A stretch of DNA of 64,000 nt from Candidatus Latescibacterota bacterium (lineage in GTDB: Bacteria; Krumholzibacteriota; Krumholzibacteriia; WVZY01): assembly GCA_011772205.1 (NCBI GenBank), contig WVZY01000008.1, positions 186,001 through 250,000 of the forward strand, read 5' to 3'. Positions 1 to 64,000 of the stretch are shown piece by piece. A program made the position numbers and the translations under genes. Numbering within the stretch: position 1 is the first letter of the stretch; every line of letters begins with the position of its first letter. The notes under the pieces were generated by a model. The model searched no databases. It had not been told where the DNA came from and saw nothing but the letters and a program-made list of their open reading frames with translations.

Positions 1-369
1 GTAATCGATCGAGCGGATGTGGACACTCGTGGGATCTATTCTCGCCGCGACACCCTCAAAAGTCAGCTCGACCACCCCCCTGGAAAGCGATAGATTTCTT
101 ACATCCTTTACGAGTCCCAGGTTGTCGTTATAGATCGTTATCCCGATTGATTTCTGGCGCGCGGGAGTGCTCTTGAGTTTTTCACTGCTGGATGAGGCTG
201 GGAGGGAACTCCAGGGGACGAGCAGTGTGCACACCAGTAAAATACCAACCATCAGCCGTCCGGATGTCGTCAATCGACCTTTGAAACGCCGAAGGTCGGC
301 ATGGCACACGCTATTGGCGTGCTGCCAGGATCCTCCTGCAGCTACCAAAGCGCAAAACAAAGTCTTCAT
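1..369 (-). CDS. DUF4139 domain protein, N-terminal part (truncated by window edge)
   Basis: The first 123 codons of a minus-strand gene that runs off the left edge of the window. The start at 369 has a good SD (AAGGGGG) six bases upstream. A second methionine at 252 (MVGILLVCTLLVP) begins a cleaner signal-peptide-like hydrophobic stretch, so the true start is uncertain. After the leader, the segment ITIYNDNLGLVKDVRNL followed by VELTFEGVAARIDPTSVHI matches the N-terminal beta-strand pattern known from DUF4139 (mucoidy inhibitor A-like) proteins, which typically read IYN...ALV.E.R and then V...IDP.SV. These are exported proteins of unknown biochemical role. The gene lies 225 bp downstream of tRNA-Leu on the same strand. 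The family call rests on about 60 residues only. Confidence 0.72.
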   Translation of the reverse strand, partial: MKTLFCALVAAGGSWQHANSVCHADLRRFKGRLTTSGRLMVGILLVCTLLVPWSSLPASSSSEKLKSTPARQKSIGITIYNDNLGLVKDVRNLSLSRGVVELTFEGVAARIDPTSVHIRSIDY

Positions 370-594
370 GATTCGCCCCCTTTTCAAGGAGTTGGAAGAC
401 CGCTCCTGATTAAAAGATCGACAGCGGTCCCTATTTGTCTCAGCTTATATGGCCATTGAAGCGGGACAGAACGCCGTCTGCTCCGATTGCCTGGTGCAAT
501 GCCGCCGAAAGTCTGGATTGCACATAGTTATACCACAACGAGGAAATTCCATTCCAGAGTGGCGTCAGGGAAAGGTAAGATTTGGGAATATTCT

Positions 595-681
595 TGGTGC
601 CGAGGGCGGGACTCGAACCCGCACAGACTTTCGCCTACTGCCCCCTCAAGACAGCGTGTCTACCAATTCCACCACCTCGGC
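595..681 (-). tRNA. tRNA-Leu (anticodon GAG)
   Basis: The reverse complement folds as a class II tRNA of 87 nt including an encoded CCA. The acceptor stem GCCGAGG pairs with CCTCGGC, followed by discriminator A and CCA. The D-arm contains AATTGGTAGACACGCT, the anticodon stem CTGTC/GGCAG encloses loop TTGAGGG (anticodon GAG), a long variable arm follows, and the T-arm is CGGGTTCGAGTCCCG. The 3' half reads as RGRDSNPHR when translated, a common false ORF. It begins 18 bases after the secG stop, so it is probably cotranscribed with secG; the same secG-tRNA-Leu(GAG) order is known in E. coli (secG-leuU). Confidence 0.95.
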
Positions 682-699
682 ACAATCCTTCTTGGCGGA

Positions 700-1071
700 C
701 TATAAAGAATCGGGTGGGACAGTGTCGAGCTCGGCTGTCCCCAGGATTTCTTCTATGCTCTCCCCGCGCGGAATGACATCCTCCCTCGCGGCCGCCGCCC
801 GCCGAAGAACGCTTTCGGGTCGGTACTCGCTTCTCCTCGAGGAGAGAAACGCGAGCAACAGGGATAGCAGCATGAATAAAACTGCGAGATATGTGGTTGC
901 CTTACTAAGAAATGTCGCCGTTTCATGACCGCCAAACATCGTCTGGCCTCCACCACCCCCGCCGAAAGCTCCCGCAAGCCCCCCTCCTTTGCTCGACTGA
1001 AGAAGGACTACGATGATCAGTGCGAAACAAATAATAACATGAAATACGAGAATGATTCTGAACAACAGCAT
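700..1071 (-). CDS. secG: Preprotein translocase subunit SecG
   Basis: A 123-residue membrane protein with two hydrophobic segments (about residues 4-23 and 57-76) joined by a Gly-rich loop (GGGLAGAFGGGGGGQTMFGG), the hallmark of SecG. SecG is the small subunit of the SecYEG channel and helps SecA-driven protein export. The LQSSKGGGLAG motif after the first helix is typical of the family. The C-terminal tail beyond the second helix is about 45 residues, charged, and longer than in short SecG proteins. The start is supported by GAGGA eight bases upstream. It follows tpiA on the same strand (164 bp) and precedes tRNA-Leu by 18 bp, so it belongs to the gap-pgk-tpi transcription unit or is transcribed from within the tpi-secG gap. 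Confidence 0.93.
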   Translation of the reverse strand: MLLFRIILVFHVIICFALIIVVLLQSSKGGGLAGAFGGGGGGQTMFGGHETATFLSKATTYLAVLFMLLSLLLAFLSSRRSEYRPESVLRRAAAAREDVIPRGESIEEILGTAELDTVPPDSL

Positions 1072-1235
1072 TCGATTTTCCTCGATTCGTCTACCGACGG
1101 CCGGGGTTCCGCCGCGGTGACATTCGTCAAAATGGCAGCCCCGTAAATTTAACCTGAAGATACCAGATGCTTTAGCTCAAGTCAAGCCGGGGGTGCTCTT
1201 ATCTTGAAGCGATCAAACGTCTCCCAATCCCAACC

Positions 1236-2000
1236 TCACTGCCGCGGTATGGCCCCGGCGATGGCAAGAAAACTGTCCGCATCCAGGCTGGCCCCGCCGA
1301 CCAGCGCACCGTCGATCTCTTCCATTTCGAGAAGGCTTGCCGCGTTGTCCGGTTTGACGCTTCCACCGTATTGAATGATCAACTCGCCGGCGATTGGATC
1401 CCCGAAAACACCGCGGACGAAACGTCTGATGAATGCGTGCATCTGTTCTGCATCGTCGGGAGTGGCCGTTCTCCCGGTCCCAATCGCCCAAACCGGTTCG
1501 TACGCGATCACGAGCCTTTTCACATTCTCACGACTCAGCGCTGAAAGAGCGCTCCTCAGCTGCTTTTCAACGGTAGATTCAGCTTCACCTGCCTCCCGCT
1601 CCTCCAGCGTTTCTCCCACACACAAAATCGGTCTTAGCCCGCTGGCGAACGTCGCCATGAGTTTCCTCGCGACCGTCTCATCATTTTCGCCGAAAACATG
1701 ACGCCGCTCTGAATGTCCGATTAGCGCGTATTCGGCCCCTGCATCGCGGATCATCGGACCCGATATTTCCCCTGTAAAGGCTCCTTCATTCTCCCAGAAA
1801 ATATCCTGCGCGCCAACGGCAACACCTGTGTCGCCCAAGAGCCGCGCAACAGCTGGTATGGCAATAAAAGGAGGAAAGATGAGCAGATCACATCCCGGCT
1901 GCGGCGCAGGCGAGGATTTCAAGCGTTCAACGAACGACACCGCTTCGGAAATCGTCTTGTTCATTTTCCAATTCGCAGCAATGAGTTTGCGCCTGGGCAT
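1236..2000 (-). CDS. tpiA: Triosephosphate isomerase
   Basis: Interconverts dihydroxyacetone phosphate and glyceraldehyde 3-phosphate in glycolysis. The 254-residue protein has the catalytic set in the expected places: Asn10 and Lys12 (AANWKMNKT), His96 (IGHSERR), Glu168 in AYEPVWAIGTG, loop 6 immediately after, and the phosphate-binding YGGSVKPDN near the end. The open frame extends nine codons upstream to 2027, but MPRRKLIAANWK at 2000 is the family-like start and has CAGG seven bases upstream. It begins 14 bp after the pgk stop, in a glycolytic operon gap-pgk-tpiA. Confidence 0.97.
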   Translation of the reverse strand: MPRRKLIAANWKMNKTISEAVSFVERLKSSPAPQPGCDLLIFPPFIAIPAVARLLGDTGVAVGAQDIFWENEGAFTGEISGPMIRDAGAEYALIGHSERRHVFGENDETVARKLMATFASGLRPILCVGETLEEREAGEAESTVEKQLRSALSALSRENVKRLVIAYEPVWAIGTGRTATPDDAEQMHAFIRRFVRGVFGDPIAGELIIQYGGSVKPDNAASLLEMEEIDGALVGGASLDADSFLAIAGAIPRQ

Positions 2001-2014
2001 ATGAACCTGATTCC

Positions 2015-3247
2015 TCATGCGTCGCACGAAGCCTCGGCCACATCGCAGAGTGCTTCGACGCCAGGGAGAGTTTTCCCCTCTATAAGCTCAAGGGATGCAC
2101 CGCCGCCCGTTGATACGTGCGTGAACTTCTCCGCGATTCCCATTAGCTGGATAGCAGCTACGCTGTCCCCGCCGCCAACTATTGTCGCCGTACCACGTTC
2201 GGTCGTATTGGCTATCGATTGGGCCACCGCTTTGGTTCCGTCGGCAAAACCGGGTTTTTCGAACACACCCATCGGCCCATTCCAGAAAATAGTTTTGGCT
2301 TTGCCGATCTCCTCTTTGAACAGACTGACGGTCTTGGGCCCAATATCTACTCCGATCCAATCCTCGGGAATATCCGCGCTCGAGACCTCTCGTTTTGGCG
2401 CTCCATCTTCGATCTCTTTTGCGACGATTGCATCAACTGGGAGGAGCAGCTTTGAGGGGCCTCCTCGGATCTGACCGAGGAGCTCTTTGCACATATCGAG
2501 GTAGCTCTCATCGACAATGCTCCTCCCGATCTCCAGCCCGCTCGCCTTGAAGAAGGTAAACATCATGCCCCCGCCCACGAGAAGCACGTCAACTTTGCTG
2601 AGAAGAGTCCTTATCAAGTTGATTTTGCCCTCGATTTTAGCGCCACCAAGGACGGCAACGAACGGCCTCTCGGGACTCTCCAGAATCCCGACGAGGGCGG
2701 AAAGCTCTTCCTCCATGAGGATGCCCGCAGCGCGAATATCGAAGTGTTCCGTTACCCCGACGGTGGAGGCATGCGCACGGTGTGCGGTACCGAAGGCATC
2801 GTTTACATAAATATCACCCAGGGAAGCGAGCTCTCGTGAAAAGTCCGAATCGTTTGCCTCCTCACCCGGATGAAAACGAAGGTTTTCTAGAAGAATGATC
2901 TCCCCATCCTTCATTGAGTTTACCTTGCTTCTCACCTCTTTCCCAATGCAGTCGGTGGCAAATTTCAAGGGGTTATCGAGTAGATCCCCGAGACGGTAGG
3001 CGACAGGCGTGAGGCTCAAATCTTCGTTCCGCTTTCCCCGAGGTCTTCCGAGGTGGCTCATTAGGATAAGTTTTCCACCGCGATCGAGAACGCTCTTGAT
3101 CGTTGGAAGTGCAGAAACGATCCTCGTGTCGTCGGTAATGTTTTTATCGCTGTCCAGCGGAACGTTGAAATCCACCCGTACGAGAACTCGTTTTCCCCGT
3201 ACATCGCAATCTCGAACGCTGAGTTTCTTCATCTTTACCACGCTCAT
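2015..3247 (-). CDS. pgk: Phosphoglycerate kinase
   Basis: Transfers phosphate between 1,3-bisphosphoglycerate and ADP, an ATP-forming step of glycolysis. The 410-residue length is typical. Family signatures seen are RVLVRVDFNVPLD near the N-terminus, the substrate-binding SHLGRPRG, ENLRFHPGEE, the VAVLGGAKIEGK nucleotide-domain segment, NGPMGVFE, and the C-terminal IVGGGDSVAAI. The start codon overlaps the gap stop (ATGA, four bases), implying translational coupling; an internal ATG five codons in (MKKLSVRDCDVRGK) is an alternative start. Cytoplasmic. Confidence 0.97.
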   Translation of the reverse strand: MSVVKMKKLSVRDCDVRGKRVLVRVDFNVPLDSDKNITDDTRIVSALPTIKSVLDRGGKLILMSHLGRPRGKRNEDLSLTPVAYRLGDLLDNPLKFATDCIGKEVRSKVNSMKDGEIILLENLRFHPGEEANDSDFSRELASLGDIYVNDAFGTAHRAHASTVGVTEHFDIRAAGILMEEELSALVGILESPERPFVAVLGGAKIEGKINLIRTLLSKVDVLLVGGGMMFTFFKASGLEIGRSIVDESYLDMCKELLGQIRGGPSKLLLPVDAIVAKEIEDGAPKREVSSADIPEDWIGVDIGPKTVSLFKEEIGKAKTIFWNGPMGVFEKPGFADGTKAVAQSIANTTERGTATIVGGGDSVAAIQLMGIAEKFTHVSTGGGASLELIEGKTLPGVEALCDVAEASCDA

Positions 3248-4242
3248 TTCAGAAGGAGCCTAAGCATATCAACCATTCTACCTGCATAGCCATACTCGTT
3301 ATCATACCAGGCAAGAACCTTGAAGTGCTTCTTGCCCACTGCCATTGTTGCAGAAGCATCAAACACTGATGAATGAGGATTCCCAACCACATCGAACGAT
3401 ACAATCGGATCTTCGGTATACTGAAGAATCCCCTTCAACTGTCCACGGGCAGCTTTCTTCATCGCCGCGTTGACTTCCTCCACCGTGGCCGGCTTCCGTA
3501 GTTCAACAGAGAGGTCCACCAGCGAGCCATCCGAGACTGGAACCCGTACGGCCATGCCGTCCAGCTTTCCCTCGAGCTCGGGGAGCACCTTAGCTACGGC
3601 CACTGCAGCCCCCGTCGTTGTCGGAATCATCGATACGGCCGCGGCCCGTGCGCGTCGCAAATCTTTATGGGGGAAATCGAGTATTCGCTGGTCATTCGTA
3701 TAAGCATGAATCGTCGTCATCAATCCGTAACGAATCCCGAAGGCATCGTTCAGTACCTTCGCCAAAGGAGCGAGGCAGTTCGTCGTGCAGGACGCGGTGG
3801 AGATGACATGGTCTTTATTTTTCCGGTACTTATTATGATTCACTCCCATCACGATCATGATGTCCGCATCGGGCGACGGCGCCGAAATCATGACCTTTGA
3901 TGCACCAGCTGTGAGGTGCTTGCTCGCGTCCTTGTGCTTGCGGAAATGGCCGGTTGATTCAATGACTACATCGACTCCGAGTTGCTTCCACGGAAGCTTT
4001 TCGGGATCCTTTTCGGCGAAAACCTTGACAATTTTCCCATCGACCTTTAGCCCGTTGCGTACGGTCGACACTTCTGCAGGAAACGCCCGGTGGACCGAAT
4101 CATATTTCAGAAGATGAGCAAGAATCTCGGGGCTGGTGAGATCGTTTACGGCAACAAAGTCGAACTCCTTAGATTGAAAGCCATGGCGATATACCAGCCT
4201 GCCAATTCGGCCAAAGCCGTTGATCGCGACACGAATAGCCAT
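3244..4242 (-). CDS. gapA: Glyceraldehyde-3-phosphate dehydrogenase, type I
   Basis: Oxidises and phosphorylates glyceraldehyde 3-phosphate. The 332-residue chain has the Rossmann motif AINGFGRIGRL, Asp34 in AVNDLTS (suggesting NAD rather than NADP preference), catalytic Cys152 in STASCTTNCLAP and His179 in TTIHAYTNDQ, and the C-terminal WYDNEYGYAGRMVDM. The start has a strong SD (AGGGAGG) at the right distance. It is first in the gap-pgk-tpiA-secG-tRNA unit. A strong sigma70-like promoter lies about 270 bp upstream, giving a long untranslated leader. Confidence 0.98.
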   Translation of the reverse strand: MAIRVAINGFGRIGRLVYRHGFQSKEFDFVAVNDLTSPEILAHLLKYDSVHRAFPAEVSTVRNGLKVDGKIVKVFAEKDPEKLPWKQLGVDVVIESTGHFRKHKDASKHLTAGASKVMISAPSPDADIMIVMGVNHNKYRKNKDHVISTASCTTNCLAPLAKVLNDAFGIRYGLMTTIHAYTNDQRILDFPHKDLRRARAAAVSMIPTTTGAAVAVAKVLPELEGKLDGMAVRVPVSDGSLVDLSVELRKPATVEEVNAAMKKAARGQLKGILQYTEDPIVSFDVVGNPHSSVFDASATMAVGKKHFKVLAWYDNEYGYAGRMVDMLRLLLK

Positions 4243-4545
4243 TTGAACCTCCCTGAATGTGCTTGCGTCAAACCATCATCAATCCGTCGGTCGCCAAAGC
4301 GCTGCAGCAATCACCAATTTTATCTATCGCCTGCATCCTCTGATTGCAGGGATTCCAGCGTTGCACACTTTCCGCACTCCATTCCTCCAACCTGAAACAG
4401 CGCATGCAGCATGCCGGCGTCCGCAAATGTTTTCCCGAAAAGAAAAAAAAACCGCGGCCCGATCGCTTGGAGCCAACGAGAGGTGTCTTTCGCGGATAGA
4501 TAAGCGAATCATACGCTCCTCCTCGCCAGCTGTCAAGTCAAAGCG
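4243..4545 (-). other. Intergenic leader between comF and gapA
   Basis: This 303-bp spacer carries the gap promoter at its comF-proximal end. The rest would be a leader of roughly 260 nt. In the sense of transcription it contains a GC-rich stretch ending GGGCCGCGG followed directly by nine T (plus-strand A run 4443-4451), which resembles a terminator or attenuator. The best stem I can draw before the T-run is short (GGCTC with GGGCC, offset by CGCGG). No protein gene is evident. Confidence 0.45.
4508..4536 (-). promoter_or_regulatory. Sigma70-type promoter for the gap operon
   Basis: On the minus strand TTGACA (4536-4531), a 17-bp spacer, then TATGAT (4513-4508). The -35 is perfect and the -10 matches five of six bases. 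It sits just beyond the comF stop, so glycolytic genes can be transcribed independently of the cell-shape operon. Confidence 0.7.
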
Positions 4546-5583
4546 CTACAACGATCTTCCAAAACATAGGACCGCAACCGAAGCGGCACCCGACTGGAGA
4601 AGGGCCTTTGCGCACTCGGCCGCCGTCGCGCCACTGGTCACGAGGTCGTCCACGAGAAGCACGTGCTTTTCAGCAATCCTGCTACCGTAAGCAATAAAGG
4701 CCCCTCGAACGTTCTCCGCTCGCTTCTCACGGGCGGTCTGCGATTGGGGCCTTCCCCGACGGCGGCGCCGGAGGGCGCTGCTGTCCATGGTGATGCCGGT
4801 GAGCCTGGACAGCTCCCATCCCAATCTCTCGGCTTGGTTGAATCCGCGCCGCTTTTCATCCTTTCGGATCATCGGCACGGGCACGAGAACCCATTGACCA
4901 GATTCGGGTTCCAAAAACGTTTCCAGCGCTTGCTGAATCGTCCGGGCAATGTGCGGAATCAGTGCTGTATATCTTGAAAATTTAACTAGATGGATCAATT
5001 TCAACACGTGGTCATCAGTCATGAATGGAGCGATAACCCTAATATCGCTCCGTGCTGTAGGTTCCGGTGGGGATTCCAGACCTTTAACTCCTGGTTCTTG
5101 CTCGTCGCTCGGACTCCCTTCGGGTTGCTGCCCGAACCTTTGCTTAGAAACCATTGCCACATGATTGCCAACATGGAAGCGACCGAGGTTCCCGGCGGAC
5201 CGGGTTTCATCAAAGCAGGACAAGCACCTTTCGCATATCGGCTTGTTTTCGAGAGGGATCACTCCGAATACTTTTAAGTGGACCGGACGCCTGAGGCATC
5301 TCGAGAAGGGTCCGCTGGACCTCGCCGCTCCCGGCTGACCGGTAGAAGCACCACAGAGGACGCAGCGATTCTCGATCAGAAAATCAATGGCTGCTTGATG
5401 AACTTGCCGAAGGTGTTCGGCAGCCCTCGGCAAGAGGGTGATCATCCAATTCGCCACGCGGACCCGCGAGGGGACCTTATTTGCCCTATGCAACACTGAG
5501 TTCAAGCGATTCAGCGCCCGCCGCCACACGAACATCATCACCCCATCCCGCGGGACATTGAAGCTACGCCATCTAGCCCGCAT
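4546..5583 (-). CDS. comF: ComF family phosphoribosyltransferase-like protein
   Basis: ComF proteins combine an N-terminal zinc-binding cysteine cluster with a phosphoribosyltransferase fold and are linked to DNA uptake/competence, though the reaction is not defined. Seen here are the cysteine pairs in ENRCVLCGAS and NKPICERCLSC, and the PRPP-binding loop VLLVDDLVTSGATAAECAKAL near the C-terminus, preceded by RRRRGRPQSQTAREKRAENV. The listed frame gives 345 residues, about 100 more than usual. Extra length comes from an N-terminal extension (first 70 residues) and a spacer between the cysteine pairs. Alternative starts are 5538 (MMFVWRRAL, with GGGATGGGG upstream) and 5445 (MITLLPRAAE). The start shown overlaps lgt by 11 bp. 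Confidence 0.85.
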   Translation of the reverse strand: MRARWRSFNVPRDGVMMFVWRRALNRLNSVLHRANKVPSRVRVANWMITLLPRAAEHLRQVHQAAIDFLIENRCVLCGASTGQPGAARSSGPFSRCLRRPVHLKVFGVIPLENKPICERCLSCFDETRSAGNLGRFHVGNHVAMVSKQRFGQQPEGSPSDEQEPGVKGLESPPEPTARSDIRVIAPFMTDDHVLKLIHLVKFSRYTALIPHIARTIQQALETFLEPESGQWVLVPVPMIRKDEKRRGFNQAERLGWELSRLTGITMDSSALRRRRRGRPQSQTAREKRAENVRGAFIAYGSRIAEKHVLLVDDLVTSGATAAECAKALLQSGAASVAVLCFGRSL

Positions 5584-6388
5584 TCCCGCTCGGCGCGGAA
5601 CGCCGCTCGCTCGTTTTCCTGAGCAACAGGTAGATGCCGATCAGAAACATGCCGACGCTTATGACTTGATTGAGTGTTAATCCAAACAGAACCAGCATGT
5701 CCTCCTCGTAAATCCGGAAAAAATCCAGTGAAAAACGGAAGACGCCGTACATCACGAGCAACGCCCCGAAGGTCCCACCTTTTTTACGAACTCGGCGCTC
5801 AAAGAGAAAAAGTAGGAGGAAAGTGATCAAACCGTACAGCGAAGCATAAAGCTGCGTCGGATGAAGTTTGACGGCCGGAACCGAAAGCTCACGAGCAATG
5901 CGCAGCGAATAATAACCAGCAGCGCAATCGGTCGGAAATGTTACGCCCCACGGCAGATCCGTTACCTTACCGAAACAACATCCGCTCATGAAACAGCCGA
6001 TCCGGGTGAACGCGAGTCCCAGCGCGATCGAGGGACTCAGCGCGTCGGCTGTAAAGAGGAAGCTCAAGCGCTTCCTGGAGGTATAGATGTAAGATGCCAG
6101 AATGGCGAGGAGGAGGCCACCGTACAACGTTGCTCCCCCCTCCCAAAGAGCGAACATATCGAGAAAATTTCGGTATTCGTCCAAATGGAATGCCACGTAG
6201 AGCAATCTGGAACCCACCACTGCAGTCAATATGATGTAGACACTTATGTCGAGGATATGCTGGGGCTCCAAACCGAAATTCCTTGCTCTCTTGGAGGCGA
6301 CTAAGATGCCAACAAGAAAACTCAACGCGAGCATGAATCCGTACGAATGGATCGTGAACCATCCCACTTGGATCAGTACCGGATGCAT
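5573..6388 (-). CDS. lgt: Prolipoprotein diacylglyceryl transferase
   Basis: Transfers diacylglycerol from phosphatidylglycerol to the lipobox cysteine of prelipoproteins, the first step in lipoprotein maturation in the inner membrane. The 271-residue polytopic protein has the Lgt signature: VVGSRLLYVAFHLDEY, the EGGATLYGGLL segment, RIGCFMSGCCFGK and LHPTQLYASLYGL. AAGGA lies eight bases before the start. It sits 46 bp after rodA in the wall-elongation operon. Peptide-binding lipoproteins such as the one at 18935 would be substrates. Confidence 0.96.
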   Translation of the reverse strand: MHPVLIQVGWFTIHSYGFMLALSFLVGILVASKRARNFGLEPQHILDISVYIILTAVVGSRLLYVAFHLDEYRNFLDMFALWEGGATLYGGLLLAILASYIYTSRKRLSFLFTADALSPSIALGLAFTRIGCFMSGCCFGKVTDLPWGVTFPTDCAAGYYSLRIARELSVPAVKLHPTQLYASLYGLITFLLLFLFERRVRKKGGTFGALLVMYGVFRFSLDFFRIYEEDMLVLFGLTLNQVISVGMFLIGIYLLLRKTSERRSAPSGNAG

Positions 6389-6434
6389 TTAAGATTCCTT
6401 AGTAACTCACGATATTTCATTTATCCTGTACCTT

Positions 6435-7688
6435 TCAATACTCGAACCAGCGCACGCTGCAGTTTAGAAGAAAACCGATGAAAAAGAAGCTGACAACTAT
6501 AGAGCTTCCTCCATAGCTGATAAACGGCAACGGGATCCCCGTTACAGGTGCGATTCCGGTGGTCATCGCCACATTGATGAAAACCTGAAAGAAGAAATAA
6601 GCGGCAATACCGATGCACACCGTGCTGGCAAATTCGCTCCTCGATTTTTCGGCTAGAGCCAGCGCCTTATAAATCAAGATAAAAAACAACACGAGAATTG
6701 CAAGGGCGCCAATGAATCCCAATTCTTCCCCAAGGACGGAAAAGACAAAATCAGTATGCTTAGCCGGCAGAAACTCAAGCGCCTTCTGGGTTCCCTCCAG
6801 ATACCCCTTCCCAGTAATGCCTCCGGACCCGATAGCGATTTTCGATTGGAACACCTGCCATCCCGCACCGAGCTTATCAGAGCCCGGATTCAGGAAGTTC
6901 AAGATTCGATCCTGCTGATACTCCTTGAGATTGCTCCAAAGTCCCGGTAGCACCAGCCCGACACCGACGTTGGACGCCACAAGTAGGAGACTCTCAAGAA
7001 GGAAGGCCCGCCTGCGGTACGCAATGATCAGAATCAAAACGATATATATTCCAAAAGGCAGTGTCTTGTGATTCTGGGCGATTTCCTGGCCATATATGAG
7101 AAGAATACTGCTAATAAATGGGGACAACACGAACAAGATATGCAGCCCCCTAAATCCTCTCCAATACAGAACTGGCAGCAGCATGGCAAAGAAAACGAGC
7201 GCCGTCCCCAAATCGGGCTCCTTGAGAACGAAAAGAAATGGAACGATGAAGACACCGAGCACGATAACAAGCCGCTTCAGTTGATTCGGATTTCTCGTAT
7301 ACCCCGAAAGGATACGGGCCCATAGAAAAAGGAGTGCGATTTTCGTAAATTCGGATGGCTGGATGCTTATTGGTCCCAGAGAAATCCATCTGTGGGCTTG
7401 GCCAGTCCGCGTAATGAACAGCACGCCGACCAATAGCACGACACAGATGATGTAATACATATAAGCAAGCGTTTCGAAATAACGGAATGGGATTGTGAAA
7501 CCTATGAACATCGCTATGCATCCAATAAGGATCCACAGGAGTTGCTTCTTGAGATAGAGTAAATTTGTATGATTAACAGTATCATCTTCATGCGGATAGA
7601 AGACTGAATAAATGAGGGCCAGCCCCAATATGCAAAGGAGCGCCACTGTCAGGCAGATCATCCAATCGAAATCTCTAATTGCTTTCAC
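6435..7688 (-). CDS. rodA: Rod-shape-determining SEDS glycosyltransferase RodA
   Basis: Polymerises lipid II into peptidoglycan strands during lateral elongation, together with PBP2. The 417-residue membrane protein begins with about ten hydrophobic helices and shows SEDS-family landmarks: HRWISLGPISIQPSEFTKIAL, LKEPDLGTALVF, KTLPFG, GSGGITGKGYLEGTQ, LPAKHTDFVFSVLGEELG and GIPLPFISYGGSS. The start is GTG with GGAGG eight bases upstream and overlaps the PBP2 gene by 14 bp, so it is translationally coupled to its partner. Confidence 0.96.
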   Translation of the reverse strand: MKAIRDFDWMICLTVALLCILGLALIYSVFYPHEDDTVNHTNLLYLKKQLLWILIGCIAMFIGFTIPFRYFETLAYMYYIICVVLLVGVLFITRTGQAHRWISLGPISIQPSEFTKIALLFLWARILSGYTRNPNQLKRLVIVLGVFIVPFLFVLKEPDLGTALVFFAMLLPVLYWRGFRGLHILFVLSPFISSILLIYGQEIAQNHKTLPFGIYIVLILIIAYRRRAFLLESLLLVASNVGVGLVLPGLWSNLKEYQQDRILNFLNPGSDKLGAGWQVFQSKIAIGSGGITGKGYLEGTQKALEFLPAKHTDFVFSVLGEELGFIGALAILVLFFILIYKALALAEKSRSEFASTVCIGIAAYFFFQVFINVAMTTGIAPVTGIPLPFISYGGSSIVVSFFFIGFLLNCSVRWFEY

Positions 7689-9525
7689 GGTGCCTGCCTC
7701 CGAGGCCGACAGCTAGTCCCGTTTGATCGCCTACAGGGGGCTTCTGCTCTGCGAGCTGTTTTTCGAAATATTTCCTGTATGCATCTCTCGCCAGTGGAGC
7801 AGCGAATTCTCCTCCGTGCCCTGCGTTTTCGATAAGGACCGCGATAGCGATAACTGGATCATTTGCTGGGGCATACCCAATAAACCAAGCATGGTCTTTA
7901 CCATGCGGATTTTGAGAAGTCCCAGTCTTGCCCGCTGTTTGAAGCCCATCGACCCGACACCAATGTGCCGTGCCATCCTTGTCTTCGACGACCCCCCGCA
8001 TCGCGCGCTTTAAAAACTGGATCGTCCGTTTCGACAGCGCCCCAATCTCTCGCTTTGGATGGACGACATGGTAATCGTCCCCGATTGAATGAATGACGTG
8101 CGGGCTGACGAGGTACCCCCCATTCGCGATAACGGCGGCAACCCGGCACATTTGGAGCAGCGTCGAAAGAAACTCACCTTGGCCGATCACATTGTTGAGA
8201 ACATGCCCCTGAGTCCATTCACCTTTACCGAGCTTGTTATCATAGTACTTTCTGTCTGGGACGAGACCTCGCGCCTCACCACGCAGCTCAATTCCGGTCC
8301 GGGAGCCGAGGCCGAATGCACGAGCGGCTTCGGCAAGCTCATCTACATCCAGCGTTTCGGCGAACTTGAAGAAGTAGGAGTCACAAGATTGGACAACGGC
8401 ATTGTGAAGATCCATCCACCCATGCCCTTCTTCTCTCCAGCACTTGAAGAATCGGTTGCCGAACCTGTGTGCACCGGTGCAGTAGACGAGCAGCTCCTCC
8501 GGATCCACCAGCTCGTTTTCGAGCGCGACGCTGGCAGAAATCACTTTTAGCGTCGATCCCGGAGGGTATGTTGCCTGTAGGTAGCGATTGAAAAGGGGCT
8601 TACTTTCTTCGTTGTGCAAGCGATCCCACTCTTCTTGATTGATGCCTGCAGCGAAACTGTTTGGATCGAATCGTGGAATGCTCACTGCCGCAATCACAGC
8701 GCCATCGTGGACGTTCATCATGACTACCGCGCCCGTTCCCTCCCTCGCCAACCGTTCCTCGAGATAGGCTTGGATCTTTGCGTCGATCGTCAGCTTCACG
8801 GTCCTTCCCGTTCTCGGCGCAATAGAAGGTCCATCTACATCGCCGAGCACCGTTCCCCAGGCGTTTACTTGAACGACCCGGTAGCCGTGTATCCCGTGAA
8901 GATGTTCTTCACAGTAGAGTTCCAATCCTGTTTTTCCGATCACATCCCCCGCTTGGTAATCGCGTGGATCACTGTTGGCCAGCTCCTCATCGCTTATCTC
9001 TGCAACATAACCGAGGAGGTGGGACGCAAAGAGTCCCTTTCGGTAACGACGCCTTGCTCTTGTCTCCACTCGGAGCTGAGGGAAAAGATCGACATTTTCC
9101 CTGACTGCAGAAATTATCAACTTGTCGGCGTCTTTGACCACCGGGAACGGTAAGCCGGCGTTTTTCTTGGCCCAGATATCGAACCGCGCAAAAACTGCAG
9201 TAGAGTCCAGTGTGAGAAAATTGGAGAGCTTCCGGATCATCATCAAAGCACTTTCTTCTCTTTTCCATGGCACGACTACATCGAAGCGCGGCACGTTATC
9301 AACGAGTACTTCGCCGTTTCGATCTACGATCAATCCCCGTGGAGCGGGAATTCTTAAACGCTGGAATTGGTTTTTCTCCGCGTCCTTGGCGTATCCAGCG
9401 TGCTCGACCGCTTGAAGGGAGAAAAGTCTGATGAGGAGTACGAGGAAAAAAAACACGGCAAACGCTTGAAGCCAGCGACGCCTCGTCCTGCCGAGTCTCT
9501 CATCCCAACTAGCTCTCTTGCCCAA
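7675..9525 (-). CDS. mrdA: Penicillin-binding protein 2 (elongasome transpeptidase)
   Basis: Class B PBP that crosslinks peptidoglycan in the elongasome. A single N-terminal membrane anchor (about residues 18-36) precedes the dimerisation domain (PAPRGLIVDRNGEVLVDN) and the transpeptidase domain. The active-site motifs are Ser324-x-x-Lys327 (YPPGSTLK), Ser380-Cys-Asp382 (SCD in place of SxN) and Lys533-Thr-Gly (AGKTGTSQ). The length of 616 is normal. The start is TTG, within a 17-bp overlap with mreD and preceded by GGTGA. The SCD motif is as in other elongation-specific PBP2 proteins. It lies between mreD and rodA. Confidence 0.96.
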   Translation of the reverse strand: MGKRASWDERLGRTRRRWLQAFAVFFFLVLLIRLFSLQAVEHAGYAKDAEKNQFQRLRIPAPRGLIVDRNGEVLVDNVPRFDVVVPWKREESALMMIRKLSNFLTLDSTAVFARFDIWAKKNAGLPFPVVKDADKLIISAVRENVDLFPQLRVETRARRRYRKGLFASHLLGYVAEISDEELANSDPRDYQAGDVIGKTGLELYCEEHLHGIHGYRVVQVNAWGTVLGDVDGPSIAPRTGRTVKLTIDAKIQAYLEERLAREGTGAVVMMNVHDGAVIAAVSIPRFDPNSFAAGINQEEWDRLHNEESKPLFNRYLQATYPPGSTLKVISASVALENELVDPEELLVYCTGAHRFGNRFFKCWREEGHGWMDLHNAVVQSCDSYFFKFAETLDVDELAEAARAFGLGSRTGIELRGEARGLVPDRKYYDNKLGKGEWTQGHVLNNVIGQGEFLSTLLQMCRVAAVIANGGYLVSPHVIHSIGDDYHVVHPKREIGALSKRTIQFLKRAMRGVVEDKDGTAHWCRVDGLQTAGKTGTSQNPHGKDHAWFIGYAPANDPVIAIAVLIENAGHGGEFAAPLARDAYRKYFEKQLAEQKPPVGDQTGLAVGLGGRHRESN

Positions 9526-10009
9526 CCGATCTCACCATCCTCGCATTAATAAACAGCATCAACTTGTGCAAGACAATTCCAGCGACAGCCGTGTACACCG
9601 CAGACGGAATCGCGACGTTGAAGAGCATCTTGATGAAATTCCCCATATCGAGAGCAGTAAAGAAGATCAAATAGACAAAATCGTGTCCCAATGCGGCGAG
9701 AAAGAATACAGCTGACAAAAACAGGGTTCTCTCGGGAACCGTCTTGGCGCCCACGTGGCCGAAAGCATAACCGATGAGAGTCTTTGTGAGCGCATTCAAG
9801 CCTAGAAACGCAGGATTGAAAAGATCTTGAAAAAGCCCGACGACAAATCCGATCAGGGATCCTCTTATCGTGCCCTTATACAAGGCGAAAAATGAGCACA
9901 GGAGTAGAGCGAAATCGGGCGAGATTTCACCGATCGAAAGCTTTCTCAACGCCACGACTTGAAGAAACAAACACACAAATGCGATGATCACCAGAACGGA
10001 TACTCTCAT
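9509..10009 (-). CDS. mreD: Rod shape-determining protein MreD
   Basis: A 166-residue integral membrane protein with five to six hydrophobic helices and the MreD-typical GSLIGFVVGLFQDLFNPAFLG segment, where the G...G...D pattern is conserved in the family. MreD belongs to the MreBCD-RodA-PBP2 elongasome and interacts with MreC. The start overlaps the mreC stop by four bases (ATGA) and its end overlaps the PBP2 gene. The sequence is poorly conserved in general, so position in the operon carries much of the call. Confidence 0.92.
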   Translation of the reverse strand: MRVSVLVIIAFVCLFLQVVALRKLSIGEISPDFALLLCSFFALYKGTIRGSLIGFVVGLFQDLFNPAFLGLNALTKTLIGYAFGHVGAKTVPERTLFLSAVFFLAALGHDFVYLIFFTALDMGNFIKMLFNVAIPSAVYTAVAGIVLHKLMLFINARMVRSVGQES

Positions 10010-10878
10010 CGTGCGTACAATGCATTTTTACGAGCACTACCGAACACCGACAGGCTGTCTTCCATATCGTAAAAGATCGCTTGATTCCAAGGGATCTCAT
10101 CTATAACGACGAAAACCTCCTCAAGCGACCTGAATTTGATATAGCTCTTGGCCTCCACTCTGAGGCTGAGCCCGTCGATCGCATGGGTGACTTTGCTCAC
10201 TACGGCGACGGGGAATCCTTTTGGGACAACACCGCCGAATCCGCTTGTTATCAGTGTATCCCCTATTGCGACATCTTCAACGATACCGACGTTTTTAAGC
10301 TCAAAATATGAATGATGCATCCACTCTAGAATGCCGACAACACGACTCCTCTTGTCGATACAGCTTACCGGATTGTTCCGGCTGCAGATCAGCTGAACCC
10401 AGGAGGAATTTCCAAAAACTTCTATAATCCGACCAACATACCCCCGATAGGATAAAACCGGCATCCGCACTCTCAGAGAATCTCGCGCACCCTTGTCGAT
10501 GACGAGCATCGTTTGATAGCGGTCGAGATTCCTTCCAATTACTTCACAAGGAACGAGTTTCAGGAACTGCTCCTCTTTGAAATCGGCCAGTCTCCGCAGC
10601 CGCTCCCTCTCTTCCCTGAATTGGGCAAGCCTCTCCCTTTCCAGCAGGAGGCTTGCAGCAATGCGCTTGAGCCGCCTGTTTTCTTCTCTCATTTCACGAA
10701 AATCTTCGACAAAGTGGGTTACCCGGTCAACAGGAAGGAACAATCCATTGAGCGCTACCTTGGCCATACCGAATTTTGCCCGCTGTGGTATGATCAGTAG
10801 AATAAGGGAGAGGATAACAAGTAGACCGAGCGTTGTTTTGTCACGGTGTCTTTGAAAAAGCTGCTCGATAATCTGCAT
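10006..10878 (-). CDS. mreC: Rod shape-determining protein MreC
   Basis: A bitopic elongasome scaffold. After a short cytoplasmic tail and a membrane segment (about residues 16-33, LGLLVILSLILLIIP), a coiled coil (MREENRRLKRIAASLLLERERLAQFREERERL, residues ~63-94) leads into the periplasmic beta-barrel domain, with VIGRNLDRYQTMLVIDKG and GYVGRIIEVFGNSSWVQLI diagnostic of MreC. The length is 290. It starts one base after the mreB stop and overlaps mreD by four bases, so mreBCD translation is coupled. Confidence 0.95.
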   Translation of the reverse strand: MQIIEQLFQRHRDKTTLGLLVILSLILLIIPQRAKFGMAKVALNGLFLPVDRVTHFVEDFREMREENRRLKRIAASLLLERERLAQFREERERLRRLADFKEEQFLKLVPCEVIGRNLDRYQTMLVIDKGARDSLRVRMPVLSYRGYVGRIIEVFGNSSWVQLICSRNNPVSCIDKRSRVVGILEWMHHSYFELKNVGIVEDVAIGDTLITSGFGGVVPKGFPVAVVSKVTHAIDGLSLRVEAKSYIKFRSLEEVFVVIDEIPWNQAIFYDMEDSLSVFGSARKNALYAR

Positions 10879-10879
10879 T

Positions 10880-11914
10880 TCAATCGTGAGTGCTTTGCAT
10901 CAAGATTCTGTCGTAGAGATGGACGTTGTCCAAAACCTTCCCCGCTCCGAGCACAACGCAACGCAGGGGATCGTCAACAAGATTGATCGGCAAGTTGGTC
11001 TGCTCCTTTAGCAGAGTGTCCAGGCCTTTCAATAACGAGCCTCCACCCGTCAGAACGATTCCTCTATCGACGATATCGGCGGCGAGTTCCGGTGGAGTCT
11101 GCTCCAGGGCGGTTTTGAGTGCTTCGACGATTTGAGAAAGAGGTTCGCTCATTGCTTCGCGAATCTCCTCGCTCGTGAGCTTTAGGTTCTTTGGGATTCC
11201 GGCGACAAGATCCCTCCCTTTCACCTCAATCTCAAGTTCATTATCCAGCATCGTTGCCGATCCAATTTGCATTTTTATTTGCTCCGCTGTCTGTTCGCCG
11301 ATCAGCAGGTTATATGTGCGTTTTACGTAATTGACGAGCGCTTCGTCCATTTCATCTCCGGCAACTCGGATCGAGCAGTTCGCCACAATACCGTCCAACG
11401 CGATGACGGCGATCTCTGTTGTTCCTCCCCCAATATCGATAATCATGTTACCCGAGGGTTTATCGACGGGGAGGCCCACGCCGATTGCTGCTGCGATAGG
11501 TTCTGCGATCAGATACACATCGCGCGCGCCCGCGTGCTCGGCGCTGTCCCGAACGGCCCGTTTCTCCACTTCGGTGATGCCTGAGGGAACGGCAATAACG
11601 ATTCTCGGCCGGATGAACAGCTTCTTCTTCTGAGATTTTTTGATAAACTCTCTCAACATCATCTCGGTAATCTCGAAGTCGGCGATCACCCCATCTTTCA
11701 TCGGGCGTATGGCGGCGATATGCTGTGGCGTTTTGCCCAGCATAGCCTTGGCTTCCTTTCCGACCGCATAAACCTTACGGTTGGATTGATCCACTGCGAC
11801 GACGGATGGTTCGTCCAGAACGATTCCGTTTCCCTTGACGAAAACGAGCGTATTGGCAGTGCCCAAATCGATCGCCACATCATTCGAAAGAAAATTGGAT
11901 AACCTGGAAAACAC
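10880..11914 (-). CDS. mreB: Rod shape-determining actin homologue MreB
   Basis: A membrane-associated bacterial actin that positions wall synthesis. The 344 residues carry the actin-fold phosphate loops: AIDLGTANTLVFVKG near the N-terminus, IIDIGGGTTEIAVIAL in the middle, and GIVLTGGGSLLKGLD towards the C-terminus. AVPSGITEVEKRAVRDSAE and LIAEPIAAAIG are also typical. The start is GTG with GGAG about 11 bases upstream. It follows radC by 43 bp and leads mreC-mreD-PBP2-rodA-lgt-comF. Confidence 0.98.
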   Translation of the reverse strand: MFSRLSNFLSNDVAIDLGTANTLVFVKGNGIVLDEPSVVAVDQSNRKVYAVGKEAKAMLGKTPQHIAAIRPMKDGVIADFEITEMMLREFIKKSQKKKLFIRPRIVIAVPSGITEVEKRAVRDSAEHAGARDVYLIAEPIAAAIGVGLPVDKPSGNMIIDIGGGTTEIAVIALDGIVANCSIRVAGDEMDEALVNYVKRTYNLLIGEQTAEQIKMQIGSATMLDNELEIEVKGRDLVAGIPKNLKLTSEEIREAMSEPLSQIVEALKTALEQTPPELAADIVDRGIVLTGGGSLLKGLDTLLKEQTNLPINLVDDPLRCVVLGAGKVLDNVHLYDRILMQSTHD

Positions 11915-11957
11915 TTCCGATCCCGCTCCTTTCCTGATCCTTCTCCCGTGGGCCTGC

Positions 11958-12644
11958 CTAAAAGTAGCCCCTCTCCTTCAAGCTAGTAAACTTTCCCGCT
12001 CCAATGATCACATGGTCGAGCAGCCCGATTCCTATGAGTTCGCCGCATTTCGCAAACCGCTTGGTGAATTCGATGTCTTCCTTGCTGGGCTTTGGATCGC
12101 CGGTTGGGTGATTGTGCACCAGCACGATCGAAGCTGCGCTGGTCGATATCGCTGGCTTCAAGATTTCCCTCGGATGGACAATAGATGCATTTAATGAGCC
12201 AATCGATATCGTTGCGGTTTTTATGACCTGGTTCTTCGTGTTCAAAAATGCCGCTTTGAAATGCTCCCTGTCATAGTGCTTCATCTCATCCATAAAAATT
12301 CTGGCTACATCTCTCGGGGATTTTATCAATGCCCCGTTACTGCCAGATTCCCGGACGAGCCTTTTGCCCAGCTCGAAAGCGGCAGCCAGCTGGCACGCTC
12401 GGGCAAACCCGATACCGGTAACGCACTTCAGATCGTCGAGATCGGCTTTGCCGAGAGAGGGTAGGTCGCCAAAGGTTTCCAGAAGCCGATACGCTACAGC
12501 AAGGGCGCCGGCGCCTTTCGAACCACTGCCGATGACGATCGACAAAAGCTCTTGGAGAGAGAGCTCCTGCGCTCCGATATGATACAACCTCTCCCGGGGT
12601 CTATCGCCGGGAGGGAGTCCTTTGACGGACATCCCATTCATCAT
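11958..12644 (-). CDS. radC: RadC/JAB-domain DNA repair-associated protein
   Basis: An N-terminal helix-hairpin-helix-type region (RPRERL...LSLQELLSIVIGSG and KCVTGIGFARACQL) is followed by the JAB/MPN-like domain with the metal motif VHNHPTGDPKPSKEDIE, the usual RadC architecture. The role of RadC in recombination is disputed. The frame opens at a GTG (12653), but ATG at 12644 follows AGGGGGTGGGG and gives about 228 residues, the normal length. A good promoter lies 85 bp upstream. Placement of radC just before mreB is common in bacteria, and the 43-bp spacing suggests one transcript. Confidence 0.93.
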   Translation of the reverse strand: MMNGMSVKGLPPGDRPRERLYHIGAQELSLQELLSIVIGSGSKGAGALAVAYRLLETFGDLPSLGKADLDDLKCVTGIGFARACQLAAAFELGKRLVRESGSNGALIKSPRDVARIFMDEMKHYDREHFKAAFLNTKNQVIKTATISIGSLNASIVHPREILKPAISTSAASIVLVHNHPTGDPKPSKEDIEFTKRFAKCGELIGIGLLDHVIIGAGKFTSLKERGYF

Positions 12645-12728
12645 CTTCCCCACCCCCTAACGATCCGTCAGAGGAAACATACCACAAGACGATGGCAGGC
12701 TACCACCTGCTCAGACACTCCTACAAGC

Positions 12729-12757
12729 ATTTTATTCGGCGGACAGCACATCCGCAA
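12729..12757 (-). promoter_or_regulatory. Candidate sigma70-type promoter for radC-mreBCD operon
   Basis: Minus strand TTGCGG (12757-12752), 17-bp spacer, TAAAAT (12734-12729). The -10 matches five of six bases, the -35 three of six. It would give a leader of about 78 nt before radC, with a small GCAGG/CCTGC hairpin. Between here and the rhomboid stop there is only a 21-codon frame (12834-12769) behind a GGGGGAGGAA box, too short to call a gene. Confidence 0.5.
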
Positions 12758-12887
12758 GAAATCTTTACTCACCTCGTCATGTCGGACGCCGTTCGGACGT
12801 TATCATCCGGGGGGACGCTCATCATCCCGAGCATTTCCTCCCCCTCTCCATTTTCTCAGAACTCCCGACAACTCGTAAAAGGTGCTC

Positions 12888-14111
12888 TCAAACTGCTCCA
12901 AAAGAGAGAAGCCGTACTTGCTCCCGAGCGAATTCCACCCACTCATCATCAGGATACAACTCTATGAGCTTTTTGTAACAACGCGCAGCTTCATCTATAT
13001 CATCCAACGTGTTCCAATAGAGGTTTGCCGAGCGCAATAGAGCAAACGGTGCCTCTTTGTGCAGAGGGTAGCGTCTCGCGAAGTTTTCGTAAGCCCTTAT
13101 CGCAAGCTTATGCTTGAGATTTCGCTCGAGGCCGAATGCGAGATCGAGATGCTTCCCAGGTGAGAGCACAAAGTTCGGGAAACCATGGAGCGCTTCCCTA
13201 AAGAGATCTTCCGCCCGCCCCCGCTGTTTCTTCCGCAGGAGACGTTCGCAGGCTTTTCTGTAGTTCTCATTCGCGCCTTTGGTGTCCCCGACGATGATCT
13301 TCGCCCTGGCCAGCGTGGCAACGGCGTTGTCGTCGTCGGGGCGCAACGAGAGATAATCTATCAACTCCCCCTGGGCGGCATACGCTTCGCCCTTTTCGAC
13401 GTATCTCTGCGCCCTGCGCCAGATGGTTTCGATCTTGGCTCTTCTATGCTCGCCCACTAGGAGGACCAGCCCAACTGCCCACATAAAGCCTGCGATGTGA
13501 GTGATATAAGCGACGTTCGACGCGACGCCGCCCGCCTGCACCAAACCGCGGACGAGCTGCAGTACAAACCACAGGGCGATGGCGAGCAGCGCTGGTATTT
13601 CGACTCTTCCAGCCCGGTTGTACGCCTGCAGTGGCATGAACGCCCAGAAAGCCACTTCCAAGCGGCTGGCATAGAATCGTACGGCAAATGCTCCCAAAAT
13701 CCCGGAGATCGCTCCCGAGGCACCAATGATACCCACATCCGGTTGGTGTAAGACATGGATGTTAAACAGCCCCTGGAGCACATTTCCCAAAGCAGACGAC
13801 GAGAAAAACAGTATGGCGTAAAAGACCGCTCCCATACGATCCTCGACATACCTTCCAAAGACCAGCAGGAAAACCATGTTGCTTATCAGATGGAGGTACC
13901 CAAAATGGAGAAAGGCAGCGGCCATAGCTATAAACAGGTTGGATTGCCCAGGAATATAGATGAGATTGTAAAAATCGACCGGCAGCTGCCCGGCATAGTA
14001 CCGGTTCCCGAAGAAAATAGCGAGACAGAGGAAACAGCAGAAGTATGTTATAGCAGGGAACTTACGGAGCTCCTCATCGATCCTCACAGGTATGTAATAA
14101 AAGAAGTACAT
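12888..14111 (-). CDS. Rhomboid-family intramembrane serine protease with C-terminal TPR-like repeats
   Basis: Residues 1-220 form a rhomboid membrane domain: the L1-loop-proximal HxxxN motif (His74...Asn78 in GYLHLISNMV), the catalytic Gly-x-Ser-Gly at Ser132 (IGASGAISG) and catalytic His205 in YITHIAGFMWA, so the Ser-His dyad is complete. Residues ~225-400 are soluble helical repeats of TPR type (for example AQGELIDYLSLRPDDDNAVATLARA and the A..CYKKLIELYPDD module), placing a protein-binding module on one face of the membrane. Rhomboids cleave membrane-spanning substrates; the substrate here is unknown. It is separated from the upstream barrel gene by a strong terminator. The start has only a weak SD. 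Confidence 0.9.
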   Translation of the reverse strand: MYFFYYIPVRIDEELRKFPAITYFCCFLCLAIFFGNRYYAGQLPVDFYNLIYIPGQSNLFIAMAAAFLHFGYLHLISNMVFLLVFGRYVEDRMGAVFYAILFFSSSALGNVLQGLFNIHVLHQPDVGIIGASGAISGILGAFAVRFYASRLEVAFWAFMPLQAYNRAGRVEIPALLAIALWFVLQLVRGLVQAGGVASNVAYITHIAGFMWAVGLVLLVGEHRRAKIETIWRRAQRYVEKGEAYAAQGELIDYLSLRPDDDNAVATLARAKIIVGDTKGANENYRKACERLLRKKQRGRAEDLFREALHGFPNFVLSPGKHLDLAFGLERNLKHKLAIRAYENFARRYPLHKEAPFALLRSANLYWNTLDDIDEAARCYKKLIELYPDDEWVEFAREQVRLLSFGAV

Positions 14112-14212
14112 CGTCGGTGCTCTCTTTTACCGGTTAAAGCTCAAGAAATCATTGACTTGCAATATTCGGGCCTCGGAAAGCAAATACTCGAATTGGAGCC
14201 AGGAATCCGCGC

Positions 14213-14247
14213 AAAAAATTGAGCCCCCCAATATCTGGGGGGCTCAA
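14213..14247 (-). terminator. Rho-independent terminator of the outer-membrane barrel gene
   Basis: A perfect 12-bp stem (TTGAGCCCCCCA with TGGGGGGCTCAA, 14219-14247) closes a 5-nt loop; in the minus-strand sense it runs into a T-rich end (six T at 14218-14213). It is 37 bases past the stop of the gene at 14284. This is the strongest terminator in the window. Confidence 0.93.
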
Positions 14248-14283
14248 CATCATCCGGCCCAATGAGCTGTGCCTACACAGCTC

Positions 14284-15549
14284 CTAGAAATGATAAATGG
14301 CGCTGATTCGGGAAATCGGGACATCATCAGCGGGCTGCGCTGGCTCACGAATCCCATAATTATAGTCATAGGCGGAGTGACCGGTCAGCCAGTATCCCAC
14401 GCTGAACGGAAGCTCCGGACCCAGCTCCATGTCGATGTCGAACTCGGCGATATGGAAGCCGGCTCCCAGGAACCAATCAAAGAATGCATCCGTGTAGTCG
14501 ATCTCGGAGGCATCGACATATGTATCCGTACCCTTCACCAGTGACTTGATCGCTCCGACGCGCACTGTCAACCATGGCTTCACAGCGGACTCAAGGGCCA
14601 GACGGAAGGTTGGGAGGTAGAACGCTGTGAACTCGGCGAGAGCGGCGCCTAACGTATCAGGAACCGAGGGCTCCCAGCTCATTCGCTGGACCTCGACGCC
14701 AAAAACGAGCAGGTTGTTCGTGTTCACATCGAGATTCAGAGCGGCACCGATCCGGAACGCGTTGATTTTATCTCCGTGAGATCCAAAAGTCAGATCCGGA
14801 TTCTCTAGAGCAAACTCCAGGAACTGGAATTCGGCGAATGGAACGAGCGTCGCATAATCTTTCCACTCGTAGAAAATACGCAGGGCACCATCGAAAACGA
14901 GCTGCTTATCGAAATCCGACGTGTCCGGGGTGATGAACGATCCGTACGGGATGTTCTCGCCGCCAGCGACACCCACCGTGAATGCAACGTCCATGTAAGC
15001 ACTCTCGCCTGCATCGGCGCGGATCCCGCCACCAAAGGTCGTGAACCTCAGATCAGATGTCAGATCCGCAGTCTGGATATCCGCATCAGATCGTGTGAAT
15101 CCCAGGCCAACGGCGAGTTTCTCGAACTCCTTACCCCACTGGATGGCGAACTTGTTCACGGGGAAAGCACGGCCGACAAATTGATCATAGATGTCGAGCA
15201 TTTCAATGCTCGCGAACACGGGGTTCACGATGAAGAAGCTGTTGTCCGTAACGTTGTCCATCAGGAAAATCCCCCAGGTGCCGTATTTGCCGTTCTCACC
15301 ACATGAGTGTGTGATACCGAGCGCCTGATCGATAGCGGAGAATCCGTTGTACGTACCCAATTCCGCCATCACCATGTTGCTGTAAGAAGGGAGTGTGGCG
15401 TACCAACGGAAAATGTTGGAGTCATCGTTGATGTAGTCTCCAGAGCGGGCAAGTGAGTTTTGCCTCGCCGTTGTGGCGAGAGCAATAGGAGCCGCCATCG
15501 CAACAACGAGCAGCGAAACGACGCACACTTTGCCGAAAGTTTTAAACAT
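14284..15549 (-). CDS. Exported outer-membrane beta-barrel-like protein, family not identified
   Basis: A 421-residue protein with a clear signal peptide (MFKTFGKVCVVSLLVVAMAA, cleavage near ALA-TTARQ). The mature part is rich in alternating aromatic and hydrophobic strands and ends in SRISAIYHF, a C-terminal Phe as used for BAM recognition of outer-membrane barrels. After the signal it has GDYINDDSNIFRWYATLPSY. I do not recognise a named family; a porin-like or surface protein is the likely class. The start at 15549 follows AGGAGG by six bases; the open frame upstream to 15645 is not needed. The gene has its own promoter, a long structured leader and a very strong terminator, suggesting a highly expressed, separately regulated product. 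Confidence 0.8.
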   Translation of the reverse strand: MFKTFGKVCVVSLLVVAMAAPIALATTARQNSLARSGDYINDDSNIFRWYATLPSYSNMVMAELGTYNGFSAIDQALGITHSCGENGKYGTWGIFLMDNVTDNSFFIVNPVFASIEMLDIYDQFVGRAFPVNKFAIQWGKEFEKLAVGLGFTRSDADIQTADLTSDLRFTTFGGGIRADAGESAYMDVAFTVGVAGGENIPYGSFITPDTSDFDKQLVFDGALRIFYEWKDYATLVPFAEFQFLEFALENPDLTFGSHGDKINAFRIGAALNLDVNTNNLLVFGVEVQRMSWEPSVPDTLGAALAEFTAFYLPTFRLALESAVKPWLTVRVGAIKSLVKGTDTYVDASEIDYTDAFFDWFLGAGFHIAEFDIDMELGPELPFSVGYWLTGHSAYDYNYGIREPAQPADDVPISRISAIYHF

Positions 15550-15679
15550 CTCGAACCTCCTCATCCAGGAACAGAGGGCCTTGGAGGAAACCGGCTTCTC
15601 CATTCCTAAAATTCGATTTATTTCGATTTCGAATACTGCATACACTAAAGGTGTCCGAATCCTACCGCCCGACGGCGGT

Positions 15680-15700
15680 TCACCTAACGTAGTGATGCAT
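15680..15700 (-). CDS. Putative leader peptide MHHYVR
   Basis: Six codons ATG CAT CAC TAC GTT AGG then TGA, directly behind the AGAAGGAGGTGAT box that is fully complementary to the 3' end of 16S rRNA. The spacing from AGGAGG to ATG is only two bases, which is tight; a GTG one codon earlier is also in frame. A small stable hairpin follows the stop codon. Translation is inferred only from these signals. Confidence 0.25.
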   Translation of the reverse strand: MHHYVR

Positions 15701-15822
15701 CACCTCCTTCTGCAAACGGACCCACGGTGACTTAGCCCAAGTAATAAAAAAGAACAACGATTGTATTGTTAAAACTGGATACAGAAATCCCCCCCATTCT
15801 TCCTCCCACACTACGATCGTGG

Positions 15823-15851
15823 AAATTACCGACACGCCAAAATCTTGTCAA
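15823..15851 (-). promoter_or_regulatory. Sigma70-type promoter of the barrel gene
   Basis: Minus strand TTGACA (15851-15846), 17-bp spacer, TAATTT (15828-15823). The -35 is perfect and the -10 matches three of six. It would give a leader of about 265 nt. Confidence 0.55.
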
Positions 15852-15973
15852 CTTCTTTTATTGTGAGGAGGAGAATTTTCACGAGCGACCGCTGACTGGA
15901 CCGGACAAAACGATCTTGCCGTGTACCTTTTGGAGGATCTCTAATCCTTTGTCATTAAAAAACTTGCAAGGAA

Positions 15974-17029
15974 CTACTTGGAGAGAGGGTCCCGGGTGAT
16001 TCTCCAATCCCCAGCGAGTTTCGCCTCGAACAAAGGGTGTGCAGGATCGAGGGAGTCTACCCGAACCTGGCCGTAAGCGTGTAGAAATAGACTATTTGAC
16101 AAGTACATAGCTGCATGGGTGATTTGGGTTTCGCTTTTGCCGAAAAAAAGAAGATCCCCCGTTTTCAACGCGTCCAGCCGACCTATTTGTTTTTGCTTTC
16201 CGAACATCGCCTGAAGATCCGAATCCCGCGGTAGCAAAAGTCCGTTGAGCTTATATATTCTCTGAATGAGACCCGAACAGTCGAATCCTTTCGGTGTGGT
16301 CCCTCCCCACAGATACGGAACCCCGAGGAACTTGAATCCGGTGGTGGCAAGGTTGCTTCTCACCGTAGAGCGCCGCCGAGGCAGCGGTTCGATCGTTCGG
16401 CTCCTGGCATAGCCTATCTTCCCATCGGGCAACTCGACTTCCCTCCATCCCCGCTTACCGATGTTTCTCGACACTACCGGAATTCCGATTACCGCATCGC
16501 AAACAGGAAGCGCATCAACAGCAGGCGATGCATAGATCTGCGTGACCGATTCTCCCACTCGGTGTTTGACCTGTTGCAAAAAATCACGGGTTTTTTCTTG
16601 TGTCGTGGGTTTTAGATGCCAGCTCCGGATCCACCCAATATAACCATCTTCCAGACGGACAAGATTCCAATCCCCCTCTTCTTTCAGCAAGCTGAGGGCG
16701 TCCCCGTAGATGATCTGAGTCACCAGCTCGGCCGTGTGGCAAGGCGAGCGACGAACGTCGGCAACGCTCGTCACAGCAATGAGCAGTTCAGCCAAGCTCT
16801 TTCTTCGTCTCGGCAGTGCGATGAACTTGAGTCCTTTTATGCCGCTCCCGAATTTGTTTCTCGCTTCTCTCTCGATTTCCTCCAGCACAGTCCGGTCGCT
16901 GCACTCAACGATGATTTCCAAACCGCCCGGTGGTGACGGTCGAATCGAGACATAGCAGCTTCGATGGTCGAGAGACCGCCTTTTCAAAATGGAAGCAGCG
17001 AGCTCATTGATCCCGGACAGCATCTCCAA
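15974..17029 (-). CDS. SH3b-NlpC/P60 cell-wall peptide hydrolase (YkfC / dipeptidyl-peptidase VI-like)
   Basis: A 351-residue protein with two SH3b-like domains (about residues 85-140 and 160-215) followed by an NlpC/P60 cysteine peptidase domain: catalytic Cys251 (GFDCSGLIQ), His305 (ITHAAMYLS) and His317 (LHAYG). This is the layout of gamma-D-glutamyl-L-diamino acid endopeptidases such as Bacillus YkfC. There is no signal peptide or membrane segment at the N-terminus (MEMLSGINELAASILKR), so it probably acts in the cytoplasm on imported peptides. It follows the peptide permease genes on the same strand by 94 bp, which supports a role in murein-peptide recycling. The exact substrate is inferred. 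Confidence 0.87.
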   Translation of the reverse strand: MEMLSGINELAASILKRRSLDHRSCYVSIRPSPPGGLEIIVECSDRTVLEEIEREARNKFGSGIKGLKFIALPRRRKSLAELLIAVTSVADVRRSPCHTAELVTQIIYGDALSLLKEEGDWNLVRLEDGYIGWIRSWHLKPTTQEKTRDFLQQVKHRVGESVTQIYASPAVDALPVCDAVIGIPVVSRNIGKRGWREVELPDGKIGYARSRTIEPLPRRRSTVRSNLATTGFKFLGVPYLWGGTTPKGFDCSGLIQRIYKLNGLLLPRDSDLQAMFGKQKQIGRLDALKTGDLLFFGKSETQITHAAMYLSNSLFLHAYGQVRVDSLDPAHPLFEAKLAGDWRITRDPLSK

Positions 17030-17123
17030 TCCTCTCCATGGGCTTTGATGCGCCAGATAATGAATACCAATGGCACCTCGATCGTCTCGGGGCGACTTTT
17101 CGACGTATCAATTCTAGCACTCT

Positions 17124-17957
17124 CTACAGACGTCCTCCCGAACCAGAAAGTTTCGGATCCAAGACATCCCGCAACGCGTCTCCCAGAAGATTGAAACCAA
17201 GGACTTCGAGCGTGATTGCCACTCCAGGCGCGAGCGAGAGCCACGGCGCCACACGGAGATAATCGAGCCCCGAGCTGATCATCGATCCCCAGCTTGGAAG
17301 CGGCGGTTGGGCGCCCAAACCGAGAAAGCTCATCGAGGACTCCGCCATCACTGCCATCCCTAGCCCCATCGAGAAGATCACTATCAGCTGGGATGAGCAG
17401 TTCGGGAGCAGGTGCCGGAACATAATATTCAAAGGGGACCCCCCGATGGATCGAATAGCGAGAACGAACTCGCGCTCTTTGAGTGAGAGAACCTGCGCAC
17501 GGACCAGCCTCGCCACGCCGGCCCACCCGACTGCGCCAAGCGCGATGATCAACGATGTCAGACTCGGACCGACGGCGGCCATTACGGCAATCAGAAGGAG
17601 CAAACCCGGATAAGCAAGGGTCACATCCGCCAGGCGCATGACGATGTGATCGACTCTTCCCCCGAAATAGCCGGCACAAAGACCGAGCAGCGCCCCAAGG
17701 GCGACGGCGATCAATCTCGCTAAGACACTGACCTGCAGAGAAATCCGCGCCCCCACTAGCAGCCGACTCAGCACATCCCGTCCGAAAAAATCGGTACCGA
17801 GCGGGTGCGCAAACGTCGGAGGGGAGAGCGCCACGTCCATATCGATGTCGTAGGGATCGTAGGGCGCGATATAGGGCGCAAAAATGCCGGCGATCAAAAC
17901 CAGAAGGACCAAGAAAAATCCGATCATTCCGTTCCTTTTGCTGATCAACCGGCGCAT
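17124..17957 (-). CDS. Oligopeptide/dipeptide ABC transporter permease (DppC-like)
   Basis: A 277-residue inner-membrane permease with about six helices and the BPD-transporter features of DppC/OppC: HPLGTDFFGRDVLSRLLVGAR near the N-terminal third and the EAA-loop region EREFVLAIRSIGGSPLNIMFRHLLPN, which contacts the ATPase; SSMSFLGLGAQPPLPSWGSM is characteristic. GGGAG lies seven bases before the start. It is 12 bp after the DppB-like gene. No ATPase is encoded in this operon. Confidence 0.95.
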   Translation of the reverse strand: MRRLISKRNGMIGFFLVLLVLIAGIFAPYIAPYDPYDIDMDVALSPPTFAHPLGTDFFGRDVLSRLLVGARISLQVSVLARLIAVALGALLGLCAGYFGGRVDHIVMRLADVTLAYPGLLLLIAVMAAVGPSLTSLIIALGAVGWAGVARLVRAQVLSLKEREFVLAIRSIGGSPLNIMFRHLLPNCSSQLIVIFSMGLGMAVMAESSMSFLGLGAQPPLPSWGSMISSGLDYLRVAPWLSLAPGVAITLEVLGFNLLGDALRDVLDPKLSGSGGRL

Positions 17958-17969
17958 AGGACGGCTCCC

Positions 17970-18914
17970 TCACTCGCTGCCCGATCGTCTTCCCGTTCTG
18001 ATCCTGGGATCCACCCAGGCGTAAGACAAGTCGACGGCTAGATTGATGACCATGAACACAACCGCCATGAAGAACACGGCACCCTGTATCGCTGGAATAT
18101 CGCGTTTCAGGATCGCATCCAGCGTGAACCTCCCCAGTCCCGGCCACGCGAAGATGGATTCGGTCAGTACCGCCCCGCTCAGGAAGCTTCCAAAATCAGT
18201 TCCGACGACGGTAATTATCGGAAGCAGCGCGTTTCGAAGAGCGTGCTTGACGAGCACTTTTCTTTCCGGAACACCCTTCGCCCTGGCCGCTTGAATGTAG
18301 TACTCCCTGACTTCGTCCAGCATGCTCGACCTCGTGATCCTCGCGACATAGGCTGCCGATGCCTGGGCGAGCGTGAAAGCGGGAAGAATGAGATAGGCTG
18401 GACTCCCTCCCCCGTAGCCCGAAGGCGGTAGCAAATGAAGTTTGATCGAAAACAAATAGATCAGGAGGACCCCGAGCCAAAAGACGGGCATGGATATGCC
18501 AACGATAGACACTCCCATGGCCACGTGGTCCACAGTGCCGCCCCATTTCCAAGCGGCGAGAACACCGGCGGATATACCCAAAACAACAGAAATGGCCATC
18601 GCCGCGACGGCAAGTCGAAAGGTGTATGGAAAGCGTTTCCAGATAGAATCCCAAACAGGTTCCCCGGTGACATACGACCTGCCGAAATCCAATTTGGCGA
18701 GCTTTTTCAGAAAATGGGCATACTGGACGCCGACGGATTTATCCAGATGCATTTCCTCTCTCAGCTTTTGTATGGTCTCTTCATCGTACCGCTCTCCGAC
18801 CATGCTGAGAACAGGATCACCAGGAAGAATGTAAAGTAGAAAAAATGTAATAGTGGCCACGCCGAGGAGAATGGGTAGGAAAAGCAGTATCCGTTTGATC
18901 GTGTAGTGAAGCAT
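17970..18914 (-). CDS. Oligopeptide/dipeptide ABC transporter permease (DppB-like)
   Basis: A 314-residue permease with six predicted helices. Family landmarks are FFLLYILPGDPV at the N-terminus, LDKSVGVQYAHFLKKLAKLDFGRSY, the EAA loop VREYYIQAARAKGVPERKVL with KHALRNALLPIITVVG, and the C-terminal YAWVDPRIR. It would form the channel with the DppC-like protein encoded 12 bp downstream. It sits 20 bp after the peptide-binding lipoprotein gene. Confidence 0.95.
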   Translation of the reverse strand: MLHYTIKRILLFLPILLGVATITFFLLYILPGDPVLSMVGERYDEETIQKLREEMHLDKSVGVQYAHFLKKLAKLDFGRSYVTGEPVWDSIWKRFPYTFRLAVAAMAISVVLGISAGVLAAWKWGGTVDHVAMGVSIVGISMPVFWLGVLLIYLFSIKLHLLPPSGYGGGSPAYLILPAFTLAQASAAYVARITRSSMLDEVREYYIQAARAKGVPERKVLVKHALRNALLPIITVVGTDFGSFLSGAVLTESIFAWPGLGRFTLDAILKRDIPAIQGAVFFMAVVFMVINLAVDLSYAWVDPRIRTGRRSGSE

Positions 18915-18934
18915 CTTCTCTATTCAGCTTCTCG

Positions 18935-20515
18935 CTAGCTTTTTCGGACGCCCTCGTACTGTCGGGCGAGATAGAGAAATGGGATGCGATAACCCGTTAT
19001 TCCCAGTGAAACGACTTCGAATGATTTCGGGAAATAGAGATAGATCCACGGAGCCTCCTCATAAACGAGGCTGTCGATTTTTGCGTACAGATTGTAGCAC
19101 TCGTTTTCCCCCAGTGTCCGATGCGCCAGCTCTATCAGACTATCTATCTCTGCGCTGCTGAAAAAAGACCGGTTACCCCCACCGCCCGTGTTCTCCGAGT
19201 GGAATAGGGGATACAGGAAATTTTCTGCATCTGGATAATCCGCATACCAGTCGAGGAAAAAGGCATCTACTTTTCCCTTGCTGACAGCTTCCTTGAACGC
19301 ACTCCATTCACGCTTCACCAACCGAACTTGGATACCGACTTCACTCAGGTAGCCCTGTATCGCTTCGAGAATGCGGTTGCCCTCGGGGCTATCGCGCTGC
19401 CAGATGTCGAGCTCCATGCCGTCCCCCAAACCGGCCTCCAGCAGGAGCTTGCGGGACGCTCCAGGATCATACGAGTAGGCTGGACGCTTCCGGTACCCTT
19501 TCAGGGAAGGTGGAATGGCTCCTGCAGCCCGGACGGCTTCCCCATTCGCCAGCACCTCGATGATGCGCTCCACATCGACGGCCATGTTGAGCGCCTTCCT
19601 CACGCAAGGATCATCCAGCGGTTTCCGCGTGTTGTTCAAGCCCACATACAGCACCCTCAGTTCTGGAACAGACTGGATGCGGCGCGAAAGCGACGGATTT
19701 CCCAAAAACCGGGGGAGTTCGGCGCTCGGGATCTTCAGGACGTCGAGGGAACCGGACTCATACTCCGCAATCCGCGTAAATGCTTCCGGGATAATACGAT
19801 ACCGGATCGCCCTGAGCGTTTGCGAGCCAGCCGGATGAAACGGGTTTGGCACGAGCATCAAGTGATCCCCTCGCTCCCAGGAATCGAGCACCCAGGGGCC
19901 CGAGCCGACCGGTTTCTCTGAAAAGTTCGAGACAAGGGCGGCGGGTGCTCCGGAATGCGCTTTCGTATCCACAAACAGCTCCTCGGGAACGATCCTCGCA
20001 GCTGGCATTGCGAGGAGCTGCAGAAACGGTCGAAACGGTCCCTCCAGCTCGATCGAGACCGTGGAATCGTCCAGAACCGCGAGCCCCTCGATTTCGGGAG
20101 CCATGCCCTCGGAGAACGCATCCGCTCCCTTGATTCGTTCCAGCACCCACTTCCTGGGAGAGCGGCAGTCCGGTGAAAGGAGCCGCTTGAAACTGAACGC
20201 GACATCGGACGCCCCTACTCGTCTTCCAGTGGAAAAACGCATTCTCCGATCCAGGTGAAACACGTACCGTTTGCCGTCATCCGAAATCTCCCACGAAGAT
20301 GCCAGATCCGGAATGACTTCCCCATCAGGAGAAAAACGGACCAATCCCTGGAAGATCAAAGAAGCAACCTCTCCCTCGGCCACATCCACAACGTATGCAG
20401 GATCTAATTTGTTTGGGGAAACTTCCAGGGCGAGGCAGAGGACATCTTTTTCTTGCGCTCCACCGCCACAGCCGAGGAAAGCAACAGCGAGATAAGCGAG
20501 AAAGGATTTTTTCAA
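18935..20515 (-). CDS. Peptide-binding lipoprotein, solute-binding protein family 5
   Basis: A 526-residue extracytoplasmic binding protein. A short signal ends in a lipobox-like FLGC with Cys16, so it is probably lipid-anchored. Family 5 (DppA/OppA) landmarks include NKLDPAYVVDVAEGEVASLIFQGL, LASSWEISDDGKRYVFHLD, VGASDVAFSFKRLL, DDPCVRKALNMAVD and the C-terminal APWIYLYFPKSFEVV. Peptides are the usual ligands; specificity cannot be read from sequence. The start overlaps the upstream GWxTD gene by four bases (ATGA), and the permease genes follow directly. Confidence 0.94.
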   Translation of the reverse strand: MKKSFLAYLAVAFLGCGGGAQEKDVLCLALEVSPNKLDPAYVVDVAEGEVASLIFQGLVRFSPDGEVIPDLASSWEISDDGKRYVFHLDRRMRFSTGRRVGASDVAFSFKRLLSPDCRSPRKWVLERIKGADAFSEGMAPEIEGLAVLDDSTVSIELEGPFRPFLQLLAMPAARIVPEELFVDTKAHSGAPAALVSNFSEKPVGSGPWVLDSWERGDHLMLVPNPFHPAGSQTLRAIRYRIIPEAFTRIAEYESGSLDVLKIPSAELPRFLGNPSLSRRIQSVPELRVLYVGLNNTRKPLDDPCVRKALNMAVDVERIIEVLANGEAVRAAGAIPPSLKGYRKRPAYSYDPGASRKLLLEAGLGDGMELDIWQRDSPEGNRILEAIQGYLSEVGIQVRLVKREWSAFKEAVSKGKVDAFFLDWYADYPDAENFLYPLFHSENTGGGGNRSFFSSAEIDSLIELAHRTLGENECYNLYAKIDSLVYEEAPWIYLYFPKSFEVVSLGITGYRIPFLYLARQYEGVRKS

Positions 20516-21798
20516 GGCATGCTCGTTTGGATCAAACGATAATCTCCAAGACCAAAGCGATCATAAAAAACAAACACCAAGTTATTCGAGAAGTACCGCC
20601 AAATCAGATATTCTCCCTGGAGATACGGATCCGTCGACGTGTCGATTTGATCGGGTTCCCCGTACTTGATGTAAACCTGCCCCCGATCCGTCTTCCACCC
20701 GGAGTCGAGCGAAGAGAAGTGGGTTGTCGCGTACCGCACCCTTCGCAAGTGTTCCTCGAGTGCCTCGTTCGCCTCTGTATTCGGCGTAGGGTCGCGCATC
20801 CTCCAGAACTCCGACCACGCTCTGGGCCTATCCTCGAAAGAGGCGTTCTTGAGGCCTTCGAGTTCCTCGCTGGACGCAATCAGCGCCAGAATCTCCATTG
20901 TCTGGTCGAAGTATTTTCCCAGCATCGCTCGGTTGAATTCAATGGTGAAGCGCAGCGAGGATGTCGTCTCCCTTGGTGGATTTTCGAGGGCGGCCCTAAC
21001 GTTGAATATGTAGGCACCCGGCTCCCACTCATCCACGCTGAACGTAACGGCAAAAGCATCCCCTGCGCCCGAAATTTGGACCTTTCGCTTGCCGTAGAGG
21101 AGCTGGCGCTTCGAGCGATCTACGACCTCATAGGAGAGCCTGCATGGAATCGGCTTTCCGGCCCTCTCCTCTGCGTAGACTTCGAATCCGAATGCCGGCT
21201 GCCTCTCGAAACCGAAAAACGTGGTTTGCTCCTTCTCTTCGACTTCCTCGCCTTTGAGGAAATCGCCTCCCTCCAGCGCGGCGGCTAGGGATGAAGCCTG
21301 GCGGGGAACGGTGAACAGTCTCGGAGGGCTCAATCCCACGCCCGATGAAAGATAATCGGGAACTTCGACGCCGACCGATTTCGGAATCCTCAGCTGTGTA
21401 TTCTTGATGGCGAGCAACGCTTCTGCAGTGTAATCGCCGGGATCCAACTGGAAGGTTTTGGCGACCTTCGACGTTTTCTTGCGAGAGCTGGTCTCTTCGT
21501 AGCTGCCAACCTCCACCCTGTCTCGAAGAACGGCCGATTCGATCAGCTTTCCCTTGGAATCGAGAATTTTGACATAGAGCTCATATGAGGCTTCATAAAG
21601 ATCATTTTTCTTGAGGAAGACCATGTTGCTATATGGGATGATCGCACTGACCTTGATGAGGGGGCGGCGGTCGTCACCCATATAAGAGTGTGCAAATAAC
21701 GAGAATCCCCTGTAGAACGGTCTCTTGCCGCCTTGCCCCATCACGAGGACGGCTAGAACGGCAAAAAAGCACGCTCGGCTCATCACACGAATCATCAT
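20512..21798 (-). CDS. GWxTD domain-containing exported protein (paralogue 1)
   Basis: A 428-residue protein starting with a signal-like hydrophobic stretch (SRACFFAVLAVLVMG). The C-terminal third has the GWxTD domain: RDPTPNTEANEALEEH, then SGWKTDRGQVYIKYGEPDQID (GWKTD about residues 367-371) and a C-terminal YDRFGLGDYRLIQ strand. The domain is known mainly from FCB bacteria; its function is unknown. The middle part looks like beta-sandwich repeats. ATG at 21798 follows AAGGAG by about eight bases; the frame extends 29 codons further upstream without need. It is between the efflux permeases (64 bp) and the peptide-binding lipoprotein (4-bp overlap), an unusual neighbourhood. Confidence 0.88.
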   Translation of the reverse strand: MMIRVMSRACFFAVLAVLVMGQGGKRPFYRGFSLFAHSYMGDDRRPLIKVSAIIPYSNMVFLKKNDLYEASYELYVKILDSKGKLIESAVLRDRVEVGSYEETSSRKKTSKVAKTFQLDPGDYTAEALLAIKNTQLRIPKSVGVEVPDYLSSGVGLSPPRLFTVPRQASSLAAALEGGDFLKGEEVEEKEQTTFFGFERQPAFGFEVYAEERAGKPIPCRLSYEVVDRSKRQLLYGKRKVQISGAGDAFAVTFSVDEWEPGAYIFNVRAALENPPRETTSSLRFTIEFNRAMLGKYFDQTMEILALIASSEELEGLKNASFEDRPRAWSEFWRMRDPTPNTEANEALEEHLRRVRYATTHFSSLDSGWKTDRGQVYIKYGEPDQIDTSTDPYLQGEYLIWRYFSNNLVFVFYDRFGLGDYRLIQTSMP

Positions 21799-21862
21799 GT
21801 CGATATCTCCTTCCTCGTCAATGTAGTACAGGAGTTTAAGGGGGGGCAAGACAAAAGCGGTG

Positions 21863-23128
21863 CTATTCGTAATGGAGAGCAACAACCGGATCCAGCCGAG
21901 CGGCCCGGCGTGCCGGGTAGAGACCGAAAATAATGCCTACCAGCGCCGAAAATACAACAGCGATGAGGGTCCACTCGACAGAGAAATAGAATGGAAATCG
22001 GAGCAAGTGACTCATCACGACCGCAGCAGTCGTTCCCAGCAACGTTCCAACAATTCCACCGATACCCGTCAGGGTGGCCGATTCGATGAGGAATTGCAGG
22101 GTGATATCCCTCTTGTTGGCGCCGATCGCCATCCGGACGCCGATTTCACGAGTCCTTTCAGCAACCGAGATCAACATGATATTCATGACGCCGATACCGC
22201 CGACCACCAGGCCAATCGATGCGATCACGATAAGGACGAGCCCGATGTAAAACGTCACTCTCCCTATCGTTTCGAGAAACGCCTCGCTCGTGATCACGGC
22301 AAAATTGTTTTCGCGCCCCGGCCGGATATTTCTCCGTATGCGGAGGACGTTGGTAATTTGCTCCTGTCCTTCTTCCAGCGTACTTCCCTCTTTGACATTC
22401 GCGGTTATCGACGTATTGTCGAATTTCGTCATGAAATCCTTTCGATAGGTCGTGTAAGGAATCACAGCGAAGTTATCGGAGATCGCTCCGATAAAATGCT
22501 TTCGCCTCGCGAAAGTTCCAACAACCTTATAGCGCTTGTCTGAAACGCGAATGACCTTTCCGGTCGGATTTTCGCGGGGGAAAAGATCTTGAGCCGGCCC
22601 ATACCCAAGCACCACGACGCGCTCTCGGTGGGAGAGCTCGGTCTCGGTGAAGAATCTGCCCGTCTCGATGGGTATGGAATAGACGTCCGGCATCGTGTGC
22701 GCCATCCCGACGAACTGGATCGGGCGCGTTTTTTCGGCCTTATAGTAAAGGACATACATGCGGTTGGGGGAAATCGCATAACAAACGTCGTCCAGGGCTG
22801 GGCAGGATTCTTCCAGCGCATCGGCATCTTCTGGATCGAATCCCTTGCGTCTCAAATACTCCTCGTCGTCCACACCTCCCACGAACATATCGAATTTCTG
22901 CACGACGAGGTAAGGCCTGGTCGCGGAAACGAGGTCCTTGTTGATCTTCCTTCCCAGACCCGTTAGAACAGTGACCATGGCAAGGATGGTCATGATGCCG
23001 ATTGCAACACCGAGAATCAGCAGCGATGAGCGCATCTTGTTGGCTTTGATCACACCAAGGGCCTGATAGAGATTGTCTCTCCACAAGCCCCTCTTGGACG
23101 TTGACCAGCTAGGGGATCGTTGGTCCAT
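21863..23128 (-). CDS. MacB/FtsX-family ABC transporter permease (second of pair)
   Basis: A 421-residue permease with the MacB layout: an N-terminal helix (ANKMRSSLLILGVAIGIMTILAMV), a periplasmic core domain of about 230 residues, and three C-terminal helices with the VAERTREIGVRMAIGANKRDI coupling motif and the closing YPARRAARLDPVVALHYE. Such proteins drive tripartite efflux or lipoprotein/peptide export by mechanotransmission rather than forming a channel. ATG at 23128 has GGGAGG eight bases upstream; a GTG at 23146 overlaps the upstream stop (GTGA) and is an alternative start. It lacks a fused ATPase. Confidence 0.93.
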   Translation of the reverse strand: MDQRSPSWSTSKRGLWRDNLYQALGVIKANKMRSSLLILGVAIGIMTILAMVTVLTGLGRKINKDLVSATRPYLVVQKFDMFVGGVDDEEYLRRKGFDPEDADALEESCPALDDVCYAISPNRMYVLYYKAEKTRPIQFVGMAHTMPDVYSIPIETGRFFTETELSHRERVVVLGYGPAQDLFPRENPTGKVIRVSDKRYKVVGTFARRKHFIGAISDNFAVIPYTTYRKDFMTKFDNTSITANVKEGSTLEEGQEQITNVLRIRRNIRPGRENNFAVITSEAFLETIGRVTFYIGLVLIVIASIGLVVGGIGVMNIMLISVAERTREIGVRMAIGANKRDITLQFLIESATLTGIGGIVGTLLGTTAAVVMSHLLRFPFYFSVEWTLIAVVFSALVGIIFGLYPARRAARLDPVVALHYE

Positions 23129-23142
23129 CAGGAAGGCCTCCC

Positions 23143-24375
23143 TCACTCGTACCGAAGCGCCTCTACGGGATCGAGCCTCGCCGCTTTAACAGCCGGATAT
23201 GTCCCGAAAATAAGACCCACCACGATCGTCACGACGAAAGCGATCGCAACGATCACTGGATCGACACTGTAGGGCAACGGCGTTTTCCATGAAACAATCG
23301 ACGCGATGAGAAAACCGATGAGCATCCCAAACAGCCCGCCAAATAATGAAAGCGTCGCCGATTCGACAAGAAATTGCCAGACGATGATCGGCCTGCGTGC
23401 TCCGAGGGCCTTGCGTATGCCCACTTCACGTGTTCTCTCGGTCACGGCAACGAGCATCGTGTTCATCAGCACAACGCCCCCAACAACCATGGAAATACTC
23501 ACCAAAGCGATAAGGGCGGCCATGATTCCGCTGCTCATCTTTTTCCAGAGATCAACAAGTTGTTCACTTGTTGATATAAAGAAATCATCTTTGTCCGTCG
23601 GCTTCAAATGATGACGGATCCGCATGGCGACCCTCGCTTCTTCGATCGCAACAGGCAGCTCGCGGATATCCTCGGTCGCCACTTTGATTTCGATCGACTG
23701 TTGCGCCCCGAACAGCTTGAAATAAGCGCCGAGGGGAACGATAACGAAGCGGTTCCGGCTGCTGCCCAAAATAGATCCCCTGTCCCTGGCCACACCGATG
23801 ACTTTGAAGTGCCGCGATCCGATTTTGAGCATCTTGCCAATTGGATCTCGAGGCTTGATCAGGGAGGTATACACCTCCCAGCCGACTACCACCACCTGGG
23901 CGTTTTCGTTCACCTCGAGGCGGGTCATGTGTCTGCCCGCATGCAGATCGATATTCTCGATGTATGGGTAATACTCATCGTGTCCTTTGACATCGATGCT
24001 TTTCAAATGCTTCTCGAAAATCCCTACTCGTACCGAAGATGAAGCCGTCCCGCTGATATAATCGGCCGAGGGGATCATCGTTCGCAGCGCGTGAACATCG
24101 TCTCGGTTCAAGGGTGGATTGTGCCGGAGAGCGTGGAGGAAGCTTTCGAAGTCGGTTACGGCTTCTATCAGATTGATGCGTTCGATAGTAAATACATTAC
24201 TACCCTCGGAGGCAACCTCCTCGCGGGCGTACTCATCAATGCCCTTGAGAAGGGATACGACGGCAATAACCGACATGATTCCGACAATGTTACCGAGGAG
24301 TGTAAGAAAAGTCCGAAGCTTATTGGTAATGAGCGCATTATAGGCGATCCGTATTCCCTCGAGCAGGAGCCTCAT
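23143..24375 (-). CDS. MacB/FtsX-family ABC transporter permease (first of pair)
   Basis: A 410-residue paralogue of the next gene with the same topology: N-terminal helix (NKLRTFLTLLGNIVGIMSVIAVVS), large periplasmic domain, then three C-terminal helices containing TERTREVGIRKALGARRPI and ending YPAVKAARLDPVEALRYE. It differs clearly from its neighbour in the periplasmic domain, suggesting a heterodimer as in LolCE. It begins 8 bp after the adaptor gene. Confidence 0.93.
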   Translation of the reverse strand: MRLLLEGIRIAYNALITNKLRTFLTLLGNIVGIMSVIAVVSLLKGIDEYAREEVASEGSNVFTIERINLIEAVTDFESFLHALRHNPPLNRDDVHALRTMIPSADYISGTASSSVRVGIFEKHLKSIDVKGHDEYYPYIENIDLHAGRHMTRLEVNENAQVVVVGWEVYTSLIKPRDPIGKMLKIGSRHFKVIGVARDRGSILGSSRNRFVIVPLGAYFKLFGAQQSIEIKVATEDIRELPVAIEEARVAMRIRHHLKPTDKDDFFISTSEQLVDLWKKMSSGIMAALIALVSISMVVGGVVLMNTMLVAVTERTREVGIRKALGARRPIIVWQFLVESATLSLFGGLFGMLIGFLIASIVSWKTPLPYSVDPVIVAIAFVVTIVVGLIFGTYPAVKAARLDPVEALRYE

Positions 24376-24383
24376 TGTATTAT

Positions 24384-25658
24384 TTATTCCGAAGTGGTCA
24401 TCTTCTTGACATTCACAAGGTCACCGTCGCGGATGTCGGTGATCACTTTGAACGGTCCGCTGATGACTGCTTCCCCCTCTTCCAGTCCGCTCTTCACATG
24501 GAAATAGCTTTCGCCGGCGATTCCGACCTGGACTCTCCTGAACCTCGCCGTCCCCTCCTCGACCACAAAGACTCCTTCGATTTCATCATCCTCTTCTTCA
24601 TCCCTTGCTCCTCGATCCTCACCAGCGAGCTCACCTTTTTCACCTTCGCCCTCCTCCCGCGAGCGCCCCTGGACTTCTCCGAGATCCTTTGCTTTCCTTA
24701 CCGTGAGGCACTGGATCGGTATAGTGAGGGCATCCTCAACCCTGGCCACCACGATATCCACCGAAGCCGAGAGGCCCGGCCTGATTCCTGGTATTGAATC
24801 GGTGATGGTGACGACCACTTTGAAATCAACGGATTCTTGACCCAGACCTGCTTGTACGCGCATTGCGCTGTTTCCAACCTCAGTGACGATGCCGGAAAAG
24901 GTAGTATCGGGGAATGCATCCAGTTCGACGGTCGCTTTCTGTCCGGTTTCGATATAGATTACCTCGGTCTCGTCCACTTGAACTTCCGCTTCCATCTCGG
25001 AGAGATCCGCAATTGTAAGAAGCACCGTGCCCGGATTGTTCAGCGTGCCCATGATTGCGCTTTCCCCTTCCTCCACGTTCAGCGCCGTAATGATGCCCGG
25101 CATTTCTGCGATAATGCGCACTTCATCCAGGTCGTGCTGGGCCGTTTTCAGATTGGCTCGCAGCTTTGAGAGATTTTCCAACGAGGATCTCAGCCTCGCC
25201 TGACCGATATCCACGTTGATTTCAGCGCTCCTGAGCTCCTCCTCGGAGAGGAAGCCTTTGTCGTAGAGCGTCCTTGCACGCTGGAGATCATATCTTGCCT
25301 TCTCGAGAGTGGCTCTCTCCATGTCGAGCGAAGCCTCGGCGGCGCGAATGCTGGCTTCGAGCTGATCGACGGTGGATTGGTATTCAGTCGGATCGATCTG
25401 AAGGAGGAAGTCTCCTTTCTCCACATATTGACCCTCACTTACGGCGAGCTTTGTGATTTTGCCAATTGCAGAGGCACTGACATCCACCTTCCGCTTTGGC
25501 TCGATGGTTCCGGACGCCGTGACGATTTTCTCGATGGTTCGCCTTTTCACTTCACTCACCTGAACGCTCGTCTTGGCCCGCCTGCTCGAGCGAAGATTGA
25601 AAAAGAAGAGGAGCGCAACAACGATGATTACCGCCCCTGCGATAATTGGTTTCTTCAC
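24384..25658 (-). CDS. Periplasmic adaptor (MacA/HlyD family membrane-fusion protein)
   Basis: A 424-residue adaptor anchored by an N-terminal helix (residues 5-21). A split lipoyl domain (IEPKRKVDVSASAIGKITKL and MPGIITALNVEEGESAI) flanks a long alpha-hairpin (about residues 97-180), followed by the beta-barrel domain. Adaptors connect inner-membrane ABC permeases with TolC. Residues about 321-361 form a highly charged, Glu/Gly/Arg-rich insertion in the membrane-proximal region (for example REEGEGEKGELAGEDRG), absent from typical MacA. The start is GTG with GGAGG eight bases upstream. Confidence 0.93.
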   Translation of the reverse strand: MKKPIIAGAVIIVVALLFFFNLRSSRRAKTSVQVSEVKRRTIEKIVTASGTIEPKRKVDVSASAIGKITKLAVSEGQYVEKGDFLLQIDPTEYQSTVDQLEASIRAAEASLDMERATLEKARYDLQRARTLYDKGFLSEEELRSAEINVDIGQARLRSSLENLSKLRANLKTAQHDLDEVRIIAEMPGIITALNVEEGESAIMGTLNNPGTVLLTIADLSEMEAEVQVDETEVIYIETGQKATVELDAFPDTTFSGIVTEVGNSAMRVQAGLGQESVDFKVVVTITDSIPGIRPGLSASVDIVVARVEDALTIPIQCLTVRKAKDLGEVQGRSREEGEGEKGELAGEDRGARDEEEDDEIEGVFVVEEGTARFRRVQVGIAGESYFHVKSGLEEGEAVISGPFKVITDIRDGDLVNVKKMTTSE

Positions 25659-25682
25659 AGGTTCTTCCTCCGTCTCTCCGGG

Positions 25683-26366
25683 CTACCCTTGCTTTGTCGC
25701 ATCCGACTCGATTTTACCATCTCTGATCCGGACGATTCTACGGGTGCGTCTTGCAATATAGTCTTCGTGCGTCACTACGATAATGGTATTTCCTTGATCA
25801 TGGATGCGGCCGAATACCTCCATGACATCCTCTCCGGCCTTGCTGTCCAAGTTGCCGGTGGGCTCGTCTGCAAGGATGATCGACGGGCGATTCACGATCG
25901 CCCGGGCAATAGCAGCCCGCTGCCGCTGGCCACCGGAGAGCTCGCTTGGACGGTGATTCGCGCGGTCTTCCAGACCCACCTGGCGGAGAGCCTCCCACAC
26001 TCTTTCTTGCCGCTCCTTTCCACTTACACCACCATATATCAAAGGAAGCTCCACATTTTGAAACGCCGTGGCACGGGGAAGAAGGTTGAACGTTTGAAAA
26101 ACAAATCCGATTTCCCTGTTGCGGATGTGGGCGAGGTTGTCGTCGGAAAGTTCGGTGATCTCCTTGCCATTGAGTGCGTAAATTCCTGATGTCGGAGTAT
26201 CCAGGCATCCGATAACGTTCATGAAGGTCGTCTTCCCCGACCCGGACGGTCCCATGATCGCAAGGTATTCGTTTCGCTCGACGTCCAGATCCACCCCATC
26301 GAGGGCACTGATGGTTTGGGACCCCATTCTATAGATTTTTCGAACGTTTCTTATGTGTATCAGCAT
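25683..26366 (-). CDS. ABC transporter ATP-binding protein (LolD/MacB-type)
   Basis: A 227-residue ATPase with Walker [18 protein letters not shown]-loop [14 protein letters not shown], signature [15 protein letters not shown], Walker [13 protein letters not shown] and H-loop [18 protein letters not shown]. The [16 protein letters not shown] and FQTFNLLPR segments are typical of the LolD/MacB subfamily, which pairs with FtsX-type permeases. The ATG at 26366 gives the usual length; the frame also opens with a TTG at 26417 that overlaps the TolC-gene stop. It would power the two permeases encoded downstream. Confidence 0.94.
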
Positions 26367-26413
26367 TGGAGGCGACTGCCCGCTTGCGTTCGAGGTCCTC
26401 GTCGGACCCGAAC

Positions 26414-27748
26414 TCAATCCGCGCGGACTTCACGCCCTGTTGCGCGGAGCAGTTCGGCTTTGGCGATGAGATAATCGCACTGGGCTTGCACGAGATTCGC
26501 TTTCGCTTCCGTCAATGAAACGCCCGCCTCGATCGTTTCGAGAATCGTTCCCGCTCCCACACGATATCGTTCCTCAGCAAGCCTCAAGTTCTCTTCGGCC
26601 TGGCTGACCGTTTCCTCGGAGAGATTGATCCGTTCCATCGCCTCTTTCAGCGATAGCACGATCTGCTGCACCTCATAAACCGCATCGAGCTTGCCCATTT
26701 GAAGCTGATACTCGGCGATCCGGGTTTGGGCTTTGGCCGACATGATGGACGACTTCGTGGCGAACCGATCGAAAATGTCGAAATTCAGAGACAGACCGAT
26801 ACCCCAGGAATACTCGCTCCTGAAGAAGTTGGAATCTTCCGGCCATTGTCTGTCGTTCCAACTATAGCTGAAATATGCACCGAGCGACGGCCATCTGGAG
26901 TTTTGGGAGGCAGCCAGAGCGTTCCTTGCCGACCGCACCCTCGATCGAAGAGAGAGGAGATCGGAGCGGTGAGTGAACATGTATGTGACTTCTTCCTCGA
27001 GCGAAGGTTCGATGGGTTTTATGGTAATCGACTCTACGATTTCGAAGTCTTCGTCCAGCGGCAAATTTAGATCATTTGCGAGCTTGGATTTTGCAAGTTC
27101 CATGTTGTTCCGCGCCGTAATGAGAGCCAGCTGGGTGTTCGCAAGCCGGACGCGTGCCTGGAGCACATCGGCTTTCGTGTTCGATCCTATGGTGAAAAAC
27201 GCTTCGACCTGCTCGAGATTTCGCTTCGCCGCATCAACACCCTGCTCCTGGACCTCCTTCAGCTTCTTTGTTCGTAGAAAGTCGTAATAGCTCCGGATCA
27301 CCACGGCAGTAATAATGTCCTGTTGCCACTCGAGATCATACCCCGCCGCATCCGCTGTGCTTCTCGCTTCATTCAGCCTTCTCACGCTCACGCCCCAATC
27401 GAACACGTTCATCGTGCTTTGGAGCCTGAAGGAATATGATTCATAGTCGAAACCAGTGGGCTTGATAGCGCGCCCCTGCTCGTCAATAGCAATCGAGCCG
27501 GTCGGGCCTATAAACGTGCGACCGGCGCTCATCGACAGGCTCGCCGAGGGAAGAAAATAACCGTAATTCCTGAGCACGTTCGTCCTGGCCGACCGGAGCT
27601 GTTCCCTCTGGGATCCCACTTGAGGGGAATTCTTTATGGCAATCTTCAAGCACTCCTCCAGAGAGAGTATACGGGAATCGCTAAATGCGCTCTGAGCAGC
27701 CAGTAGGACCAATGCTGCAATTACCACGGTGACCGTACGCTTTTTCAT
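26414..27748 (-). CDS. TolC-family outer-membrane efflux protein
   Basis: A 444-residue protein with a signal peptide ([16 protein letters not shown]) and two repeats of the TolC outer-membrane-factor fold, long alpha-helical segments interrupted by beta-strand regions ([30 protein letters not shown]). [17 protein letters not shown] at the N-terminus and [17 protein letters not shown] near the C-terminus are the usual family motifs. It should be the exit duct of the efflux machine encoded by the next four genes. AAGGTG precedes the ATG. It is the first gene of the operon behind a TATAAT promoter. Confidence 0.94.
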
Positions 27749-27830
27749 GTTTCACCTTCCAAGAATTAGCGGCCGAAATGACAGCACGACGGTACTTTCA
27801 CGAATACGAAAAGATTCTTCAGAAGTTACG

Positions 27831-27859
27831 ATTATAGCGGATTCTCGATGGTCAATAAA
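27831..27859 (-). promoter_or_regulatory. Candidate promoter for the tolC-efflux-peptide operon
   Basis: Minus strand TTTATT (27859-27854), 17-bp spacer and a perfect TATAAT (27836-27831). A TTGACC box overlaps the -35 with shorter spacing. It gives about 76 nt of leader before the TolC gene. The rest of the 251-bp tonB-tolC spacer shows no gene and no clear terminator. Confidence 0.55.
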
Positions 27860-27999
27860 AGGAAAACGAAGGGGAATGCCTGACGGACCTGACTGGGATC
27901 ATTCCAGCACGAACCGGAAGATAGCCTTGTCGCTGGATTTATCTGCCTGTTTGGATCGGCTGGGGAGGCTACTACTATCACAAACGCCACAAATCAATA

Positions 28000-28635
28000 T
28001 TAATAAGCGCCCGTCAACTTGAATTGGAACGGGATCATTACATGAGCTTTCACCGGTACCGTACGCTGCTTCGCCGGTTTGAAACGGCACTTCTTTGCCG
28101 CTTCGATAGCGGCCCGTTCCATATCCGGTGTCACATCCGATGAAAGCACTACGGCGTCCAAGACCTTTCCGTCTTCTCCGACGAGCACTTTGACGGACAC
28201 AGTTCCCTCGATACCTGCCTCCCGGGCAAGCTGAGGGTATTTCGGGGACTCGTAGTACTGCAGCATGGGAGGCTCATCGAACGCGAGGAACATCTCTGCC
28301 TTGCCGCTCGACGGGGCGGGTGGAGGAGGCAATTCTTCAAACGTATCGAAAGTGGTCGGCCCGATCTCCTTGTCGGCATCCTCCTCACCTTCTACCGCCT
28401 CCACGGGAACCTTCGGTAGGGCGACCTCTTGTGGAGGAGGCGGAATCTCGATGTTTTGAGGAAGATCCACCACTTCGAAACGCTCCTCCTTGAGTCTATA
28501 CGGTTTGAACTCGAAGGGGGGCGAGAAGAAGAAGATAATAAAATGGATGATGAGGGCGCCAACAATGGAGTACCGGATGTACTTGCTATAGTTGCCCTTA
28601 AACTCGGCGTTCGCTGATAGTACGATAGCGGCCAT
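28000..28635 (-). CDS. tonB: Energy transducer TonB
   Basis: A 211-residue protein with one N-terminal membrane segment (about residues 22-38), a proline-rich linker (NIEIPPPPQEVALP, then ELPPPPAPSS), and a TonB C-terminal domain (about residues 120-208) with YPQLAREAGIEGTVSVKVLV and AAIEAAKKCRFKPAK. It carries proton-motive energy from ExbB/ExbD to outer-membrane receptors. The gene follows exbD by three bases. The linker is short compared with enterobacterial TonB. Confidence 0.95.
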   Translation of the reverse strand: MAAIVLSANAEFKGNYSKYIRYSIVGALIIHFIIFFFSPPFEFKPYRLKEERFEVVDLPQNIEIPPPPQEVALPKVPVEAVEGEEDADKEIGPTTFDTFEELPPPPAPSSGKAEMFLAFDEPPMLQYYESPKYPQLAREAGIEGTVSVKVLVGEDGKVLDAVVLSSDVTPDMERAAIEAAKKCRFKPAKQRTVPVKAHVMIPFQFKLTGAY

Positions 28636-28638
28636 GTG

Positions 28639-29067
28639 TCACCTTCTCAATACCGATTCCCCTGCGCGCTCCGCGTCGCTCGTGAACGAAACCCGGATGG
28701 CGTTCGCTCTTTTCAACTCCTCCATCACATCCGAGATGATGCCATAGGGAGTTCGATGATCCGCGTTGAACGCCACGATGAGCGAGGGCTTCTCCGCTAA
28801 CAACGTCTTGATGATAGGTTCCACATCGGCAACCTGAACTATTTTGTCGTTGATGGAGATCTTCCCTCCCGCATCGATCCACACATGGGAGATGAGCTCG
28901 CGCTTCTGTTTATGGGCCGTTTCCGCCCTCGGAAGATTCACCGGAAGCCCATCCTCCATTTTAAAGATAGTTGTCGTCATAAAGAAGATCAAGAGGAGGA
29001 AGGCGATGTCCGCCATAGATGCCGTTGGAACTTTCTGTTCTATTTTTACGTTTTTTTGGAACTTCAT
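28639..29067 (-). CDS. exbD: ExbD/TolR-family biopolymer transport protein (second copy)
   Basis: A 142-residue protein with a single N-terminal membrane helix that begins with the conserved Asp of the proton path (SMADIAFLLLIFFMTTTIF), followed by a periplasmic domain. It works with ExbB as a motor for TonB. The neighbouring exbD at 29090 is a diverged copy, so the motor may contain ExbD heterodimers. Start 22 bp after the first exbD. Confidence 0.94.
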   Translation of the reverse strand: MKFQKNVKIEQKVPTASMADIAFLLLIFFMTTTIFKMEDGLPVNLPRAETAHKQKRELISHVWIDAGGKISINDKIVQVADVEPIIKTLLAEKPSLIVAFNADHRTPYGIISDVMEELKRANAIRVSFTSDAERAGESVLRR

Positions 29068-29089
29068 GGCGTACTATCCCCTCGAAACG

Positions 29090-29488
29090 TTACATCATCG
29101 TTTTCAGGGAGATCGTCCTCGCGTTTGCGAGCTTCAGCTCGTCGAGGATATCGATCATCAGGCCGTATTCGCTATCCGGATGCGTTTCGATCACCACAAC
29201 GAGCTTCTCGTTTTCCGCGAGCCTTTTCTCGACGGCGGGCTTGATTTCCTGAAAAGTAATTGGTTGTTTATCCAAGGTGATCGAGCCGTTCGGATACGCC
29301 TTAATGATGAGCAAATTCTTTCGGCTGACCTTGACGTTCTGCGACTGCTGACCCGGTAGTGCAAGTGGGATTCCCTGCTCGACGGCGAAGATTGTTGTAA
29401 CCAAAAAGAAGATGAGGAGCAGAAATGCAATGTCCGACATCGATGCCGCAGGAATATCGGTAGATGGTCTTTGTCTCCGTTTTTTCAT
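29090..29488 (-). CDS. exbD: ExbD/TolR-family biopolymer transport protein (first copy)
   Basis: A 132-residue ExbD with a lysine/arginine-rich N-terminus (MKKRRQRPS), a membrane helix with the conserved Asp (ASMSDIAFLLLIFFLVTTIF), and a periplasmic domain. It begins 8 bp after exbB. Tandem exbD genes are common in FCB bacteria. Confidence 0.94.
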   Translation of the reverse strand: MKKRRQRPSTDIPAASMSDIAFLLLIFFLVTTIFAVEQGIPLALPGQQSQNVKVSRKNLLIIKAYPNGSITLDKQPITFQEIKPAVEKRLAENEKLVVVIETHPDSEYGLMIDILDELKLANARTISLKTMM

Positions 29489-29496
29489 GGAATCTC

Positions 29497-30354
29497 CTAG
29501 GCGCTCGTCTCCATCTCGATGAGCTCGTTAATGACGGTAGCACTTGCTTCTTCCATCTCGATGATGAACCGGTCGATCTGGGACACGAAGAAGTTGTGCA
29601 TGATCGTGACCGGTACGGCGATGATGAGGCCTGTGGCCGTTGTGATAAGCGCTTCCTGAATACCCTTTGCGACGAGCTTCGCGCTCACCTGCTCTGCAGC
29701 AGCGATCGCCGCAAACGCGCTGATCATACCGGACACCGTGCCGAGAAATCCGAGCAGAGGCGCAACATTACCGATAGTGGCAAGGGCGACGAGACCTCTT
29801 TCGAGGAACGACATTTCGATCGTACCGGCAGTTTCGATAGCTTTCTCGACAGCATCCGGACCTTTATCCGCTCGGAGCAGGCCGGAATGCAGAATTGCCG
29901 CGATCGGCCCCCGCGTTCGCTGGCACACTTCTAGCGCGGATTGAATTCCTTCTTCTCTCAGATTCCTGATGATCTTTTGCATCAGGCCTTTGACGTTAAT
30001 CCTTGCTCGAGACAACGTCCAAAACCTCTCTATAATGAATACTAGAGCAATAATTGATGCCAGGAGAAGCGGATGCATGAAGTTCCCGCCCTTGATGTAG
30101 TTTTGTCCGATACCGCTGCGCTTCAGCCGATTTACGAACCCACTCTGCTCTTTCTTGATTAGGGCTTGAATCTCCGCAGCGAGCTCCGTGGAATCGTTCA
30201 TAGCTGTGGCAAGCGAATCTGTCTCCGGAATCATCGCGGTTTCCGCGACGGCCTCTTCCTCCTGAGCTGCCGCCACTCCAAAAACCGCTACCAAAACCAA
30301 TACAGACGCCAGGAAAAGGGCTACCGTTCGTTTAGCATCAAAGAAAGCATGCAT
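29497..30354 (-). CDS. exbB: ExbB/TolQ-family proton channel with N-terminal signal and periplasmic extension
   Basis: A 285-residue MotA/TolQ/ExbB protein. Before the usual three-helix core there is a cleavable-looking signal peptide (residues 9-30, ending AAAQ) and a short acidic periplasmic stretch. The core has MHPLLLASIIALVFIIERFWTL, the cytoplasmic loop, and the conserved last two helices ATIGNVAPLLGFLGTVSGMI and GIQEALITTATGLIIAVPV. The SD AAAGGAG lies nine bases upstream. It leads exbB-exbD-exbD-tonB behind a strong promoter. Confidence 0.94.
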   Translation of the reverse strand: MHAFFDAKRTVALFLASVLVLVAVFGVAAAQEEEAVAETAMIPETDSLATAMNDSTELAAEIQALIKKEQSGFVNRLKRSGIGQNYIKGGNFMHPLLLASIIALVFIIERFWTLSRARINVKGLMQKIIRNLREEGIQSALEVCQRTRGPIAAILHSGLLRADKGPDAVEKAIETAGTIEMSFLERGLVALATIGNVAPLLGFLGTVSGMISAFAAIAAAEQVSAKLVAKGIQEALITTATGLIIAVPVTIMHNFFVSQIDRFIIEMEEASATVINELIEMETSA

Positions 30355-30442
30355 CGCAAAGATCTCCTTTAGCTTAACGGGTGAAAGTCAAGAGGAAGCT
30401 TAGGGTCCTTAAATAAATGCGCTTATTCACGTGCAAAGCTTT

Positions 30443-30471
30443 ATCTTAGAGCATTACACCCGTGTTGTCAA
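30443..30471 (-). promoter_or_regulatory. Sigma70-type promoter for exbB-exbD-exbD-tonB
   Basis: Minus strand TTGACA (30471-30466), 17-bp spacer, TAAGAT (30448-30443): perfect -35, four of six in the -10. The leader would be about 80 nt. It lies in the 183-bp gap after the GWxTD gene. Confidence 0.65.
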
Positions 30472-30537
30472 TAAAATATAAAATGTTTCAGCTGAGCATA
30501 CCGGCGGGGAAAAACTGACCGCATGCATAAAATGCTG

Positions 30538-32118
30538 CTATTTATCGGTCGTCGATGAGCTGCTCTCCAATTTATAATGGCCGTACCCCTCTCTGTCAAT
30601 AAAAATAAAGCGCAGTCCGATATCCGCCTCCAGCACTCGATCTCGCTCTAGAATGGGGTTTCCGCTTCTATTGTATATCCACAATTCGTAGGGGTATGCC
30701 ACGTTCCCCCCTTCCCCCACGGCGCCTATTTTTCTAGGGTCCACGATGATGTCTTTACTGGGTCCCTTGAAGCTGCCCCGGGCCCCATGAGTGCTATAGC
30801 TTACCGGGTGAAAACGATCCTCGACCTTATCCAGTGCATCCGAGAGTGCCTCACGGTTCAGCGGAACGACCTCGGCTACGATCTCGTCAGGCTCTCCGTA
30901 CTTCAGGTAAATGAGCCCTCTATCGGTGAAGAATCCTTCCTGGTAGTCCGCGTAATAGGTATTGACGTACTCGAGCCGTTCCATAAACTCGATATAGGCC
31001 TCATTTTCGCTCGTATTCGGCGTGGGATCCAGTTTGCTCCAGAGCTCCTTGAGCATTTGTTCCTGATCACCGATGCTCTTGTAGCGGAATTCTTCGAATG
31101 CCTTATCTCCTATGAGGAACCGAGCCTCAGCGAGGTAGTTTCTCCGGGGAGCCTCCCATGTTCTCAAATCCCAGGCGATGTTGAAACTCCCACAGCGGAA
31201 GCGACCGATCAGTTTGCTCTCTATTTTTATGTTAGCATACAGAGAATAGCCGCCGGCGGTAAACGCGGTGAGATCTTCCCTTACAAGCAGGGGATAGAGA
31301 TCGAAGTTTCCGATGGATCCTGGGATGTCTCCTCCCGCTGTTTCTCCTCGCCTCTTCAAAGGGATTCTGGATCGCTTGACTACTTCGCCCTTACTGTTCA
31401 ACACACTCGATTCGAATCCCAACGTGCCGAGAGCGCTAACACTGTCAGGTACGTACAATTCCATATAGACTTCGAGCGAATCCTTATACAGACCGTACAT
31501 TCTGGCTGGATTTGGATGATATACCGGAGCGCCTCCATTCCGCTGCACAAGCCATAGAAACATGGGATCGCTGAGCGAGATCAAGTCGGGTTCGATCCGA
31601 GGAATGTTCAGTGGAACACCGCGGAGTTCCGACGTCTTGTGTCGCCGCTTGACCATTGCCAAGACCGTTACTTTGGGGGAATGGATATCTGTGACAGTGC
31701 AAGTTAGCTCGTATTTACCTGGAGGAAGCTGGTAACGTTTGATCACCATCTGGAAATGGAGCGGGCTCTCGATCTTTGCTTCGTCGTCCTCATAGAAATC
31801 CATGGTGAAATTTTCGTCCACCTGTGATTTGCCCGCCTCGTCCTTTACAACAATGGCGAAATCCAGCTTCGAATGGAATTTGTCTTCGGAAGGTTTAAAC
31901 TTGATATCGCGATTCGTAAAACGGAAGTAGAGTTCCTGGATTTGCGTTTCTCCCCCGCGCCAAAACAGCGCTCTGTCTAAATAAAAATCGAAGTCTCCCC
32001 TGCCTCTGAGTTCCTTGGAGACAGAAGACGCCGGAAGCGCCAAGAGACAGGCGCCACTGGCTATGCAAAGCACTGCGAGCTTTGCAATGGATCCTCTGGC
32101 CCGGTGCAGCATCACCAT
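30538..32118 (-). CDS. GWxTD domain-containing exported protein (paralogue 2)
   Basis: About 526 residues with an N-terminal signal (IAKLAVLCIASGACLLALPA). Two beta-sandwich-like regions precede the C-terminal GWxTD domain: LDPTPNTSENEAYIEF, then EGFFTDRGLIYLKYGEPDEI, where the motif Trp is replaced by Phe (GFFTD, about residues 395-399), and a closing IFIDREGYGHYKLES. It is a diverged paralogue of the protein at 20512. The start is uncertain: ATG 32118 or 32112; there is no well-placed SD, and a promoter -10 ends six bases before 32118, so the mRNA may be leaderless. It lies between the PorV-like gene and exbB. Confidence 0.87.
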   Translation of the reverse strand: MVMLHRARGSIAKLAVLCIASGACLLALPASSVSKELRGRGDFDFYLDRALFWRGGETQIQELYFRFTNRDIKFKPSEDKFHSKLDFAIVVKDEAGKSQVDENFTMDFYEDDEAKIESPLHFQMVIKRYQLPPGKYELTCTVTDIHSPKVTVLAMVKRRHKTSELRGVPLNIPRIEPDLISLSDPMFLWLVQRNGGAPVYHPNPARMYGLYKDSLEVYMELYVPDSVSALGTLGFESSVLNSKGEVVKRSRIPLKRRGETAGGDIPGSIGNFDLYPLLVREDLTAFTAGGYSLYANIKIESKLIGRFRCGSFNIAWDLRTWEAPRRNYLAEARFLIGDKAFEEFRYKSIGDQEQMLKELWSKLDPTPNTSENEAYIEFMERLEYVNTYYADYQEGFFTDRGLIYLKYGEPDEIVAEVVPLNREALSDALDKVEDRFHPVSYSTHGARGSFKGPSKDIIVDPRKIGAVGEGGNVAYPYELWIYNRSGNPILERDRVLEADIGLRFIFIDREGYGHYKLESSSSTTDK

Positions 32119-32124
32119 AATACA

Positions 32125-32153
32125 AATATCGCTCCTGAAGTTTCGCCTGTCAA
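32125..32153 (-). promoter_or_regulatory. Candidate sigma70-type promoter for GWxTD paralogue 2
   Basis: Minus strand TTGACA (32153-32148), 17-bp spacer, GATATT (32130-32125). The expected transcription start falls on or next to the ATG at 32118, implying a leaderless message. Confidence 0.5.
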
Positions 32154-32193
32154 ATCCCCAATGCAACAAGCTGCCCCGGGCCACGAGAGCGAA

Positions 32194-32218
32194 ATGGGCA
32201 CCCCGGTGGGGTGCCCAT
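32194..32218 (-). terminator. Strong hairpin after the PorV-like gene (terminator-like)
   Basis: A perfect 11-bp stem, ATGGGCACCCC with GGGGTGCCCAT, and a three-base loop. In the minus-strand sense it is followed by only TTT then CGC, so it lacks a long U-tract. It lies 43 bases past the PorV-like stop and just upstream of the next promoter. Confidence 0.6.
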
Positions 32219-32260
32219 CACTATATGTGCTCGCAGACCGTGGGTGCTATCCAACTGCGC

Positions 32261-33208
32261 TTAATAGCTGAATCCGAGGGAGATTCTATGTACATCTCCA
32301 AGGTAGTTCAAATCTACCCAAGAGTAATCGACCAGAATATCCGACGTCTGCGTTGTGTCGATTCTGAGTCCGAATCCCCCGGCCGCGCCATGCGCGTCAA
32401 AGCCGAGGTTATACCCTCCACGAAGGTAGAAAAATTGGTTGAAAGAATACTCCGCACCGAAGTTCATTCGCTCGTTGTTATCCGATGGATGCGAAAACTC
32501 ACCGACGGATTGGAGACTGTGAAGCCCTCTCTGGTAGGCGTTGAATGCCAGGCCGACTTTGAAGACCGTTGGCATCTTCGAAGCTCGGTCATCATAATCC
32601 ACTTTCGATCCGAGGTTCTGTATCATCATTCCCAGCCGCATGCCTCTCAATCCAATCCTGTAAATCAAACCGAAGTCGACGGAAAACGTATTCACGCTCT
32701 TCTCGGCAAGCCCCGAATGGACGAAGTGGATCGTTCCCCCGGAGGAGAATTTATCGGTGAAAAATTTTGCATAGGAGAGTCCGAAGGACATATCCCCGGC
32801 GTCAAACTTTTTCCCCGTACCTTCCGGAAGGAAGATTGTTCGCTCGATTTGAGGGTCCAAGGTCAATGCCCTCGCACTAACGCCAAAGCTTCCCGGCACG
32901 AAGGGGAGGGTGAAAACAGCCGCTGCATAGCTCAGGTTGATGTCAGCCGGCCACCATGCCTGATTGAGGGATACACTGGTCCGCGTGATATCGACCATCC
33001 CCGCCGGATTCCAGTACGTAGCCGTCGCATCGTTCGAAACAGCGGTGAATGCGCTTGCCATTCCGGTCGCCCGGGCGGATACGCCGATTTTCAAAAACTG
33101 AAGGGCATACGTTCCGACCTTGGCGAACGGCTCCGTTGCCAGCGCTTGCGTTGGCAAAAATGCCAACAGAGCGAACAGTACAATGCCGTTCAGGAACCTA
33201 CTTCTCAC
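32261..33208 (-). CDS. PorV/PorQ-like (UPF0164) outer-membrane protein
   Basis: A 315-residue exported protein with signal peptide (NGIVLFALLAFLPTQALA) and a FadL-like barrel of the PorV/UPF0164 type. The diagnostic stretch is FLKIGVSARATGMASAFTAV followed by ATYWNPAGMV, and the chain ends with an aromatic strand (VHRISLGFSY). PorV members act as outer-membrane shuttles in type IX secretion in Bacteroidota, but this family also occurs without that system. The best start is GTG at 33208, with AGGAGG six bases upstream; the frame extends to 33283. It follows the TonB receptor gene by 89 bp. Confidence 0.88.
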   Translation of the reverse strand: MRSRFLNGIVLFALLAFLPTQALATEPFAKVGTYALQFLKIGVSARATGMASAFTAVSNDATATYWNPAGMVDITRTSVSLNQAWWPADINLSYAAAVFTLPFVPGSFGVSARALTLDPQIERTIFLPEGTGKKFDAGDMSFGLSYAKFFTDKFSSGGTIHFVHSGLAEKSVNTFSVDFGLIYRIGLRGMRLGMMIQNLGSKVDYDDRASKMPTVFKVGLAFNAYQRGLHSLQSVGEFSHPSDNNERMNFGAEYSFNQFFYLRGGYNLGFDAHGAAGGFGLRIDTTQTSDILVDYSWVDLNYLGDVHRISLGFSY

Positions 33209-33297
33209 AGCGAACCTCCTCAGCTCTGGATGTTGCATCCGAATCAAAGCAAATCTAAATGTGACCTTTCCCTTATGAACCAAAACTCCACTATCTA

Positions 33298-36200
33298 TTA
33301 AAACTCAAATCCGAATCCGATGCGCCAAATTCGATGGGTCTCCCAAATCGTCGGGTCGTTGACCGCGTTAAAATCATCCAACCCGTCGTCGTCTATATCC
33401 TGGAGGTAGGCGCCTCCAAACTGACCCGTTTCAGTCAAGTAAGATCCATTATCCATGCCAGCTACGACCATTCCAGGGAACACCCCAGGTCTGGTTCCAC
33501 CCGGCAGGAGCACGTCGTCGTTCAGGAGATTTCTCCCTTCGAAGTACAACGTCAGCTCACGCCCGTAAATACTGAACTTCTTCCGGCCTTGGACGCTTAG
33601 CTTATGGTTCGATTCCACACGCATGGAATTCTCCCAGCTCGGATCTTGAAGTCTCGCGAACCGGTCGAAAGGCGTCCAGGGAAGGCCGCTACCGTATGAA
33701 TAGATCGCTGTGGCGCCCCAGCGGTTCTCATCTCTCAATCGAAGCGTCAAGTTGAATGTATGGCGCTGATCCCAGTTGAGCGGTAACTCGTCCGTTGGCA
33801 GGTGAGTGAGCCCCTCGGCCGAACGGCCGAAGTCCGCATCGCTCGCAACGCCGTCAGCAAACGAATAGGTGTAGTAAGCTTCGAATCCCAGCCGCCGGGT
33901 GAGCCGCTTCTCGAGCGAGACCTCGAGCCCTCTCGAGCTCGCGTAGGTCTTGTTGATGAATCGGAAACTCTGGATCCCGGTGGAATCGTCCGTGACGAGC
34001 GTCGAAGAGATCAGACCGAAGATGTCCTTGTTGAACACCACAAAATTCGCCGCGATATCTTCCGTGAACTGGTGCGAAATCCCCGCTTGATAAGAAATAG
34101 TAAGCTCGGGGCCGAGGTTGGGATTACCCAGGGTACCGAGAGAGCCAATCGCATCCTGTGTCCTAAAGAGGTATGTCCTGCTCGGCCACTGCGTGAATCG
34201 CCCGTAGTGGAAGAAAAATTTGTCCCTATCAGTGATCGGGAAGGCAAAACCCAGACGAGGGGACCAGTTGGTTTTGTACCTCTCCACCTCGGGATCGATT
34301 TCCGAACTCTGGATCTTGATCTTGTCATTGTTGCCCGTCGAGAAGAATTCGAATCGGAGGCCGGCGTTCAACACCATCCCCTCGTACTCCCACTTATCCT
34401 GGGCATACCAGGCGCCTTCCGTGTTGAAGTTATGGAATCTGTTGACGTTTCTCCCTTGCTGGTAAATCCCGGTTTCGGTGTTCAAGCGTCTCTGCGCCGG
34501 GAATACGCGCTCGTCCTGCTCTAGATCGTTATAAATGAGCTGAAGCCCGGTCTTCATTCGGTGACCTTTGAACTGCTCCGATGTGATGTCGGACTTCAGG
34601 AGATATTGAATCGACGTATTCTCGGAGTAGTACGGATAGTCGTATGCCGTTATGAAATAAGCGTTGTCCGGATCGGTGTACCAGACTGCTTGCGAGATTC
34701 CTCCTTCGAGATACGTTCCATTGGGAAGCGTTACCGGAAGTCCAGCCGAGGAAAACTGTGCCGGCTCCTTGCCGCCAACAGTATTCAACGTATGGAGCTG
34801 GAGACGGCTCATCTTGATCGAATAAAGGAGCTTGCTCGTAATGTTGTGGTTGAACGAAAGCTTCAAGTGAAGGTTCTCGTCTTCAACCTCCGGAGTGCGA
34901 GTCGCGGAGTTGAAGTACACGTACGACGTATCTTCCTTGAAGTTGCTGAATTCACTGAACGGGAATTGGAACCCATTGAAGAGAATCCACGACCTATATC
35001 CCGTCACCGTTTGGCCGTCCGGGGCAAGAATTGCCTCATCCCAGAGGACTGTCCTCTCACCGAAATCAACCGCTCGGAAGTTCGTATACGTGATAACATG
35101 GGATTCACCCGTGTCCGGATCACGGACGACCTCTTCGACGATAATCGGCCTTGGATTCAGTGATTGAGCATTCTCTACCCACGGACCGTGATCAACCACA
35201 GTGATGCCCTGGAAAGTATAGATCTCCTGCCCGGGAATCGTCTGCCGCAAGCGCTGGAAGTAGTAAACCTTCTGAACATGGCCGTCGATGTTCCAGTTGT
35301 GGCGGTAAACGTCGAACTTCGATCGCGAAAAGATCGCCTCACCGGTGAGCTTATATTTCTTTTGAATGAAAGAAAGCTTCGACTGAACATTGTAACTCTG
35401 GTGGAGCCGGGGACGCCATTTCAGCCAGTTTGTGATCTTCGTCTCTTCCCGGGGCTCAATCGTGTTGGTTTCGGTGTCGGTAAAGGTTGCATCCCCGGAT
35501 ATATAGTACCTGAGACTTCTTACGAATGCAGGACCCCCGAAACCGATACTTATCCGGTCGTAATTCGTGTACGTCTTATCCGCCCTACCAAAGTCGTCGG
35601 TCATGAAGCGAACCTCGCCGCCGAAGACGCTTCCGCCCTCTTTCGTAGCGATGTTGATGATCGCCGATTGAGCATCGCCGTACTCTGCATCCATGCCGCC
35701 AGAAATAATTTCAGAACCAGCAGAGCCAAAGTACCCCACTTCCACAGTGCCGCCGCCTAGAGGGTCATCAACCGGAACGCCGTCTATCTGGATTTGAACC
35801 TCGCCCGAACGACCGCCGCGGACGTGAAGTTCTTCCCCAGTCTTTACAATCCCTGATTTCAATGATATCGCTTCGATAACGTCATCAACGGGCATTTCCT
35901 CCACTTGTTCCTGATCCACAGACTGGCGTTGGTCCGACGCGGTCACCTCCACCATCGGCCTCTCCCCCGTGACGACGATTTCCTGTGTTTTCATTACGAT
36001 GGTTTCTTCGAGCTTAAAAGTGAGATCCACACCGCCGCCCGGACCAATGGCAACGTCCGGCTTCTCCGATGGCTTGTAACCCATCATCATTGCTTTTACC
36101 GTATACGTTCCAGCAGGAACACCACGGATCGCGAACTTCCCGTCCTCCAGCGTCATTGCTCCCATCGTAGTGCCCAATATGATGACGTTCGCGTAGGGAA

Positions 36201-36342
36201 GGGGCTTCCCCGTCTTGGCTTCTGTGACCGTCCCTGAGATGATGCCCGTGCCTTGAGCGAGGATCAGAGCCGGGACGCAGCACACAAATGCCAGCGTGAT
36301 GGCGGCGATAGTGCACATTCTCACGCGAGCGACCTTCAACAT
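33298..36342 (-). CDS. TonB-dependent outer-membrane receptor with CarboxypepD-like N-terminal domain
   Basis: A 1014-residue receptor. After the signal peptide (residues 1-30) comes a carboxypeptidase regulatory-like beta-sandwich (GIISGTVTEAKTGKPLPYAN to about residue 105), then a TonB-box-like QEIVVTGER, a plug (ISLKSGIVKTGEELHVRGGR; SEIISGGMDAEYGDAQSAI), and a 22-strand-type barrel ending in IWRIGFGFEF with terminal Phe. The substrate is not identifiable. ATG at 36342 follows AGGGGGTGG. It is the first gene of its transcription unit, with a good promoter about 160 bp upstream, and would be energised by the ExbB-ExbD-TonB proteins encoded 3-8 kb downstream. Confidence 0.94.
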   Translation of the reverse strand: MLKVARVRMCTIAAITLAFVCCVPALILAQGTGIISGTVTEAKTGKPLPYANVIILGTTMGAMTLEDGKFAIRGVPAGTYTVKAMMMGYKPSEKPDVAIGPGGGVDLTFKLEETIVMKTQEIVVTGERPMVEVTASDQRQSVDQEQVEEMPVDDVIEAISLKSGIVKTGEELHVRGGRSGEVQIQIDGVPVDDPLGGGTVEVGYFGSAGSEIISGGMDAEYGDAQSAIINIATKEGGSVFGGEVRFMTDDFGRADKTYTNYDRISIGFGGPAFVRSLRYYISGDATFTDTETNTIEPREETKITNWLKWRPRLHQSYNVQSKLSFIQKKYKLTGEAIFSRSKFDVYRHNWNIDGHVQKVYYFQRLRQTIPGQEIYTFQGITVVDHGPWVENAQSLNPRPIIVEEVVRDPDTGESHVITYTNFRAVDFGERTVLWDEAILAPDGQTVTGYRSWILFNGFQFPFSEFSNFKEDTSYVYFNSATRTPEVEDENLHLKLSFNHNITSKLLYSIKMSRLQLHTLNTVGGKEPAQFSSAGLPVTLPNGTYLEGGISQAVWYTDPDNAYFITAYDYPYYSENTSIQYLLKSDITSEQFKGHRMKTGLQLIYNDLEQDERVFPAQRRLNTETGIYQQGRNVNRFHNFNTEGAWYAQDKWEYEGMVLNAGLRFEFFSTGNNDKIKIQSSEIDPEVERYKTNWSPRLGFAFPITDRDKFFFHYGRFTQWPSRTYLFRTQDAIGSLGTLGNPNLGPELTISYQAGISHQFTEDIAANFVVFNKDIFGLISSTLVTDDSTGIQSFRFINKTYASSRGLEVSLEKRLTRRLGFEAYYTYSFADGVASDADFGRSAEGLTHLPTDELPLNWDQRHTFNLTLRLRDENRWGATAIYSYGSGLPWTPFDRFARLQDPSWENSMRVESNHKLSVQGRKKFSIYGRELTLYFEGRNLLNDDVLLPGGTRPGVFPGMVVAGMDNGSYLTETGQFGGAYLQDIDDDGLDDFNAVNDPTIWETHRIWRIGFGFEF

Positions 36343-36498
36343 AAATCCACCCCCTTGGCTTTCTTTTGGCGGCACAAATTATGTAAATGTGGTGGGGACA
36401 GGACTTCGGACAGACTTTAACTGTCCTTGGCCTTCAGGTGGGGTTACTCTAACATATTTCAAATAGAAATGCCAGTGTTTCAGCTGACTTTCGTTTGA

Positions 36499-36527
36499 AA
36501 TTTAAATAAGACAAAGCCGCATGTCAA
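36499..36527 (-). promoter_or_regulatory. Sigma70-type promoter of the TonB-receptor unit
   Basis: Minus strand TTGACA (36527-36522), 17-bp spacer, TAAATT (36504-36499): perfect -35, four of six in the -10. The leader would be about 150 nt. The remainder of the 234-bp spacer is AT-rich with no gene. Confidence 0.6.
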
Positions 36528-36576
36528 TCATTAATATAACGCGAATTTACGCGGATCGGACCGGTCCGATTTCGAT

Positions 36577-37608
36577 CTACGTTTCATACAGCCAGCAGCT
36601 CACCTGATGCCCCCTCGATATTTCTTTCAGGACCGGTTCTTCCTGCTGGCAAATCGGCTTCGCGTGCGGGCAGCGCGTATGAAACGGGCATCCGGGCGGA
36701 ACCTGCGCCGGGCTGGGCACATCACCCTGAAGGATGATTCGCTCGCTTTTCTTGGCTGGATCGAGGCTTGGGATCGCACTGAGGAGCGCCTCTGAATAGG
36801 GGTGCATGGCCCCCGAGTATAAACGCCCGCTATCCGTAATCTCTACGATTTTACCAAGATACATCACTGCCACTCGATCGCTGATGTATTCCACAACCCC
36901 AAGATCGTGAGCGATAAACAGATACGTGAGACCGAGGTCGTTTTGCAGATCCTTCAAGAGGTTTATGATCTGGGCTTGAATCGATACGTCGAGCGCACTC
37001 ACAGGCTCGTCGGCAATAACAAGATCGGGGCTCACCGCCAGGGCCCTTGCAATGCCGATCCGCTGTCTCTGCCCACCGGAGAATTCATGGGGATACCGGT
37101 TCATGTGTTCTGCAGGAATCCCTACGCGGTCGAGCAGCTCCACGACTCGATCCCGGATTCCTCCACCTTTTGCGAGCTTATGAATCTTGATTGCCTCCGA
37201 TATCATGCTTCCCACGGTCAGGCGAGGGTTGAGAGAGCCGAAAGGATCCTGAAAGATGATCTGCATCCGCCTTCTGAGTTTCCGCAACTCTCTGTTATTC
37301 AATGAAAAAACGGGGATCTCTTCGAAGGAGACTTCCCCTTCCGTCGCATCGATGAGACGAAGAATGACACGCGCAAGCGTCGTCTTGCCACATCCGGATT
37401 CACCGACCAGACCCAGTGTCTCCCCCCGGCGGATTTCGAAACTGACGCCATCAACAGCCTTGACGTGACCGACGATCCTGGAGAAGAAGCCTTTCCGAAT
37501 GGAAAAGTATTTTTTCAATCCCTCCACTCTGAGAAGCGTTCCATCGCTGCTGGAATGGGGAGGATCGACAACCTGAATTCTTTCGTGCTCGCGCGAATGA
37601 TCACTCAT
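36577..37608 (-). CDS. dppF: Oligopeptide ABC transporter ATP-binding protein (DppF/OppF-like)
   Basis: A 343-residue ATPase. Walker [19 protein letters not shown]-loop [19 protein letters not shown], signature [15 protein letters not shown], Walker [13 protein letters not shown] and H-loop [15 protein letters not shown] are all present. The C-terminal oligopeptide-transporter extension holds the Cys cluster [17 protein letters not shown] at 37608 follows GGAAGGA and overlaps the dppD stop by eight bases (ATGAGTGA); the frame continues 44 codons upstream inside dppD without need. Confidence 0.95.
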
Positions 37609-38584
37609 CGATATCCTTCCAGCATTTAACCATGTGGCCCCTGGAGATTTCGCGCACCTCAACCGGCTCGTTGTAGCATCGGTTTTCTGCGTACTTGCAG
37701 CGGTCCGAGAAACGGCAACCGACCGGATAATCCAGGGCATCCGGGACCCTTCCCGGAATCACCTTCAGTTTTTCTTTTCTTTTTGCCAAGCGGGGAATCG
37801 AAGCCTTGAGACCGAGCGTATATGGATGCCTCGGATCGTGGAAAATCTCGGTCACGGTTCCCTCCTCCATGATCTTCCCCGCGTACATAACCACTACCCT
37901 GTTCGCCGTCTCAGCAATCACTCCCAGGTCATGGGTGATCATCAGGATGGCCATGTTGAATCGCTCTTGGAGCGAGCGGAGCAGGTCGAGAATCTGCGCT
38001 TGAATCGTTACATCCAGCGCCGTCGTGGGTTCGTCGGCGATCAGCAACCTCGGACTGCAAGAAAGCGCCATCGCAATCATGGCGCGCTGGCGCATGCCAC
38101 CGCTCAACTGGTGCGGGTAAGACTTTGCGAAGGACTTCGGATCAGGGATCTTCACTAGGTCCAGCATTTCGAGCGTCCTCACCTCAGCCTCCTTCTTGCT
38201 GACCTTTTGGTGGAGAAGCACGGCTTCTTCTATCTGATAACCGCAAGTCAAAACTGGATTTAGGCTTGTCATAGGCTCCTGAAAAATCATCGAGATCTCG
38301 TTCCCGCGGATTTTCCTCATTTCCCGATCACTGAATTTTAGCAGGTCCTTCCCTTGAAAGAGGATGCTCCCACCGTTGATTTTACCCGGTGGATCCTGAA
38401 TCAGTCGCATGATGCACAGCGCGGTGACCGTTTTCCCGCAGCCGCTTTCCCCGACGAGGCCGAGTGTCTCCCCTGGATAGATGGAAAAACCAACCCCATC
38501 GAGGGCTCGGGCCAATCCCTCTTCCATCCGGAAGCTGCAACTCAAATCTCTTATTTCGAGCAGGCTTTCCAAGTCCTTATCCAT
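37601..38584 (-). CDS. dppD: Oligopeptide ABC transporter ATP-binding protein (DppD/OppD-like)
   Basis: A 327-residue ATPase with Walker [19 protein letters not shown]-loop [16 protein letters not shown], signature [15 protein letters not shown], Walker [13 protein letters not shown] and H-loop [14 protein letters not shown]. The C-terminal extension includes the Cys-rich [17 protein letters not shown] at 38584 gives the family length but has no SD. A TATAGT -10 ends 12 bases upstream, so the mRNA may have almost no leader. It pairs with DppF and would energise the permeases at 38757-40881 and possibly those at 17124-18914. Confidence 0.95.
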
Positions 38585-38596
38585 AGATAAGTTAGC

Positions 38597-38626
38597 ACTA
38601 TATCGCCGGTTAGGACGCAGGGTCAA
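38597..38626 (-). promoter_or_regulatory. Candidate sigma70-type promoter of dppD-dppF
   Basis: Minus strand TTGACC (38626-38621), 18-bp spacer, TATAGT (38602-38597). Both boxes match five of six. The transcription start would be close to the dppD ATG. Confidence 0.6.
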
Positions 38627-38658
38627 GCAAAATCGCGGTGCCAATGCCTCTTATGCCA

Positions 38659-38710
38659 GCAACGGATCTATTGTTTGGCGGCCCCCATACCGGCAACGGA
38701 TCTATTGTTT
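38659..38710. repeat. Tandem 18-bp direct repeat upstream of the dppD promoter
   Basis: GCAACGGATCTATTGTTT occurs at 38659-38676 and again at 38693-38710, a 34-bp period (about three helical turns). The copies are perfect over 18 bases and partly similar just outside. They lie 33 to 84 bp upstream of the -35, a fitting place for regulator binding. The spacer between dppC and dppD (38585-38756) has no gene. Confidence 0.8.
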
Positions 38711-38756
38711 TGCAGGCAAGCTTCATACCATTAGCACCTGGCAGGACCATCGCCTA

Positions 38757-39857
38757 TCACACCGGAGTTCGGACATCCATTGCATCCCGCAATCCATCAC
38801 CCAGGAGATTGCAGGCAATTACTGCGGCGACGATTGCTATGGCCGGAAAAGCGGCAACCCACCAGGCGCTGAGCAGGACTTCTCTGCCCTCGAACACCAT
38901 GGCCCCCCAGCTCGGGGCAGGGGGCTGAATCCCGAGACCCAGGAACGAAAGCGAGGATTCGAGAAGAATAACGCCTCCGATTCTGAGCGTGGCCGCCACG
39001 ATCACGGGGCCCAGGGAATTCGGAATGAGATGTTTGTATATGATTCGCACCCGCCCCAGACCGGCCGCCCGCGCCGCCTCAATGAATTTCGTCTGCTTGA
39101 GCGACTGGACTTCCGTCCGCACCAATCGTGCAATTCCCATCCATGCCGTCGCCGCGATGACTGCAATAATGAGTGTAAATGAATTCGAAAACAGTGCTAC
39201 CAGCGTTAATACGATGAGGAGCCTGGGGAACGCCAGAAGTCCATCGACGACACGCATCGAGAGCCCATCGATCCATCCGCCAACATATCCAGACACCGCC
39301 CCAATTCCCGTGCCGAGAAGAGCGGCTAAGATCACCGCGATTACTCCGATCGAGAGCGACACTCTCGCTCCATACAACACCCGGGAAAGGATATCCCGGC
39401 CGAACTTGTCCGTCCCCATCGGGTGTCCCAGCGATGGAGGCATATACCGTTCCAAAACCGGCTCCGGCTGCTCCAAAGGATCGTACATCGACAATAGCGG
39501 TGCAAGAATCGCTGAACACAAGATAGCCAGCAGAAGCACGAATCCCACAACGCCCATTTTGTTTGCCCGGAATCTCTTGGAGAACGCGCCATGTCGGGCT
39601 CCGGATCTTATGGATTCCAGCCGCGAAACGCCTGCACCTGCCGCGTATATTACAAGCAGCCCGCCGAAAACGACGATGAGTTCTGCCCGCTCTCCCGCAC
39701 TCCCTTCATGCCAGATCTGTGAGATGTTCCCCGACTTCAGGATCAGAACGAATCCGTATGCATAGAAAAACAGAGTAAAAAGGAGCGAGAGTCCATGTCT
39801 CGTTGGGGCCGAACAACCTGGGATCCAGCGGAAGAATTCTACTCTACTATGCTTCAT
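38757..39857 (-). CDS. dppC: Oligopeptide ABC transporter permease (DppC-like) with extra N-terminal membrane region
   Basis: A 366-residue permease. Residues ~93-366 are a normal DppC: FRANKMGVVGFVLLLAILCS, GHPMGTDKFGRDILSRVLYG, the EAA loop QTKFIEAARAAGLGRVRIIY, and SSLSFLGLGIQPPAPSWGAM. In front are about 90 residues with two additional hydrophobic segments (about residues 22-40 and 59-76). ATG at 39857 follows CCGGAG by eight bases and starts 34 bp after the dppB stop; the frame runs another 60 codons upstream into dppB. The extension is unusual for the family. Confidence 0.93.
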   Translation of the reverse strand: MKHSRVEFFRWIPGCSAPTRHGLSLLFTLFFYAYGFVLILKSGNISQIWHEGSAGERAELIVVFGGLLVIYAAGAGVSRLESIRSGARHGAFSKRFRANKMGVVGFVLLLAILCSAILAPLLSMYDPLEQPEPVLERYMPPSLGHPMGTDKFGRDILSRVLYGARVSLSIGVIAVILAALLGTGIGAVSGYVGGWIDGLSMRVVDGLLAFPRLLIVLTLVALFSNSFTLIIAVIAATAWMGIARLVRTEVQSLKQTKFIEAARAAGLGRVRIIYKHLIPNSLGPVIVAATLRIGGVILLESSLSFLGLGIQPPAPSWGAMVFEGREVLLSAWWVAAFPAIAIVAAVIACNLLGDGLRDAMDVRTPV

Positions 39858-39891
39858 CTTGCGGCTCCGGAGCCAGATGCCGGTGATCGTT

Positions 39892-40881
39892 TCACTGATC
39901 CCGGCGATCACCCATATAGGCAAGCTTAATGCGTGGGTCAGCCAGCGCACAGGCCACATCCGCGAGGAGATTTCCCGCAATGACCATGCAGGCTCCAATG
40001 AAATTCGCGGCCAGAACAACGGGATAATCCCTGGCAAAAATCGAATCCACCATCAGTGATCCCATCCCCGGCCACGCGAACACCTTCTCTACGATGACGG
40101 ATCCACCGAGCAAGAACGGGAAAGAAAGGCCGACCACCGTCAGAACTGGAGGAAGCGCGTTTTTGAAAGCGTGCAGCCAGAAAACCCTCTTCTCATCGAG
40201 CCCTTTTGCGCGGGCCGTTCGGATATATTCCTGGCCAATCGCGTCCAGCACGCTGCCCCGCATATACCTCGCCAAGCCAGCGGCGCTCCCGAAACCCAGA
40301 ACGAATACGGGTAGAATCAAATGCGTCAACCGGTCTCCCGCCTGGCTCAACAAGCCGGTCGGCAGGGCGTGTATTGAAGACATCCCGCTCGAAGGGAGAA
40401 ACTGGAACTTCAGCGAGAAGAAAGTAATCAGCAAATAGGCGAGATAGAACGTGGGCACCGAGTACAGGATCAGAAAAGAGAAGGAGAGCGCTTTGTCCCT
40501 GAGACTATAGCGTCGCGCAGCGGCAAGCATTCCCAAGGCGAGACCCAAAATTACTTCGATTATAAGCGCCAGGACAGTCAACTGAAGCGTCCGGGGAATG
40601 GCTTCCCACAGCATTGCAGACACAGGGCGGTGCTCCGAAATGCTCACGCCGAAATCTCCGCGAACAAAACTCCAAACCCACTGGATATACTGCACGGGAA
40701 GCGGCCTGTCCAAGCCGAGCTGATCACGGACGGACACCATGACTCTGGGATCGATATCAGGGCTGAAATATCGGTTGAGAGGATCCCCTGGCGCAAACCG
40801 GAGAATAAAAAAGGTAGCAGTGATCGTGATGAAAACCAAAAGGGTGGCGTAAAGCGTGCGTCGAATGAGAAACAGTACCAT
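39892..40881 (-). CDS. dppB: Oligopeptide ABC transporter permease (DppB-like)
   Basis: A 329-residue permease: N-terminal TATFFILRFAPGDPLNRY, LGLDRPLPVQYIQWVWSFVRGDFG, the EAA-loop segment GQEYIRTARAKGLDEKRVFW with HAFKNALPPVLTVVG, and the closing LADPRIKLAYMGD. It begins 25 bp after gcvPB, so it appears to share the glycine-cleavage transcript. No peptide-binding protein is encoded next to it. Confidence 0.95.
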   Translation of the reverse strand: MVLFLIRRTLYATLLVFITITATFFILRFAPGDPLNRYFSPDIDPRVMVSVRDQLGLDRPLPVQYIQWVWSFVRGDFGVSISEHRPVSAMLWEAIPRTLQLTVLALIIEVILGLALGMLAAARRYSLRDKALSFSFLILYSVPTFYLAYLLITFFSLKFQFLPSSGMSSIHALPTGLLSQAGDRLTHLILPVFVLGFGSAAGLARYMRGSVLDAIGQEYIRTARAKGLDEKRVFWLHAFKNALPPVLTVVGLSFPFLLGGSVIVEKVFAWPGMGSLMVDSIFARDYPVVLAANFIGACMVIAGNLLADVACALADPRIKLAYMGDRRDQ

Positions 40882-40906
40882 TCGAAACCTGGATGTTCAC
40901 GAATTA

Positions 40907-42343
40907 TTATTCGTAGGGCTCAGCCAGCACCGGACGGCGGTTTGCCGTGATTTCATCCAGTCGCCCCACAGGGCATTCATGAGGGGCTTCCCTCAATAGT
41001 TCCGGCTGTTCGACAGCCTCTCTGGCGATCTGTTTCATGACGGCGATAAACCGGTCCAGCGTCTCCTTGCTCTCGGTTTCAGTCGGCTCGATCATCAAAG
41101 CCTCAGAGACCACCAGGGGGAAATAAATCGTTGGCGCGTGGAAGCCGAAGTCGAGCAATCGCTTGGCGATATCAAGGGTTCGGATTCCATGCTTTTTATA
41201 AGACTCCCCGGAAGCGACGAATTCGTGCATGCACCGCTCACCGTAGGGGATCGGAAATGTGTCCGCAAGAGCTTTGGCCAGATAATTCGCGTTTAGATTC
41301 GCCACGGCACTGACTCTGCGAAGCCCTTCGGCTCCGAGACGCTCGATGTAGACGAGGGCGCGGAGGTAAACGGCGAAGTTTCCATAGAACGAATGGATCG
41401 CGCCAACAGCGTCGGTGTTGTCATAAGAAAAACGATAATTTCCATCTTCGAACGTTACCCTGGGATTCGGGAGATAGCGTTCGAGCGCTGCTTTAACGCA
41501 CAGAGGGCCCGAACCCGGGCCACCTCCCCCGTGCGGTGTGGAGAATGTTTTGTGCAGGTTGAGATGCATCATGTCGAAACCCATGTCCCCGGGCCTCGCA
41601 TGCCCCAGAATCGCATTGAGGTTCGCCCCGTCGAGATAACACAGAGCGCCAGCTTTGTGCGTGATTTCTATTATCCTATCGATCCGACTCTCGAAGATAC
41701 CGAGCGTGTTCGGGACGGTGAGCATCAAGACGGCCGTCTTCTCGTCGAGCGCTTCAGCGAGAGCATCGATATCCACTTCACCATCATCTCCCGATCGGAT
41801 CGTCCGGGATTCGAATCCAGCCGTGTAGACGCTTGCGGGATTCGTCCCGTGGGCGGTATCGGGCACCAAGACCTTCGTGCGGCTCTCCTTCCGGTCGTCG
41901 AAGTGCTTCCTTGCAACGAACATCCCCAAGAGCTCACCTTGGGCACCGGCAGCGCTTTGAAGGGAGACGGCCTCCATGCCGGTGATTGCCGACAGCTTGT
42001 TTTCCAGCACGTGAATGACTTCCAGGGCACCCTGCAAGTCTTCGCACGACTGCTCGGGATGAAGCCCTGAGAATCCTTTCATAGCTGCCACGTCTTCGTT
42101 CACCTTTGGGTTGTATTTCATCGTGCAGCTTCCCAAAGGGTAGAGATCTCTATCGACGTGATGATTGAGTGTGGACAGTGCAACAAAGTGACGGACGACT
42201 TGCGGTTCGCTGACTTCAGGAAGCCCAACGCCCCCTTTTCTCCTGTATTCTTCAGGAATAGACTCGGGTATCGCAATCGGCTTGTTGGAAAAACGATAGC
42301 CTTTCCTTCCCTTCTCACTCTTGACGAATATTGTCTTTACCAT
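40907..42343 (-). CDS. gcvPB: Glycine dehydrogenase (decarboxylating) subunit 2
   Basis: The C-terminal, PLP-binding half of the split P-protein, which decarboxylates glycine and passes aminomethyl to the GcvH lipoyl arm. The PLP lysine is Lys265 in HLNLHKTFSTPHGGGGPG. LYPLGSCTMKYNPKVNE and SLQSAAGAQGELLGM are family signatures. At 478 residues the length is normal. ATG at 42343 is 14 bp past the gcvPA stop, with GAGGAG upstream; the frame opens 35 codons earlier inside gcvPA. Cytoplasmic, forms a tetramer with GcvPA. Confidence 0.97.
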   Translation of the reverse strand: MVKTIFVKSEKGRKGYRFSNKPIAIPESIPEEYRRKGGVGLPEVSEPQVVRHFVALSTLNHHVDRDLYPLGSCTMKYNPKVNEDVAAMKGFSGLHPEQSCEDLQGALEVIHVLENKLSAITGMEAVSLQSAAGAQGELLGMFVARKHFDDRKESRTKVLVPDTAHGTNPASVYTAGFESRTIRSGDDGEVDIDALAEALDEKTAVLMLTVPNTLGIFESRIDRIIEITHKAGALCYLDGANLNAILGHARPGDMGFDMMHLNLHKTFSTPHGGGGPGSGPLCVKAALERYLPNPRVTFEDGNYRFSYDNTDAVGAIHSFYGNFAVYLRALVYIERLGAEGLRRVSAVANLNANYLAKALADTFPIPYGERCMHEFVASGESYKKHGIRTLDIAKRLLDFGFHAPTIYFPLVVSEALMIEPTETESKETLDRFIAVMKQIAREAVEQPELLREAPHECPVGRLDEITANRRPVLAEPYE

Positions 42344-42357
42344 CTCCCGAAATCTCC

Positions 42358-43701
42358 TCAGCCTTTTTTCAAAAACGCGCAATATGCTTCCAGCTCTGAA
42401 TCCGTTCTCTTCTCCGTGAGCGCGACCAGCAGGCAGTTCTTCGCCCAATCACCGAAGTAGCTGCCAAGAGGGATCCCGGCGAGAATCCCTGATTCCTTCA
42501 TCCTGGCCGCAACGTGCTCAGCATCCACAGGGCACTCCACCACAAATTCTCGGAAAAATGGACCTTCGAATTTGATCGAATAACCCGGGCATGCGGAAAT
42601 CATTTCCGCAAGGCCATGCGCCTTTTGGTAGCATATCGCGGCTTTTTGCTGAAATCCTTCTTCACCGATAACGGAGAGATGGATCGTCGCTCGAAGAGCG
42701 AGCATACCCTGGTTCGTGCATATGTTGGAAGTCGCTTTCTCGCGCCGGATATGTTGCTCTCTGGTTTGGAGCGTGAGAACGTAGGCGTCCTTGCCGGAGA
42801 CATCTTTGGTGCGACTTACGATTCGACCGGGCATATTTCGTATGAAATCTTGCTTCGAAGCGATGAATCCCAGCAATGGACCTCCGCAGCTTGGGGGGCT
42901 GCCCAGACATTGTCCTTCACCTGCGGCAATGTCTGCGCCATAGTCTCCCGGTGGGCGAAAAAGGGATAATGATATCGGATCGACTACCGAAATGAGAAGC
43001 GATCCGGCTGATTCCATCATCTCGCGAACTTCCCAGGGTTTTTCAAGGACGCCAAAATAATTTGGGGTCTGCACCACAACAGCTGCAACGCTGATATCCA
43101 GAGACCGATTCAACGCTTCCGCTTCGATTTGTCCCGTCTCGGAAAAAGGAAACGATACGAGCTTCAGGCTCTTCCCCCAACAATAGGTCTTCAGCACTTC
43201 GCGATAACGGGGATTCACACTGTCGGGGACCAGGATCGTGTTCCTTCCGGTGATCTTGGCTGCCATCAGCGCCGCTTCAGCGAGCGCCGTGGCGCCGTCG
43301 TACATGGACGCGTTGGCAACGGGAAGACCGACCATTCTCGAAATCAGTGTCTGAAACTCGAAGATCATCTGGAGAGTTCCCTGGCTGACCTCCGGTTGAT
43401 ATGGAGTGTAAGCGGTGTAAAATTCCGGTCGGCCTGCGAGATGGTCAACCACAGAAGGGATCTCGTGGTCGTAGATACCCCCACCGAGAAAACTCGCATA
43501 GCTAGAAGCTGGTTCATTCTTTGCACTCAAGCCATCGAAATAGCGCAGCGTGTCGCTTTCCGTTTTACCCTCATCAATCGGGAGGGATTCCTTGACCAGG
43601 TATTGCGCGGGGATTCTTTCGAACAGCTCTTTCTCCGAACGCATCCCCAAGAAAGCGAGCATTTGTTTGATTTCGTCCTCAGAGTGATAAATGTACGGCA
43701 T
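42358..43701 (-). CDS. gcvPA: Glycine dehydrogenase (decarboxylating) subunit 1
   Basis: The N-terminal half of the split P-protein, 447 residues, beginning MPYIYHSEDEIKQMLAFLGM as in other GcvPA proteins. Family landmarks are FLGGGIYDHEIPSVVDHLAG, YTPYQPEVSQGTLQMIFEFQ, ASMYDGATALAEAALMA and SNICTNQGMLALRATIHLS. The PLP site is in GcvPB; this subunit keeps the fold and helps shape the active site. AGGAAG precedes the start, 17 bp after gcvH. Confidence 0.97.
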   Translation of the reverse strand: MPYIYHSEDEIKQMLAFLGMRSEKELFERIPAQYLVKESLPIDEGKTESDTLRYFDGLSAKNEPASSYASFLGGGIYDHEIPSVVDHLAGRPEFYTAYTPYQPEVSQGTLQMIFEFQTLISRMVGLPVANASMYDGATALAEAALMAAKITGRNTILVPDSVNPRYREVLKTYCWGKSLKLVSFPFSETGQIEAEALNRSLDISVAAVVVQTPNYFGVLEKPWEVREMMESAGSLLISVVDPISLSLFRPPGDYGADIAAGEGQCLGSPPSCGGPLLGFIASKQDFIRNMPGRIVSRTKDVSGKDAYVLTLQTREQHIRREKATSNICTNQGMLALRATIHLSVIGEEGFQQKAAICYQKAHGLAEMISACPGYSIKFEGPFFREFVVECPVDAEHVAARMKESGILAGIPLGSYFGDWAKNCLLVALTEKRTDSELEAYCAFLKKG

Positions 43702-43717
43702 CGCTGCTTCCTATTCG

Positions 43718-44104
43718 CTACTCTTTCCCTATCATCTCCTGGTATTCCTCGTGGCTCATTAGCTTCTCTAGCTCGGAAGGGTCCGACATTTCCACTTTTA
43801 TGAACCACCCCTCTCCATACGGGCTCTGGTTGGTCAGCTCCGGCTCATCCTCCAGCTTCTTGTTGACTTCTTTGACAGCTCCAGATATGGGGGCATAAAG
43901 ATCGGCAACCGTTTTGACGGCCTCTATCGTACCCATCGGTTCCATGAACTTAACCTCTGTTCCCTCTTCCGGAAGCTCGATATACACGATGTCACCCAGC
44001 TCTCCAGCGGCATACTCGGTGATACCCACCGTCGCCATTTTGTCCGAACCTTCCGCTGCTACCCACTCGTGCTCCTTGCTGAAGCGCATCTTATCGACAT
44101 CCAT
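43718..44104 (-). CDS. gcvH: Glycine cleavage system H protein
   Basis: A 128-residue lipoyl carrier. The lipoylated lysine is Lys64 in IEAVKTVADLYAPISG, and the EHEWV...TVGITEYAAGELGDIVYIELPE N-terminal half is standard. It shuttles the aminomethyl arm between GcvP and GcvT. AAGGAG lies upstream of the ATG. It sits 17 bp after gcvT and before gcvPA. The lipoamide dehydrogenase (L protein) is not in the window. Confidence 0.97.
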   Translation of the reverse strand: MDVDKMRFSKEHEWVAAEGSDKMATVGITEYAAGELGDIVYIELPEEGTEVKFMEPMGTIEAVKTVADLYAPISGAVKEVNKKLEDEPELTNQSPYGEGWFIKVEMSDPSELEKLMSHEEYQEMIGKE

Positions 44105-44121
44105 CGACAGACTCCTTTCCT

Positions 44122-45246
44122 TTACTTCGCCCGACTCTTATAGAACGGCAGAGGGGTTCTACGCGCTTCCACCCGCTTTCCCCTGATCTCCACCTCGAAC
44201 CGATCCCCTTTTTTGGCTTCCTTGGTTTCAACGAACGCCATGCAAAGACTCTTCTTGAGGGTTGGTGAAAAACTGCCACTCGTTACGTTGCCGACCACTT
44301 TATTTCCTGCTGAGACAGCATATCCCTGCCGGCCAATCGATCTCCCCGCGAGTTCGAGCCCTATTAGCGTCTTTGTGGGTCCCAGCTTTTTTTCTTCTTT
44401 GAGTGCTTCTTTGCCGACAAAATACGGTTTGCGGATTTTCACAGTCCACCCGAGACCAGCCTGATAGGGCGTCGTTTTGTCATCCAGCTCCCGCCCGTAC
44501 AAACAAAAGGACGCCTCGAAACGGAGGGTATCCCTTGCGGCTAAACCCGCCGGAGCGATCCCAAAAGGCTTTCCTGCACTGGTGATCGCATCCCAAAACG
44601 CGGGAGCCATCTCAGGAGGCACAAATACTTCAAAACCGAGTTCGCCCGTGTATCCCGTCCGCGAAACGATGATGTTGGCACCATTGTAAGAAAAGCAGAA
44701 GTGCCGGTAGTATGGTATGCTGTTCAGCTTTTGCCTAACAGGGACAAATATCGGGCACGCTTCGAGGACCTCGCGGGCAAAGGGTCCCTGCACCGCGAGA
44801 AGCGCATATGCATCGCTGATGTCCTCGACCTGGGCTTTGGAGATCCGGTGGGATTGGATATGCTCGAAATCTTTCTCCCTGTTTGCGGCGTTCACGACGA
44901 GCAGGAATTTATCTTCCTCGATCACAGAGACAAGCAGATCGTCCACGATGGTTCCGTTTGGGCGACACATCACCGTGTACTGGACGCCACCCGGATCCAG
45001 CTTCGAACAATCATTCGTGATAACAGTGTTGACGAACTCTCTCGCAGGCCGTCCTGAAATCAATATCTCGCCCATGTGACTGACGTCGAAGATCCCTACT
45101 TTTTCACGGACCACACGATGTTCGTCGAGAATACTCGAATATCTTACCGGCATCAAAAATCCTGCAAACGGAACCATCTTCGCGCCGAGCGATTCATGAA
45201 CAGCAGCTAAAGGCGTCTTCTTCAGCTCGCCGGTATATTCCGCCAT
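44122..45246 (-). CDS. gcvT: Glycine cleavage system aminomethyltransferase (T protein)
   Basis: Transfers the methylene group from the H-protein arm to tetrahydrofolate, releasing ammonia. The 374-residue chain shows LGAKMVPFAGFLMPVRYSS, VFDVSHMGEI-like IFDVSHMGEILISG, the YTVMCRPNGTIVDDLLV segment with the folate-site Asp, SRTGYTGELGFEVFVP and the C-terminal VGNVTSGSFSPTLKKSLCMAF. First gene of gcvT-gcvH-gcvPA-gcvPB. It starts 70 bp after uvrA; that gap is filled by a nested hairpin. Confidence 0.97.
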   Translation of the reverse strand: MAEYTGELKKTPLAAVHESLGAKMVPFAGFLMPVRYSSILDEHRVVREKVGIFDVSHMGEILISGRPAREFVNTVITNDCSKLDPGGVQYTVMCRPNGTIVDDLLVSVIEEDKFLLVVNAANREKDFEHIQSHRISKAQVEDISDAYALLAVQGPFAREVLEACPIFVPVRQKLNSIPYYRHFCFSYNGANIIVSRTGYTGELGFEVFVPPEMAPAFWDAITSAGKPFGIAPAGLAARDTLRFEASFCLYGRELDDKTTPYQAGLGWTVKIRKPYFVGKEALKEEKKLGPTKTLIGLELAGRSIGRQGYAVSAGNKVVGNVTSGSFSPTLKKSLCMAFVETKEAKKGDRFEVEIRGKRVEARRTPLPFYKSRAK

Positions 45247-45266
45247 CAGTGCCCCCCTGTTTGCCT

Positions 45267-45310
45267 ATGAGATGCAGTCCCCGTTGCTGCATTGCAGCTA
45301 CGCATCTCAT
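45267..45310 (-). promoter_or_regulatory. Nested hairpin in the uvrA-gcvT spacer
   Basis: A 9-bp outer stem ATGAGATGC (45267-45275) with GCATCTCAT (45302-45310) encloses an inner 5-bp hairpin GCTGC-ATT-GCAGC (45286-45298). No T-run follows in the minus-strand sense, so it is not an intrinsic terminator. It lies 21 bases before the gcvT start and could be a regulatory leader element. Confidence 0.55.
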
Positions 45311-45316
45311 GCACGA

Positions 45317-48217
45317 CTACTTCGCCCCCGCCCTCGATCTCTTCGCAGGATCCGAAACATCCGATTCTCCCGGGCGTGCCGTCGACGTGCTGTTAGACCG
45401 CCGTTTCGCGAGCTCGCGGAACATCTCCCCCGTGTGGGAATCGGGGCATTGCATGATTTCATAGGGGGTTCCCGTGGCCACGAGTTCACCGCCCGCCTCA
45501 CCACCCTCGGGCCCGAGATCGATTATATGTTCTGCCGCCAATATTACATCCGGGTTATGCTCGATCACAATAACCGTATTCCCTTTATCCACAAGTTTAT
45601 TCAATACATCCAGGAGAAGTTGGACATCTTCGTGGTGCAGACCCGTCGTTGGTTCATCGAGGATGTATAGGGTTTTGCCGGTTCCATGCTTGGACAGCTC
45701 GGCGGCTAGTTTTACTCGCTGAGCTTCCCCGCCCGACAGCGTGGTCGCCTGTTGCCCGAGCTTTATGTACCCCAGGCCGACGGAAAGAAGCGTTGCGCAT
45801 TTCCGTCGTACTGCAGGTACGTTGATGAACAGCTCATGGGCCTCGTCTACGCTCATGTCGAGGACATCTGCAATGCTGTGCCCTTTGAACGTCACTTCGA
45901 GCGTTTCCTGGTTGTATCGCTTCCCCTTGCATGCCTCGCACTTCACATAGACATCGGGCAGAAAATGCATTTCGACTTTTATCACTCCATCTCCGCTACA
46001 TTTCTCGCATCTTCCGCCGGGAACGTTGAAGCTGAACCTTCCCACCTTGTATCCCCTCATCCGGCTTTCGGGAAGTTGAGAAAAAAGATTCCTTATCGGT
46101 GTAAAAAGACCGGTGTATGTCGCAGGATTGGAACGAGGCGTCCTTCCGATGGGCGATTGATCGATATCTATGACTTTGTCGATGTATTCGGCACCTAGGA
46201 TGGCCTCGTGGGCCCCAGGAAAATCGTGGCTGTCGTAGAACCTCCGGTGGAGCGCTTTGTAAAGAATGTCATTGATTAGCGTACTCTTTCCGGAACCGCT
46301 CACACCCGTTACGCAGTTGAAGAGACCCAGAGGAAACGCGACGTCGATATGCTTGAGATTATTTTCTGATGCGCCTTTGACAACGAGCCATTTGCCGCCT
46401 CCCCTTTTGAGAGCTACCGGCTTTATCTCGGGCGGCTCGAGGCAAAGGTACCTGCCCGTCGCACTTCGAGGCTCGCTCATGACCTCCAATGGCGTTCCGG
46501 CCGCTACAACATCACCGCCCTCCAGACCCGCACCAGGACCGAGATCTACGATATAATCCGCGGAGAGAATCGTCTCGCGATCGTGCTCGATCACGATCAC
46601 TGTGTTTCCGATGTCGCGGAGCTCTTTGAGAGTTCTGATCAATTTGGTGTTGTCCTTGTGATGGAGGCCGATGCTTGGCTCGTCGAGGATGTACAGCACT
46701 CCCATCAGTCTCGAGCCGATCTGAGTGGCGAGCCTCAGCCGCTGGGCTTCACCTCCGGCAAGCGTTACAGCGCTCCTATCCAGAGACAGGTAGCTCAACC
46801 CGACATCAACGAGGAATTTGAGCCGCTGGGTGATTTCTTTGAGCACGGGTTCGCCAACTAACTTCTCATTGCCATCCAATTCGAGCTCCGATACCGTTTC
46901 CATGGCGCGCTGGACGCTCATCCGGCATAAATCAGCGATGTTCATTCCTCCGATGCGCACGGCAAGGCTCTCCGGCTTCAATCTCGAACCTCCGCAAGAC
47001 GCACAATTTTCAACGCTCATAAACGATTCGATCCATTTCCGAACGCCCTCAGATGATGTCTGCCGGTATCGACGTTTCAACCAGGGGATGATTCCCTCGT
47101 ACTTCGTGCGATACTCTCCTTTGACCCTTTCGAAATCGAGCAGCACGGTGATTTCGCGGTCCGTTCCGTGAAGGATCGCTTCTTTCGAACGCTGGTTGAG
47201 TTTTTCAAAAGAGTAGTCGAGGTCGAATCCGTACAAGTTTCCCAACGCTTCCAACTGGTTTCGCCCCCACTCACCCTTGAGCTTACCCAGCGGCACGATC
47301 CCCCCTTCACGGAGCGGCACTGTCTTGTCGGGGACGATAAGCTCCAGATTGAATTCCATTCTGGTACCTAGGCCGCCACAGTCCTCGCATGCACCGTATG
47401 GAGAGTTAAACGAAAACATCCTCGGGGAAAGCTCTCCGAAGCTCACATCGCAATATGGACAGGCGAATTTCCTGCTGAAGAGGATCTCTTCTTTACCGGA
47501 TAAGCTGACCATGATCAGCCCATCCGAAAAACGACTCGCCGTTTCGAGCGAATCGGCGATCCTTCTGGCGTGCTTGGGAGAAACGCTCAGGCGGTCCACG
47601 ACGATTTCGATGTTATGTTTCTTCTGCTTGTTCAGCTTTGGCGGATTCGATGCGTCAAAGATCTCACCATTCACGCGCACCCGGACAAAACCTTCTTTCT
47701 GTACCGTCTCGAAGAGCTTCCGGTGCTCCCCCTTTCGCCCCCGCACCACCGGAGAGAGGATTTCCACACGGCTCCTTTCCGGCAGAGAGAGGAGCCGCTC
47801 TGCGATCTGGGCAGTGCTCTGTTGGGAGATCACACGACCGCACTCGTAACAGTGAGGAACACCAACACGAGCGAATAAGAGACGGATATAATCGTAAATC
47901 TCGGTCATCGTCCCCACGGTGGACCGCGGATTTCTTGAACTTGTTTTTTGCTCGATGGATATCGCGGGGGAAAGGCCTTCGATCCTATCGACGTCGGGCT
48001 TTTCCATTTGCCCCAGGAACTGCCTTGCATAGCTGCTCAGGCTCTCAACATATCGCCGCTGTCCCTCTGCGTAAATGGTATCGAAAGCAAGCGAGGATTT
48101 TCCCGAACCGCTGAGTCCCGTAATCACGATCAGCCGGTTCCGGGGAAGGGTCAGGTTAATGTCTTTGAGATTGTGCTCGCGCGCACCTCGGATCACAAGA
48201 TCCCCGAGTTTTCTCAT
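45317..48217 (-). CDS. uvrA: Excinuclease ABC subunit A
   Basis: The damage-recognition ATPase of nucleotide excision repair; 966 residues. Two ABC modules are present: Walker A GLSGSGKSSLAFDTIY at the N-terminus and GVSGSGKSTLINDILY in the second half, with signatures VTLAGGEAQRLRLATQIGS and TTLSGGEAQRVKLAAELS. Zinc-binding Cys pairs occur in CPYCDVSFGELSPRMFSF and CEKCSGDGVIKVEMHFL. The Ser/Arg-rich tail of about 25 residues is longer than usual. The start overlaps the upstream TPR gene by four bases (ATGA), so translation is coupled to it. Confidence 0.98.
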   Translation of the reverse strand: MRKLGDLVIRGAREHNLKDINLTLPRNRLIVITGLSGSGKSSLAFDTIYAEGQRRYVESLSSYARQFLGQMEKPDVDRIEGLSPAISIEQKTSSRNPRSTVGTMTEIYDYIRLLFARVGVPHCYECGRVISQQSTAQIAERLLSLPERSRVEILSPVVRGRKGEHRKLFETVQKEGFVRVRVNGEIFDASNPPKLNKQKKHNIEIVVDRLSVSPKHARRIADSLETASRFSDGLIMVSLSGKEEILFSRKFACPYCDVSFGELSPRMFSFNSPYGACEDCGGLGTRMEFNLELIVPDKTVPLREGGIVPLGKLKGEWGRNQLEALGNLYGFDLDYSFEKLNQRSKEAILHGTDREITVLLDFERVKGEYRTKYEGIIPWLKRRYRQTSSEGVRKWIESFMSVENCASCGGSRLKPESLAVRIGGMNIADLCRMSVQRAMETVSELELDGNEKLVGEPVLKEITQRLKFLVDVGLSYLSLDRSAVTLAGGEAQRLRLATQIGSRLMGVLYILDEPSIGLHHKDNTKLIRTLKELRDIGNTVIVIEHDRETILSADYIVDLGPGAGLEGGDVVAAGTPLEVMSEPRSATGRYLCLEPPEIKPVALKRGGGKWLVVKGASENNLKHIDVAFPLGLFNCVTGVSGSGKSTLINDILYKALHRRFYDSHDFPGAHEAILGAEYIDKVIDIDQSPIGRTPRSNPATYTGLFTPIRNLFSQLPESRMRGYKVGRFSFNVPGGRCEKCSGDGVIKVEMHFLPDVYVKCEACKGKRYNQETLEVTFKGHSIADVLDMSVDEAHELFINVPAVRRKCATLLSVGLGYIKLGQQATTLSGGEAQRVKLAAELSKHGTGKTLYILDEPTTGLHHEDVQLLLDVLNKLVDKGNTVIVIEHNPDVILAAEHIIDLGPEGGEAGGELVATGTPYEIMQCPDSHTGEMFRELAKRRSNSTSTARPGESDVSDPAKRSRAGAK

Positions 48218-51200
48218 CCTTCTCCACCACCCTTTTCCCCTTCAGGTTTCGCGCTCTCCAGATCGGCCAGGGCTTTTTGGGCGACCTTGCCCCAGTTGCT
48301 GCTCGCCCCGAACCGTTCGATAACGCTGGTGTAGATCTCCCGCGCCGCTTGGTACCTGCCAACGGACGTGTAGCACTCAGCGGCTTTGAGCTGGGCCGTA
48401 ACGGCCCACATTGCCTGGCTGGGTAGGAGATAGGGGACCTTGAGATATTCGACTATCGCTGCTTGAAAGTCACCCAGGGTTTGATGGCAGATGCCCGTCC
48501 AGTAATATGCCCTCGCTCGATCTTCTCCATCAAGCAGCGGGAGCGCTCTTTCGTAAGCACCAATGGCTCCGACATAATCGCCGGATTCCATCTTGCACCT
48601 GGCAGCGTTGAGAGACGCTTCCGGGGCATAGGAGGAGTTTGGAAAACGCTCGATCACCTCGGCCCAAGCCTTCCCGGCCTCTCCCCACCTCGAGAGAGTT
48701 TGAAAAGCTATAGCGAGATGCTTCAGCGCATTGAATACCACGGCGCTGTCCTTTGCTGCATTCGCCGCTTCTCGATAGTGCGTGAGCGCTTCGTTGTGAC
48801 GCTTGAACTTGGTCGATAGCATGTTCCCCAGCTTCAGGTGAAGCGGCGGGACCAAATTCGATAGAGGATATCTCTCGAAAAACCGCTGGGCTTGGCGTGT
48901 TCCCTCCTCCACTTTGTCTTGAGCGATGAGGCTCACGCTGTAGAGGTATAGTCCTTCCTCGCAAACGCTGTCTCCCGGGCAGCTTTGCGTGAGGCCAGCC
49001 ACAGCTGTGGCTGCGTTCACAAAATCCTTTTCGCCGTAATAATATTTGGCCTCTTCAACGGCGATTTCTCTCAATAATGGCGCGCTTGCTCCCAGCTTTT
49101 TTGCGAGCGCGGTGCGTCGTGATTTAGCATCCTGGACCTCTCCGCCGCGATAAAGGGCCATGATGTACAAAGCAACATCCTCGTCCTCGGGCTTGTCTCG
49201 GCCTTGCACAAGATCGCGAGCCAGGGCGAGTCCTGCCGATGGCTCATTGACGCGCAAGTGCAGTCTCACGAGCTGCCTGCTTGCGGCGAGAGCTGCATCC
49301 CCTTCGCGAAACTCTTTTATGAACAACGACAGAAGGCGACGTTCGGTCTTCGAATCACCAAGTTCCCTCGCGATCTGCACCCCCTGCATAAAAGCCCGGC
49401 TGCGGAGCTGTCCTCCGCGCTGTGCATCAATGCAATTTTCCATTGCCTGCAGCGCTTCGCGCAGTCGACCGAGACGCCTCTGGCACAGACCGATCCTAAA
49501 CGTTAGTTCCCACCTCAACCCTGGATCGGTTGCTATTGTCTCCACCTGGCGATACGCAAGGAGCGCTTCGTTGTACTGCTTCATCAAGTATTGACAATCC
49601 GCCGCCTGCAAGAGCGCCTTGGCCTTGAAGTGGCCACCGGCTTCCCCTCCGACATTCCGGAAATGGCTCAGCGCTTCTTCGTACCGCCTTAGACTGCGAA
49701 GCGTCTTTCCAGCTCCATAAGCGGCTTGAATACGAATGCGCTTGCGATCATGCGTCACAAGTTTCCCGAATATCTCCCACGCATCGGTGTCCCTTCCTTC
49801 AGCAGAGAGTGCTTCAGCAACTTTGAGCTCGAGTTCGGCCGAATCGTCTTCGCCACTCAGGGTGAGGGCTTGCTGGTAATACGCAAGCGCCCTTTTAGCA
49901 TCGGATTTTGTGCCCTTTTGGGAATAATAATCACCCAGGAGTTCGAGGAGCGAGGACCGATCTGCAAGTTTAGGGTATCGTGAAAGAGTTTGGAATACGG
50001 CCGCAGTATCCACCTCACCGCTCACCTCCGCGCTGAGGAGGACTCGATCGGCTGCAGCTTTGGCAGACCACTCGGACGCGGCGTGCTGGCCCGTCAGCTC
50101 GCCCCAGCAATCGAGTGCCATTTCAAGAGCGGTTCCGGCCTGCTCGTTTTGACCAAGGAGGCTCGCTTTCCTGGCGAGGCTTGCGTGACAGGCACCCTCG
50201 ACGTAGAGCGCTTTGGGACGGAGGGATGAGCTTCTCAAAGACGATTTGATCTTCGATAGAATTTCCAACGCGCCGTTGGGATCCTTGGCAATGTTCAACC
50301 GGGTTTCAGCCAGCTTCAGCCTCGCAGCGTTGTCCTCCATCGACGTGATTTCATAGGCCACATCGGCAAATAACGCCAGCGCCGTTTGGGGATCGAGCAG
50401 GGTAAATTCCCTGAGAAACGTAAGGCGTCGTTCCGCTGCCTCCGCTTCTTTGGAGAGCGGGAAGCCATCTACGATTTCTTCGTATAACCTTCCTGCCTCT
50501 CTATACCTGCGGGCACTCTCGAATGCCCGCCCAGTTCGAAGCATGTAGAGTGGATGCCGATTTTTCTCCACTTCGAGCTTTTCCTGCATTGCATCCAGCG
50601 CCGACGCCGTATCCCCAAGGCTGGTCATGAGAGCATCTGCTATCATTTCCAAGGCGTCGCATTTGGCTGAGCTGTCCGGCGTCGAAGAAACGAAACGTCT
50701 CAGCTCGCTTATCGCTTCGCGGGGCCGCTGCGCGCCGATCAGCGCTTCGCCGCGAACTCGTGCAGCTTCTAACGCCCATTTGCTTCCAGCTGCGCGAGCA
50801 TCGAGGGTTCCGGCATCTTCCAGCGCTCGGGTGAAATCGGCCCGCCTCAACTCAGCCAGCGCCTTGTAATACGTTATTTCGGGTGAGAATGAGCCTTCGA
50901 ACCGCTGAGTATATTGCTTCGAAAAATCGAATACCGACTCGTAATCCCCCGCATAATAAGCCGCACGTGCGGCGGCGCCGTAAACTGTCGCAGGATCCGT
51001 ATCGGTATCCCCAAAGTTATCCAGATCGAGCAGCTCCCGGTACCATGCGAGCGCCCTTTCATGGTCACCTATTTGTTCGAGGATTACAGCCCCTTTCAAT
51101 GTGGCCGGCACAAAAATCGCCTTTTCCCTGAACTTTCTCGCTGCGGAGTAATGATCGACGGCGGCGAGACTATCACGTGCGGACACTCGCATTTCGGCCG

Positions 51201-51870
51201 CTTCGATCGATGCAAAGGCGCTGAGCGGATCCTTTGGAAACGTCCGGACCATAGCCGAATACGTTTCCAGGGCTTCCGAATCTCTGCCGAGCCTCTGCTG
51301 GCAAAAGGCCAAGTCGAAGAATGCACGCGGGGCGATCTTGCTATCCAGATGGCGAGTAACAATGACAGAAAACAGATCGACTGCGGCGTTGTACTTTTCG
51401 AGCGGGATCAGCGCTTCCCCTTTTCCGAGAAGCGCATCTGGATACAGCGGGCAATCGGGCATCAATGCAATGACATCGCTGTACACCCGGTCCGCGTCGG
51501 TGTACCGCTTTTTATTGTAGTATAATCGTCCCAACCGAACTTTTGGCGCGCAGAGATCCGCGCTGGCCGCGTAGGTATCGATCAAGGTCTCGAGCACTTT
51601 GATCGCTTCGTCATCCGAATCTGACCGCGACAAACACATCGCGGCTTTTTCCAGCGCTTCCGGAGCCCTGGGATCTCTGGGATTTCCGGTGGCGAATTTG
51701 AGGAATTGCTGGGCAGCCGCTTCGAAGAGCCGGTCCCTCATGAGCTGGTTGGCGAAAGAAAAAACTTCATCCGCCCGCTCGTCCTGAACGGCACCTGAAG
51801 GAGCCAATCCGCCAGCAACGAGTAAAATCACAAAGAGAGTAACGATCTTGGATTTTGTAGTTGTTGTCAT
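48214..51870 (-). CDS. Large exported TPR-repeat protein
   Basis: A 1218-residue protein with a signal peptide (residues 1-28, IVTLFVILLVAGGLAPSGA) and then almost wholly tandem TPR/Sel1-like helical repeats (pattern A..Y..A....P......A); examples are ERADEVFSFANQLMRDRLFE, EAIKVLETLIDTY and the C-terminal AIVEYLKVPYLLP and AREIYTSVIERFG. Such proteins scaffold complexes in the periplasm or at the outer membrane. No enzyme domain is visible. It is the first gene of a unit with uvrA, behind a TTGACG promoter. Functional link to uvrA is unknown and may only be transcriptional. Confidence 0.88.
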   Translation of the reverse strand: MTTTTKSKIVTLFVILLVAGGLAPSGAVQDERADEVFSFANQLMRDRLFEAAAQQFLKFATGNPRDPRAPEALEKAAMCLSRSDSDDEAIKVLETLIDTYAASADLCAPKVRLGRLYYNKKRYTDADRVYSDVIALMPDCPLYPDALLGKGEALIPLEKYNAAVDLFSVIVTRHLDSKIAPRAFFDLAFCQQRLGRDSEALETYSAMVRTFPKDPLSAFASIEAAEMRVSARDSLAAVDHYSAARKFREKAIFVPATLKGAVILEQIGDHERALAWYRELLDLDNFGDTDTDPATVYGAAARAAYYAGDYESVFDFSKQYTQRFEGSFSPEITYYKALAELRRADFTRALEDAGTLDARAAGSKWALEAARVRGEALIGAQRPREAISELRRFVSSTPDSSAKCDALEMIADALMTSLGDTASALDAMQEKLEVEKNRHPLYMLRTGRAFESARRYREAGRLYEEIVDGFPLSKEAEAAERRLTFLREFTLLDPQTALALFADVAYEITSMEDNAARLKLAETRLNIAKDPNGALEILSKIKSSLRSSSLRPKALYVEGACHASLARKASLLGQNEQAGTALEMALDCWGELTGQHAASEWSAKAAADRVLLSAEVSGEVDTAAVFQTLSRYPKLADRSSLLELLGDYYSQKGTKSDAKRALAYYQQALTLSGEDDSAELELKVAEALSAEGRDTDAWEIFGKLVTHDRKRIRIQAAYGAGKTLRSLRRYEEALSHFRNVGGEAGGHFKAKALLQAADCQYLMKQYNEALLAYRQVETIATDPGLRWELTFRIGLCQRRLGRLREALQAMENCIDAQRGGQLRSRAFMQGVQIARELGDSKTERRLLSLFIKEFREGDAALAASRQLVRLHLRVNEPSAGLALARDLVQGRDKPEDEDVALYIMALYRGGEVQDAKSRRTALAKKLGASAPLLREIAVEEAKYYYGEKDFVNAATAVAGLTQSCPGDSVCEEGLYLYSVSLIAQDKVEEGTRQAQRFFERYPLSNLVPPLHLKLGNMLSTKFKRHNEALTHYREAANAAKDSAVVFNALKHLAIAFQTLSRWGEAGKAWAEVIERFPNSSYAPEASLNAARCKMESGDYVGAIGAYERALPLLDGEDRARAYYWTGICHQTLGDFQAAIVEYLKVPYLLPSQAMWAVTAQLKAAECYTSVGRYQAAREIYTSVIERFGASSNWGKVAQKALADLESAKPEGEKGGGEG

Positions 51871-52009
51871 CGGTTAATCTTTCGAGTGAAATGTTTTCGA
51901 ATCCTCTGAAACGGACTGAGAAAACTCGGTGAAGGTCGATTCCTTGACCGCTGGGATCGATCTCGGATGAGGTCTTGCAGCGATTTGCTCTTGCGCCAAA
52001 TGTAAGTTC

Positions 52010-52038
52010 AAATTAGCAAAAAAGCAACATACCGTCAA
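52010..52038 (-). promoter_or_regulatory. Sigma70-type promoter for the TPR-uvrA unit
   Basis: Minus strand TTGACG (52038-52033), 17-bp spacer, TAATTT (52015-52010). The -35 matches five of six, the -10 three of six. No LexA-type box (GAAC-N4-GTTC or CTG-N10-CAG of good quality) was seen around it. Confidence 0.5.
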
Positions 52039-52071
52039 CTCGCATCACGGGTTCGAAATCCAGCCGCTGAT

Positions 52072-52085
52072 AGCAGCGCGCTGCT
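52072..52085. promoter_or_regulatory. 14-bp perfect palindrome upstream of the TPR-uvrA promoter
   Basis: AGCAGCGCGCTGCT is fully self-complementary. It lies 34 bp upstream of the -35 and 52 bp after the asnS stop. It might be an operator or an RNA hairpin ending asnS, though no T-run follows. Confidence 0.4.
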
Positions 52086-52136
52086 TGGAGTTGAAGTTGA
52101 AGTGGATTCTTGACGCATTGAGGCCAACGAACCCTG

Positions 52137-53432
52137 CTATGGGCTCAGCCGATTGAGCAGCCTGGGAAACGGTATCGCTTCCCGAAGATGCTTGAGTCCG
52201 CAGATATAGGATACCGTTCTCTCGAGCCCGAGTCCGAAACCCGAATGTGGCACCGACCCGTAGCGTCTCAAGTCTGAGTACCAGCGAAACGCTTCCTCCG
52301 GGAGGTCGTGCTCGCGTATCCGTTTTTGAAGCTGATCGAGATCGTGAATCCGCTGTCCGCCCCCGATCATCTCGCCGTAACCTTCAGGTGCGAGCATATC
52401 AACGGACAGACAATATTCAGGATCCTCCGGATCTCGCTCCATATAGAAGGCTTTCACCCGCGTGGGATAGTGATGAACCAGGAGCGGCTTGTCGAAAGCT
52501 TCACCTAAAATTGTTTCATCCCCGCCGCCGAAGTCGTTTCCCCATTCAAAGTCGACGCCCTTTTGTTTCAGGAGGTCTACGGCATCATCGTAATGAAGTC
52601 TTACGAATGGCCGCTTGACCGCTTCGAGTTTGGAAATATCCCGCTCTAGAACATCGCTCAACTCTTGACCGCACGATTCGACGCATCGAAGGACGATGTA
52701 TTCGAAAAACTCCTCGGCTAGATCGATGATATCTTCCAATGTCGCGAATGCCACCTCCGGTTCCACCATCCAGAACTCCGTGAGATGGCGCCGGGTCTTG
52801 GATTTCTCGGCCCGGAACGTGGGACCAAAACAGTAGACTCTACCGAATGCGGCAGCGGTCGCCTCGTTGTAAAGTTGACCGCTTTGACTCAGGTAAGCTT
52901 TATCGCCGAAGTAGTCCGTCTCGAATAGAGTGCTCGTCCCCTCGCACACGTTGGGAGTAAATATCGGGGTATCGAGGCACAGAAATCCCCTGTTGTTCAG
53001 GAAATCCCGGATTGCAGAAATGGCATGGTGACGCACCTTCATGACAACGTGCTGCCTGCGGCTTCTAAGCCACAAGTGTCTTATATCAAGGAGAAAACTC
53101 GACCCGTGTTCCTTTGGTGTTATCGGATAATTCTCAGAACCTGCGATCAGACGAACGCCCGACAGGACGAGTTCGAATCCGCCTGGGGCACGCTTATCCT
53201 CTCGGACTTTTCCGGTGATTTCCACGCTCGACTCCTGCGCGACGGTGGAGATCAATTCGAAATCTTCGCCTGAGACATCCGCTTTGCCGGCAACGCATTG
53301 GAGGAAGCCGGTTCCATCGCGAAATATCAAGAACTTGATCTTACCGCTCGAGCGGAGATTATAAATCCAGCCGCGGAGAAGGATGGTTTCCCCGACGTGG
53401 GAGGCAATCTCGTTGATGTAAACGTGCTTCAT
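52137..53432 (-). CDS. asnS: Asparaginyl-tRNA synthetase
   Basis: Charges tRNA-Asn with asparagine. A 431-residue class II synthetase with an N-terminal OB-fold anticodon-binding domain ([20 protein letters not shown]) and catalytic core: motif 2 in [20 protein letters not shown], and motif 3 in [35 protein letters not shown] is typical of AsnS rather than AspS. ATG at 53432 ([14 protein letters not shown]) is family-like; the frame opens 24 codons upstream. No SD is visible. A TATAAA at 53481-53476 could be its -10, but no matching -35 stands out. Confidence 0.95.
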
Positions 53433-53650
53433 TGGATCACACCACACTTCTCGAAATGTTTGGATACTCCATCTTTTTATAACACGCAAAAAACTGGAAG
53501 CCACTCAAAATCTTCTACGGAGCAATACTGGTCAACAGCGTTTTTAGGCACGATTCTTGCCCGCAATTCTGCGTAACCATATTTATCTCTGGGGCTTACA
53601 CGGGGCGACCGCTTTGAACGAAACCCTCTTGACTGTAGGAGTTTACCTTT

Positions 53651-55516
53651 TTGAATAGCATCGTCTTTAAGGGACTTGCATTTTGCACGATCCTCCTCTT
53701 GACGCCAATCATTAATACGGCGCTCGGGAGCAACGGCACACCGGCGGACACATATGCCTCACCCTACAACGGGCAGGTTTATAGGGGCGCCCAAACGCTA
53801 CCTCTGCTCGCTCAGCTAACCCACCAGAAAGCATTGAAGGCGCTGCGTTCCGGGGACAGCCAACGGGCGGAAGCACTGCTGATGGAAACGCTAGAACTGG
53901 ATCCTAATTACGCCGATCCGTATTTCACCCTCACTAAAATAAAAGCCAAACAGTTCAGCAGCGACACGTTTTATTATTTCTCGAAAGCGATCATTACGCT
54001 GTTGACGAAATTCCATTACCAGAGAATGATTGTGGTCAATGCGATTCTCTTTCTTCTGTTCATCGCTTCGCTTCTCGCCTCCATCATATGTGTCGCTTTT
54101 CTGATCAAATACCTCCCCTTCGCCGCCCACAGGCTCAGGGAAGCTTTGTCCAAACGCTTCAGCACATCGATGCCGGGATTATCGGCATACATGATACTGC
54201 TCATCCCATTCGTGCTTCTGCCGGGCTTTATCACGGCGCTGGCCATGATGATCCTGCTCTGTTGGGGCTTTATGTGGAAGCGGGAACGGCTGCTGGCCAT
54301 TTTCATGTTGTTGCCATTCGTGGCCCTGGGATTCTTCTCGGATCAACTCAAACCTCTGGCGCCGCTTTCCGATCCATCCTCCCTCACCTCCCGGATTGCT
54401 GCGGCCAATGAGTCTCACGGGGATCAGCGGTTGATCACAGCAATCGAAATATCGCCAGAAGGCTCTCTCGCAACAGAAAAGGATCTCGCACTGGGGCTTC
54501 TTCATCTCCGATCCGAACAGTTTTTGCCTGCCGCGACGCACTTTCTGCGGGCGATTTCGAACGACCCGAAAAACATGATGGCCTATGTGAATCTCGGCAA
54601 TGTGTACTATCTCCAGGAGGATTACAACAAAGCGCTCGAAGGATACACGAAGGCCGCTTCTCTGGATTCACTTGATGCGATTTGCCAGTACAATCTCGCC
54701 CAAGCCTACATAAAGACACTACTCCTGGGAGAATCTTCGAGAGCTCTCAGGCGAGCATCCGCTTCGGGCATAGAGAAGATAAAGCAATCGTATGCATCGA
54801 GTGCTCTCAAGCACTTTCCCGTCTACCCAAAGACATTTTCGACCGGAGATCTGTGGCGAATATCGCGTAACGAAGGGAAGACATACGCAAAGGGAGATCT
54901 TGGGAATGTGCTGCTGCCCCTTACGCGATTCTCATTGAGGACAAGCGCCTGGATCCTGATAATTGCGTTCATTTTTGCATTTTCCATATATAGAGTCATC
55001 GGCCGACGCAAACTTACCTTCCAATGTTCGAACTGCGGAGAGCTTACCTGCACGGAATGCTGCAACGACGAGCGAGGGGGGGCCTACTGCAAGAGCTGTG
55101 CAGAAGCGATCGAAGGAGTGTTCTCCGAAAAGGTTGTCGAAGCGTTGCTGAGGCAGAGGCGTCAGTCGGTCATCGTGAAAAGGAGAAAATCTACCCGTCT
55201 CCTCACACCGTGGCTCCCCGGCATTCGCGACATATACTTTGGACGAATTCTCAGAGGCGCTGTGCTTGCCTTCTTCTTCTCGCTTGCGATGATTTTCTTG
55301 TGGTCGAAGGGTATGATCATCAAAGACTGGACATCGATCACTACCCAGATACCAATTTGGAAAACAATACTCTCTGCATCGGCCATCGCCCTTACTTATG
55401 CGTTCTCGATTTTCCCCAAGCGGACCTTCGACAGCCGAAGCTTCAGAATCTCCGGAGCGAGGGGCAAATCGAAAGAGCAGAGCGTCGAAGACATGGCCGG
55501 TGATGCAGTGGCTTAA
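53651..55516 (+). CDS. Membrane protein with TPR repeats and a zinc-ribbon-like Cys cluster, function unknown
   Basis: A 621-residue protein: signal or first helix (residues 7-26), a TPR unit (about 59-90), membrane helices at about 128-153, 178-204 and 213-229, TPR units at 278-345 (AAIHFLRAISNDP-like pattern), a helix at 432-449, then a cysteine cluster (Cys459, 462, 467, 470, 471, 480, 483 in CSNCGELTCTECC...CKSC) likely to bind zinc, and two further helices near 534-551 and 571-587. The start is TTG with AGGAG upstream. It leads a plus-strand set with a DUF4388 gene 24 bp downstream. I do not recognise a characterised family; a signalling or assembly role in the membrane is only a guess. 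Confidence 0.82.
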   Translation: MNSIVFKGLAFCTILLLTPIINTALGSNGTPADTYASPYNGQVYRGAQTLPLLAQLTHQKALKALRSGDSQRAEALLMETLELDPNYADPYFTLTKIKAKQFSSDTFYYFSKAIITLLTKFHYQRMIVVNAILFLLFIASLLASIICVAFLIKYLPFAAHRLREALSKRFSTSMPGLSAYMILLIPFVLLPGFITALAMMILLCWGFMWKRERLLAIFMLLPFVALGFFSDQLKPLAPLSDPSSLTSRIAAANESHGDQRLITAIEISPEGSLATEKDLALGLLHLRSEQFLPAATHFLRAISNDPKNMMAYVNLGNVYYLQEDYNKALEGYTKAASLDSLDAICQYNLAQAYIKTLLLGESSRALRRASASGIEKIKQSYASSALKHFPVYPKTFSTGDLWRISRNEGKTYAKGDLGNVLLPLTRFSLRTSAWILIIAFIFAFSIYRVIGRRKLTFQCSNCGELTCTECCNDERGGAYCKSCAEAIEGVFSEKVVEALLRQRRQSVIVKRRKSTRLLTPWLPGIRDIYFGRILRGAVLAFFFSLAMIFLWSKGMIIKDWTSITTQIPIWKTILSASAIALTYAFSIFPKRTFDSRSFRISGARGKSKEQSVEDMAGDAVA

Positions 55517-55540
55517 CAACGCCCGGAGGATGAGTAAGGT

Positions 55541-56635
55541 ATGGCTCTAGAAGGTAACTTAACAGCATTTGGATTGTCAGAGATCTTTCAGCTCATCGCA
55601 GTGCAGCAAAAATCCGGCATGCTCTCGGTGAACAGCGAAGACCGGTCGATGGTGATCTTCTTCAAGGGTGGGAGCCTCGTCTCGACAAGAGACCGTCGCC
55701 GCAGGAGCAGCGACCCACTGAAGGACTACTTTACACGTTATGGAATCCTCTCACAAGCGGACCTCATGCGCATCATGGACATCAGCGCGAAATCCAAGCT
55801 CGACATGACGGAGGTCATCGTTTCCGAAAACTTCTTGACCGAAGAGGAAATGCGCAGGCACTACCGCAATCAAATCCAGGAAGCGGTGCATGAGATTCTG
55901 ACCTGGGAGCAGTGCAGCTATAAGTTTATCCCCAGCCAAGAAATCCTCGATGGCTTGAAAACCTGGGGAGAATTCGGTATCGAGGGAATGCTCATGGAAA
56001 GTATGCGACGGATCGATGAGTTTCCCGAGATGCTCAAAGTATTCCCGGATCCTTCAATGGTTATCCTCCGCACGGATAAGGAAGCCCCGGAAGATTTGGC
56101 ACCGAATGAAAAAACTATTCTTGACCTGCTCTCTGAAGAACGCACGCTTAACTACCTGATTTCTCAAGGGAAAATGTCCTCTTTTGAGACCTACGAGGCG
56201 CTGAAGCATTTGAAGGAAAAAGAGCTCATCGACACAAAGGGCGATCGGCTTGTCGCGACGGCAAAGCCAGCTGCAGAATCACGCACTATAAGACAATTAA
56301 GGAGGATGCCAAGACGTTTTATCGCAACAGGCTTCGTGTTCCTTCTTTTTTCGTCATCGCTTTTCTTTGGCGCCAAGACATCCCTTCGGTATCTGAAACC
56401 CCAGGCAGACCATCTCCAGGACGCACTGCACGATGAGACTCTCGCCCGTCATCGCATGGAAGAGAAGCTTCGCTGCATCATCGAGGCATACCGTTCAGAG
56501 TTCGGGTCTTACCCACGGACTCTCGCCATGTTGTCCGAATCGGAGTTTGTAACCGAAGGATTTATAAAACGTTTGGAGAGGTTCTCATTTAGATACCATT
56601 TGACTCCCGGCGTGGACGCCTATACTCTTCTTTAA
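55541..56635 (+). CDS. DUF4388 (PatA N-terminal-like) membrane protein with pseudopilin-like C-terminus
   Basis: A 364-residue protein. Residues 1-100 match DUF4388 (MALEGNLTAFGLSEIFQLIA, KSGMLSV, VIFFKGGSLVST), a domain found in bacterial regulators. A second part to about residue 240 ends in a winged-helix-like segment (LSEERTLNYLISQGKMSSFE with YEALKHLKEKELIDTKGD). One membrane helix follows (about 260-282), and the last 60 residues (EEKLRCIIEAYRSEFGSYPR then TLAMLSESEF) resemble the region after the helix in type II secretion pseudopilins, which read AIEAYR...G.YP.TL..L. The gene lies 24 bp after the TPR/zinc protein. The pseudopilin resemblance is by eye. Confidence 0.83.
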   Translation: MALEGNLTAFGLSEIFQLIAVQQKSGMLSVNSEDRSMVIFFKGGSLVSTRDRRRRSSDPLKDYFTRYGILSQADLMRIMDISAKSKLDMTEVIVSENFLTEEEMRRHYRNQIQEAVHEILTWEQCSYKFIPSQEILDGLKTWGEFGIEGMLMESMRRIDEFPEMLKVFPDPSMVILRTDKEAPEDLAPNEKTILDLLSEERTLNYLISQGKMSSFETYEALKHLKEKELIDTKGDRLVATAKPAAESRTIRQLRRMPRRFIATGFVFLLFSSSLFFGAKTSLRYLKPQADHLQDALHDETLARHRMEEKLRCIIEAYRSEFGSYPRTLAMLSESEFVTEGFIKRLERFSFRYHLTPGVDAYTLL

Positions 56636-56680
56636 CGCTTCTTTTCGCTGTTTTCATAGACATAACATCCGGATTCCCCA

Positions 56681-57616
56681 ATGCAAGACGGCACTTTTTT
56701 GAGAATCTGCGATTATATTTTCGTGCTGCGTCCCCTCATTCTCATTCCGGCATGGAGTCTTTATCTCATCGGAGCGGGAGAAGCGATCAGGCGGAGCTCG
56801 CAATCGGCAGCGCTCTTTCCATCACCCAGGGTTTTTATTTGTCTTACAGCGATTCTCATAACTGCCTATCTTCTGAATCAAATTTTCGACCGCGAGTCGG
56901 ACGAGCGGAACCGAAAGTGTTTTTATCTGTCCCAAGGAATATTCGGTGTCAGAACGCTTCTCGTTCTCTCTCTGGGTTTCTATCTCGTGGCATCGTTTAC
57001 GTTCCGCCGGCTTGATGAGCCTCATCGAATCCCGCTAATTGCCGCTTTGATCCTGTCGTTGACTTATTCGCTGCCACCATTCCGCCTTTGCGCCAGGCCG
57101 TTCCTCGACCTCCTTGCGAACGCCGTGGGATTCGGAGGGATCGCCTTTATCCTGGGATACGGCCTTTTCTTCAATGATCTTATGGAATCGGCTCAACTCT
57201 CGCTCCCCTACGTGCTTCTCGTAGCAGCGACGTTTCTCCACACGACCGTGTTGGATGTCGAAGGGGACAGGGAGACGGGAAAGATTTCAACATCTGTCCG
57301 CATTGGAATTGGCCCCTCGAAGCTTGTCGCGCTCGTCCTGCATGGATTCGCCGTTGCTGCGGCGATCTCATGGAGCACCACACTCGCCATCGTCATCACT
57401 GCAACAACTCTCCCATTCACCGCTTATGCGCTGAAATCAACAGATCGCAGAATGAGCTCGGTGCAGGCGCAGGCAGCGACCCTCATCGTTACACTCGGAG
57501 CCGTTCTTCTTTGGCCTGTTTATATCGCGATCCTCCTGCCGCTCGTTATCCTCTCGCGCTACTACCACCAGCGACGGTTTGGAATCATCTATCCCGGTTT
57601 GCGGAAGAATTCTTGA
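56681..57616 (+). CDS. UbiA-family prenyltransferase
   Basis: A 311-residue polytopic enzyme with about eight helices and both Asp-rich prenyl-diphosphate sites: NQIFDRESDERNRK (Asn66, Asp70, Asp74) and LDVEGDRETGKIS (Asp192, Asp196). UbiA enzymes transfer prenyl chains to aromatic or other acceptors (quinones, hemes, chlorophylls, lipids). Which one cannot be told here, and no quinone-pathway neighbours are present. It is 45 bp after the DUF4388 gene and overlaps the convergent deacetylase gene by 32 bp at its 3' end. No clear SD precedes the ATG. Confidence 0.9.
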   Translation: MQDGTFLRICDYIFVLRPLILIPAWSLYLIGAGEAIRRSSQSAALFPSPRVFICLTAILITAYLLNQIFDRESDERNRKCFYLSQGIFGVRTLLVLSLGFYLVASFTFRRLDEPHRIPLIAALILSLTYSLPPFRLCARPFLDLLANAVGFGGIAFILGYGLFFNDLMESAQLSLPYVLLVAATFLHTTVLDVEGDRETGKISTSVRIGIGPSKLVALVLHGFAVAAAISWSTTLAIVITATTLPFTAYALKSTDRRMSSVQAQAATLIVTLGAVLLWPVYIAILLPLVILSRYYHQRRFGIIYPGLRKNS

Positions 57617-58460
57617 AGATAGGGGTCAAGACCGCAATCCCGTTGATCGTGCGGCATTTGATCTCTTCGAACCAAGAGAAGGGGCGTCGTTCGATTTTCC
57701 GGAGAATCGAGCTGCGAGTATCAATGACATACACGCCATTCCGCCTCAAAGCGAATCGATCAACAACCTCGTTCGGGTGGGAAGGATATAGAGAGAAGGC
57801 TGCTTGATAGCCAACCGCCCGAGCAAGTTTTTTTATACGATCGTTGTAACGACCGAAAGGATACGAGAAGCTTCGCACGGGAGCGTTCAGGATGTCCTCC
57901 AAGGCCGATTTGGAGCGGACGAGCTCCACGGCGCACTCCTCGTTGGGCAGGCGGGTGAGATCCCGGTGGGTGGCTCCATGCGACCCGAACGACGCTCCCC
58001 GCCCGGCCATCTCTTCCACCTCCCTCCATGATAAATGGCGAAAGGGCCTGCGCCCCAGGGAGAGATCCCACGCGTTTTCCCGTCCCGCAAAATCCGTCAC
58101 GATAAATACATGGAAGGGAATAGTTCTCTTTTCCAATCCAGGGAGAAGATAATCAAAAACCTCCGTGTAGCCGTCATCGAAGGTAAGGAGCAGCATTTTT
58201 TCTGCTCCGATCGTTGCGGCTTCGATAGAGGTGAGAAACTCGTCCTCCCCAATAAATCGGTACCCCCTGTCGATGAGGAAGTCTATCTGGCTGAAGAACC
58301 TATCCGGAGTCGTCCAAGTTCCCTCGAAACAGAACCTTTTGGAAATCTTGTGGTAGCAAAGCGCCTGTGCATACCCCCTGGGAGGGAAACGGTATTTTCG
58401 CCACCATAAGGCGTACAATGACCCAACCACGAGCCCCGCTATGATAATCAGGCCGGTCAT
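57585..58460 (-). CDS. Polysaccharide deacetylase (NodB-like, membrane-anchored)
   Basis: A 291-residue enzyme with an N-terminal membrane anchor (TGLIIIAGLVVGSLYALWW) and a carbohydrate-esterase-4 NodB domain: the metal and base motif TFDDGY (Asp95, Asp96) and SHGATH (His161, His165), then FSYPFGRYND. It removes acetyl groups from N-acetylated glycans such as peptidoglycan, PNAG or capsule; the substrate is not inferable. ATG at 58460 follows GGAGAG; the longer frame to 58634 would run through the divergent promoters and is unlikely. It converges on the UbiA gene with a 32-bp overlap and diverges from ald. Confidence 0.92.
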   Translation of the reverse strand: MTGLIIIAGLVVGSLYALWWRKYRFPPRGYAQALCYHKISKRFCFEGTWTTPDRFFSQIDFLIDRGYRFIGEDEFLTSIEAATIGAEKMLLLTFDDGYTEVFDYLLPGLEKRTIPFHVFIVTDFAGRENAWDLSLGRRPFRHLSWREVEEMAGRGASFGSHGATHRDLTRLPNEECAVELVRSKSALEDILNAPVRSFSYPFGRYNDRIKKLARAVGYQAAFSLYPSHPNEVVDRFALRRNGVYVIDTRSSILRKIERRPFSWFEEIKCRTINGIAVLTPIFKNSSANRDR

Positions 58461-58554
58461 ACCCACTCTCCAACGATTTGATGACGAGGGCTGCGGCCCG
58501 GGATGCGCCCGGGTCGCTATGCATTCGAATCCCCTTGCTCTAGGGACCGGGAAT

Positions 58555-58582
58555 AGTATACGCAATAGCGCCGGAGTTGTAA
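58555..58582 (-). promoter_or_regulatory. Candidate promoter of the deacetylase gene
   Basis: Minus strand TTACAA (58582-58577), 16-bp spacer, TATACT (58560-58555, five of six). The leader of about 90 nt contains a CCCGGG-ATGCG-CCCGGG hairpin (58497-58513). Confidence 0.45.
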
Positions 58583-58587
58583 TCATT

Positions 58588-58616
58588 TTGACCCCGGAGT
58601 GAAGAAGTGGTAGAAT
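58588..58616 (+). promoter_or_regulatory. Sigma70-type promoter of ald
   Basis: Plus strand TTGACC (58588-58593), 17-bp spacer, TAGAAT (58611-58616), five of six in both boxes. The -35 is only 5 bp from the divergent -35. The ald leader of about 115 nt has a CCCCTC/GAGGGG hairpin (58635-58652). Confidence 0.68.
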
Positions 58617-58736
58617 TCCGGAACGTAGTATCACCCCCTCTGCGTTGAGGGGACTCAGTACCTTAGTTGCTATTCCCCGCGTATTCGTATTCTTTTGCTT
58701 GCTAGCTGTCTCAGCTATTAAATGCTGGAGGTTCTA

Positions 58737-59846
58737 ATGGTTATCGGGGTTCCTCGCGAGATCAAAAAAGATGAAGCCCGTGTGGCAATTACCCCGGAAG
58801 GGGCCAGGGCTGCGCGTATCCACGGGCACGAGGTTCTAATCGAAGCTTCCGCAGGTATCGGAAGTGGCATCACAGACGAAGAGTACAAGTCCGCAGGTGC
58901 CAAGGTGATGAGAACCGCAGCCGAAGTTTGGAAGACTGCGGACATGGTGGTAAAAGTAAAAGAGCCGCTTACCGAGGAATTCGAATTTCTCCGGAGCAAC
59001 CTTATCCTGTTTACTTATCTGCACTTGGCAGCCGTGCGAGACATTACAGAAATGCTCATCGCGAAAGGCACCACATCGATTGGCTATGAGACGATCGAAC
59101 TGGATGATGGTTCCCTGCCGCTGCTCGTACCCATGAGCGAAATCGCCGGGCGCTTGGCCGTTCAGGTGGGCAGCTGGGCGCTTGAAGCTCCAAACGGCGG
59201 GAGTGGTATTCTGCTTTCCGGTGTCAGCGGAGTGGCGCCGGCGAATGTTCTCATCCTGGGAGCAGGTACGGCGGGTCAAAACGCAATCCGCATTGCAGCG
59301 GGTATGGGCGCGAACGTAGTCGTCGTGGATATCAATCCAAACAAGCTCCGCTACATCGACGACATCTACCGCGGCGGGCTCACTACGCTTATCGGCAACG
59401 CGGCAAACATCGAAGCAGAACTTGCCAAAGCAGACCTCGTTATCGGGGCCGTTCTGCTTACTGGGGCGAAAGCACCCAAGCTTATCAAGCGCGAACACTT
59501 GAAGACAATGAGACCCGGATCGGTTCTTGTGGATGTCTCCATCGATCAGGGCGGTATCGCGGAAACCAGCCGACCGACGACGCATACCGATCCAGTATAC
59601 GTAATCGATGGTGTCGTGCACTATTGCGTGGCAAATATGCCCGGAGCAGTCCCTCGCACCAGCACAGCGGCGCTTACGAATGTTACGCTCCCGTATTTGC
59701 TTTCCATTGCCGATCACGGCCCGATTGAAGCAGCAAAACGGGATCCCGCGCTGGCCAGAGGATTCAATACGTACAAAGGAGCCCTAACGCATCCCGGCGT
59801 TGCCGAAGCATTCGATCTCCCCCTGTCGGAGCTCCCCCTCGAGTAG
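58737..59846 (+). CDS. ald: Alanine dehydrogenase
   Basis: NAD-dependent reversible deamination of L-alanine to pyruvate and ammonia. The 369-residue chain (from the ATG at 58737, GGAGG five bases upstream) has Lys75 in VVKVKEPL and His96 in TYLHLAA, the known catalytic residues at their canonical numbers, and the Rossmann motif LILGAGTAGQNAIRIA. The end, GALTHPGVAEAFDLP, is typical. A frame five codons longer exists. It is monocistronic, with its own promoter and terminator. It may supply pyruvate from alanine freed from peptides, which would suit the peptide importers in the window. Confidence 0.97.
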   Translation: MVIGVPREIKKDEARVAITPEGARAARIHGHEVLIEASAGIGSGITDEEYKSAGAKVMRTAAEVWKTADMVVKVKEPLTEEFEFLRSNLILFTYLHLAAVRDITEMLIAKGTTSIGYETIELDDGSLPLLVPMSEIAGRLAVQVGSWALEAPNGGSGILLSGVSGVAPANVLILGAGTAGQNAIRIAAGMGANVVVVDINPNKLRYIDDIYRGGLTTLIGNAANIEAELAKADLVIGAVLLTGAKAPKLIKREHLKTMRPGSVLVDVSIDQGGIAETSRPTTHTDPVYVIDGVVHYCVANMPGAVPRTSTAALTNVTLPYLLSIADHGPIEAAKRDPALARGFNTYKGALTHPGVAEAFDLPLSELPLE

Positions 59847-59881
59847 CGCCTCATTTCCTTGGAGCGATCTGGTGTTTTAAA

Positions 59882-59915
59882 GAGAAGGGCTGACGTTGCG
59901 TCAGCCCCTTCTTCA
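59882..59915 (+). terminator. Rho-independent terminator of ald
   Basis: Stem GGGCTGACG / CGTCAGCCC with a TTG loop (59887-59907), extended by AGAA/TTCT across a one-base bulge, followed by a short T-rich stretch. It lies 36 bases past the ald stop. The 200 bp between it and the M16 gene hold no supportable gene. Confidence 0.8.
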
Positions 59916-60110
59916 TAGCTCAGCGAGCGGCGGTTCAACTACGAAAATATCTGACTCCGGGCAAGGGGCCAGGATTTTCGCTCCAACATCGATTGGTCAC
60001 ATGAAGCGCGCGTTGAAGGATAAGGAGGGCGTTTCACGAGGAGCCGAGCGGCTTTCCAGCACGAACTCATAAATGGATAAAAGAACCGGCAGGCACTCGG
60101 CGCGAAAACG

Positions 60111-61367
60111 CTAGCGTCGCACAACCCGCACGCCTGAAGCAGTGGGACCCAAGCTGATCACGGTCGTATTCTCGGGTGAAAGAACCTCCGAGGCAGCATT
60201 ATGAAGTTCATCCATGGAGACGGCGCTTATTTTTCCAATGATTTCCCTTTCGCTCACCTGCCTGCCGTAGTAGATCTCGTTTCTTGCCATCCGCATCATT
60301 TTTGCAGCTGATGTTTCCAGGCCGAGGAGAATTTTGCCGCGGAGCTGTTCTTTCACATCCCGGAGCTCCTCTTTTCCGATATCACCGTTGCGAGCTTTAT
60401 CGAATTCTCCGAGAACAGACTGCACGGCTTTCGCCGCTTTGCTCGGATTCACGGCAAGATATGTTCCGATGAGACCGCTGTCCTTCGCATATTCTGCGTA
60501 AGTGAAGATATTGTAAGCAAGACCCATCTCTTCGCGGATGCGCTGGAAAAGCCGCGAACTCATCCCTCCGCCTAATAAAGTCGTCAAAACCATGATTGCG
60601 TAGCGCCGTTCATCGAGGTAGGAACACGCGCGGCTGCCAAGACAGAGGTGCTGGTGGTGAAGGTTGCGACGATATAACCTTCGAACAGGTAGAAACTTGC
60701 CCGGCCTTCTCGACTTCAGCTTCGCATGCCCATCGGGAAAGTTGAAGTGCGTTTCACAAAGCCGTCTCAGCCGGCGTCCATCGATGTTACCGAACACCGC
60801 TATAAGTATGTTACCGGCCCTGAACGCTCTCCGCGAGAAACTGACTAGCATCTCTCGTGAAAATTTTGAGACGGTCTCGGGACGCCCGAGAATCGGTTGC
60901 CCGAGGGGGTGATCGGGGAAAATAGCAGCTGCAAGCAGGTCGTGAATCAGGTCATCCGGCGCATCCATTACATCATGGATTTCCTCAAGCACGACCTGTC
61001 TCTCAAGTGCGACTTGTTCCGGGGCATAACAGGAATGCGTCAGCATATCGCCCAAAATGTCAAACGCCAGCTCGGCGTGATTCTCGAGAACCTGTGCATA
61101 AACACAAACTTGCTCCTTGGTGGTAAACGCATCCAGTGAACCTCCTGCACGCTCTATCTCCTGTGAAATGTTGAGGGCCGACCGGTTGGCAGTGCCTTTG
61201 AACAGCATATGTTCGAGAAAATGGCAGAGACCTTCTTCGCCATTTTTCTCGTTCCGCGAGCCGACTTTTGTCCACACACCGACACAGAACGCCCTCGAAG
61301 TCGGATTGTTCGAGTGCAATACGGTAATACCGTTTGAAGCTTGAAATTTCTTCACTGAGGATAGCAC
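60111..61367 (-). CDS. M16-family zinc metallopeptidase
   Basis: A 418-residue insulinase-type peptidase with the inverted zinc motif His49-x-x-Glu52-His53 (CHFLEHMLFKGT) and the distal zinc Glu near residue 129 (RQVVLEEIHD). The inactive C-terminal half carries GGGMSSRLFQRIREEMGLAYN. No signal peptide is seen, so it is probably cytoplasmic, like the M16 protein encoded beside pnp in Bacillus. The start is GTG (61367) or GTG (61355); neither has a clear SD. It follows pnp by 41 bp. Confidence 0.94.
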   Translation of the reverse strand: MLSSVKKFQASNGITVLHSNNPTSRAFCVGVWTKVGSRNEKNGEEGLCHFLEHMLFKGTANRSALNISQEIERAGGSLDAFTTKEQVCVYAQVLENHAELAFDILGDMLTHSCYAPEQVALERQVVLEEIHDVMDAPDDLIHDLLAAAIFPDHPLGQPILGRPETVSKFSREMLVSFSRRAFRAGNILIAVFGNIDGRRLRRLCETHFNFPDGHAKLKSRRPGKFLPVRRLYRRNLHHQHLCLGSRACSYLDERRYAIMVLTTLLGGGMSSRLFQRIREEMGLAYNIFTYAEYAKDSGLIGTYLAVNPSKAAKAVQSVLGEFDKARNGDIGKEELRDVKEQLRGKILLGLETSAAKMMRMARNEIYYGRQVSEREIIGKISAVSMDELHNAASEVLSPENTTVISLGPTASGVRVVRR

Positions 61368-61408
61368 GGCGGATACGGTGGGTCTCTATCCCCCCTCGGG
61401 GATGCTGC

Positions 61409-63553
61409 TCACCTTCTGCGGGAGCTTCTATGATTTCTTTCTCTTGGATCTCTTTCTCTACGCCCTCTATCAGGCGGCGGGCCGTCTTCGAGCGCTTTCT
61501 TGCTCAGCCGGATCTTACCATCGCCGTTGATATCTATGACTTTGACTCTTATGACATCTCCAACTTTTAGAACGTCCTCCACACGGGCGATTCTTCGATA
61601 CGAAATCTCCGAGATGTGGAGAAGGCCATCTTTGCCCGGAAGGATCTCGACGAATGCGCCGAAGTTCAGGATGCTCTTTACCACGCCATCATAGACTTTT
61701 CCAATCTCCGGTTCCTCTATGATCTCCTCGATCCGTTTGACGGCCGCGTCACTCGAGGCTTTGTCCACAGCAGCAACCTTCACTGTGCCATCATCTTCGA
61801 CTTCGATAGTTGCGCCTGTTTCCTCTTGGATACTCCTGATTACTTTGCCCCCCGGCCCGATGATTTCGCGAATCTTGTCGACCGGAACTTTCAGCATCAC
61901 AATCTTTGGTGCGAAAACGGAGATCTCTTCCCGGGGTCGAGAGATCGTTTTGTCCATCTCGCCGAGGATATGCATCCTACCCTCTCTGGCCTGCTCGAGT
62001 GCGCGCTTGAGGATATCCATGGTCACACCCTCGACCTTCACATCCATCTGGAAGGAGGTAATACCTTGCTGGGTACCCGTGACCTTGAAGTCCATGTCGC
62101 CGAGATGATCCTCCGCGCCGAGGATATCACTAAGAATTTCGACCTTGTCGTCTTCGATGATAAGACCCATCGCGATTCCCGAGACTGCCCTCGGTATTGG
62201 CACGCCTGCATCCATTAAAGCGAGACTACCCCCGCAGACAGTGGCCATCGAACTCGAACCGTTCGATTCCAATATGTCTGAGACTACACGGATGGTGTAC
62301 GGGAAATCTTCCTCGCTTGGGATCACCGGCTTGATCGCACGCTCCGCAAGGGCACCGTGGCCGATCTCCCTCCTTCCGGGACCCCGGAAGAATCCAACTT
62401 CACCTACACTGAACGGTGGAAAATTATAATGAAGCATATAACGTTTCCAGCTCTCCCCTTCGATCGTATCCAGCATCTGCTCGTCCTGGCCCGTCCCTAG
62501 CGTACTGGCTACGAGGCTTTGCGTCTCGCCTCGTGTGAACAATGCAGAACCATGCGCTCGGGGAAGAACACCGACTTCACAAGTGATCTGACGGATGTCC
62601 TTTGGCCCCCTGCCGTCGATCCGCACACCTTCTTCTAGGACCATCCGACGCACTTCTTTCCTCTCGATCTCTTCGAGAACCGCTGAGATGTATCTTTCTT
62701 CCTCGGGATACGCTTCTTGATATTCCTTGATGGCTTCGTCACGGATTGCCTCGAAAGCGTTTTGTCGCTCTCGTTTGCCGGGGATTCTCAAAACACTCTT
62801 AATGCGTGCGTAGTATCGCTCTTCGACGGCCCGATCCAGTTCCTCTATGACGGGCGGCGGCTCGACAACCTTCTTCGAAGGAACTTCCACACCTTGGATC
62901 AGCTCGCGCTGAAGAGCGTTTATCCTCTTTATGCTATCGTGAGCCAGTTCGATTGCCTCGACGAAATCGGCTTCGCTCACTTCATTCGCTCCACCTTCCA
63001 CCATGAGCACGGCATCATCCGTACCTGCGACCACGATATCCAGTTCGCTTTGCTCGATTTGTTCGAGAGGAGGATTGACGATGAACTGGCCGTTCACTTT
63101 GCCAATACGAACACCGGAAATCACCTTGGAAAATGGAATTTCGGAAACGGCAAGCGCAGCGGAAGCTCCGGTTATACCGAGCACATCGGGTTGGTTGGAG
63201 CCGTCGTAGCTCAGAACCTGAGCGGTAACCTGGACCTCATGCCTGAAGTTCTTGTCGAACAGAGGGCGAATTGGCCGATCGATCAGTCGGGCAATGAGGG
63301 TTTCTTTATCATGCGGACGCCCTTCTCGTTTGAAAAAGCCGCCCGGGATCCTACCTGCGGCATAGAGCTTCTCCCTATACTCAACGTATAAGGGAAAGAA
63401 ATCAAGGTCTGTGGGTTTTTGTGAAGCAACAGCTGTTACGAGCAAAACGGTGTCTCCCATCCTTATCAGAATGGAACCATCCGCCTGTTTTGCCATTCTT
63501 CCAGTTTCAATTGAGATCGCTTGTCCATTAATAATCTGAGATACGTTTTTCAT
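61409..63553 (-). CDS. pnp: Polyribonucleotide nucleotidyltransferase (PNPase)
   Basis: A phosphorolytic 3'-5' exoribonuclease, 714 residues. Two RNase PH domains (first with RPIRPLFDKNFRHEVQV; second with FSVGEVGFFRGPGRREIGHG and the Asp-containing GDMDFKVTGTQQGITSFQMD), a KH domain (VDKIREIIGPGGKVIRSIQE) and an S1 domain (GKVYDGVVKSILNFGAFVEI) are in normal order. The C-terminal tail is short, basic and Arg-rich. It is 50 bp downstream of rpsO, a highly conserved pair. Confidence 0.98.
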   Translation of the reverse strand: MKNVSQIINGQAISIETGRMAKQADGSILIRMGDTVLLVTAVASQKPTDLDFFPLYVEYREKLYAAGRIPGGFFKREGRPHDKETLIARLIDRPIRPLFDKNFRHEVQVTAQVLSYDGSNQPDVLGITGASAALAVSEIPFSKVISGVRIGKVNGQFIVNPPLEQIEQSELDIVVAGTDDAVLMVEGGANEVSEADFVEAIELAHDSIKRINALQRELIQGVEVPSKKVVEPPPVIEELDRAVEERYYARIKSVLRIPGKRERQNAFEAIRDEAIKEYQEAYPEEERYISAVLEEIERKEVRRMVLEEGVRIDGRGPKDIRQITCEVGVLPRAHGSALFTRGETQSLVASTLGTGQDEQMLDTIEGESWKRYMLHYNFPPFSVGEVGFFRGPGRREIGHGALAERAIKPVIPSEEDFPYTIRVVSDILESNGSSSMATVCGGSLALMDAGVPIPRAVSGIAMGLIIEDDKVEILSDILGAEDHLGDMDFKVTGTQQGITSFQMDVKVEGVTMDILKRALEQAREGRMHILGEMDKTISRPREEISVFAPKIVMLKVPVDKIREIIGPGGKVIRSIQEETGATIEVEDDGTVKVAAVDKASSDAAVKRIEEIIEEPEIGKVYDGVVKSILNFGAFVEILPGKDGLLHISEISYRRIARVEDVLKVGDVIRVKVIDINGDGKIRLSKKALEDGPPPDRGRRERDPRERNHRSSRRR

Positions 63554-63603
63554 TAAAACCTGCCAATTTTAGGTTGAGATATGACCGATCGATGGTAAGC
63601 GAC

Positions 63604-63873
63604 TTACTTCCGCAGGTTGAGCTGCTTTATTAGTACACGATACTGCTCGATCTTGTTGTTTTTTAAGTAATCCAATAACTTCCGCCTGCGACCGACGAGC
63701 TTTAAGAGACCTCTCCTGGAAGCGTGATCTTTCTGGTGGTTTTGAAAGTGCTCGGTCAAAATTCTGATGCGCTCCGTTAGGAGGGCAATTTGAACTTCAG
63801 GGGAGCCGGAATCTTTGTCATGTAATTGATACTTCTCAATGATTTTTTTCTTGTCATCCGTCGATAGTGCCAT
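63604..63873 (-). CDS. rpsO: 30S ribosomal protein S15
   Basis: An 89-residue primary-binding ribosomal protein: [36 protein letters not shown], then [14 protein letters not shown] and the terminal [12 protein letters not shown] at 63873 lies ten bases after AGGAGGTG; a TTG two codons earlier (63879) is an unlikely alternative. The leader to the window edge contains a possible promoter and a seven-pair stem (CTTGGGC with GCCCAGG), which may serve as the S15 autoregulatory structure or as the end of an upstream gene. Confidence 0.98.
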
Positions 63874-63968
63874 CGTCAATTCACCTCCTCTATAAGGAAT
63901 CGCGTCACGATGGCTGTAGCCTGGGCACCACGGTGGGGGTCAGCCCAAGCCACCTCGAACTCCAGACC

Positions 63969-63997
63969 AAACTAACACAGGAAAACCCCTATGTAAA
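63969..63997 (-). promoter_or_regulatory. Candidate promoter of rpsO-pnp
   Basis: Minus strand TTTACA (63997-63992), 17-bp spacer, TAGTTT (63974-63969). The -35 matches five of six and the -10 three of six. Confidence 0.4.
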
Positions 63998-64000
63998 GCA

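Follow-up and report, generated by a model that had tools for sequence, protein, structure and literature searches.

The barrel gene and its leader

The window analyzed here, a stretch of 64,000 nucleotides from Candidatus Latescibacterota bacterium (contig WVZY01000008.1), encodes a PopA-like outer-membrane barrel protein behind a long leader. The barrel matched NF053618 weakly in the profile search (E 3.9e-13; 49.5 bits, below the cut-off of 150). Its best Foldseek match was 9gf0, the PopA of Bdellovibrio (E 1.3e-11; TM 0.59/0.73, with 0.73 by target length), in a comparison made on a predicted model with a mean pLDDT of 71. No match was found for the barrel in Pfam, nor for its sequence in the PDB. 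PopA is described as pentameric and as a major outer-membrane protein in Bdellovibrio (PMC12228718), and the barrel is presumably a major envelope protein in its own organism as well. Positions 12888-14111 of the window, which adjoin the barrel gene downstream, encode a protein with a rhomboid protease domain and, C-terminally, TPR repeats. The window was assigned to a Candidatus Krumholzibacteriota: the close named relatives mostly bear this name, and others were labelled Latescibacterota, Chitinivibrionia, UBP1 or simply 'bacterium'.

The features of the locus are as follows (window coordinates, all on the minus strand).

14284..15549, minus strand: PopA-like outer-membrane barrel gene, 421 aa, downstream of the leader; assigned by NF053618 and the fold match
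15556..15561, minus strand: real Shine-Dalgarno (SD) sequence AGGAGG, with the ATG of the barrel gene at 15549
15664..15679, minus strand: 6-bp hairpin ACCGCC-GTCG-GGCGGT, directly following tract 2 on its 3' side; also in the predicted centroid fold
15680..15700, minus strand: six-codon ORF ATGCATCACTACGTTAGGTGA (MHHYVR*), whose ATG follows GGAGG after 2 nt; the ORF as such is not conserved
15692..15703, minus strand: perfect 12-bp palindrome GTGATGCATCAC
15699..15711, minus strand: tract 2, AGAAGGAGGTGAT, a putatively non-initiating anti-SD complement; predicted duplex -20.0 kcal/mol
15786..15799, minus strand: tract 1, GAATGGGGGGGATT, also complementary to the anti-SD, weaker, and close to the 5' end; predicted duplex -13.6 kcal/mol
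15823..15828, minus strand: -10 box TAATTT, spacer 17 nt; recognized from the sequence and the comparison of leaders
15846..15851, minus strand: -35 box TTGACA of the leader promoter; the exact TTGACA is common to related leaders

All of the elements placed by the initial annotation about 150 nt before the barrel ATG (anti-SD complement, six-codon ORF, hairpin and palindrome) were present, and so was the real SD. Transcription is predicted from the promoter boxes to start at about 15816; the consensus promoter scanner did not list the -10 box TAATTT. At the gathering score, Rfam identified only a tRNA in the window and nothing in the leaders searched.

The anti-SD complement was evaluated with the 16S tail GGATCACCTCCTTTAACG of one class relative (G014), the sole tail found in the class; no 16S rRNA was found in the own genome. 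Tract 2 had been described as complementary to the whole anti-SD tail, which holds for 11 Watson-Crick pairs, while one further pair is G-U. A predicted duplex energy of -20 kcal/mol was reached by only three sites among 128,000 positions of the window. The exact 13-mer occurred once in the 4.13-Mb genome, and the 16 further sites with one mismatch were mostly inside ORFs or immediately before ORF starts. The strength of tract 1 in this leader was matched by 8 of 100 shuffles.

Conservation of the anti-SD-complementary tracts

Leaders of related barrel genes were compared in two phyla. The Krumholzibacteriota set, drawn from searches of 38 and of 80 genomes that gave matches in 28 and 44 of them, respectively, comprised 28 leaders with an intact gene start, distributed among the families f1 (6), f2 (1), f4 (17) and f8 (4). 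The same leader plan was first seen in Eisenbacteria at three barrel loci, and 25 usable leaders were obtained from this class of 47 genomes, 27 of them with a match. Left out were L020, L030 and loci repeating genes already counted, G041 (truncated gene), L187 and L188 (second tandem copies), L185 (start missing), further tandem copies in G102, G104 and G112 (including L189), and L178, an Eisenbacteria first copy with no TTGAC in the promoter window, which also lacked a tract 2-type sequence. The distant families f5 and f6 were examined separately from the 28 leaders. Most or all of the compared genomes are metagenome assemblies. The 53 leaders are related by descent and therefore do not represent 53 independent events.

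The promoter was shared by both groups. An exact TTGACA was found 282-363 nt before the ATG in all 28 Krumholzibacteriota leaders, followed by a TA-containing -10 box. In Eisenbacteria, TTGAC was located 249-278 nt before the ATG in 25/25 leaders, by selection, and TTGACA in 24 of them. A CGCC-like discriminator behind the -10 box, searched as a loose pattern, was detected in 18/28 and 15/25 leaders, respectively, and is not claimed as conserved.

Tract 2 began 137-190 nt before the ATG in every Krumholzibacteriota leader, and its predicted anti-SD pairing was stronger than that of the real SD in 28/28 (-12.7 to -22.0 against -10.3 to -14.6 kcal/mol; means -17.1 vs -12.2), in position windows that were set after the leaders had been inspected and that favour pairing. 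In 26 of the 28 leaders, at most 5 of 100 dinucleotide shuffles of the same leader were as strong. Tract 1, centered at about -228 to -303, was predicted to pair better than the real SD in 22/28 leaders and exceeded dinucleotide shuffles in 17, the own leader not being among the latter. Tract 2 is thus solid, and tract 1 is solid for the group and not for each member. None of 100 permuted anti-SD sequences fitted either tract as well.

The Eisenbacteria leaders displayed GAAAGG[A/G]GGTG beginning about 106-147 nt before the ATG in 23/25 cases, with a predicted pairing of -18.6 to -21.0 kcal/mol; the exceptions L176 and L179 have lost tract 2. Two Eisenbacteria genomes (G102:C93 and G104:C446; L176, L179, L187, L188) carry four tandem PopA-like barrel copies each, and in both it is the leader of the best-matching copy from which the tract is lost.

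Over both phyla, all six core positions of tract 2 paired with the anti-SD in 49/53 leaders. The columns opposite anti-SD C contained G in 53, 53, 52 and 52 of the 53 leaders, and the middle column opposite anti-SD U contained A in 26, G in 25 and T in 2. This is the pattern that anti-SD pairing would predict if G-U is allowed, and it is taken as support and not as proof, since the register was chosen to favour pairing. An internal partner for tract 2 was not found above chance (3/53 leaders in the strongest 5%). Matches to the 13-mer with at most two mismatches are expected 1.7 times per 64 kb, which by itself would permit a chance match in the window. That explanation is refuted by the conservation of position and pairing in two phyla and has a negligible probability.

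A non-ribosomal partner of the tract, either a CsrA-type RNA-binding protein or a small RNA whose seed is CCUCC, would be consistent with the recurring GGA motifs, and CsrA was encoded in 21 of the 38 genomes searched. However, it was absent from all seven f1/f2 genomes, the own genome included, where the tract is most complete. Moreover, the extension GGTGAT matches the 16S tail, and permuted targets fitted worse. Such a partner is therefore very unlikely.

Among 19 loci of more distant barrels, whose start sites are uncertain, a comparably strong tract was detected in L025 (f5) and L101 (Eisenbacteria), and weaker tracts at -91 to -191 in L021, L028, L103 and L108; the other 13 had no tract in that range. 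The L025 leader carries GGCAAGGAGGTGAA at -91, which suggests that the element reaches beyond the families counted.

Start codons, the six-codon ORF and the palindrome

Start codons (ATG, GTG and TTG) were counted 4-10 nt behind the tract 2 core, a range fixed in the counting script, and 0/53 leaders had one. In control windows of equal width, a start codon occurred in 139/462 cases downstream and in 180/475 cases upstream. Part of the deficit could be due to the base composition of the sequence following the tract, which is GGGG in many Eisenbacteria. Behind tract 1, a start codon at this spacing was present in 2/34 cases.

Under the leader-peptide proposal, the six-codon ORF would be translated, and its translation, or stalling on it, would control the barrel gene. 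An ATG stands directly behind the tract in 5/6 f1 leaders, and the f2 leader shows a one-position shift; altogether six of the seven f1/f2 leaders have an ATG 2-3 nt behind the tract core, and L012 has none. An ATG 2-3 nt behind an SD core is too near for normal initiation. The ORFs opened by these six ATGs are 4, 4, 5, 6, 27 and 42 codons long, and a terminator-like site was looked for in the region and not found. Given the absence of a start codon at productive spacing from all 53 leaders and these variable lengths, a leader peptide is highly improbable and that proposal was dropped. The palindrome GTGATGCATCAC, which had been suggested as an operator bound by a repressor, is perfect in the window. 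It was, however, kept in only 1/53 leaders and is situated about 115 nt into the expected transcript, so that this function is extremely improbable. The third proposal, a ribosome stand-by element, is the one favoured by these data, as an anti-SD complement that no usable start codon follows has been kept in both phyla.

Hairpins and predicted folding

At the place of the 6-bp hairpin, a stem was present in all seven f1/f2 leaders (2/200 shuffles as strong), and the hairpin after tract 2 in f4/f8 was matched by 0/200 shuffles. In Eisenbacteria, a hairpin 3' of tract 2 was not conserved (131/200 shuffles as strong); most of these leaders have a long hairpin 5' of the tract. The alignment of orthologous leaders that had been recommended as a check thus gave a divided result. 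The SD-like tract is conserved and the mini-ORF is not, and the hairpin is conserved in Krumholzibacteriota and not in Eisenbacteria.

The 3' module of the f4/f8 leaders contains two helices with one strand in common. In one of them, the real SD CAGGAG pairs with UUCCUG, the core pairs being formed in 20-21 of 21 leaders; this helix is by itself weak evidence because it is almost invariant. The other, GGAAC/GUUCC, displayed marked covariation: together with its inner stem it showed 19 double-changed cells vs 7.7 in shuffles (0/500 as high) and exceeded all slid controls, in an alignment and structure that were picked after inspection. The outer helix was paired in 74% of cells and was broken in a minority of leaders. 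The mutually exclusive helices share the UUCC strand (A4 columns 36-40, 84-90 and 123-128; e.g., L010:1372-1482), and a nearly invariant internal loop, UNAUAUAGA, adjoins them. The helix pair and loop may constitute a bistable switch or a site at which a protein or ligand binds. A covariance model (R1) built on the 3' module matched strongly 21 times in 21 genomes, in every case at the barrel. It did not recognize the f1/f2 leaders. The nine weak matches were taken as chance because the best four, which were examined, were not located before a barrel start.

Predicted accessibility differed among the elements. Over the 28 Krumholzibacteriota leaders, the two tracts had mean unpaired fractions of 0.52 and 0.49, compared with 0.31 for the real SD. 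In the own leader, the real SD (0.67) and tract 2 (0.63) were both predicted to be mostly unpaired, and occlusion of the SD is thus not predicted. In Eisenbacteria, predicted openness was 0.37 for the tract, 0.31 for the SD and 0.37 as the leader mean. The mean fold z-score over 53 leaders was -1.23, and the fold of the own leader was no better than shuffles (z 0.01).

Proposed function of the leader

Judging from the pairing pattern, 30S subunits probably dock on tract 2 through the anti-SD. Because there is no start codon at productive spacing behind the tract, a docked 30S is not expected to initiate there. With moderate confidence, we propose that the leader carries a conserved non-initiating 30S docking site, acting in standby or loading and possibly also as a shield of the mRNA. 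Tract 2, and more weakly tract 1, would pair with the 16S anti-SD more tightly than the gene's own SD does. The docked 30S would be held near the weaker and in several families occluded real SD, and would move there when it opens. While sitting on the leader, it would also protect the long untranslated region from RNase E-type decay. Overall, a major envelope protein would be synthesized steadily and at a high level.

Standby and stabilization may act together. In a narrower explanation the tract would be a stabilizer only, of the STAB-SD or ompA type: a 30S bound to it would stop nucleases that approach on its 5' side, without supplying the real start. There are precedents, as the STAB-SD of cry3A is described as a non-initiating, 30S-bound SD near the 5' end (PMC4113751), and the ermC and ompA mRNAs are reported to remain stable without start codons when their SDs are strong (PMC7509114). 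Tract 1, which in most Krumholzibacteriota leaders is close to the 5' end, would agree with this. On the other hand, it is the tract more distant from that end which is the stronger of the two. RNase J (TIGR00649) scored over the cut-off in 0/38 genomes, the own genome included, with weak matches only in 11, while RNase E/G was over the cut-off in 35/38. Furthermore, according to a review, a bound ribosome protects at a distance far less efficiently in E. coli than it does in Bacilli (PMC3997798). Stabilization alone is therefore rather unlikely.

In a more elaborate version of the docking model, the tracts would serve as decoy SDs for spare 30S subunits, and their occupancy would tip a bistable 3' module in which the UUCC strand pairs either with the upstream GGAAC or with the real SD. 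Envelope synthesis would then track ribosome supply and growth rate. We consider this version clearly unlikely.

A distant SD-like sequence that surpasses the real SD in predicted pairing and has no usable start, kept in two phyla, is natural evidence of selection for docking of 30S away from a start. The leader also offers a portable test of standby vs stabilization in bacteria that have RNase E and in which no RNase J was detected. No such leader was named in the literature searched, and the element is a candidate for a new leader RNA family that spans two phyla, in lineages known almost solely from metagenomes.

Comparison with known systems

In sequence arrangement, the leader resembles the STAB-SD of cry3A and its relatives in Bacillus, which is likewise a leader SD-like sequence complementary to 16S rRNA without a translation start. 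The known case depends on RNase J1. This feature was tested here and RNase J was over the cut-off in none of the 38 genomes, and for this reason the leader was not filed as a STAB-SD. In addition, the main tract lies 100-190 nt before the ATG, at a large distance from the 5' end, and is accompanied by hairpins and a second tract; the location of a STAB-SD close to the (processed) 5' end of the mRNA is predicted for tract 1, near the expected start, and not for tract 2.

GGA is the CsrA-binding motif, and the leaders resemble CsrA-regulated ones in having several GGA motifs, one of them over the SD. They differ in that no CsrA was found in the seven f1/f2 genomes, and the leader was not classed as a CsrA target.

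In the ompA leader of E. coli, the stabilizing SD is the gene's own SD, whereas a separate upstream tract is found here. Both leaders are long and precede an outer-membrane protein that is (ompA) or presumably is (the barrel) a major one, and ompA mRNA is reported to be stable without its start codon when the SD is strong (PMC7509114).

The tisB mRNA of E. coli is described as having a standby site that precedes a sequestered RBS by about 100 nt (PMC7708055). The leader would share with it 30S docking at a comparable distance in a structured RNA, as the anti-SD pairing suggests. Standby in tisB relies on S1, a 5' pseudoknot and a single-stranded stretch instead of an SD, whereas the putative docking site here is an SD that surpasses the real one in predicted strength. 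Sequestration of the RBS is predicted in f4/f8 and not in the own leader. Distant standby modules are reported to support high translation (PMC3936740). Standby fits the distance of the tract, the weaker real SD, the occluded SD of f4/f8 and these precedents.
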